Positions 1 through 26,696 of a stretch of DNA of 26,696 nucleotides are shown here, in pieces. The translations under genes were made by a program, and so were the position numbers. The notes below the pieces were generated by a model. The model worked only from the letters and a program-made list of their open reading frames with translations. It was not told where the DNA came from and made no database searches. The stretch is from positions 1-26,696 of the IMG/VR virus record IMGVR_UViG_3300004173_000007, one strand, 5' to 3'. The DNA comes from a virus. The stretch's first letter is position 1. Each line of letters starts with the position of its first letter.

Positions 1-615
1 GGTTAAAACCGGAATGTCGCCAGGCATGTAAGCGGTCAACGGGACCATTTGAAATTTGCCGTCTTGTATACTCCAACTCGTTTGCGTGTTTTTGGCAATT
101 TCGCGCATTTTGTCGCGGCTCATGCCGAAAATCACCTTGCCCCTGGGCAACGGATTGCCTTGCAAGTCCGGCACATATCCGCGGCTTATTCCACGCAATG
201 CCATGTCCTGCAAAACCGCGCTTACTTGGTCGTTTGGCGTAGCTCCGGCCGCCAGTGATATGGCGCTAACGGCGAAGTTATAAGCGCTATCACCGTCCGC
301 CGCGGTTATGTCTATGAATGTGTCGGTTTGGCTTTCGCGGCCGCGTCTTACTTGCTTAATTTGGCCGTCAAATATAATGCCATAATTGCCCTCATAACCA
401 GCCTGCAAAACAACGCGGGTAAACTCTTTTTGCACGGCCTGGGCCGTTTGCTCGCTTACGTTATAAACCCTTATGTCCGCGCTGTTCGGCGTTTGAATGT
501 CGCCACGTCGCACGGAAAAACGAAAGCGCAATTCTGACAAATCCAGGGCGCCCCGGCTGGCTTCGTTTTGGCCAACAATTAAGCTGGCTTTGCGTAAATA
601 TTGCGAAACGCTCAT
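1..615 (-). CDS. Baseplate hub-like protein (partial, runs off left edge)
   Basis: The frame is open from an ATG at 615 to the window edge, giving 205 visible residues without a stop. It begins MSVSQYLRKASLIVGQ and contains the stretches FRVRRGDIQTPNSADIRVYN-like (around residues 30-55) and RKVIFGMSRDKMREIAKNTQTSW-like (around 160-185). These are typical of the phage baseplate hub / gpD- or gp27-like proteins that lie after the Dit-like protein and the plug. In that family the protein forms the hub on the tail axis and links the tube to the spike. Its ATG shares one base with the stop of the upstream plug gene (TAATG), so the two are probably translationally coupled. The family call rests on residual similarity and gene order. 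The C-terminus and any spike or lysozyme domain are outside the window. Confidence 0.7.
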   Translation of the reverse strand, partial: MSVSQYLRKASLIVGQNEASRGALDLSELRFRFSVRRGDIQTPNSADIRVYNVSEQTAQAVQKEFTRVVLQAGYEGNYGIIFDGQIKQVRRGRESQTDTFIDITAADGDSAYNFAVSAISLAAGATPNDQVSAVLQDMALRGISRGYVPDLQGNPLPRGKVIFGMSRDKMREIAKNTQTSWSIQDGKFQMVPLTAYMPGDIPVLT

Positions 616-929
616 TAGTCAGTTACCCAATATAAAAAGGCCTCAGTGCCCAGGTTTAAGAATGTTGGCGGTGCGTCCGGGTCGTTTGCGGTTTGCACCC
701 ACATGCGGCCCTTAAAACCGAGGTGCGCATATTGTTCGAGCAAATTAGCGCCGGTAATCAACGGCACGCCGTTAACAATCGCCTGGTTGTTAATGTCTGC
801 AATGTCAATAAACCAACCGCCCTCGATAACGTTGCGGTAATGCAATTTGATGTTGTAATCTATGCCACTCAATTGCACCGTAAAAAGTTGCGGCGTTGGT
901 GTTAAAGGTATTTCGTAAAAGTTTGCCAT
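615..929 (-). CDS. Baseplate plug-like protein (DUF6983 type)
   Basis: This is a 104-aa protein starting MANFYEIPLTPTPQLFTVQLSGIDY. The pattern of an N-terminal strand 'IPLTPxPQxFxVxLxGxxY', a central 'WFIDIAD' strand, and a C-terminal 'LNLGTEAFLYWV' matches the small baseplate plug family (DUF6983). That family sits between the Dit-like protein and the hub in myophages with a DUF3383 sheath. It is expected to close or join the tube end in the baseplate. The start overlaps the upstream stop by one base (TAATG), as does its own stop with the next gene, so the three baseplate genes form a coupled run. The length fits the family. Function is inferred from family and position. Confidence 0.75.
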   Translation of the reverse strand: MANFYEIPLTPTPQLFTVQLSGIDYNIKLHYRNVIEGGWFIDIADINNQAIVNGVPLITGANLLEQYAHLGFKGRMWVQTANDPDAPPTFLNLGTEAFLYWVTD

Positions 930-1558
930 TACCAGCCCCCGCTCGCGCCCTTGCCTCTAAACGTCCCGCCTCCGCCAACAATAGGCTTGGGAGGCACGGC
1001 GCCGCCTGGCGACGGAGTGCGCGGTTTTGTTTGTTTAACCCCGGTATTTTGGACCTCGGCCGTTTTTTCCGGCTGGGCTTGTTGCTCCCGTGGCGGCAAC
1101 GTAGTTGCCTGGGTGTTTACAATAATCACCTGTTTGCAAGTGGCCGTAACCATTAAAATGTTGCTGGTCTTGCTATCCCGGTCCACGCGCAAACTTTGGA
1201 TTAACATATTTTCATACTGGCGCGCGTTGGTCGTCATATTAAACGGCGCGCGGCTTTGCTGTAATGCCAGCAATTGACTGTAAACGCCGCCGACATAATC
1301 CGCGGCTGTCAGGCCTCCGCCGGAAAATAGCGCCTCAGCGGCCCCGCTCAGCGCTTTAAAACTGCTATTGCTCCACCCGCACCTCAGCAATACCTCGGCA
1401 GGACGTTTAAAGCTATGGTCCGTAATGTCCGCCCCTTGCTCAATCGGGTGGTCGGTCGTCTGCAATGTGTCGTTGTAGATTTCCTCTAAACTGGCCATTA
1501 TTTCAATGTCGCCAATTGAGCTTTTGGGGGATATTTGCAAAAAGTCTAGGAGTGCCAT
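929..1558 (-). CDS. Dit-like baseplate / distal tail protein
   Basis: This is a 209-aa protein. The N-terminal half contains 'IMASLEEIYNDTLQTTDHPIEQGADITDHSFKRP' (about residues 20-54), the signature of Dit-like tail proteins: a beta strand followed by 'HPVExGxxIxDH'. The C-terminal part (about 150-209) is low-complexity, rich in Gly, Pro, Thr and Lys, and ends GGGGTFRGKGASGGW; it is probably flexible. Dit-like proteins form the ring that joins the tail tube to the baseplate. The gene starts one base after the tape-measure stop and ends overlapping the plug gene, the expected place for Dit. The Gly/Pro-rich tail could be an exposed linker. A peripheral baseplate protein is the main alternative. 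Confidence 0.75.
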   Translation of the reverse strand: MALLDFLQISPKSSIGDIEIMASLEEIYNDTLQTTDHPIEQGADITDHSFKRPAEVLLRCGWSNSSFKALSGAAEALFSGGGLTAADYVGGVYSQLLALQQSRAPFNMTTNARQYENMLIQSLRVDRDSKTSNILMVTATCKQVIIVNTQATTLPPREQQAQPEKTAEVQNTGVKQTKPRTPSPGGAVPPKPIVGGGGTFRGKGASGGW

Positions 1559-1559
1559 G

Positions 1560-3185
1560 TTAGTTATAAGCCACTTGTAAGTTACGGGTTAAGGTTGCGT
1601 TTACTCGTTCTTGCTCGCTTGCGACCGCGCGACCTGTCGCCAGGGCGTCGCCGCCGTTTACGTTAATGGTGGTATTTTGCGCAACCTGGACGCCGCCGCC
1701 CATGCCTGCCGTTACTTTGGCAACATAGCCGCGGGTTTCCGCGGGTGCGCGGCTCATGCCTTTGCTATCAACATTGCCAGGGCCCCAATTGTAGGCCGCA
1801 ACCGCCTTTTCAACGTTGCCGTTGTATTTTTTCATAAGGTCGCGGTAATACCTGGCGGCCGCCTCCGAGCTTTGGTCGAAGTCGTCGGGATTACTGAGGC
1901 CGTATTGCTTGGCCGTTTCGGGCATAAATTGGAAATGGCCTTGCGCGCCAGCACTTGAGCGCATATTTTTGCCGCGGCCGCTTTCTGCGTTCCAAACACT
2001 ATCGAGCAAGCCAGGAGGCAATCCATATTTCTGCTCCAAATCTGCCAGGCGCTTGGATTCCGCACCGGCCGCGCGCTTGATTTTTCCGCCTGAGCTTTGA
2101 GCGCTTCCAATGTTGCCGCCGCTTCCGCTTTTCGCCGGGTCGTCCCAGCCCTCGCCGTAAATCTTGCTGTTAACCCATTGGCCAATTTTCCAGCCGGCAA
2201 CTCCAGCCGCGGCAATCGCTAAAATAGGCAACGACAAGGCGCCAAAGGCACCCGCAAGGGCCCAAATACCAGCGACCAAAGCAGGACCGCCCAGCGCGGT
2301 AAATACTGCGACCAGCGCAATTAACTTGGTGCTCCAACCGTTTGTTGCCTTGTCCGCCGCAATGAATTTGTCCACCAACCAAACAATGGCCGGGCCCAGC
2401 TTTTCAGCCAGGGTTAACAACATCATTAAAACGTCAGCGGTGCGGCTTGCAATCATTGGCATGTTGTCGCGCACCCATGAGCCCATTTGCTCCATGCTTA
2501 TGCCGAGCTTGTTAACAAGCGCCTCCTGGACCTGGACCGCAAAAATTTGTAAAAATGTTTGCAACTCGCGCAATTGCATCATGAACTTGTGCGAGCTTTC
2601 GGCCGCCTTGTCAAATCCGCTGTCTTTCAAAATTGCTCGCTGTTTTTCAACTTCGCGGGCAAAATCGCCGTTAAGCATAGCGCGCAAAGTGTCCTCGCTA
2701 ATGCCTAAAATATCGCCATACTGTTTGCTTAATGTGTAGGGCTTATCTTGCAACTGCTTGCCTAGGTCAACCATTATGTCGGTTGTGTCCCGGAGCTTGC
2801 CGTTTACGTCGCGGGTGTTAACGCCCAGGCTTTTTAAAAAGCCCTCGCTCCCTGGCGTTTCGCGCATAAACCTGGCCAGGCTTTGCACGCTTTGCAATGC
2901 CTCCTCGCTTTGCGCGCCGAAGTTTTGCGCGGCCTTGCCAAAGGCCTGTAAATTCTTAGCGCTTGAGCCTGCCTTAATCGAGGCAAAATACATGCGCTCC
3001 AAATTGCTGGCAAATGCCGCGACGCCGGCGCCAATTGTCAGCGCGGCGCCTTGTATCGCGGCAACCAGTTTTACAACGTTTTTGGTCGCACCTGTTACCC
3101 CGTCAGTGAATTTTTTAAGCGCGCGCTCGTCCTGCTCAAAGCCCAGCTTAACTAAAAATTCTTTTAGGATTGCGGTGTTAGACAT
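1560..3185 (-). CDS. Tape measure protein with lytic transglycosylase (SLT) domain
   Basis: This is a 541-aa protein. The N-terminus (MSNTAILKEFLVKLGFEQDERALKKF) is typical of tape measure proteins of this myophage group. Residues 40-60 and about 285-333 are strongly hydrophobic (Ala/Leu/Gly/Val) and probably membrane-active. Residues about 380-490 form a soluble lytic transglycosylase domain: a predicted catalytic Glu401 in WNAESGRG, then GHFQFMPET (about 417-424) and AYNWGPG (464-470). The protein should set tail length by spanning the tube, and the SLT domain should cut peptidoglycan during DNA entry. It follows the tail assembly chaperones with an 8-nt overlap, the canonical order. At 541 aa it is short for a tape measure, which implies a fairly short contractile tail. 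Two alternative frames inside it are shadows. Confidence 0.9.
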   Translation of the reverse strand: MSNTAILKEFLVKLGFEQDERALKKFTDGVTGATKNVVKLVAAIQGAALTIGAGVAAFASNLERMYFASIKAGSSAKNLQAFGKAAQNFGAQSEEALQSVQSLARFMRETPGSEGFLKSLGVNTRDVNGKLRDTTDIMVDLGKQLQDKPYTLSKQYGDILGISEDTLRAMLNGDFAREVEKQRAILKDSGFDKAAESSHKFMMQLRELQTFLQIFAVQVQEALVNKLGISMEQMGSWVRDNMPMIASRTADVLMMLLTLAEKLGPAIVWLVDKFIAADKATNGWSTKLIALVAVFTALGGPALVAGIWALAGAFGALSLPILAIAAAGVAGWKIGQWVNSKIYGEGWDDPAKSGSGGNIGSAQSSGGKIKRAAGAESKRLADLEQKYGLPPGLLDSVWNAESGRGKNMRSSAGAQGHFQFMPETAKQYGLSNPDDFDQSSEAAARYYRDLMKKYNGNVEKAVAAYNWGPGNVDSKGMSRAPAETRGYVAKVTAGMGGGVQVAQNTTINVNGGDALATGRAVASEQERVNATLTRNLQVAYN

Positions 3186-3432
3186 TGTTGTTTTTTCTTT
3201 CTACATAATCCCTCGCAAGGGCTTCGTTTTCAGATTTCACGGCTAATGCGTCATTCATCAAAGCCACGTCGCAAAGGTCCAGGGTGCCGTCCTTGAGGCT
3301 TTCAAAACCGCAAAGCCCTGCAAGCACGGGAGCCATAAGCCAATCCTCGCCGCCAGGCAAGGACCGCCAAGTTACGCCTGCAAATTCTTGTTGTTGCCCG
3401 CTTGGCTCATAAGCAGGCCTTGAATAAAAGGG
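3178..3432 (-). CDS. Tail assembly chaperone, -1 frameshift extension (GT-like)
   Basis: This frame has no well-placed ATG of its own but is open from 3453 to its stop at 3178, overlapping the end of the upstream chaperone gene by about 80 nt. It lies exactly in the -1 frame relative to that gene. A slip at the heptamer at 3426-3432 would append 82 residues starting YSRPAYEPSG and containing WLMAPVLAGLCGFESLKDGTLDLCDVALMNDAL, a pattern familiar from the second tail chaperone ORF of long-tailed phages. The predicted fusion is about 210 aa. Such G/GT pairs hold the tape measure during tail assembly and are not in the final virion. Free-standing translation from TTG at 3360 or ATG at 3333 is possible but less attractive. 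Its stop overlaps the tape-measure start by 8 nt. Confidence 0.75.
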   Translation of the reverse strand, partial: PFYSRPAYEPSGQQQEFAGVTWRSLPGGEDWLMAPVLAGLCGFESLKDGTLDLCDVALMNDALAVKSENEALARDYVERKNNNV

Positions 3433-3809
3433 CCGAGGCTGTCCTGGATAACCTTAATAATGATTTGGATAATAACGCCCAGGTCCATGTCGTCAAACAT
3501 GCAACCGCCTTTATTCCAAACCAGCGCCCATGTGTCATTATCCTGGCGACGGCTAACAACGCTTAGGCATGTTGCAATCACGTACTCGCTGGCCTCGTCG
3601 CTCATATTTGCTATGCCGTCCGCAAAGGGCGTTAGCAACTCGCTAAACGCCCCCAGGTCCTCGGTTAGTTTGTTATCACGCGACAAACTCACAAATACGG
3701 GGATTAAGGTCGGCAGAATAGGGGCAATTTTCCGGCTAACGTGAAACTGTTTAAAAGCGTCCAGCTTGCCAGCCCGGTAATTGTTGCCCTGCAATTCAAA
3801 TTCAACCAT
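3372..3809 (-). CDS. Tail assembly chaperone (G-like)
   Basis: This is a 145-aa protein beginning MVEFELQGNNYRAGKLDAFKQFHVSRKIAPILPTL, the usual start of tail assembly chaperones next to DUF3277 tubes ('LDAFxQFHVxRRIAPxL'). It lies between the tube gene and the tape measure gene, the position of lambda G/T equivalents. A clear Shine-Dalgarno (AAGGGGG) sits 5 nt before the ATG at 3809. The C-terminus ends LLMSQAGNNKNLQA, and near it the mRNA carries a CCCTTTT slippery heptamer in the correct phase, which would let some ribosomes continue into the -1 frame. In the family this protein binds the tape measure during polymerisation. Confidence 0.8.
   Translation of the reverse strand: MVEFELQGNNYRAGKLDAFKQFHVSRKIAPILPTLIPVFVSLSRDNKLTEDLGAFSELLTPFADGIANMSDEASEYVIATCLSVVSRRQDNDTWALVWNKGGCMFDDMDLGVIIQIIIKVIQDSLGPFIQGLLMSQAGNNKNLQA
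3426..3432 (-). promoter_or_regulatory. Candidate -1 ribosomal frameshift slippery site
   Basis: Read on the minus strand, codons 126-128 of the chaperone gene are GGC CCT TTT. They contain the heptamer C CCT TTT, a perfect X XXY YYZ pattern in the zero frame. After a one-base backward slip the reading frame stays open to 3178. Frame arithmetic (start 3809 versus downstream frame at 3360) confirms that a -1 shift is the one needed. I did not identify a convincing stimulatory pseudoknot downstream. Confidence 0.65.
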
Positions 3810-3819
3810 TTAAACCCCC

Positions 3820-4260
3820 TTAAAATGTGCCTAAGATTGTGTCAATCTTGATAGCGTCAAAAACCCACTCAACCACGTCGCCGTCCTTTTTATAATTCAA
3901 GTCGGGCTTTTTCTTAAACGCGCACTCGCGGCCCACGGTTACGTCGCCGCTTTTTGAGTTTGTAACGCTAATCACGTTTTGGCCATGCAATTGGCTCGCA
4001 ATGGTTTGCGCGTCATACATAGCTTGTAATTTCGCATTTTGCGGTGAAGTTTTCAGCAAGCGGACCGTGATTTGTCCTGATTTGTCAGCGTGCAAGCTAT
4101 GCATGCCCTCGCCGTCGGCACCAATGAGCATGGTGTTTTTGTCGCCAGCCATTGCAATGCTAATGCCCTCCTCGCTGGTTGCCGCGCCATAGCCCAGGTT
4201 GATAACGCCGGCAGGCCCAACAAGCGTGGCCTGGACGTCAATAAATGAATAAGTAGCCAT
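3820..4260 (-). CDS. Tail tube protein (DUF3277 family)
   Basis: This is a 146-aa protein: MATYSFIDVQATLVGPAGVINLGYGAATSEEGISIAMAGDKNTMLIGADGEGMHSLHADKSGQITVRLLKTSPQNAKL and so on. The run 'YSFxDVxATLxGPGGxxxLGxGAAxAEEGIxIxMxxDKNxMxIGADGExMHSLHADKSGxxTVRLLKTSPxNxxL' is highly characteristic of DUF3277, the tail tube protein that partners the DUF3383 sheath. It would polymerise into the inner rigid tube through which DNA passes. It starts 10 nt after the sheath stop, with an AAGGA Shine-Dalgarno, and is followed by the chaperone. The length matches the family (about 145 aa). Confidence 0.9.
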   Translation of the reverse strand: MATYSFIDVQATLVGPAGVINLGYGAATSEEGISIAMAGDKNTMLIGADGEGMHSLHADKSGQITVRLLKTSPQNAKLQAMYDAQTIASQLHGQNVISVTNSKSGDVTVGRECAFKKKPDLNYKKDGDVVEWVFDAIKIDTILGTF

Positions 4261-4270
4261 TTTTTAATCC

Positions 4271-5761
4271 TTATCGGTTAACGTTAATAATGCAATCAAC
4301 AAAATGCACGGCACCGGCCAGCTTGATTGCGCATTGAATAACCGGAGCCTTGCGGGCCTCTCGGTCCGCCTGAGATTGCGTGGCCACTTGCGGAGCATAG
4401 ACATAATAGCCGGTGCTCAAAGTGTCGCCCTGGTTGAGCGCGCCGAAGCCTGGGGCGTTCCAAACGCCTGGGGCCACCAAGCCGTTAACAACCGCCTGGT
4501 TCAAGCGTTGTGCAATCGTGGTCAGGATTAGGTTAATGCCGGCGTCAGTCTGTGGCACTTTGGTTGGGCTGGTGTATAGCAAGTTGAAAATTGCCGTTTG
4601 GACGTCATTTTGCAACCAATCTGTCCCGTGTACCTCGTCAAAGAAATAACCGTTAACCATAACGCCCTCTTGAATAATAGAGGTGTCGTTGTTGTATTTC
4701 ACAAAAACGTTGCAATGCTTGTCGCGCAATGTTTGTGCTTGCGAGCTGGTCAGGTTTTCCGCCGCAACGCCTGGCTCCTGCTTAAACTTGATTGTCAGCG
4801 TTGTGTTGCTACCGTCAAAGTTAACCGTAAATGCTCGGCCAAAGATTGAAGCCGCCGCGTGCACGTTTGAGCTTGAGTATTGCACAAAGGTGCGCTTGTA
4901 ATTAAGCGCCTTTAACTGGCTGGCAATGTCGCTGGTAACAACGCTATCCAATACGCTAGTGTTTTGCGTTGTAACGCCGTAAATGCGTGCCAGGCCTGAG
5001 CCCTCAATAAACGCGGCAACCGCCAAAACTTCGGCGTCGGTCGGCACTGGCGTGCTGGCCACATAGAGGCCATACCATGCGCTTGACATATTGGCCAGCG
5101 TTTGCACCGCATCAACCAGGGCCTCAGCGGCAACGCCTGCAACGATATAACCCTCGTCGTTGGCACCCAAACGAAATACGCTTGTAATGTCCGTGCCTGA
5201 GGCTGGGGCGGTACCAAAGCCAACGGTTGAAGTTGAGCCGGTGGTTGAGCTGGTAACAACAAAGCGCGCATTTGCGCTATCCCATGCCACGGTCGCGCCA
5301 GTAATGGCCGCGTCCAGGATTGCGGCAACGCCGTTTAAATTTGTCGCGCCGCTGAAATTCAAACCTGTAAGCGCCTGGTCCGCGCCGCCGTCAATTTTGA
5401 TTTTCATTGCGCCGGCTGTAATGGCCGTAAAGTTTGCAAGCGCTTGTTGTGCCGCGCTCAATACACCGCCACGCAATAGGCCGCTGGTTGCGCTTTGTGC
5501 CCATTTGCCAACGTAGCAGATTGACGGTTGCGGTGTTTGGCCGTAGTAAAGCGCCGCCGCCTTGTATTCCGGCGATTGTGTGCCAAAGTCCTGGGCAATT
5601 GCGTCCAGGCCAGTGTATAAGCGCAAGCGCTCTGTCGTATCAATTACATTGCTATCGCCCAGGATAAGCAACGAGCCAAAATTGCGGGTTTGAGCGGCGA
5701 GTGGCGAGAGTACCACTTGCACGTTAACTATATCGCTAACGGGTAAGCCGAGTGTTGTCAT
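4271..5761 (-). CDS. Contractile tail sheath protein (DUF3383 family)
   Basis: The protein has 496 aa from the ATG at 5761, preferred over an upstream TTG because it gives MTTLGLPVSDIVNVQV, the usual N-terminus, with GGAG upstream. Diagnostic segments are 'VVLSPLAAQTRNFGSLLILGDSNVID' near the N-terminus, 'LYYGQTPQPSICYVGKWA' near residue 90, and the C-terminal half with FKQEPGVAAENLTSSQA and GYYVYAPQ. These mark the DUF3383 tail sheath family, whose subunits wrap the tube and contract on infection. The gene directly precedes the tube gene. Its presence is the main reason for calling this a contractile-tailed phage. Length is within the usual range of about 480-510 aa. Confidence 0.92.
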   Translation of the reverse strand: MTTLGLPVSDIVNVQVVLSPLAAQTRNFGSLLILGDSNVIDTTERLRLYTGLDAIAQDFGTQSPEYKAAALYYGQTPQPSICYVGKWAQSATSGLLRGGVLSAAQQALANFTAITAGAMKIKIDGGADQALTGLNFSGATNLNGVAAILDAAITGATVAWDSANARFVVTSSTTGSTSTVGFGTAPASGTDITSVFRLGANDEGYIVAGVAAEALVDAVQTLANMSSAWYGLYVASTPVPTDAEVLAVAAFIEGSGLARIYGVTTQNTSVLDSVVTSDIASQLKALNYKRTFVQYSSSNVHAAASIFGRAFTVNFDGSNTTLTIKFKQEPGVAAENLTSSQAQTLRDKHCNVFVKYNNDTSIIQEGVMVNGYFFDEVHGTDWLQNDVQTAIFNLLYTSPTKVPQTDAGINLILTTIAQRLNQAVVNGLVAPGVWNAPGFGALNQGDTLSTGYYVYAPQVATQSQADREARKAPVIQCAIKLAGAVHFVDCIINVNR

Positions 5762-5779
5762 TTTAAATAACTCCAATGG

Positions 5780-6355
5780 TTAGTTTGTAATAATTCCAAC
5801 CTCGTCCGAGATAAGAATTGGATTTGCTGATAGCACGTTAAGCACGCCGTACTCGCGCACAACTTGCCGGCTAAATGTAAGCGGTATGTCGTAGCGTTTA
5901 ACCCATTGTTGGTTAACCAGCTCCGGCACCGCCGTAATATCGCCCGCATTGTTTAGCCCTATATTTACCAGGGCCAACGCTTCCAGGTTTTGTGGCATTT
6001 GCAAGCCGTCGCGTAGCATTGCGGCGTTGCGCATGCCGTTTGGCCCGTAGAATGTGCAAAGCACGTTTATGGCCTCATGCCGTTTCAATCTGTCCAGGCC
6101 GTCGCCGTCCGGGTCGTGCTGTATGTGCGGGGTCGCGTCCGAGGTCTGCAACGTTACGCCGATTGCGCACCAATCAACCCCAGGCTCCGGCTGTTTTGGG
6201 TTGCCTGGTTGCCAGCGCGGCCGGACCATTGGCCCAGGCAGGCCGGTAATGCCAACGACCGCCTTTTGAAATTCTGCGTCCAAGCTGTCGCCCTCTAAAG
6301 GCGGGCTTGCTACGCTTGGCGGCAAATAACCGCCGGTTGCGCTAGTGTTTGGCAT
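5780..6355 (-). CDS. Neck terminator protein (LIC_12616 family)
   Basis: The protein has 191 aa from the ATG at 6355 (MPNTSATGGYLPPS), with AGGA 8 nt upstream. A longer frame reaches further back but overlaps the previous gene. The segment 'LDAEFQKAVVGITGLPGPMVRPRWQPGNPKQPEPGVDWCAIGV' is typical of the LIC_12616-type protein found just before DUF3383 sheath genes, which is thought to sit at the neck and cap the tail. Later it has 'RHEAINVLCTFYGPNGMRNAAMLRDGLQMPQN', also common in the family. Its place between the completion protein and the sheath fits. Exact structural role is inferred from the family. Confidence 0.8.
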   Translation of the reverse strand: MPNTSATGGYLPPSVASPPLEGDSLDAEFQKAVVGITGLPGPMVRPRWQPGNPKQPEPGVDWCAIGVTLQTSDATPHIQHDPDGDGLDRLKRHEAINVLCTFYGPNGMRNAAMLRDGLQMPQNLEALALVNIGLNNAGDITAVPELVNQQWVKRYDIPLTFSRQVVREYGVLNVLSANPILISDEVGIITN

Positions 6356-6360
6356 GGTGT

Positions 6361-6732
6361 TTATCCTGCTAATGGTTTGAGCGCGCATGTTGCCGCAACG
6401 AAGCCGCGCCCAAAGTGTGAATAACTGTTAATGCGCTCAACCGTGTAACGCCGGCCTTGCCACTCTATCTCGTCGGCAATCAGGCCCACCGAGCCGTCCT
6501 GCAATTGCGTTGCCGTGTGTACCATAATGGCCCCGCTCTGATAATCGCCCTCAGCGGTCCGGTTTAATTCGTGCCCGCTGTCGCTCGTTACCACCGCGTT
6601 AAATGTAAATTTTCGCTCGGTATTTACGGCCATGCCGTTGGTGCCGATTGTCTGCGCATTTCGGTAACAAATAAGCCCGGTGTCCATAAAATCCGGGTCG
6701 CTGAGCACTTCGCTAACGTCCAGTAATGCCAT
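6361..6732 (-). CDS. Head-tail connector / neck protein
   Basis: The protein has 123 aa from the ATG at 6732 (MALLDVSEVLSDPDFMDTGLICYRN). A TTG 12 nt upstream is in frame but lacks a reason to be preferred. The pattern 'DPDFxDxxxxxRxxxxxxxxGxxxxxxxxxxFxAVVxxxSGxxLxRxxEGDxxxGxIxVxTxxxLxDG...ADEIEWQGRRYTVxxINxYSHFGRGFVAAxCxL' is shared by a small protein found just before the neck terminator in related myophages. It is probably a connector or stopper in the neck. It begins just downstream of an intrinsic terminator, so its expression may be lower or depend on read-through. Confidence 0.6.
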   Translation of the reverse strand: MALLDVSEVLSDPDFMDTGLICYRNAQTIGTNGMAVNTERKFTFNAVVTSDSGHELNRTAEGDYQSGAIMVHTATQLQDGSVGLIADEIEWQGRRYTVERINSYSHFGRGFVAATCALKPLAG

Positions 6733-6746
6733 TGCATACCCCAAAA

Positions 6747-6770
6747 GAAAAAAGGCCCGCTAAGGGCCTT
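6747..6770 (-). terminator. Intrinsic terminator inside the late operon
   Basis: On the minus strand AAGGCCC-TTAGC-GGGCCTT is followed by a run of T (TTTTTTCTTTT). The 7-bp stem (52-58 paired with 64-70 of the 6700 block) and U-run make a standard rho-independent terminator. It lies between the tail-completion gene ending at 6799 and the connector gene starting at 6732, so late transcripts must read through it. Confidence 0.75.
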
Positions 6771-6781
6771 TGTGTGCGTTT

Positions 6782-6799
6782 GTTAACTTATAAGTTAAC
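6782..6799. repeat. Perfect 18-bp palindrome
   Basis: GTTAACTTATAAGTTAAC is its own reverse complement and contains two GTTAAC sites. It touches the stop codon of the gene ending at 6799 and precedes the terminator at 6770-6747 in the direction of transcription. It could bind a dimeric regulator or add an RNA hairpin; nothing here decides which. Confidence 0.7.
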
Positions 6800-7341
6800 T
6801 ATTTGTTGCGGATAACATAGTTAATTGAGTTTCTTAGCTGGCCGGTGTCAATCAGCGGCCTTGCGTTGCTATTGTCGGGCGCGTTTCCTGCGGCACGGCT
6901 GGCCAATTCCTTTTTGGCGCCTTTGCGGCCTTTTGCCGCCCGTGCGCGCAATGTCGCCTCGCTGAGCGGTACAAAATCGCCGCTGTTAATCTTGGCCTTT
7001 ACGCCGTCCCGTGCAACCATGCCCGCCGCTTCCAGCTCGTCGTCGCTTTGGCGTCGTTTGCCCTCAATAGCGGCCTTTGCGGCTTTGTCCAGGCGCTTGG
7101 TTATGCGCTCCTGGTTTTGCTCTATGCCGGCCGCTAAAAACGGCCTGGCCGGTATGTTGGCCGCCGGGCTTCCATGCTCATGGATATAACCCAGGGTTGC
7201 GTTATTCATGGGCCCCTCGTCCTCCTGGTCGCGCTCGGAGGTTCCGCTTGGTATGCCCACCAAAACGTCTTTTTTTACCAGGTTGGTAATGTTGCGCACT
7301 ACGTCCGCCAGTATGTCCACTGTTACGCGCATGCCTTTCAT
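6799..7341 (-). CDS. Tail completion / HK97-gp10-like connector protein
   Basis: This is a 180-aa protein. The ATG at 7341 has AAGGG 6 nt upstream. The middle carries 'VLVGIPSGTSERDQEDEGPMNNATLGYIHEHGSPAANIPARPFLAAGIEQ' (about residues 24-75), the signature of tail completion proteins: a 'GxxHExGxPxxNIPARPFL' motif. The C-terminus ends PLIDTGQLRNSINYVIRNK, where 'PLxDTGxLRxSI' is another family hallmark. Such proteins form part of the tail terminator or connector and are needed to join tails to heads. Between these motifs lies a charged helical region with many Lys and Arg. The gene is followed by a palindrome and a terminator. Confidence 0.8.
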   Translation of the reverse strand: MKGMRVTVDILADVVRNITNLVKKDVLVGIPSGTSERDQEDEGPMNNATLGYIHEHGSPAANIPARPFLAAGIEQNQERITKRLDKAAKAAIEGKRRQSDDELEAAGMVARDGVKAKINSGDFVPLSEATLRARAAKGRKGAKKELASRAAGNAPDNSNARPLIDTGQLRNSINYVIRNK

Positions 7342-7351
7342 TACCAGCCCT

Positions 7352-7726
7352 TTACATTTGTATGCCGCCCGCTCCGACCATTTGCATTAGGTTCCAATAG
7401 CGCACGCCATAATTTGTTAAATTCCAAAATCCTGCGTCGGCATAAGTGCCGCTTGAGGTGTCATAGCTTACGCTTACTTTATCCACGGATTTGGCCGTTA
7501 CATTGCCTTGCAATGCTCCTGGCACGCCGCCAGCGTCAGCGGTCCGTCTGTCGCGTTCTGCGATTGCTAAATGGTGGGCCGTGAATAATGCCAGGCCCTC
7601 ATTTAGTAGGTCGTCCCACCTATCGGCATTTAACTGCTTTTTGCCCAGGTTTAACCAAAAATCAATTGCCGGGTCCGGCGTGGTTATAAACTCCGGGAAA
7701 ATCTGCCGAAAGGTGAGAGCGTCCAT
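7352..7726 (-). CDS. Head-tail adaptor (DUF4054 family)
   Basis: This is a 124-aa protein. 'LTFRQIFPEF' at the N-terminus, 'IDFWLNLGKKQLNADRWDDLLNEGLALFTAHHLAIAERD' in the middle and 'YGVRYWNLMQMVGAGGIQM' at the C-terminus match DUF4054, a small helical connector that binds under the portal in many tailed phages. Length matches the family (about 125 aa). The gene lies between the capsid module and the tail completion gene, with 10-12 nt spacers, as expected for an adaptor. Confidence 0.85.
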   Translation of the reverse strand: MDALTFRQIFPEFITTPDPAIDFWLNLGKKQLNADRWDDLLNEGLALFTAHHLAIAERDRRTADAGGVPGALQGNVTAKSVDKVSVSYDTSSGTYADAGFWNLTNYGVRYWNLMQMVGAGGIQM

Positions 7727-7738
7727 TTTTTAACTTCC

Positions 7739-8086
7739 TTACTCTGTTACGTTTAAAACTGCGTCGCGGTCTGCCGCTTTGATTGTCGGCAAACCAGCCT
7801 CGCGCAATGCCGCGTTAACGGTGTCAATCGGTGGCACTGGCTTTTCCTCAGTTACGAGGCCCTTAATAATGGAGGCGGTTTTTGCGGCCAATTCTGCCGC
7901 CTCCGCTTCCAATTGCTCTGCCGTTTTCGCTGGCGGTGCCGCTGGCTCCTCGTCGTCAGCTAAATGGAATTTTGTGTAAGGGTGGTTGGCCACCGCCTCC
8001 TCAACTTCGTGCTTGCCAACTGGATAATGTGTAAGCACGCTGTCAATGTTGAGATTAAACGCTTTTTTTACTTGAATTGTAACCAT
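7739..8086 (-). CDS. Head module protein of unknown function
   Basis: The protein has 115 aa from the ATG at 8086 (MVTIQVKKAFNLNIDSVLTHYPVGKHEVEEAVANHPYTKFHL). The frame extends 75 nt further upstream, into the capsid gene, so that longer start is rejected; AAGG lies 8 nt before the chosen ATG. The N-terminal 45 residues ('FNLNxDxxxxHYPVGKHEVxEAVANHPYxKxHL') recur in small proteins placed directly after major capsid genes. The rest is Ala/Glu-rich (about 46-85, likely helical) with a short C-terminal domain (about 90-115, NAALREAGLPTIKAADRDAVL). A head or connector role is inferred from position only. Confidence 0.6.
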   Translation of the reverse strand: MVTIQVKKAFNLNIDSVLTHYPVGKHEVEEAVANHPYTKFHLADDEEPAAPPAKTAEQLEAEAAELAAKTASIIKGLVTEEKPVPPIDTVNAALREAGLPTIKAADRDAVLNVTE

Positions 8087-8096
8087 GCCTTGCCCC

Positions 8097-9080
8097 TTAG
8101 ATATTATCACGATAGCCGAGTGTTTCAGGGTAAACAAACTCAACCACACCCAGGCGGCCAAAGTATGTCGTTAATTGGCGCAAGTCGCGGTATTCCAATG
8201 GTGTGCGTTGTAACGGCACTAATGGAAAGCGCACTTTGTCGTCGTCCGGTGTGTAGGCAACCATGCGGTTTGTACTGCCAGCGCCGCGGCTTGTCAACCA
8301 CTTAACTGGTTGAATGTCCAAAGGACGGCCGTTAATTGAGTTGGATAAGCTGTTTTGCTTCAAAAATTCCAAAATGCTGATATTGCCAGCACTTGAAACG
8401 AGTTTGCTTACCAAGCGGCTGTAATTAACCGGGTCAATTAACAATTTGCTTGGGCAAACTGCATAAGCAGAAGCCGCCCAAACTGAGTTAAGCAACTCGT
8501 TAACGTCGGCCAGGATTTGGTCGGCGGTTGCTGTGGACCATGTGCCGGTTGTGGCGTTTGAAACGTTTGTAACCAATGAGCTGTTAACCAGGCCAGTAAA
8601 GCCAAGCGCGGTATCACCGATATATACTTGCTCGTCAATGTCCATTTGGTATTTCAATTGCATACCGCTAAATTTCTGCTGGTCAACTGGACGGCCAAGT
8701 TTTTGCGCACTTTCCAGCTCCGGCAAAGTCCAGCCCAATTGCATTGCCCACAATGGCAATGGATTAGAGGTTTTGCCAATGTCCAGGCTAATGCCAGTGA
8801 TTGCATTAGTGTCTTTGCCAACCCATGCCTTGCCTGAGCCTTGCACGCCAGGAGCGGCCGCAAATGAGCTGTTTGTGAATGAGCTAAACTCGTCGGCAAT
8901 GCTTACGTCCTCACGCAACATAATATCGCGCGACCAGGTAACAGTCGCCAGCGGCATGTGCAATTTTTGGTCTAAGCGTTCAAGCTCGCCAATCAGGAAA
9001 ACGCCGGCGCTGTCAATGGTGCGAGCGTCAAATGTCATTAGCGCGTCTTTCGTCGCTAAGCGGATTAAATTCGGTTTCAT
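8097..9080 (-). CDS. Major capsid protein (DUF2184 family)
   Basis: This is a 327-aa protein. It starts MKPNLIRLATKDALMTFDARTIDSAGVFLIGELERLDQKLH, has 'GISLDIGKTSNPLPLWAMQLGWTLPELESAQKLGRPVD' around residues 95-135 and ends 'PLEYRDLRQLTTYFGRLGVVEFVYPETLGYRDNI'. These are the conserved blocks of the DUF2184 group of HK97-fold major capsid proteins. It would form the icosahedral shell. It follows the cement protein and protease-scaffold genes, the usual head order, and is the only plausible shell protein in the window. The length fits the family. Confidence 0.9.
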   Translation of the reverse strand: MKPNLIRLATKDALMTFDARTIDSAGVFLIGELERLDQKLHMPLATVTWSRDIMLREDVSIADEFSSFTNSSFAAAPGVQGSGKAWVGKDTNAITGISLDIGKTSNPLPLWAMQLGWTLPELESAQKLGRPVDQQKFSGMQLKYQMDIDEQVYIGDTALGFTGLVNSSLVTNVSNATTGTWSTATADQILADVNELLNSVWAASAYAVCPSKLLIDPVNYSRLVSKLVSSAGNISILEFLKQNSLSNSINGRPLDIQPVKWLTSRGAGSTNRMVAYTPDDDKVRFPLVPLQRTPLEYRDLRQLTTYFGRLGVVEFVYPETLGYRDNI

Positions 9081-9094
9081 GTGTTACCCCTTAA

Positions 9095-9586
9095 TTAAAT
9101 GTTGTAAGCAACTTCAACGTTGCCGTTGGCGTCAGCCTGGCCCGCGAAAGTTAAACCAGCGATTGCAACGGTGTTGGTGCTGTCTGCCGCCGCTTCAAAG
9201 CCGCCAACTGGTTTGCCCGTGCCTGGCGTTGCCACGCGGACGTAAACCTGGCCGCCCACCGCTGGGGTGCCTGCGTTGTTTTTAACGTTGATATAGCCGG
9301 AGCGTAAAACGCTGGCAATGCCGCTGGTTTTTGGTGTTGAAGTGCCCAGCGGGTCGCTTGCCGCGTTACCTGTCGCCGGATATTCGCGCACTAAAATGCC
9401 GTAAGCGTCGGCCGCTGTTTCTGAGCCAGCGAAAGGCACAAATTTGCCGCTTGCAATTTTACCGATAAGGCCGAAAGCCGAGAAAGGCAACGAAGCGTTA
9501 AGCACTTGTGCCTCAATTTTTGCCTGTGATTGACGAGTTACGTCGCCAGCAATGCCGTAAGGCATGCGTGTAAGAAATGCTACCAT
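9095..9586 (-). CDS. Capsid cement / decoration protein (Gp24-like)
   Basis: This is a 163-aa protein starting MVAFLTRMPYGIAGDVTRQSQAKIEAQVLNASLPFSAFGLIGKIASGKFVPF. The pattern 'TRMPxGIAGDVxR', followed by 'YGILVREYPATGNAASDPLGTSTPKTSGIASVLRSGYINVK' and 'GGQVYVRVA', is typical of the structural cement protein Gp24-type family, which sits just before DUF2184 capsid genes. It is expected to bind the outside of the shell and stabilise it. The composition (Gly, Ala, Thr, Val rich; beta) agrees. It begins 31 nt after the protease-scaffold stop. Confidence 0.85.
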   Translation of the reverse strand: MVAFLTRMPYGIAGDVTRQSQAKIEAQVLNASLPFSAFGLIGKIASGKFVPFAGSETAADAYGILVREYPATGNAASDPLGTSTPKTSGIASVLRSGYINVKNNAGTPAVGGQVYVRVATPGTGKPVGGFEAAADSTNTVAIAGLTFAGQADANGNVEVAYNI

Positions 9587-9616
9587 GATGTAATTTCCTT
9601 TATGTTAGCGGGCAAG

Positions 9617-10345
9617 TTACTTGCTAGCCCAAAATGCCTTGTTACGGGCGTTAATATCGGTTGGGCTTGTCGCTTTGCCGAAATCCGTTGTTTTCGCGGC
9701 GGCGTTACGCACTCCGCGGTTGTTGTTGGTCGTGCGCATCAACTCAGCGGCGCCAGCAAATACGCTGTTTAGCGCGTCGCCTGTCAGCAACTTAATAGAG
9801 CGGCCAGCCAGGAAAACGTCAATTGCTTTTTTGCCGTCCGCGGTTGCGTAAGCGGTCGTTAATGCTTTGCGTTTCAATGAGGCAATAGCGCCGGCGGTTT
9901 TTGCCGCGTCGCCTGTCGGTACCTGGACGCCTGGGGCCAAAATCTCAGCGCGTGCAATTACGGCTTTGAGTGTGTCGCCGCTCAATACCTTGCCCACCGC
10001 TTCGCCGTTGGTTTCCGCTTTTTCAGCTTCCAGCACGTCGTCGCCTGTTTGCACGTCGTCCTCCTCGTCCGGTGGCGTGGTTTCCTCGCCCTCGGCATCA
10101 AAGTTTTCGCCGTGCTCCTCCTCCTCGGCCGGGATTAGCTTAGCCAGTACCTCCTCAATGCGAGCCAGGCGCGCCTCAATGCCGTTTTCGTCGTCGGCTT
10201 GGTCCTCAGGCGGTTGTTGTTGCTGGTTTGGGTCCAGGTCCTCGTCTTTCATTTCCTCGCCTTGCTCAGCCTCCGCCTCGCTATCAAGGAAACGGCGGAG
10301 CTTGTCAATAAAGCCCAGCTTTTTGTCTTTCAATTTTGTTTTCAT
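9617..10345 (-). CDS. Predicted scaffold from an internal start in the protease gene
   Basis: Inside the protease gene an in-frame ATG at 10345 is preceded by AAGGA with a 7-nt spacer (AAGGATTTAGACATG). Translation from here gives 242 aa beginning MKTKLKDKKLGFIDKLRRFLDSEAEAEQGEEMKDED. It is acidic and helical (about residues 20-125, with many Glu, Asp and Gln), followed by an Ala-rich C-terminal domain ending NARNKAFWASK. Separate expression of the scaffold from the 3' part of a protease gene is the lambda C/Nu3 arrangement. The sequence shows the start signals; actual use is inferred. Confidence 0.55.
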   Translation of the reverse strand: MKTKLKDKKLGFIDKLRRFLDSEAEAEQGEEMKDEDLDPNQQQQPPEDQADDENGIEARLARIEEVLAKLIPAEEEEHGENFDAEGEETTPPDEEDDVQTGDDVLEAEKAETNGEAVGKVLSGDTLKAVIARAEILAPGVQVPTGDAAKTAGAIASLKRKALTTAYATADGKKAIDVFLAGRSIKLLTGDALNSVFAGAAELMRTTNNNRGVRNAAAKTTDFGKATSPTDINARNKAFWASK

Positions 10346-10906
10346 GTCTAAATCCTTGTCTTTAATTGAACAACGCGGGCCAGCTCGGCCGCGCTCCACT
10401 AGCGCAACATGATTGCCAATTATGTTTAACTGCCGGCCTTTACCTGGCCCCGTTTGCTCATAATCAGCTTCATAGCCGCACGAAACTTCGCGCAAGCCGT
10501 CCTTGCGTACTGCCTCTATTGCTTCCTGGTCTGTAATTAACAAATCAGCAAGCAATAAATCGTCCTCAATTCCTACGCCGCGGCGCACGTTTTGAGTTAC
10601 CCCTTTGGCTAACTCTTTCCAGTTTTCCGGGTTAACAAATGTGTCCGGGTGGTCAATAGTTACCGGCTTGCCCTCAAAGCTCGCCAGGGTTTCGTCCTTA
10701 AATACTTCGTCCTGCGTTCGGTCAATCTTAATCAGGCCGTCGCTGTCGCCCTCTAGCGGGATTTCCTCGGTGCTATACATTTGCACGCCAACGCGCGCAA
10801 TCGGCACCGCCTCGCAAAGCAAAAAGCCCTCCGGCGTCATGCTTTGCTTAGGGCCCAGCTTTTCAACCGTCAGGAATTCCATGCGGTCATGTGTTTTTGT
10901 TTTCAT
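9617..10906 (-). CDS. Prohead protease-scaffold fusion (DUF2213 family)
   Basis: The protein has 429 aa from the ATG at 10906 (MKTKTHDRMEFLTVEKLGPKQSMTPEGFLLCEAVPIARVGVQMY). The N-terminal domain (1-180) is DUF2213: 'EGKPVTIDHPDTFVNPENW' with a likely catalytic His86, 'REVSCGYEADYE' with a likely catalytic Ser142, and 'NHVALVERGRAG' at 165-176. The second half is an acidic, coiled-coil-like scaffold. It should be the maturation protease that clears the scaffold from the prohead. It begins 15 nt after a terminator hairpin. A TTG 12 nt upstream of the ATG is also in frame. Catalytic roles are inferred from family patterns. Confidence 0.85.
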   Translation of the reverse strand: MKTKTHDRMEFLTVEKLGPKQSMTPEGFLLCEAVPIARVGVQMYSTEEIPLEGDSDGLIKIDRTQDEVFKDETLASFEGKPVTIDHPDTFVNPENWKELAKGVTQNVRRGVGIEDDLLLADLLITDQEAIEAVRKDGLREVSCGYEADYEQTGPGKGRQLNIIGNHVALVERGRAGPRCSIKDKDLDMKTKLKDKKLGFIDKLRRFLDSEAEAEQGEEMKDEDLDPNQQQQPPEDQADDENGIEARLARIEEVLAKLIPAEEEEHGENFDAEGEETTPPDEEDDVQTGDDVLEAEKAETNGEAVGKVLSGDTLKAVIARAEILAPGVQVPTGDAAKTAGAIASLKRKALTTAYATADGKKAIDVFLAGRSIKLLTGDALNSVFAGAAELMRTTNNNRGVRNAAAKTTDFGKATSPTDINARNKAFWASK

Positions 10907-10920
10907 GGTGTCGTCCAAAA

Positions 10921-10944
10921 CAAAAAACCCCGCCGGAGCGGGGT
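10921..10944 (-). terminator. Intrinsic terminator at the end of the accessory block
   Basis: Minus strand CCCCGC-TCCG-GCGGGG followed by TTTTTTG. A 6-bp GC stem with a 4-nt loop and U-run, 20 nt after the stop at 10965 and 15 nt before the protease ATG at 10906. It separates the accessory block from the capsid genes but lies inside what looks like one late operon. Confidence 0.85.
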
Positions 10945-10964
10945 GTTTATATTGATTGTTTAAC

Positions 10965-11276
10965 TTATCTATTCATTGGCAAAATTGCCGTAACAGTTAA
11001 TCGCTTTTCGGCGTTGGTTGTGTCGCATGTCACTTTCACCTTATAACTGCAATCAGCCAGGCCGCCCTTAACCGGGACGGAAACCGCACTGTTTCCAGTG
11101 TAAAAGTTTGGCGAGCCGTTTAATACCAAAGCAACGTTGGCATCAACCCCGCTATTAACAACAATTTCCGTGCTAACAATACTGGTTAACGCTTCGCCGC
11201 TTGCTAGGCCGTCGGTAAAATCAAAGGTTAAAATAACCTCCTCGTCAACGTCTTTTGTGCTTAATAGTGTTGTCAT
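10965..11276 (-). CDS. Small beta-rich phage structural protein, unknown
   Basis: This is a 103-aa protein starting MTTLLSTKDVDEEVILTFDFTDGLASGEALTSIVSTEIVVNSG and ending TCDTTNAEKRLTVTAILPMNR. The layout of a strand 'ExxxLTFDFTxxLxxGExL', an Ig-like middle and a closing 'CKVTxxTSxGRxLxxxAxLPV' resembles small phage proteins (often called fiber-tail adaptor or hypothetical) that accompany fibers. Its ATG overlaps the upstream stop as ATGA, so it is coupled to the 137-aa gene. It is the last gene before a terminator. A role in attaching the large repeat protein to the virion is plausible but inferred. Confidence 0.5.
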   Translation of the reverse strand: MTTLLSTKDVDEEVILTFDFTDGLASGEALTSIVSTEIVVNSGVDANVALVLNGSPNFYTGNSAVSVPVKGGLADCSYKVKVTCDTTNAEKRLTVTAILPMNR

Positions 11277-11686
11277 TGTTTTGCCGTGTAATTTCGTTGT
11301 TTGTAATTTGCAATAAAGTTTTTAAGGTTGTAGTCCGCCGTGTAACCCCGGTTACCTTGGTTTAACTCTCGGCTTATTGTTGCTTGATAAAACAAATTTC
11401 CGTTAATAAACAGCGCCGGCTTCAATAGATAGCTTGCCTTAACCTCAACCGGAAAAAATAAGTTTTCGTTAACAAGCTGGCTGGCGTTAATTCTGTATTT
11501 AACATTTGCGCCATAAAACGCATTTGCATTTGAATAAAGAGCCGGCGCCAACGTTTGGAGGTATGAGCCACTAAATACAACCCAACCAGTGTTATTGCCG
11601 GCGTCCGTTGAGTATTGCGCATAAAACCCGCCGGACGGGCTTGCCGCGCTATCCTTAACACTTAAATAACTAGCAATAATCGTCAT
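11273..11686 (-). CDS. Unknown protein, partner of the 824-aa repeat protein
   Basis: This is a 137-aa protein: MTIIASYLSVKDSAASPSGGFYAQYSTDAGNNTGWVVFSG and so on, ending RGYTADYNLKNFIANYKQRNYTAKQ. It is rich in Tyr, Asn, Phe and Ala, and has three loosely similar segments ('LFINGNLFYQATISREL', 'ALYSNANAFYGANVKYRI', 'VNENLFFPVEVKASYLLKPALFI') suggesting a repeated beta hairpin. I do not recognise the family. It starts with an ATGA overlap at the end of the 824-aa gene and ends with one at the 103-aa gene, so the three are translationally coupled and probably act together. Confidence 0.5.
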   Translation of the reverse strand: MTIIASYLSVKDSAASPSGGFYAQYSTDAGNNTGWVVFSGSYLQTLAPALYSNANAFYGANVKYRINASQLVNENLFFPVEVKASYLLKPALFINGNLFYQATISRELNQGNRGYTADYNLKNFIANYKQRNYTAKQ

Positions 11687-14157
11687 GGCGCCACCTTATT
11701 CAACCTAAACCGAGTGCCTGGCGTGCTTGAAGCAATGGAAACTAAATTGCCAGGCGTGCCGTTCATGCTGAAATTTTCAACGTTGGTGTCGGTGCTTGCT
11801 GGAAATTTAACCACGCATGGCACAACGGTGTTGGTCATATCCTTAAACCGATTTGCGCCCGTAATGGTTAAATCACCGGCTCCGCCCTGATTCAACGTCG
11901 GATATGAGAAGCCGCCACCCGCAAACGTTTTAGCACTGGCTGACGTCATGCTGATTGAACCCGTGCCGCTAGTTGTGTAATTAGTACCCGAAGCTGTCCA
12001 CGCACCCAAATCAACGATTGAACCGTTATTAAATTTAATATCACGAGCAACCGCGCCGGTTGAGCTATATGCGCCTACGGTTAGCGTTTTAGCGTTTAAG
12101 TCTACTGCGCCGGCCGTATGCGTGAATGTGCGAGTTGAGCCTAAAGTCAGCGCGTCTTGAAGTTGCAGGGTTCCAGCACCTGCTTTTGTGATAGGAAAGT
12201 CTAACGTTTTACCGTTTGATGTTATGGTTTGCGTGCCGGTTGTTGCTAAAAATGTAGTTATGTTTACTATTGCTGGTATTGTCATACCTGCGGATACTGT
12301 TAAATCACCGAATAAATTTGCGCCAAATACATTAATTAAAGAGCCAGAAAATCCAGTAAAATTTAAACTCTTAAATCCAGATGTATTGGATAGACTAACG
12401 CTATCAGTGCCACCTGTGATATTAAAAGAAACAACATTGCTCTCTGAATATGTAGAACTTAAACCATGAGTAATCGTGCGCGTTCCAGTAGTGCCATTAT
12501 ATGTACAATCAACTTGCCTATTTCCACTACATGAAAAGTTAGTGGCTGGATTAACAGTCCATAAATCTGATGTATTATTTCCTGTTAAAATTATTTTACT
12601 TGTGCCAAACAATATACTTCTAGGTATGCTAGTTGTAGAAACTAATCTAAATGCAGTCAACGTTTGGTTATTCAAATCAACATTACCGCTAGTCAGCCCA
12701 AACGCACCTGTAGTCACAAACGCATCGGCGAGTTTAAAAGTGCCGGTTGCGTTATCAACGATAATAGGTTGCGTAAAAGTTCTTCCCGCACTGGTAATTG
12801 TTTGAATTCCACCTTGTTTTGCAAATGTAGTGTTTCCTGTACCTGATAATGTAACATCTGCATCCAAAGTTAAATTGCCATAAATAGTTGGCGTAGTAGT
12901 TCCTGTAGCTAGCGTAACCGCTACTGTTAATGATGACATATCTAGCGTGCCGATATTCCATCCAGCGTCTACCGTATGCGTCCCTGTGGTTGTCCCTGTA
13001 TCAAATATGGCAGTGTCTTGCGCTAATGGGAATTGGTTAACATCGACCGAACCGCCGCTTAATTTCCATTGTGTAGCTGACCAGTTACCAGTACCAACGC
13101 GATAAACCGTCTTAGCCGCATCAAACGTGATATTGCTATTACCCAAGCAATTACCAAGCCGCGTACCGGTCCATGGTGTTGCCACGGTTCCAGCCGCCAC
13201 AATATCCCTGAAATCCACATCAGCCAGTGTAGCAAGTGAACCATTCAGCGTAATGGTGCGAGGCGTGCCTACAATGTCAGAACATACAAACATGCGGCGT
13301 ATTGCTGTGTTTGCCGCACCGAGGGTTAGCGTGCCGTTTACGGTTTGGTTAGCGCCTATGCTGATATTCTTAATGCCAGTTGCGGCAAGGCTTGTTACTG
13401 ACAGGTTGTTGAACGTATTTGCGCCGGTGATGGTGCCGGATGATGTGTTTACAAACGTGACGTTATAGAATGTCAATCCACTAGCTATAAATCTAGGTGA
13501 AGAAAATCCTATATTAAATGTTGATGTTCCAGCATTAAATGTTAATCCAGTTGGATTTATAGCTAGTGCAACACTCCCAAAAGTAGATACAGTAGAAGAA
13601 CCTAATTGTATGCTTCGCGTTGCAGTTCCTGCTGACGATAAAGTCGAAGTCGATAAATTATAATTATTGGTAATGAATGAACCATTTGTAATGGTAATAT
13701 TTCCGCCAATAGTTAAAGCACTTCCAAGCGTCCATTCACCACCAATCCCATCAAAAATAAATTGAGTTAGCCCATTAAGATTAACGCCGTTTGTAGTAAC
13801 TGTCTTGCCGGTTGAAGTAGCCTTCATTGTGACTGTTGAAGTCTTAGTGCATGAAAAATTCGATGCAGGAAACAACGCACTGCCATAAATAGCCAAATCA
13901 ACACTACCCGCCAGCGTCATAGCAAAATCAAGACTGCCAGCCGTAATATCACGACATACCGCACCCGTGCCAACGGTAACGGTAAAAATCGCCCCATTAT
14001 CCGACGCCGCATCAAAAACCACATCATCCGCACTTGTCGGCGCTACTGTAGAACGCACGGTGCGCGCGAGGTTATCAAACCAGTTAGTGACGCTTGACGC
14101 ATCCCATGTGCCAGTTGATGAACCACCAGCCGAAGGTCCCCAGTATTTAGTTGCCAT
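11683..14157 (-). CDS. Large beta-repeat surface protein (824 aa) in the head module
   Basis: This is an 824-aa protein rich in Thr, Ser, Gly, Asn and Val, with few charged residues. It begins MATKYWGPSAGGSSTGTWDASSVTNWFDN and then has repeated segments: 'GTQTITSNGKTLDFPI..GTLQLQDALTLGSTRTFTHTAGAVDLNAKTLTV' resembles 'GIQTITSAGRTFTQPI..GTFKLADAFVTTGAFGLTSGNVDLNNQTLTA', and 'TITGANRFKDM' resembles 'TITGANTFNNL'. This looks like a right-handed beta-helix or hemagglutinin-like solenoid. No signal peptide is seen, so it is more likely a virion surface fiber or decoration than a secreted adhesin. Stretches of its DNA (about 12.2-12.9 and 13.45-13.8 kb) are visibly AT-richer than the rest, a mosaic pattern. 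It sits between portal/MuF genes and capsid genes, not in the tail. Confidence 0.65.
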   Translation of the reverse strand: MATKYWGPSAGGSSTGTWDASSVTNWFDNLARTVRSTVAPTSADDVVFDAASDNGAIFTVTVGTGAVCRDITAGSLDFAMTLAGSVDLAIYGSALFPASNFSCTKTSTVTMKATSTGKTVTTNGVNLNGLTQFIFDGIGGEWTLGSALTIGGNITITNGSFITNNYNLSTSTLSSAGTATRSIQLGSSTVSTFGSVALAINPTGLTFNAGTSTFNIGFSSPRFIASGLTFYNVTFVNTSSGTITGANTFNNLSVTSLAATGIKNISIGANQTVNGTLTLGAANTAIRRMFVCSDIVGTPRTITLNGSLATLADVDFRDIVAAGTVATPWTGTRLGNCLGNSNITFDAAKTVYRVGTGNWSATQWKLSGGSVDVNQFPLAQDTAIFDTGTTTGTHTVDAGWNIGTLDMSSLTVAVTLATGTTTPTIYGNLTLDADVTLSGTGNTTFAKQGGIQTITSAGRTFTQPIIVDNATGTFKLADAFVTTGAFGLTSGNVDLNNQTLTAFRLVSTTSIPRSILFGTSKIILTGNNTSDLWTVNPATNFSCSGNRQVDCTYNGTTGTRTITHGLSSTYSESNVVSFNITGGTDSVSLSNTSGFKSLNFTGFSGSLINVFGANLFGDLTVSAGMTIPAIVNITTFLATTGTQTITSNGKTLDFPITKAGAGTLQLQDALTLGSTRTFTHTAGAVDLNAKTLTVGAYSSTGAVARDIKFNNGSIVDLGAWTASGTNYTTSGTGSISMTSASAKTFAGGGFSYPTLNQGGAGDLTITGANRFKDMTNTVVPCVVKFPASTDTNVENFSMNGTPGNLVSIASSTPGTRFRLNKVAP

Positions 14158-14442
14158 TTACAAATTCCTAAGATTACGCGCCATGAAAAAGCCGTACATA
14201 ACCGTTAACGCTATCAGCATGGGTGATAAAACAAACCCCAAGTGATAACCCACATAAGCTGCCAGTACAGTTTTAGCCGCAAGGTAAATATCAAGATTGA
14301 TGAAACGAAGCACGAACGCTGTAAACGGATTAGCCTCGGTGCCGCCTGCTTTCAATATCGTGCGCGTCGAGTACCAATCAACTAAGTTAAACGCGGTTAA
14401 GAGTAATGTTAAAAATACAACGATTATCTGTTCGCTAAACAT
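14158..14442 (-). CDS. Small membrane protein (DUF5658-like)
   Basis: This is a 94-aa protein with three predicted membrane helices: about residues 5-22 (IIVVFLTLLLTAFNLVDW), 51-69 and 72-90. Between the first two lies 'DWYSTRTILKAGGTEANPF', the 'D..ST...L..GG.E.NP.' pattern of DUF5658 membrane proteins. The function of that family is not known to me. Its start overlaps the preceding 58-aa gene by 8 nt, and its stop directly abuts the start of the 824-aa protein. It could be a holin-like protein, an immunity or exclusion protein, or a membrane anchor; the sequence does not decide. Confidence 0.55.
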   Translation of the reverse strand: MFSEQIIVVFLTLLLTAFNLVDWYSTRTILKAGGTEANPFTAFVLRFINLDIYLAAKTVLAAYVGYHLGFVLSPMLIALTVMYGFFMARNLRNL

Positions 14443-14611
14443 TTGGCGCGTCCTCTACTGGCGGTGCTGTCACAATCGCCAGCCAATTATTAAATCGGTC
14501 CTGTTTAATAGTTTCAATTTCCGCGTCCGTCAAGCCGTGGTCGTCAGGCAGAATGATTGCGTCTTTTAACGTGTAAGTGTTGTTTGATTTTTCAAAATCT
14601 ATTGTTGCCAT
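14435..14611 (-). CDS. Small unknown protein (58 aa)
   Basis: A short frame from the ATG at 14611 to a TAG at 14435 encodes MATIDFEKSNNTYTLKDAII and continues LPDDHGLTDAEIETIKQDRFNNWLAIVTAPPVEDAPNV. A good Shine-Dalgarno (AAGGA, 5-6 nt spacer) precedes it, and it fills the only gap between neighbouring genes, overlapping the next start by 8 nt. The C-terminal 'TDAEIExIKxxRFNNWLxxVxxPP' looks like an amphipathic helix plus Pro-rich tail, as in small proteins attached to phage fibers. No function can be assigned. Confidence 0.6.
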   Translation of the reverse strand: MATIDFEKSNNTYTLKDAIILPDDHGLTDAEIETIKQDRFNNWLAIVTAPPVEDAPNV

Positions 14612-14620
14612 TTCAATCCT

Positions 14621-15025
14621 TTACAGTGCAAAAATTCCGCTAGCGTTCCAGGCGGTCAAAATGTCGCCGCCGTTAGGTGTAACCGGCAAGCCTGTAATGC
14701 CGTTGTCCAGGTATGCAACCAGCGGGCTTGTTGCCGGGTTCCCAGTGTCAATATACAAAACAACCGCCTCAACGGTCGCTCCGCTTACGTTTACAAAGGT
14801 TACGTCGTCGCCGTCAAATATACCGTTGACATAAGTTTTGTTAGCAACCGCTTGCGGCGTGCCAACGACCGCGGCTTGCGCCGAGCTGTAAAATTGGTGT
14901 GCGGCGCTGTATGTGTAAACGCCAGTGTCAACCAATGCGGCTTTAACTACCTGCCCGTCTAAATCATTATTGGCCGTAAATTGCAATAACTGCTCTTTCC
15001 ATTTTGGATATAGGGCGTTTGCCAT
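14621..15025 (-). CDS. Phage structural-type protein of unknown function
   Basis: This is a 134-aa protein: MANALYPKWKEQLLQFTANNDLDGQVVKAALVDTGVYTYSAAHQFYSSAQ and so on, ending LVAYLDNGITGLPVTPNGGDILTAWNASGIFAL. The pattern 'MANALYxxxKExxLxxxxDxxxxxVKAxLVDTxxYTxxxxHxFxSd' with a C-terminal 'VxYxDTGxxxxSxLVAYxDxxxGLPVTPNGGDIxxxWxxxGIFxL' is widespread in phage structural regions. No precise role has been assigned to it that I can name. It is beta-rich and may be a head or tail decoration. It lies 12 nt downstream of the MuF-type gene. Confidence 0.6.
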   Translation of the reverse strand: MANALYPKWKEQLLQFTANNDLDGQVVKAALVDTGVYTYSAAHQFYSSAQAAVVGTPQAVANKTYVNGIFDGDDVTFVNVSGATVEAVVLYIDTGNPATSPLVAYLDNGITGLPVTPNGGDILTAWNASGIFAL

Positions 15026-15037
15026 TTTTTAATGTCC

Positions 15038-15757
15038 TTAATCGTTTAGTAATACTTGCGCCCAGCAACGGCAATTTGGAAAGCAACCAGCGTGTCCGGT
15101 CATGCCGTCCAGCGTTGGCGGGTCGTTCCATTTCACAATCTTGCCTTGCATTTCTTTATGGCTTTGCCGCACGTCGCCGTCGCGGCTGGTCTGCCAAATA
15201 TAGCCCTCACTTCCAACGTGCTTGGCCCTGGCCTCGGTCAGTAATGAGCCCGTCCTGGCCACCTCCGTGCGAGCAATCAGCATTGCCTTGCTCCTGCTTA
15301 CTTCGCCGCTCCGCATGATTTGGGCGGCAACCTCACTGGCGCGGGTGCTATCCTCCAACCCCTTGAGAGTTAGCTCATGCACTCGCTTTGCGGCGTCCAG
15401 CGGTATGCTCTTGATAAGTGCAACCTGGTCGTCCAGCAAATCGCGCATAACCTGGCCAGCGGGTGCCGTGAAAATTTCGCGCACTATGCCCTTGCTTAAC
15501 TCCTGGCCCATTGCTCGCCAGGCGGCAAGGTCGCGCGCGTTTACCTCGGCCAGCATGTCGCTTGCCGTTTTTGTTGCCCAGGGCCCCAGCGCCTCAGCGT
15601 AGCGCCTGAGCATTTCGCTTAGGGTGCTGGCTTCGTTTAAGTTTGCTGGGTTATACCCGGTAATGATTTGGCCGATTTGTTTAGCCAGCCGGCTTAATTG
15701 CTGGCTGTATATCCTCTCGGCCCTCCTGGCCTGGACCGGGTTGCGGGTTCGCTTCAT
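15038..15757 (-). CDS. Head morphogenesis protein (MuF / SPP1 gp7 family)
   Basis: This is a 239-aa protein. The N-terminal half is helical and basic. The C-terminal half holds the MuF signature: 'IARTEVARTGSLLTEARAKHVG' (161-182), 'YIWQTSRDGDVRQSHKEMQG' (186-205) and the Cys/His cluster 'HAGCFPNCRCWAQVLL' (222-237). MuF-type proteins are minor head proteins that enter the prohead with the portal and can be injected with DNA. The ATG at 15757 lies inside the portal gene, giving an unusually long 77-nt overlap. No internal start would keep the conserved N-terminal helices. The upstream Shine-Dalgarno is weak, so it may rely on coupling with the portal. Confidence 0.85.
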   Translation of the reverse strand: MKRTRNPVQARRAERIYSQQLSRLAKQIGQIITGYNPANLNEASTLSEMLRRYAEALGPWATKTASDMLAEVNARDLAAWRAMGQELSKGIVREIFTAPAGQVMRDLLDDQVALIKSIPLDAAKRVHELTLKGLEDSTRASEVAAQIMRSGEVSRSKAMLIARTEVARTGSLLTEARAKHVGSEGYIWQTSRDGDVRQSHKEMQGKIVKWNDPPTLDGMTGHAGCFPNCRCWAQVLLND

Positions 15758-17138
15758 TGTTTGGGTCCGTTTCCAACTCGTTCATGTCCGGCGGCGGTTC
15801 GTTTTCCGCTTCCTTAATGTCCTCGTCCGTAATGTTGCTAAATACCCCGGTAACTTCGCTCGATTGCCGCAACTCTTTAAGCGCCGTGTGTCGGTCAATC
15901 AAACCGCTGTCGCTTGCTTTCGTTACTGCGTCGGTCGTCGTGTTGGCAATGGTCGCCTTGTCCGTGTCGCTCATTTGCCACAACGGTTTAAACTTAATTG
16001 CCATGTTGGCCGGGGGTTCCTGGCCAAACTCTGAGCGATATAGCACGTTGTAAATGGTTTCAACGGCACGCCTGAGCTTGCGCTCCTGCTGTTGTTTAAT
16101 GCTGTCGTAATAGTTGCGCAAATCGCTTTCGCCGGTGGCATTTAAGCCGGCCGGGCTTTGGCCAAACAAGCGTACAAGTGGAATATCCATTGCGCCGCTC
16201 AATTGCTGGCCAAACTGCAAAAGCACGTCGTTTAAGCCGCTAAAACTGTATTGGTGGGCTTCAAACTCGTCCTCACTATCCATGAGGGTTAGGCCCTCGT
16301 TGCTTTGAAAGCGGCGGATAAAATCAATCTGCGAGGCCAGGCCGTCCAGCGCCTTGCCACCCGCGGCAATGATTGAGCGCAAGCCTTTCACCTTGTAGGT
16401 GCGTAAATGCGCTTTATATACGAGCTGGGCCGTGCCCTCGGTCGTGCTGTCAAAAGCAATCAGGCGGTCCCAAAGGCGCTCAAGCACTGATTGCCCCCAA
16501 CCATTCTCGGCAATGCGTTGCCAATACGGCAACTCCACGCCGTCCAGGCGGATAACACGGCTATGGTGTATGTTTTGGTTAACGAGCGCCTGGGCGTCCG
16601 CAACAACCTGGTAATACTTAGGCTTGCCCATATCCGGGCCAAAGTCCGTTATAAGGTTTGTTAGGCTCGGTTGGACCAGCCAGCGGTCCAGGACCAAAAT
16701 GCCCTTAAACTGCCCTTGCTGTATCGTGTCCTTGCGGAGCGGCGTGCTAACGTCCTGGCCGTCAATCATAAGCACGCCAATGGCGCCGCCGTAAAGCCTG
16801 GACCATTTGATTACGTCGTTGAGGTTGTCCCATATCGCCAGGCGTCCCGCGGCCTTTTCCAATTGCTCCAATTGGTCCGGCTCAACGTCGCATTGAACTG
16901 CAACGCCCTCGCGCGTCATGTCGTCCGCAAATGCGTCCACGCTTTTGCCTGCAATCCAACTGGACCGATAAGCAAATTCAAGCTGTATGCGGTTGCGGCT
17001 AATCGGGCTAAATCCGTACTGGCTGGCGTCGTTTTGACTACCGGCGCCAAGTCCAACGCGCGAAAGTAGGTTTTGGAAACTGTCCGCAACTTTGGCCACA
17101 ATCGTTTTGTCTTTTGCGTCTGTGGTCTGTGTGCTCAT
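15681..17138 (-). CDS. Portal protein (DUF1073 / PF06381 family)
   Basis: This is a 485-aa protein. Conserved blocks are 'NRIQLEFAYRSSWIAGKSVDAFADDMTREGV' (about 49-79), 'WSRLYGGAIGVLMIDGQD' (about 111-128), 'HHSRVIRLDGVELPYW' (about 191-206), and 'QLSGAMDIPLVRLFGQSPAGLNATGESDLRNYYD'. These are typical of the DUF1073 portal family. The portal is the dodecameric ring at one head vertex, the DNA channel and docking site for terminase and connectors. The same Pfam entry is now named after the anti-CBASS protein Acb1, but this protein lacks a convincing pair of 2H phosphodiesterase motifs, so I call it a plain portal. The C-terminus is Pro/Asn/Glu-rich and overlaps the next gene by 77 nt. Confidence 0.88.
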   Translation of the reverse strand: MSTQTTDAKDKTIVAKVADSFQNLLSRVGLGAGSQNDASQYGFSPISRNRIQLEFAYRSSWIAGKSVDAFADDMTREGVAVQCDVEPDQLEQLEKAAGRLAIWDNLNDVIKWSRLYGGAIGVLMIDGQDVSTPLRKDTIQQGQFKGILVLDRWLVQPSLTNLITDFGPDMGKPKYYQVVADAQALVNQNIHHSRVIRLDGVELPYWQRIAENGWGQSVLERLWDRLIAFDSTTEGTAQLVYKAHLRTYKVKGLRSIIAAGGKALDGLASQIDFIRRFQSNEGLTLMDSEDEFEAHQYSFSGLNDVLLQFGQQLSGAMDIPLVRLFGQSPAGLNATGESDLRNYYDSIKQQQERKLRRAVETIYNVLYRSEFGQEPPANMAIKFKPLWQMSDTDKATIANTTTDAVTKASDSGLIDRHTALKELRQSSEVTGVFSNITDEDIKEAENEPPPDMNELETDPNNEANPQPGPGQEGREDIQPAIKPAG

Positions 17139-17155
17139 TCGTTAATCCTTGTTAT

Positions 17156-17347
17156 CTACTTTTTAAGCGTCGCCCTCAGCGCTTTAACTTCACTAAGCGC
17201 CTCCTGCAATATCTCGCCCCTGGTCATGCCGTCATCAAACGCCCCGGTTGCAATAAGGCTTTCGTCCTCCTCGCCTTTCGGGTTGTAAAATTCCTCGTCG
17301 CTTACTTCCGGCACTCTAAAATTTGGGTCTTTTGGCACGGGCAACAT
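17156..17347 (-). CDS. Small unknown protein (63 aa) before portal
   Basis: This is a 63-aa acidic protein: MLPVPKDPNFRVPEVSDEEFYNPKGEEDESLIATGAFDDGMTRGEILQEALSEVKALRATLKK. The C-terminal third is a predicted amphipathic helix. It starts one base after the metallopeptidase gene ends and stops 17 nt before the portal ATG, so it belongs to the same operon. The Shine-Dalgarno is AAGGA about 9 nt before the ATG. I do not recognise the family; it may be a chaperone or small cofactor for either neighbour. Confidence 0.5.
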   Translation of the reverse strand: MLPVPKDPNFRVPEVSDEEFYNPKGEEDESLIATGAFDDGMTRGEILQEALSEVKALRATLKK

Positions 17348-18871
17348 TTATTTAATCCTTTCAAAAAGCCAGTCCACATGGTCCTCCAACTGCTTTGGGA
17401 GGGTCCCGCGCTTATATTCGGGGTCTGTTACCATTGCGGCAAGCTCAGCGTCGAGCTCTTTAATGTTGCTGGTCGCATACTCGCTAATGTTTCGCCTTAT
17501 CCACTCGCGGCGGCCTGCCTTATCGGGCACGGCCTGCTCCATTGCTTTGGCCAAGCGCTCGGTTGAGCGCACGCTTTCACGCAAGCCAAGCGCGTGCGCT
17601 AATTCATGCACAATCGTTGCGCGCGTTTGGTCTTTTGATGATGATGAAACGGACCAACGAGCTTGGCCGGCGGCAACCCTTGCCTCATGCGAGCGCGCTT
17701 GCTCCTCGTTAAACGAGCCGCGCTTGGTTGGGCTTACTGAAAAAAAGCCCTCATTTCCAGCCCCGCCAAAATCACCGCCCCATGCGTGGCCGTTATGCCT
17801 CCCCGTGGAGCCTGCAACAAACTTAACATTGGCCCGGCTTAGCGCCTTTTTAATGTCAAAGCCTGAGGCTTGCAATTGCGCCATTGCATTGTCCACATGC
17901 GTAATCATTTCACGCATGGCTTTTGCCGAGGCGGTGTTTTGCGTAATGTCTATTGAGGTATGGCCACTCAAGCGGTGGCCTGGGTCCTTGCGTTCAATCG
18001 CTTGTAACTTGTTGTATTCCTCAAGGTGCTTTTTCATTTCCTCAGGGTTGGCATTTCCGCCGCGGACGATATGCTTGCGGTAATACTCCGTTGCCTGGCC
18101 CTGTTTAACCCCGTTGGCAAATCCCAGGCCCCAGCTTTCGCTTAGCGTTTTATGGATTTCCTCAGGCGTATGTTTGGCAAACGAGCGGCCGGCTGGCGCT
18201 TGCTTTTTAGGGCGTGGCTGGCCTTTTTTGGCTTCGCGCTCAAGTTTGGCAACTTGCTTTTTATGCGCATGGTAGGCAATCGCGTGTTGCGTTAACTCCT
18301 TTGGCCTTGCCTGCTTCCAGGGCAACCAAGCGTTATAGGCCGCCAAATGCGCGGCCATTGCCTCTTTTTCGTCCTCCAAAGTTTTTGCGTTTGCGGTCAG
18401 GTCGTTGGCTATTTTAGAAGCCGCAAGTTTTTTGGCACGCTCAAACTCGTAACTTTCCTTTGAGCCCCTGGGGTGCGGGTTTATGTCATTTGGCCCAGGC
18501 GCTTGCGTTGGAGCTGGGGCAGATGTTGGTGTTATGGTCCCCGCCGGTGCCGTTGTTGGCTTTGTTGCGGGTGCCGTAGCTCCTGAGCTTGTCGAGGTGC
18601 TGGCTTGCTTTGTTTCCGGCTTCGCTGGCCCCAACCAAATGGCTGGGGCGTGCTGGTTTTCAGTGCCGCGACGTTCACCGCTTTTGCTTTTAGGGCTTAC
18701 AACCTTGCCGTTGAGCTTGCCACCCGCGCCGCCGATAATTTGGCCAGCGCCGTTAATAAGGGCCGGCTGGCCTTTGCCATTGCCTTTGCCATTTGGGTGC
18801 AAGGTAATCCAGTGCTCGGCGTCAGTAAATCCAACCTGGCCAACGAGGCGCTTATACATTAACTTGCTCAT
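17348..18871 (-). CDS. Zincin-like metallopeptidase protein in the packaging module
   Basis: This is a 507-aa protein. The N-terminus has 'HWITLHPNGKGNGKGQPALINGAGQIIGGAGGKLNGK' (20-56), a short domain seen at the start of phage-packaged or MuF-associated proteins. A Ser/Thr/Ala/Pro-rich linker follows (about 85-130), then a charged helical region (140-300). The C-terminal domain holds HELAH (422-426), followed by 'ISEYATSNIKELDAELAAM' (462-480), where a Glu is the likely third zinc ligand. This HExxH...YA..N..E..AE layout is typical of lethal-factor-like and toxin-type zincins. It lies between TerL and portal. It may be packaged and delivered to the host, or process head proteins; both are inference. 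Confidence 0.7.
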   Translation of the reverse strand: MSKLMYKRLVGQVGFTDAEHWITLHPNGKGNGKGQPALINGAGQIIGGAGGKLNGKVVSPKSKSGERRGTENQHAPAIWLGPAKPETKQASTSTSSGATAPATKPTTAPAGTITPTSAPAPTQAPGPNDINPHPRGSKESYEFERAKKLAASKIANDLTANAKTLEDEKEAMAAHLAAYNAWLPWKQARPKELTQHAIAYHAHKKQVAKLEREAKKGQPRPKKQAPAGRSFAKHTPEEIHKTLSESWGLGFANGVKQGQATEYYRKHIVRGGNANPEEMKKHLEEYNKLQAIERKDPGHRLSGHTSIDITQNTASAKAMREMITHVDNAMAQLQASGFDIKKALSRANVKFVAGSTGRHNGHAWGGDFGGAGNEGFFSVSPTKRGSFNEEQARSHEARVAAGQARWSVSSSSKDQTRATIVHELAHALGLRESVRSTERLAKAMEQAVPDKAGRREWIRRNISEYATSNIKELDAELAAMVTDPEYKRGTLPKQLEDHVDWLFERIK

Positions 18872-18881
18872 TAAAAAATCC

Positions 18882-20339
18882 TTACTCAGCCATGCGGGCC
18901 CATGTGTCTATAATGTTGCCAGTGGCAACCATGTCGTTGATAGCGTCAACCATTGGGTCTATTTGGTCGTCGTGGTCGTGGCTGTCGTCAGGAGCAAAGC
19001 CCTCGCACTCGCCTATCAGCTCGCTTACAAATGCGGCCTCCTCCGGCAGATATACGCGGCCACTTTCAATGTAGCCCGTAACGTCCATTACCCTGGTCAG
19101 TTTGTCCTTAACGCGCTCGATTGCTTCCAATGGTATTGCGCTGGTAACACTCAAATCCTGGATTAAGCCGGTGCCGCTGGCCTTGTCCTCAATGGCCATA
19201 ACACGAAGCGCCCCATATTCCACGGGGTCCACTTGTTGATGTTTCAGCCAAAAGTCCATTGCCCGGCGTTTGAGCTCCGGCGCCTCCCACTTGCCGCGTA
19301 TTTGGTCAATCAAATATGCGTAACCGTCGGCGCCCTTGCCCCAGCATTGAAAAACTGAATAGTCGTTATGCTCTTTTACTTTTTGGGCGGTATCGGCAAA
19401 AATCTTGCGATACACTAAATGCGGCAATACGCGGTAACGCTTAAACCAGGCGCCCTTAATAATTCCGCCGCCAAGCGGTGCGGGGCGTTGTTGGTATTGG
19501 CCAGCGTAAACGTAGCTATTGTTGGCGCGCATTACTGCAAGCATGTCCGCCGTGTGTTTTGCAGGCCATAGCGGCTCGCCAATAGGTCGCCCCAGCGGGT
19601 CGTCGCTCCGGTCGTTCTCGGCCGGTAAAATCAGCGTGTCCCATTTCTCGCCGTTGCCGCCGTTCAATAGCCAGCCGGCAAGGTCGTTTTCATGCAAGCG
19701 TTGCATGATTAAAATAATCGGGGTGTTGGCCGGGTCGTTCTTGCGGCTTTCCAGTGTGTTGGTAAACCAATCAAGCACGTTTTGCCGCATTACCGGGCTG
19801 GTTGCCTCGTCGGGTTTGTGCGGGTCATCAATAATGATTGCGCCGCCAAATCCTGGGCGGTGTTTACCAGCTCCGTAGCCGGTAATCGTGCCGCCTGCAC
19901 CCGCGGCATAAACAATGCCGTTGGCCGTTGTCCGCCACTCGCCCTTAGCTGAGCTATCGGAGCGGATTGCGGTGCCAGGAAAAACAGCCGCATAACTTTC
20001 GTGCTGTATCAATTCACGCGCGGCCCAGGCGTTATTTGTGGCCAGGCCGCCGGAGTAGCTGGTTAAAATAAACTCGCTATCGGGGACCTTGCCCAGCGCC
20101 CAGGCAATGAAGTTAAGCACTAACTCGGTTTTGGAGTAGCGCGGCGGTATGTTGATAATCAGCCGCTTAACCTCGCCGCGGTAAACTTGCATGAGCTTAT
20201 CGCAAACGAGCCTATGGTGCGGAGCGCGGAGCCATTGAAAGCCCTTGCGCTCTTTAAACATGAAGCGGGCAAAGGTATATAAATCCTCCCTTGCCGCGTC
20301 CAGGATAACCGCGCGCTCCTGGCTCGTTAATTCGTTCAT
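18882..20339 (-). CDS. terL: Terminase large subunit
   Basis: This is a 485-aa protein. The ATPase domain shows an atypical Walker A 'PPRYSKTE' (65-72) and Walker B 'GGAIIIDDP' (165-173, with Asp171/Asp172), then a 'IILIMQRLHENDLAG' coupling region (208-222). The C-terminal RNase-H-like nuclease shows Asp316 in 'IFADTAQK', 'AIEDKASGTGLIQDL' (382-395), and a 'HDHDDQID' cluster (454-461). It drives DNA into the prohead and cuts the concatemer. It follows the small subunit with 2 nt between, and starts MNELTSQERAVILDAAREDLYTFARFMFKE, a typical N-terminus. All motifs appear intact, so it should be active. Confidence 0.95.
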   Translation of the reverse strand: MNELTSQERAVILDAAREDLYTFARFMFKERKGFQWLRAPHHRLVCDKLMQVYRGEVKRLIINIPPRYSKTELVLNFIAWALGKVPDSEFILTSYSGGLATNNAWAARELIQHESYAAVFPGTAIRSDSSAKGEWRTTANGIVYAAGAGGTITGYGAGKHRPGFGGAIIIDDPHKPDEATSPVMRQNVLDWFTNTLESRKNDPANTPIILIMQRLHENDLAGWLLNGGNGEKWDTLILPAENDRSDDPLGRPIGEPLWPAKHTADMLAVMRANNSYVYAGQYQQRPAPLGGGIIKGAWFKRYRVLPHLVYRKIFADTAQKVKEHNDYSVFQCWGKGADGYAYLIDQIRGKWEAPELKRRAMDFWLKHQQVDPVEYGALRVMAIEDKASGTGLIQDLSVTSAIPLEAIERVKDKLTRVMDVTGYIESGRVYLPEEAAFVSELIGECEGFAPDDSHDHDDQIDPMVDAINDMVATGNIIDTWARMAE

Positions 20340-20341
20340 GT

Positions 20342-20782
20342 CTAAACCTTATCAAGTGCCGCGTTGAGCGTCGCCTTGTATTGCTCCGGTGTCATGTTGT
20401 GGGTGGCCGTTTGTATCGGTCCGCCATTGCTCCCAGTTAGCTCAACAATCTGCTTGTCAAAGCCTAATAACTTGGCTTTGGCCATAGTCGCCGCGGTGGC
20501 CGCCGCCGCTTGTACTGTTTCAGCACTAAGCGCCGCAAGCCTGTTTTCGTCTAACTCTCTGATTAAGTCGTCAACTGTGATTTTGTGGCGCTCAATAATC
20601 GGCTTGCGTAACTGTTCAAGCCTTGCCGTAATCTTGCCGTTGTCTAAAACCTCTTTAGCCTTACGATTTACGGAGGCATCTTTCATTTTATCGACGTTGT
20701 ACGCTCTGCGATAAGCCTCACTAGCATTTCCAGTTTCAATATACGCAATGCAAAAGTTTTCTTGTTTTTCAGTTAAATTCAT
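20342..20782 (-). CDS. terS: Terminase small subunit (Terminase_2 family), complete
   Basis: This is a 146-aa protein: 'LTEKQENFCIAYIETGNASEAYRRAYNVDKMKDASVNRKAKEVLDNGKITARLEQLR' is the classical N-terminal DNA-binding HTH of Terminase_2, followed by an oligomerisation helix region (about 70-110) and a C-terminal 'TPEQYKATLNAALDKV' tail. It recognises the packaging site and recruits TerL. Its 5' third (about 20640-20782) is visibly AT-rich like the nuclease gene next to it, whereas the 3' part matches the surrounding phage, hinting at a hybrid gene. It begins 3 nt after the fused GIY-YIG gene that carries a second, different TerS N-terminus. Confidence 0.9.
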   Translation of the reverse strand: MNLTEKQENFCIAYIETGNASEAYRRAYNVDKMKDASVNRKAKEVLDNGKITARLEQLRKPIIERHKITVDDLIRELDENRLAALSAETVQAAAATAATMAKAKLLGFDKQIVELTGSNGGPIQTATHNMTPEQYKATLNAALDKV

Positions 20783-20785
20783 TTA

Positions 20786-21391
20786 TCACCTCGCAATCGT
20801 TGTGAGGTTTCTTTTAATGTAGTTATAAAAAAACTCAGCATTTCCAAAAACTCTATTTACTAGGCTTAAACTCTCTTTATCAATTTCGCAAACCCACGCA
20901 TCAAAAGGCTTTAATTTATCAAGCAACAACCTCGCTTTAAATTTAATTTTGTCCGCTGTTTGCTCTATGCCATTGGCTATATTTGTTATGCCAGTTTGCT
21001 TAAAGCTATTTATTAAATATTTTTCCAATGCAAAAGCATCGCTTTCGCTAAGTTCGTCAACTAAAACTTTTTCAATTACTTTATTTCCAAGCTGTTCAAT
21101 CTCGTAAATTTCTGAAAATTTATTTAAATTGTTTACAACGCCTCTATTTACCTCGGCTCTGTGTTTAAGCAAACGTCTGCCTTTGCCTTTTCCAATGTAA
21201 ATTATTTTTTTAGTAAATGGATTTATTAAAAGGTAAACGTAATAACCAGTACCAAAGCGCTTTAATTCATAACCAGCACGGATAGCCGCTTGCGTTGCGT
21301 TCAAATCAACCAAATACTCTTTTACGAAAAGCATTTGTTTTGGTGTTAGTTTTTTATCGCCGTCATTGGACGGCTTTTTTACGGTCGTCAT
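20786..21391 (-). CDS. TerS N-terminus fused to a GIY-YIG endonuclease
   Basis: The protein has 201 aa from the ATG at 21391; the longer frame to 21442 would read through a terminator hairpin and is rejected. Residues 13-41 (KKLTPKQMLFVKEYLVDLNATQAAIRAGY) are the start of a Terminase_2 small subunit. Right after 'AGY' the sequence becomes a GIY-YIG nuclease: YVY at 51-53, YIG at 65-67 in IIYIGKGKGRR, basic Arg72/73, likely metal ligand Glu123 in FALEKYLI, and TNIANG at 136-141. This matches the LEM3/COG3680-like branch. The nuclease part is AT-rich and foreign in look. An intact TerS follows 3 nt later. It is probably a homing-type endonuclease that invaded terS; the HTH may steer it to the packaging region. 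Confidence 0.8.
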   Translation of the reverse strand: MTTVKKPSNDGDKKLTPKQMLFVKEYLVDLNATQAAIRAGYELKRFGTGYYVYLLINPFTKKIIYIGKGKGRRLLKHRAEVNRGVVNNLNKFSEIYEIEQLGNKVIEKVLVDELSESDAFALEKYLINSFKQTGITNIANGIEQTADKIKFKARLLLDKLKPFDAWVCEIDKESLSLVNRVFGNAEFFYNYIKRNLTTIAR

Positions 21392-21401
21392 ATCAAGCCT
21401 T

Positions 21402-21427
21402 AAAAAAACCCCTGGCCGAAGCCAGGG
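21402..21427 (-). terminator. Intrinsic terminator before the TerS/GIY-YIG gene
   Basis: Minus strand CCCTGGC-TTCG-GCCAGGG followed by GTTTTTTT: a 7-bp stem with a UUCG tetraloop and a 7-nt U-run. It lies 11 nt before the ATG at 21391, so genes of the late operon must be read through it. It is a textbook terminator. Confidence 0.9.
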
Positions 21428-21429
21428 CA

Positions 21430-21645
21430 GGAGGAGCCCCATGTCAGTGGGGTAGCATCATCAACAAATGCAAGGGAGGGCACCGCGTTGCTTAGGAGCA
21501 AAGGGAGGCCCGGCATGGATAGCCGGAGCGGTGCCCAAATGGCGCCCGGCGCTTTCCTCTGTGATAGCAGTTAAGCGGCGCCGGGTCTTAATACTTATGC
21601 GGCTGGCAATTACTGTTAACCAACTCATTTGCCGGCCTGTGCCGG
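21430..21645. other. GC-rich cluster of hairpins upstream of terminase (possible cos/pac site or structured RNA)
   Basis: No convincing gene lies here. Inverted repeats found by eye (plus coordinates): CCCCA/TGGGG at 21437-41 with 21448-52; a 9-bp outer stem GGGCACCGC (21478-86) with GCGGTGCCC (21528-36) enclosing two small hairpins, TTGC/GCAA (21488-91 with 21498-501) and CCGGC/GCCGG (21510-14 with 21522-26); CCCGGCGC/GCGCCGGG (21545-52 with 21578-85); CCGGC/GCCGG (21632-36 with 21641-45). The plus strand shows GGA in loops; the minus strand shows CCTCC-type runs. A site just upstream of terS is a natural place for packaging recognition. Confidence 0.5.
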
Positions 21646-21681
21646 TGTTCGTCATGCGTTGCAATTGCCATGCGTATAAAT

Positions 21682-21711
21682 AAAAAAGCCCACAATTAAG
21701 CGGGCTTTTTG
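21682..21711. terminator. Bidirectional intrinsic terminator (tR'-like)
   Basis: Inverted repeat AAAAAGCCC(AC)AATTAA(GC)GGGCTTTTT with a T-run on both strands: minus reads GCCCGCTTAATTGTGGGCTTTTTT, plus reads GCCCACAATTAAGCGGGCTTTTT. It lies about 110 nt downstream of the predicted minus-strand promoter start, so it would end a short RNA unless it is antiterminated. Confidence 0.85.
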
Positions 21712-21816
21712 TCGTCTGAATTAGCCAGCATTGCCGTGGCAACGCTTTGGAATTTATGAAAATTTATTTCATTTTAATAACCCTCGAAAGGTTTAAGTCG
21801 CACTAATTGCAAGAGT
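21682..21816 (-). ncRNA. Possible short late leader RNA (6S-like of lambda)
   Basis: Between a strong predicted promoter (start about 21816) and the terminator at 21711-21682 there is no coding frame of note. The transcript would be about 110-135 nt. Lambda makes a similar short RNA from pR' that ends at tR' when Q is absent. Inferred from layout only. Confidence 0.45.
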
Positions 21817-21822
21817 AGAAAT

Positions 21823-21851
21823 AATTTACTTTACTTGTCCCAGGCTGTCAA
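21823..21851 (-). promoter_or_regulatory. Strong sigma70-type promoter (late promoter candidate)
   Basis: Minus strand: -35 TTGACA (21851-21846, perfect consensus), a 17-nt spacer, and -10 TAAATT (21828-21823, 4 of 6). It lies directly downstream of the 201-aa Q-position gene and points toward terminase and the whole late region. It is the best promoter-like sequence I find for the late genes. Confidence 0.65.
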
Positions 21852-21864
21852 TGCATAAATGGAT
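21851..21864. promoter_or_regulatory. Operator-like inverted repeat at late promoter (site 1)
   Basis: ATGCATAAATGGAT has two 6-bp half-sites around AA with one mismatch. It shares CATAAATGGATA with the site in the early promoter at 25810. It touches the upstream edge of the -35 element, so a bound protein could either block or activate. Confidence 0.4.
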
Positions 21865-21880
21865 AATATTATAAATATTT

Positions 21881-21894
21881 ATTCATTTACGGAT
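21881..21894. promoter_or_regulatory. Operator-like weaker inverted repeat (site 2)
   Basis: ATTCATTTACGGAT, the same 14-bp layout with two half-site mismatches, 30 bp from site 1 and overlapping the stop of the 201-aa gene. The region is AT-rich, so chance is possible. Confidence 0.25.
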
Positions 21895-22492
21895 TTGGCA
21901 CAATCCCCTCCTGTTGAAATAATGGCGTCAATTGGTCAATCCCGCGGTTTTCCAGGGCGTTTAATGTGAGTTTGATTTGTGGATAAACTCGGCATAATTC
22001 GCTTTTACTGCCGCCGGCCTGCTCCTCTATATCCCTAAACGTCGGCCGCACTGGCGCAATTTCGCCGTGTGCCTTTGCAATGAGCCAAATAATGGCATTG
22101 CTAGGGACGCTTGAAAATCGCGGCGCTATGAGCCTGGAAAGCCTGCGCATGGCGTCTATGCGCTCAGCACTAAACACATGCACCCGCGGACGGTTGCTTT
22201 TTTCTATGGTTTTAGTCAGCCCGTACTTGGATTTGATTGCCCAGCCCTCCGGCCCAGGCAAATGGTGGTTGATTGCGCCGCGTATCATGGCGGCTTGTCC
22301 GCGCACTTCCAGGGCCGTTAATCCTCCAAAGTCAATCGTGCTTTCGCTACGGTCGCCGGTGGCCAGGCCCAGCTCCTCAAGTCTGCGTCGGATAATCTTG
22401 CCCATTGCGCTCTCGGCGCCTGGTTCCAGCGCTTCCATTAGAAAACTGAAATGCACGGCCTGGGTGGTATTTTGAAAAATCGGATTATCCAT
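21887..22492 (-). CDS. Unknown protein in the position of a late regulator (Q-like?)
   Basis: This is a 201-aa protein: MDNPIFQNTTQAVHFSFLMEALEPGAESAMGKIIRRRLEEL and so on. The middle 'TIDFGGLTALEVRGQAAMIRGAINHHLPGPEGWAIKSKYG' is distinctive but I cannot name the family. The last third (about 150-188, TFRDIEEQAGGSKSELCRVYPQIKLTLNALENRG) resembles a helix-turn-helix. A strong Shine-Dalgarno (GGAGG) lies 5-7 nt before the ATG. It is the last gene of the early operon, and just after it comes a strong promoter followed by a terminator, the lambda Q-pR'-tR' layout. By this position it may be an antiterminator or late activator, but sequence alone does not prove it. Confidence 0.55.
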   Translation of the reverse strand: MDNPIFQNTTQAVHFSFLMEALEPGAESAMGKIIRRRLEELGLATGDRSESTIDFGGLTALEVRGQAAMIRGAINHHLPGPEGWAIKSKYGLTKTIEKSNRPRVHVFSAERIDAMRRLSRLIAPRFSSVPSNAIIWLIAKAHGEIAPVRPTFRDIEEQAGGSKSELCRVYPQIKLTLNALENRGIDQLTPLFQQEGIVPNP

Positions 22493-22612
22493 TTATTCCT
22501 CCTCGTCAATCGTCGGTTGTATTTCCGGGAGGCGGTGCGTAGCAATAAGCGCTATTGAGAAAATTAAAACTCCGGCATAAATCCCAGCAAAAAAAGCAAT
22601 CCAAATAATCAT
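22493..22612 (-). CDS. Small single-pass membrane protein (39 aa)
   Basis: A short frame from the ATG at 22612 to a TAA at 22493 encodes MIIWIAFFAGIYAGVLIFSI followed by ALIATHRLPEIQPTIDEEE. Residues 2-24 form a clear hydrophobic helix, with an acidic tail facing the cytoplasm or periplasm. It fits exactly between neighbours: 4 nt after the previous stop, and its own stop lies immediately before the next ATG, with GAGGAGGAATAA providing both its end and the next gene's ribosome site. Small phage membrane proteins of this kind may act as exclusion, holin-like or host-modifying factors; no evidence selects one. Confidence 0.6.
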   Translation of the reverse strand: MIIWIAFFAGIYAGVLIFSIALIATHRLPEIQPTIDEEE

Positions 22613-22616
22613 TGTG

Positions 22617-22826
22617 TTAGTCAGCATTTACAACCCCTTTGCGTTTGAAATGGTTACAACGGGCGCCGCCGTTGTCGCTGTGTTTATTGCCACGGTCGCA
22701 CCCTCTCACTTTTTTGTTGTTAAAAAATAAAATGCTTTCGCTTTTGCACCCGTCGCATTGCTGGCGGCGGATTGCGTCCACCAGGTCGGCCGGGTCGCGG
22801 TAGAATTGAGCGGGGTATGCGGTCAT
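22617..22826 (-). CDS. Small Cys-containing protein, possible zinc binder
   Basis: The protein has 69 aa from the ATG at 22826 (MTAYPAQFYRDPADLVDAIRRQQCDGCKSESILFFNNKKVRGCDRGNKHSDNGGARCNHFKRKGVVNAD). The start forms an ATGA overlap with the RusA stop, and GGAGG lies upstream; the earlier in-frame start at 22844 is rejected. Four Cys are arranged as C-x2-C ... C ... C, compatible with a zinc site. Proteins of this look occur near rusA in lambdoid-type phages, but I cannot name a function. Confidence 0.6.
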   Translation of the reverse strand: MTAYPAQFYRDPADLVDAIRRQQCDGCKSESILFFNNKKVRGCDRGNKHSDNGGARCNHFKRKGVVNAD

Positions 22827-23269
22827 TGGTCGCCCTCCGCCCACTCGTCGGCTCTAATCATTGGCTCAAACTTCAAAATCGCCTCCGCCTTGTTTGCGTA
22901 GCGTTTGATTGCCTGTAAGAAAACCACTTGTTTGTCGTCTTTCCAGGCAATGCCGTTAAGCGCGTCCAGCATGCACTTGGCCACGTTGTCCAGGTCGGGC
23001 TTGCTGGTTGGGTAGATTTCACCCGCTAATGCCTGGGCGGTTTTCTTTTTGGACCAACTTGCGGGTGGCGCTGTAAAAATCGTTATGCCAACGCGCAACG
23101 CGCATGTTGTGGGCGGCGCGCCTTTCATGGCCTTGTTGCCGGCCAGGGCAACCAAATTTTCATAACTGGCCGTTTTGTCGTCGGTGTAGGTTTGCACGAA
23201 CTTGCCGCGACGTGCGAAGCGTGGCCGGCCTTTTCCGCGGGCCTCGCCTGGTATAACTATGGTAATCAT
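22823..23269 (-). CDS. rusA: RusA-family Holliday junction resolvase
   Basis: This is a 148-aa protein. The N-terminus has 'VIPGEARGKGRPRFARRGKFVQTYTDDKTASYENLV' (5-40), typical of RusA. The catalytic core 'KPDLDNVAKCMLDALNG' (90-106) supplies Asp92, Asp94 and Lys98, followed by 'WKDDKQV' (109-115) with Asp111/Asp112. These correspond to the acidic and lysine residues of RusA. It resolves four-way junctions during phage recombination and replication. It has ATGA overlaps with both neighbours, showing tight coupling. Length is typical (about 120-150 aa). Confidence 0.93.
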   Translation of the reverse strand: MITIVIPGEARGKGRPRFARRGKFVQTYTDDKTASYENLVALAGNKAMKGAPPTTCALRVGITIFTAPPASWSKKKTAQALAGEIYPTSKPDLDNVAKCMLDALNGIAWKDDKQVVFLQAIKRYANKAEAILKFEPMIRADEWAEGDQ

Positions 23270-23652
23270 GCGGCCACCCCATTATCCATATTTGGATAAC
23301 TCTGCGCGTGGCAAGGCCGTGGACGGTTTGGGGAGCCTCTAAACTCAAACAGTCCGGCATGTTGCGGGTTTCGGAGTGCAAACAAGCGGGCCATGTCCGG
23401 GATTGTGTGGTCGTTTAATTTGTATTGGCCGGTAACTTCACGGGTCGCGGTATGGTGGCGCAAATACTCGCCAATTGTCCTGGCGCTGTAATGTCTGCGT
23501 CCAGTTTTGATAATTTGCATGGCCTCATTTTCAAATGCCACGTAAAGGCGCCAGTTTTCAATTACCCAGGTTGTAAAGCCTGGTCTAAATTCCTCGCGGC
23601 GTTTCGCTAATAGTGAAACTGTTGCGGCACTACAATTAATTTTATTTTCCAT
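23266..23652 (-). CDS. Conserved early phage protein of unknown function
   Basis: This is a 128-aa protein. The core 'FTTWVIENWRLYVAFENEAMQIIKTGRRHYSARTIGEYLRHHTATREVTGQYKLNDHTIPDMARLFALRNPQHAGLFEFRGSP' (about 26-108) matches a small phage family with 'GRxHYSARTIxExLRH...FKLNNxxxPxxARLFxxxxPxxxGLFExR'. It is commonly found among early or replication genes, with no firm role. It overlaps RusA as ATGA and overlaps the preceding gene by 11 nt. A role in replication or recombination is suggested only by position. Confidence 0.6.
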   Translation of the reverse strand: MENKINCSAATVSLLAKRREEFRPGFTTWVIENWRLYVAFENEAMQIIKTGRRHYSARTIGEYLRHHTATREVTGQYKLNDHTIPDMARLFALRNPQHAGLFEFRGSPNRPRPCHAQSYPNMDNGVAA

Positions 23653-23839
23653 TGTTATTTTTCCTTTTGTTGAAAATTGCGATAACTAATTTTTTCACGT
23701 CGTCGGCGTACTGGTCGCCATGTATTACCCTGATATGCTCCAAACATCGGCCGCGATATTCCTTGTAACGGCTGGCCGCTATGTAATCGGCCATTTGAGC
23801 AACGGTTAAAACTGGCGGCTTATGCTTAGCCTTATTCAT
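23642..23839 (-). CDS. Small unknown protein (65 aa)
   Basis: This is a 65-aa basic protein: MNKAKHKPPVLTVAQMADYIAASRYKEYRGRCLEHIRVIHGDQYADDVKKLVIAIFNKRKNNNGK. It is mainly helical with a Lys-rich C-terminus. It starts as an ATGA overlap with the upstream gene and ends 11 nt into the next. The tight coupling supports it as a real gene. I do not recognise the family. Confidence 0.5.
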   Translation of the reverse strand: MNKAKHKPPVLTVAQMADYIAASRYKEYRGRCLEHIRVIHGDQYADDVKKLVIAIFNKRKNNNGK

Positions 23840-24114
23840 AAAACGCCAAGCCCATTCGCTATAGTGTTTAATTTAGCTCTTACTTTTTTTAACTCAGTCA
23901 ACGATAATGTTTTGCCTGGCTCGTTTTGTATGTGGTAAATTGCGCCGGCCTTTTCTGCATTTTTCTTAAATTTCAAAACGTCCGCCAAACTTCCATTTAC
24001 AACCTTTTGCGGAATTTCTTTTTTGGTAAATAATTGCTCGTTGATAACCGCCCTTATTGTGTTAATTTCATTTCTCAGGCTGTTTTTTTCTGCTGTGATT
24101 TCTGCTCGCTTCAT
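23836..24114 (-). CDS. Unknown helical protein (92 aa)
   Basis: This is a 92-aa Lys-rich, helical protein: MKRAEITAEKNSLRNEINTIRAVINEQLFTKKEIPQKVVNGSLADVLKFKKNAEKAGAIYHIQNEPGKTLSLTELKKVRAKLNTIANGLGVL. The first 30 residues look like a coiled coil. It overlaps the helicase-loader gene as ATGA and the next gene in the same way. Its DNA is more AT-rich than most of the operon, which may mean later arrival. No function can be given. Confidence 0.5.
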   Translation of the reverse strand: MKRAEITAEKNSLRNEINTIRAVINEQLFTKKEIPQKVVNGSLADVLKFKKNAEKAGAIYHIQNEPGKTLSLTELKKVRAKLNTIANGLGVL

Positions 24115-24761
24115 GATAACGCCTCCTCTATCCGTTTATGGATAACTTTAGCCGTGCAAAAACGCGCCATGATTTCCTCCATGCGTTTGCGTCCTTGCTC
24201 AATTGTTGTCGTGGTCCGGCCTGGCGGTGGTAACGCGGCCAACCTGGGTGGAATTTCCGGCAAGTCGGTCCTGGCCATTGCTTCGTCAAGCGCGCGTTGC
24301 CAGCGTTGTTTTATCACCGCATACGGCACGTTAAACAAATCAAAGGCGCCGATTTTAACCGCGGCCCAATAGATTGCTGGCGAGCTCCAATGGTCCTGGC
24401 CCTCCTCCCTTAACCGCATTTGTTTAACGGCCTCGGCATGCGCTTGCTCATGGCTTAACGTTGGCCTGCATGCGCGTATAAACTCGGTTAAACTTGGCGG
24501 CCAATCGTAAATTTTACGGCACGCAACAATCCCGGCCTTAATCTCATGCGGCGTTAATGCCTCCTCAATAAACGCCTCCGCCCAGCTCTCGCGCCAATTC
24601 TGTATTGCTTGCTCGCTGGTAAATGCTGAGCGCCATTTGTGCGGATAATTGCCGTCCAGCTTGTTAAATAATCGGTCCATGATTGATAGCGGCCGTAATC
24701 CGTCCGGCATGGGCTTTGGTATTAAAAACGGGTTGCTATTCGTGCTCAATTGTTTGGACAT
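24111..24761 (-). CDS. Replication protein P-like helicase loader
   Basis: The protein has 216 aa from the ATG at 24761, chosen because AGGAGG lies 6-7 nt upstream; a much longer frame would overlap the initiator deeply. 'SIMDRLFNKLDGNYPHKWRSAF' (26-47) and 'NWRESWAEAFIEEALTPHEIKAGIVACRKIYDWPPSLTEFIRACRP' (55-100) match the lambda P family: 'DxLFxxLxxxYPxxWxxaf', then a helical block ending in 'WPPSxxEFxxxC'. P-type proteins bring the host DnaB helicase to the O-bound origin. It overlaps the O-like gene by 26 nt, the lambda O-P order. Confidence 0.8.
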   Translation of the reverse strand: MSKQLSTNSNPFLIPKPMPDGLRPLSIMDRLFNKLDGNYPHKWRSAFTSEQAIQNWRESWAEAFIEEALTPHEIKAGIVACRKIYDWPPSLTEFIRACRPTLSHEQAHAEAVKQMRLREEGQDHWSSPAIYWAAVKIGAFDLFNVPYAVIKQRWQRALDEAMARTDLPEIPPRLAALPPPGRTTTTIEQGRKRMEEIMARFCTAKVIHKRIEEALS

Positions 24762-25446
24762 TGTTAACCTCCTGCTGATTGCTTTCATTGACAAATTTAA
24801 CCGGGTCAAACTTTGCGGCGGCTCCGTTCGTGTTGTAGCCCTTTTCACGTCGGCACCAATTGCGCCAGGTTGCCAACCAATCCGCTTTGCGACCTTTAGC
24901 CCCAGGTTGTGCAACCCAATAGTCTTTAAACTCCAAAAACACGGCCATGCATTTTTGGCTATTCCACTCCGGCCGGATTTTTAGCGCTTCAACATACCAG
25001 CCATTTGAAAGCCCCATGTTTTTATCAAATCGTTGGCCCTTAGGTTCAGCTTTAGAATTTTTAGAGGCGTCCTCTCTCTCTGCCTCTGCCTCTCTCTCTG
25101 CCTCTTCCTCTGCCTCTCTCTCTTTCTCTTTCTCTAGTGCATCATCTTGATATCGCTCTGATATCATGCTGATATCGTATTGCTCCAACCAATGATTTAG
25201 CTTTGATATCGTTGAATTTAAAGCACTTTCTGTAATGCGTAATCTAAATGCAAGCTCGTCGTTAGCTGGTAGGTTGCCGCCGTCCTCACTTGCAATTACC
25301 CAAATCATTACGAGCAATTTTGCGCTATCGCCGTCCAGTTTATGCCATTGGATATCGTCCAAAATGTCCCTATATAATTTTATCCAGGGCGGCCTCCGGT
25401 CTTTGAAGTGCTGAAACTTACCCCAATTTTTAACCCTATAATTCAT
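24736..25446 (-). CDS. Replication initiator, O-like
   Basis: The protein has 236 aa from the ATG at 25446, preferred over an in-frame TTG 15 nt upstream. The N-terminal domain (about 1-100) 'MNYRVKNWGKFQHFKDRRPPWIKLYRDILDDIQWHKLDGDSAKLLVMIWVIASEDGGNLPANDELAFRLRITESAL' is a winged-helix type phage initiator. A Glu/Arg/Ala linker (103-126) is encoded by a polypurine tract. The C-terminal part has 'MAVFLEFKDYWVAQPGAKGRKADWLATWRNWCRR' (about 167-200), common in phage replication proteins. Its gene holds phased GATATC iterons, so it probably binds inside its own gene, as lambda O does. It is followed by the P-like gene. Confidence 0.8.
   Translation of the reverse strand: MNYRVKNWGKFQHFKDRRPPWIKLYRDILDDIQWHKLDGDSAKLLVMIWVIASEDGGNLPANDELAFRLRITESALNSTISKLNHWLEQYDISMISERYQDDALEKEKEREAEEEAEREAEAEREDASKNSKAEPKGQRFDKNMGLSNGWYVEALKIRPEWNSQKCMAVFLEFKDYWVAQPGAKGRKADWLATWRNWCRREKGYNTNGAAAKFDPVKFVNESNQQEVNNVQTIEHE
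25071..25211. other. Probable replication origin inside the O-like gene
   Basis: TGATATC-type octamers start at 25148, 25159 and 25170, exactly 11 bp apart, and a fourth starts at 25204, 34 bp later (three turns plus one). The middle one is the perfect palindrome TGATATCA. Beside them (25071-25135) is an almost pure pyrimidine run (CTCTCT with some G) on the plus strand, an asymmetric easily melted or triplex-forming tract. Iterons and an adjacent special tract within gene O are the lambda ori arrangement. Confidence 0.6.
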
Positions 25447-25485
25447 TAAATTGCCTTTCAATTTGCCATGTTAAAAATCCGGCGT

Positions 25486-25536
25486 GGGGCGGTGGGCAAA
25501 TTTCACCGCCCCGGTGTATGCACACACCTGCCGGGG
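25486..25536. promoter_or_regulatory. Competing hairpins between Cro-like and O-like genes
   Basis: GGGGCGGTG (25486-94) pairs with CACCGCCCC (25504-12), a perfect 9-bp stem with a 9-nt loop. The same CCCC can instead pair with GGGG at 25533-36, enclosing GGTGT/ACACC. No clean U-run follows on either strand. The position between cro and O suggests a tR1-like terminator, attenuator or nut-type site. Confidence 0.45.
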
Positions 25537-25542
25537 ACCTAC

Positions 25543-25767
25543 TCATTTGCTGGAGCTCTTTTTTGGCGCCGGCGTTAAATCATTGATGAAAAAATTGAGG
25601 AGTTGCTGTGCGGCTTCTAGGCTTGGCGTTGAGCCGTTAGCAATGCGGCTAATGGTCGCCTGGCTAATACCTGTTGCCTTTGCAATTTGTGTGTTTTTAC
25701 GGTAATAATCAACATTTAACTTACGCCTCAGGTAATCAATAAGAGGCTCTTTTGTAGGTTCAAACAT
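25543..25767 (-). CDS. Cro-like HTH regulator
   Basis: This is a 74-aa protein. Residues 25-46 (TQIAKATGISQATISRIANGS) form a clear XRE/Cro-type helix-turn-helix, with GISQATISRI as turn and recognition helix. The C-terminus is a short Lys/Ser tail. AAGGG lies 6 nt before the ATG. It is divergent from the repressor gene and is the first gene of the early operon, the position of Cro. Its recognition helix is nearly the same as the repressor's (QATISRI), so both probably bind the same operators. It should turn down repressor synthesis on entering lytic growth. Confidence 0.8.
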   Translation of the reverse strand: MFEPTKEPLIDYLRRKLNVDYYRKNTQIAKATGISQATISRIANGSTPSLEAAQQLLNFFINDLTPAPKKSSSK

Positions 25768-25804
25768 TTACGTCCCTTTGTTGTGCTTTTGAATTGTTAA
25801 CGCT

Positions 25805-25833
25805 ATTTTATTCATAAATGGATATATAAACAA
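25805..25833 (-). promoter_or_regulatory. Early rightward-type promoter (PR equivalent)
   Basis: Minus strand: -35 TTGTTT (25833-25828), a 17-nt spacer, and -10 TAAAAT (25810-25805). It reads into the Cro-like gene. The operator at 25810-25823 fills the spacer next to the -10, so bound repressor or Cro would block polymerase. Confidence 0.6.
25810..25823. promoter_or_regulatory. Operator in the early promoter
   Basis: ATTCATAAATGGAT: half-sites ATTCAT and ATGGAT around AA, one mismatch from a perfect inverted repeat. It abuts the -10 of the Cro-side promoter and resembles the operator at 25888 and the site at 21851. Confidence 0.5.
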
Positions 25834-25878
25834 CCATAAAAGAATAATTTATTTGAAAATATTTTCATGTGTAAATAT

Positions 25879-25907
25879 TTGTAAATTATTCACAAATGAA
25901 TTATTTA
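25879..25907 (+). promoter_or_regulatory. Repressor promoter (PRM equivalent)
   Basis: Plus strand: -35 TTGTAA (25879-25884), 17-nt spacer, -10 TATTTA (25902-25907). Transcription would start near 25914, about 14 nt before the repressor ATG. The operator at 25888-25901 fills the spacer directly beside the -10, the mirror image of the early promoter, suggesting autorepression. Confidence 0.5.
25888..25901. promoter_or_regulatory. Operator in the repressor promoter
   Basis: ATTCACAAATGAAT: half-sites ATTCAC and ATGAAT around AA, one mismatch from perfect. It lies 78 bp from the early-promoter operator. Same layout as the sites at 25810 and 21851. Confidence 0.5.
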
Positions 25908-25927
25908 GTGCGCTAATATATGCATAT

Positions 25928-26425
25928 ATGCAAAATCACACTCTCAGAAAACAGCTTGCAAAAAGCCTGCGCGCCCTTATGGACGCCAGTATTTCATTGC
26001 AGGGACAAGGAGCGGTTGCTAAAAAAGCCGGGCTTGCCCAGGCTACGATTAGCCGCATACTAAAGCAACAAGTTGCGGCAACCTTAGATAATGTTGAAAG
26101 TCTTGCAAATGCGTTTGGTGTTGAGCCGGCCGCTTTGCTTGGTGAAACATGCACAGCAAAAGAAACGGAATGGTGGCGCCAGGAATTAAACGCCTTGCCC
26201 GCTGCTGAGCGTGAAATGGTTATTCAATTTATCCGTTTTACACTTAGCCAACATCATTCTACTAAACCAAAAAAATCATTAAATGCTATTGTTACCAATG
26301 ACCTGGATAATGACAACCTAATAGAAGCGGCGCAAAATTCTGCGTCCCGCCCTGTTGGCGCCAACAAAACAACTTTGAATTATGAAACCAACAACAAAAA
26401 AATGGATAAGAAACTCACACAATAA
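25928..26425 (+). CDS. Prophage repressor (CI-type, HTH only)
   Basis: The protein has 165 aa from the ATG at 25928 (MQNHTLRKQLAKSLRALMDAS). The frame opens 75 nt earlier but would start before the promoter, so that start is rejected. Residues about 27-70 (GQGAVAKKAGLAQATISRILKQQVAATLDNVESLANAFGVEPAALLG) form an XRE HTH domain. After it comes a helix with 'WWRQELNALPAAEREMVIQFIRFTL' (82-106) and a polar tail. There is no S24/LexA peptidase domain, so RecA-driven self-cleavage is not expected. No Shine-Dalgarno is seen in the short leader. It should keep lysogeny by blocking the early promoter. Confidence 0.8.
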   Translation: MQNHTLRKQLAKSLRALMDASISLQGQGAVAKKAGLAQATISRILKQQVAATLDNVESLANAFGVEPAALLGETCTAKETEWWRQELNALPAAEREMVIQFIRFTLSQHHSTKPKKSLNAIVTNDLDNDNLIEAAQNSASRPVGANKTTLNYETNNKKMDKKLTQ

Positions 26426-26696
26426 CCTCCGCCATGATGCCGAGTTAAACATGGCTCAACGTCAGGCAATAGTACGTCAGATGTTTAATCTGTTCGCAAA
26501 CCAAAATAATGAAAGCGCCCCCGTGGCGCTTTTATGCATAGCAGTAAAGCCGGACGGCCAGGCAACCACCACAATGGTAAATATTGAGCCGGAGCAAGCA
26601 CAAATAATCCTCAAAGCTAGCGCCGAAGCCAACCAAAAAATTGAGGATTTTTTTGCCGAAGTGCAAAGCAATAGCGCAAAAATTCACTATTTAACC
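26382..26696 (+). CDS. Unknown protein, partial, runs off right edge
   Basis: The frame is open from an ATG at 26382 to the window end, 105 codons without a stop: MKPTTKKWIRNSHNNLRHDAELNMAQRQAIVRQMFNLFANQNNESAPVALLCIAVKPDGQATTTMVNIEPEQAQIILKASAEANQKIEDFF and so on. It overlaps the repressor gene by 44 nt in another frame. A second start at 26451 (MAQRQAIVRQMF) would avoid the overlap and may be the real one; neither has a strong Shine-Dalgarno. It probably lies in the repressor operon. I do not recognise the family. Confidence 0.55.
   Translation, partial: MKPTTKKWIRNSHNNLRHDAELNMAQRQAIVRQMFNLFANQNNESAPVALLCIAVKPDGQATTTMVNIEPEQAQIILKASAEANQKIEDFFAEVQSNSAKIHYLT

Follow-up and report, generated by a model that had tools for sequence, protein, structure and literature searches.

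A GIY-YIG nuclease fused to the start of a phage terS gene, and a hybrid TerS beside it, as parts of a probable mobile cassette

At one phage packaging locus, the start of a small terminase gene (terS) runs in frame into a GIY-YIG nuclease immediately ahead of a further TerS gene, which raises the question of how this arrangement arose and what the fused TerS residues are for. The locus lies in the window, by which we mean the whole 26,696-nucleotide stretch of viral DNA analysed here (IMG/VR record IMGVR_UViG_3300004173_000007). The ORF at 20786-21391 (-) encodes 201 aa, of which residues 1-41 are a Terminase_2-type N-terminus, in frame with the nuclease. Pfam Terminase_2 matched residues 15-45 (E 1e-10), Pfam LEM-3_GIY-YIG residues 57-142 (E 3e-10) and phrog_5356, a GIY-YIG nuclease family, residues 49-149 (E 1e-15), while the ORF that begins after a gap of 3 nt scored as TerS (Terminase_2, E 3e-14; phrog_51, E 2e-22). 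A previous reading of the locus from its letters (the sequence-only reading) had described both the fusion and its distance to the neighbouring TerS correctly. The GIY-YIG motif residues (Y51/Y53, Y65-I-G67, R73, E123 and N137), which form an intact catalytic motif within a homing-nuclease fold, were invariant across a 17-member alignment. The AlphaFold2 model of the fusion protein (mean pLDDT 86) matched GIY-YIG structures best, with CMoRE/PD-T4-3 (9u75, 9u7u) first among the solved structures and the I-TevI catalytic domain next (Foldseek probability 1.0, with a weak E of 0.06). The nuclease core has a GC content of 0.32 compared to 0.50 for the window, which fits a foreign origin. The Terminase_2 portion covers the first 31 of 141 profile positions only and thus lacks a complete helix-turn-helix (HTH) and the oligomerisation domain.

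A sequencing error splitting a longer gene, an alternative raised in the sequence-only reading, or a chimeric assembly is very unlikely, because the identical junction was found in two further IMG/VR contigs from other samples or metagenomes (99.98% DNA identity over 5.1 and 8.4 kb), giving three contigs with this junction, to which two of the L140 group (see below) can be added. A group I intron was also rejected, as no Rfam match was found within 20300-21900 and the joined flanks would not give back one terS.

The state before the event can be read from an uninvaded relative, L004, whose TerL is 99% identical to that of the window at the amino acid level and which has a single ordinary TerS of 170 aa. 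The first 41 codons of L004 terS match the fusion, while the last ~29 codons match the downstream TerS of the window. In the DNA alignment, the replacement segment of the window (Table 1) occupies the place of ~304 bp in L004 (about 670-973), with the left break after GCT GGT TA (Ala-Gly-Tyr) and the right break at AAT GGC GGA CC (Asn-Gly-Gly-Pro). The intact ancestral terS type is also present in more distant TerL relatives (L061-L064 and L068), so the window arrangement is the derived state. The stub, i.e., the captured start of terS, is ~98-99% identical in DNA to the terS of its own phage group, and the ~440 bp left flank differs from L004 by only two substitutions, both within the last 24 nt before the junction; this clustering, noticed after the fact, has a chance of about 0.003 and hints that the donor may already have been stub-fused.

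Table 1 Features of the packaging locus, in window coordinates.
Feature	Position	Strand	Basis
Upstream flank common to L004	21392..21709		DNA comparison
terS stub, first 41 codons of resident Terminase_2-type terS	21269..21391	-	Pfam Terminase_2; L004 comparison
Ala-Gly-Tyr codons GCT GGT TAT, left junction	21269..21277	-	Same codons in L140/L389; L218/L068 (more distant comparator)
GIY-YIG (LEM-3/CMoRE-like) nuclease, residues 42-201, in frame with stub	20786..21268	-	Families, fold, GC
Replacement segment, 841 bp: nuclease and foreign TerS core	20429..21269		DNA alignment with L004
Hybrid TerS: foreign N-terminal/central part (20429-20782) and resident C-terminal tail (20342-20428)	20342..20782	-	Terminase_2, phrog_51, L004 DNA
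Native terS tail past right junction (NGGPIQTATHNMTPEQYKATLNAALDKV)	20342..20428	-	L004 comparison
Resident TerL	18882..20339	-	99% aa identical to L004 TerL

A second pair showed the same layout. L140 carries a terS stub fused to a GIY-YIG nuclease, a hybrid TerS and TerL in this order, while eight contigs whose TerL is 97-100% identical to that of L140 (L389-L396, several of them near-identical to one another) have an intact terS at that place. In L140, the left break again lies within the Ala-Gly-Tyr codons, after GCG GG, so that the left breakpoints of the window and L140 lie within 4 nt at corresponding codons, and the right break falls in the corresponding C-terminal motif, KVELSGDKNNPLQ. 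The flanks are about 90-96% identical between L140 and L389-L396 and, judged by flank identity, both insertions are recent. The two nucleases share ~45% aa identity and no meaningful DNA similarity. In a more distant comparison, the unfused terS of L068 matches the stub of L218 (an Alcaligenaceae MAG) and the 31 nt ahead of it at 82% DNA identity, and the two diverge after the same Ala-Gly-Tyr codons; among 268 genomes of the family of L218, only three weaker matches to the nuclease were found beyond its own genome.

Comparison with uninvaded relatives, which the sequence-only reading had suggested, shows at the level of aligned DNA that in two phage groups the middle of a resident Terminase_2-type terS was replaced, with the left breakpoint at the turn between helices 2 and 3 (the Ala-Gly-Tyr codons) and the right one in a conserved motif near the C-terminus. 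These borders place the break after the N-terminal helices and support the earlier idea that the resident terS was broken and that a second TerS takes over. The nuclease is present or absent at a fixed site in close relatives (window vs L004, L140 vs L389-L396), the pattern by which homing genes are recognised. The Ala-Gly-Tyr codons, a putative nuclease target, are where the conserved stretch of terS is broken off and where the foreign core has a different sequence. That a second phage group shows the event at these three codons suggests a mobile cassette which disrupts an essential gene while supplying a substitute for it.

Because its last ~29 codons are the L004-type C-terminus, encoded by DNA identical to that of L004, the downstream TerS is a hybrid of a foreign core and a native tail. 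The earlier description of a "second, complete and different TerS" therefore holds for the core and fails for the tail, which belongs to the very terS whose start is fused to the nuclease. Apparently the incoming terS works, and the kept tail probably preserves its compatibility with the native TerL.

We consider it likely that the GIY-YIG homing-type nuclease of this locus and a divergent terS core together form a mobile cassette. During co-infection, the nuclease would cut an uninvaded Terminase_2 terS at or near the conserved Thr-Gln-Ala-Ala-Ile-Arg-Ala-Gly-Tyr codons, and repair from the invaded genome would copy in the nuclease and the terS core together, with homology provided by the stub on the left and by the C-terminal motif on the right. 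In the arrangement seen in both phage groups, the resident start region is the leader of the nuclease, providing a start codon and upstream signals, and the incoming core and the resident tail form one hybrid TerS ahead of the resident TerL. The foreign core, which would not contain the target, could rescue packaging, and the kept tail could preserve the fit to the native TerL. The stubs of the window, L140 and L218 match different resident genes in DNA (L004, L389 and L068, respectively), and it is possible that a pre-fused cassette moves by homology through its stub. Whether the fusion was made anew each time or was pre-fused, the cassette moves either way, and the two variants differ only in this point. 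Against the cassette model, a different way of entry is needed for members without stubs, and the closest solved relatives (CMoRE) are defence enzymes rather than proven homing enzymes.

A stronger form of the cassette model, which we put forward tentatively, is that of a natural cleave-and-rescue element, in which the nuclease would cut Terminase_2 terS genes at three highly conserved codons, the foreign core would be the uncuttable rescue, and the stub would serve as start codon and homology arm; such a cassette would spread through packaging loci and disable the packaging of co-infecting phages that lack it. Also against the cassette model, no donor phage with both the same nuclease and the TerS core was found. 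A pattern search of IMG/VR gave no donor with the same nuclease, and neither did 72,556 plasmids and 50,697 phage records, although one may have been missed. Likewise, no nuclease was seen upstream of the window-type TerS in three named phages checked (Bordetella, Leptolyngbya and Acinetobacter), and no isolate phage record covered 80% of the fusion protein, although an unfused relative of the nuclease lies upstream of TerL in Rhizobium phage RHph_Y1_10.

The nuclease family, gathered by two alignment-based searches and an HMM scan, repeatedly occupies this position. About 30 non-redundant relatives lie directly before a small ORF in the terS position and TerL. The small ORF scored as TerS in 22 of 32 cases, with the TerS neighbours falling into at least three unrelated families (phrog_51, phrog_309 and phrog_1482); the remaining 10 were short and had no TerS match, some of them belonging to phrog_11043 or phrog_15261 (function unknown). 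Genes further downstream scored as TerL in nine of ten tested. Terminase_2-like stubs were recognised by eye in about 16 lineages, and 7 of 17 aligned nucleases reached Pfam Terminase_2 at E 0.01. On the nuclease tree, the fused label needs ~5 changes, of which the well-supported branches alone force only one. Family members without a Terminase_2-like stub begin a few codons ahead of the nuclease core, whereas no start codon was found close ahead of the core in the Ala-Gly-Tyr-class fusions checked, so that these need the terS start. We rejected the idea that the nuclease family has long carried the stub as a uniform domain, or as a general GIY-YIG N-terminus unrelated to TerS (considered in the sequence-only reading), since stub lengths and residues vary and unfused terS genes match the stubs of the window, L140 and L218 at the DNA level.

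The nuclease keeps its place ahead of terS even where the TerS types are unrelated, and it is under strong purifying selection (Ka/Ks about 0.07-0.2 in the measurable pairs). Both findings speak for the cassette model but would also suit an accessory packaging nuclease that acts at cos/pac alongside terminase and is passed on together with its terS, for which HK97 gp74, an HNH enzyme encoded upstream of terS, offers a precedent (discussed in PMC10448857). This reading is unlikely, as close relatives with intact packaging genes (L004, L389-L396) lack the nuclease, which argues against a general need for it. Slightly less probable still is passive mosaicism, in which ordinary recombination swapped the terS core and carried the neighbouring nuclease along, the fusion being a by-product with no role at terS. 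Core swaps do occur in this way: the Bordetella avium phages IFTN4 (L014), IFTN9 (L386) and IFTN8 (L387) have ~95% identical flanks and different terS cores (IFTN4 and IFTN8 being 95% identical downstream), joined at the same C-terminal Gly-Gly-Pro motif in the absence of the nuclease, so the nuclease need not cause core exchange. Similarly, the TerS of L060 (4461-5003), a relative with an 85% TerL, has an unrelated core but keeps the leader MTTVKKPSKDG and the Gly-Gly-Pro-Ile-Gln motif, and a further core swap was seen in L018. Under the cassette model, the right exchange would use the motif that also serves these nuclease-free swaps. What passive mosaicism does not account for is the left breakpoint repeated in the same codons with divergent nucleases, the repeated adjoining of nuclease and terS, and the strong selection on the nuclease.

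The sequence-only reading had favoured a terminase-guided interference nuclease, in which the fused TerS helices direct the nuclease to the packaging DNA of rival phages. In its favour, the helices of the stub are predicted with confidence, and Odn of phage ICP1 offers a precedent, being a homing-type nuclease thought to have acquired a RepA_N domain with which it cuts a satellite origin (PMC10448857). The structure of the captured region speaks against such targeting. In SF6 TerS, a sequence relative of L004 TerS (3zqp, E 2e-14), helices 2 and 3 form the HTH; the turn between them and the beginning of helix 3 touch the DNA, K48 is important for binding, and the DNA-binding domains in isolation show weak binding of low sequence specificity (PMC4737164). 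In the model of L004 TerS, which has modest overall confidence and values of 80-94 over the first 70 residues past a disordered start, helices span residues 17-29, 32-38, 46-55 and 57-72, whereas the stub stops at Y41, ahead of helix 3. The stub comprises only 9-15 residues in L141, L211 and L308 and is absent in L147, L220 and L311, all of which still precede terS, and it is under weaker protein constraint than the nuclease core (two informative pairs with small counts). The missing DNA-contacting helix and the short or absent stubs argue against HTH-guided targeting, which makes the interference reading improbable; the stub would mainly serve translation start and homology. A phage-borne defence-type restriction nuclease against phages with modified DNA is very improbable, for although CMoRE provides the best solved relatives and PADLOC reported PD-T4-3 (E 8e-12), the window protein lacks the acidic autoinhibitory loop (AEVNRGVVNN vs the negatively charged GEVAAADDDD in CMoRE) and the C-terminal modification-sensing domain, and CMoRE proteins form a separate clade (99/98).

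Likeness to CMoRE/PD-T4-3 (PMC12923530; PDB 9u75, 9u7u) lies in the structure and in the GIYxY-YIG motif (GYYVY...YIG in the window); the alignment stops at CMoRE residue ~116, past which the window protein has only ~55 helical residues, and CMoRE is a stand-alone defence gene while the window nuclease sits at a phage packaging locus. In layout, the closest known kinds are fungal mobile-ORF gene hybrids and phage "HEG-islands". In the fungal mitochondrial mobile ORFs (Allomyces atp6; Glomus atp6, atp9, cox2 and nad3; PMC3630166), an endonuclease ORF in an essential gene likewise brings a foreign gene part that forms a hybrid gene, and the displaced native part stays alongside; the likeness concerns layout and not descent. 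In the fungal elements, the native start receives a foreign C-terminus and the native C-terminal part is pushed aside. The window is the mirror image: it is the native start that has moved onto the nuclease, while the native tail has received a foreign N-terminal core, in a phage rather than in mitochondria and with a LEM-3-like GIY-YIG enzyme. The nucleases of HEG-islands and exchange boundaries lie beside terminase and essential genes and move with cargo alleles, but belong to the T5orf172 and HNH families; in the passages of PMC10448857 consulted, we found no description of an in-frame fusion to a broken resident gene with a rebuilt hybrid terS. Competition by a homing nuclease with a co-infecting phage has been demonstrated for PhiPA3 gp210 (PMC11620839), and cutting the gene of a co-infecting phage gives the kind of advantage expected for the window nuclease; gp210 is an HNH enzyme in an intron, while no intron was found at the present locus. 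Within the open-access papers searched, no account emerged of a LEM-3-like GIY-YIG cassette that is linked to terS and rebuilds it as a hybrid.

With two independent before/after pairs that have nearly the same borders, nuclease-driven terS replacement becomes directly testable. If true, the cassette model would account for the way in which phages exchange the part of their packaging machine that recognises DNA but retain the part assumed to fit the motor, and the cassette would be a parallel in nature to engineered cleave-and-rescue drives. The comparison also locates, at phage packaging loci, a branch of LEM-3/CMoRE-like GIY-YIG nucleases that is mostly unannotated.

Several minor observations were made in the comparison set. 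In RHph_Y1_10 (L299:2995-4461), two GIY-YIG genes bracket a small ORF in the terS position just before TerL. Between L142 and L312, and between L143 and L144, the nuclease and most of the next ORF are common as one block (88% and 79% DNA identity, respectively), which ends inside the 3' part of that ORF; TerL differs and the portal is related again. In L155 (4496-6363), TerL downstream of an unfused GIY-YIG/terS pair has an apparent intein-like insertion, as judged by eye. A related GIY-YIG domain occurs in phiST2_0371 of Vibrio phage phi-ST2 (L017:1992-3650), a single 552-aa protein in which it is fused to a putative adenine methyltransferase-like region (NPPY motif). Finally, the window gene between TerL and portal (17348-18871, -) shares its N-terminal ~65 residues with L004, while its metallopeptidase-like C-terminal end is swapped, with HELAHALG in the window compared to HEYGHQLD in L004 and L018.
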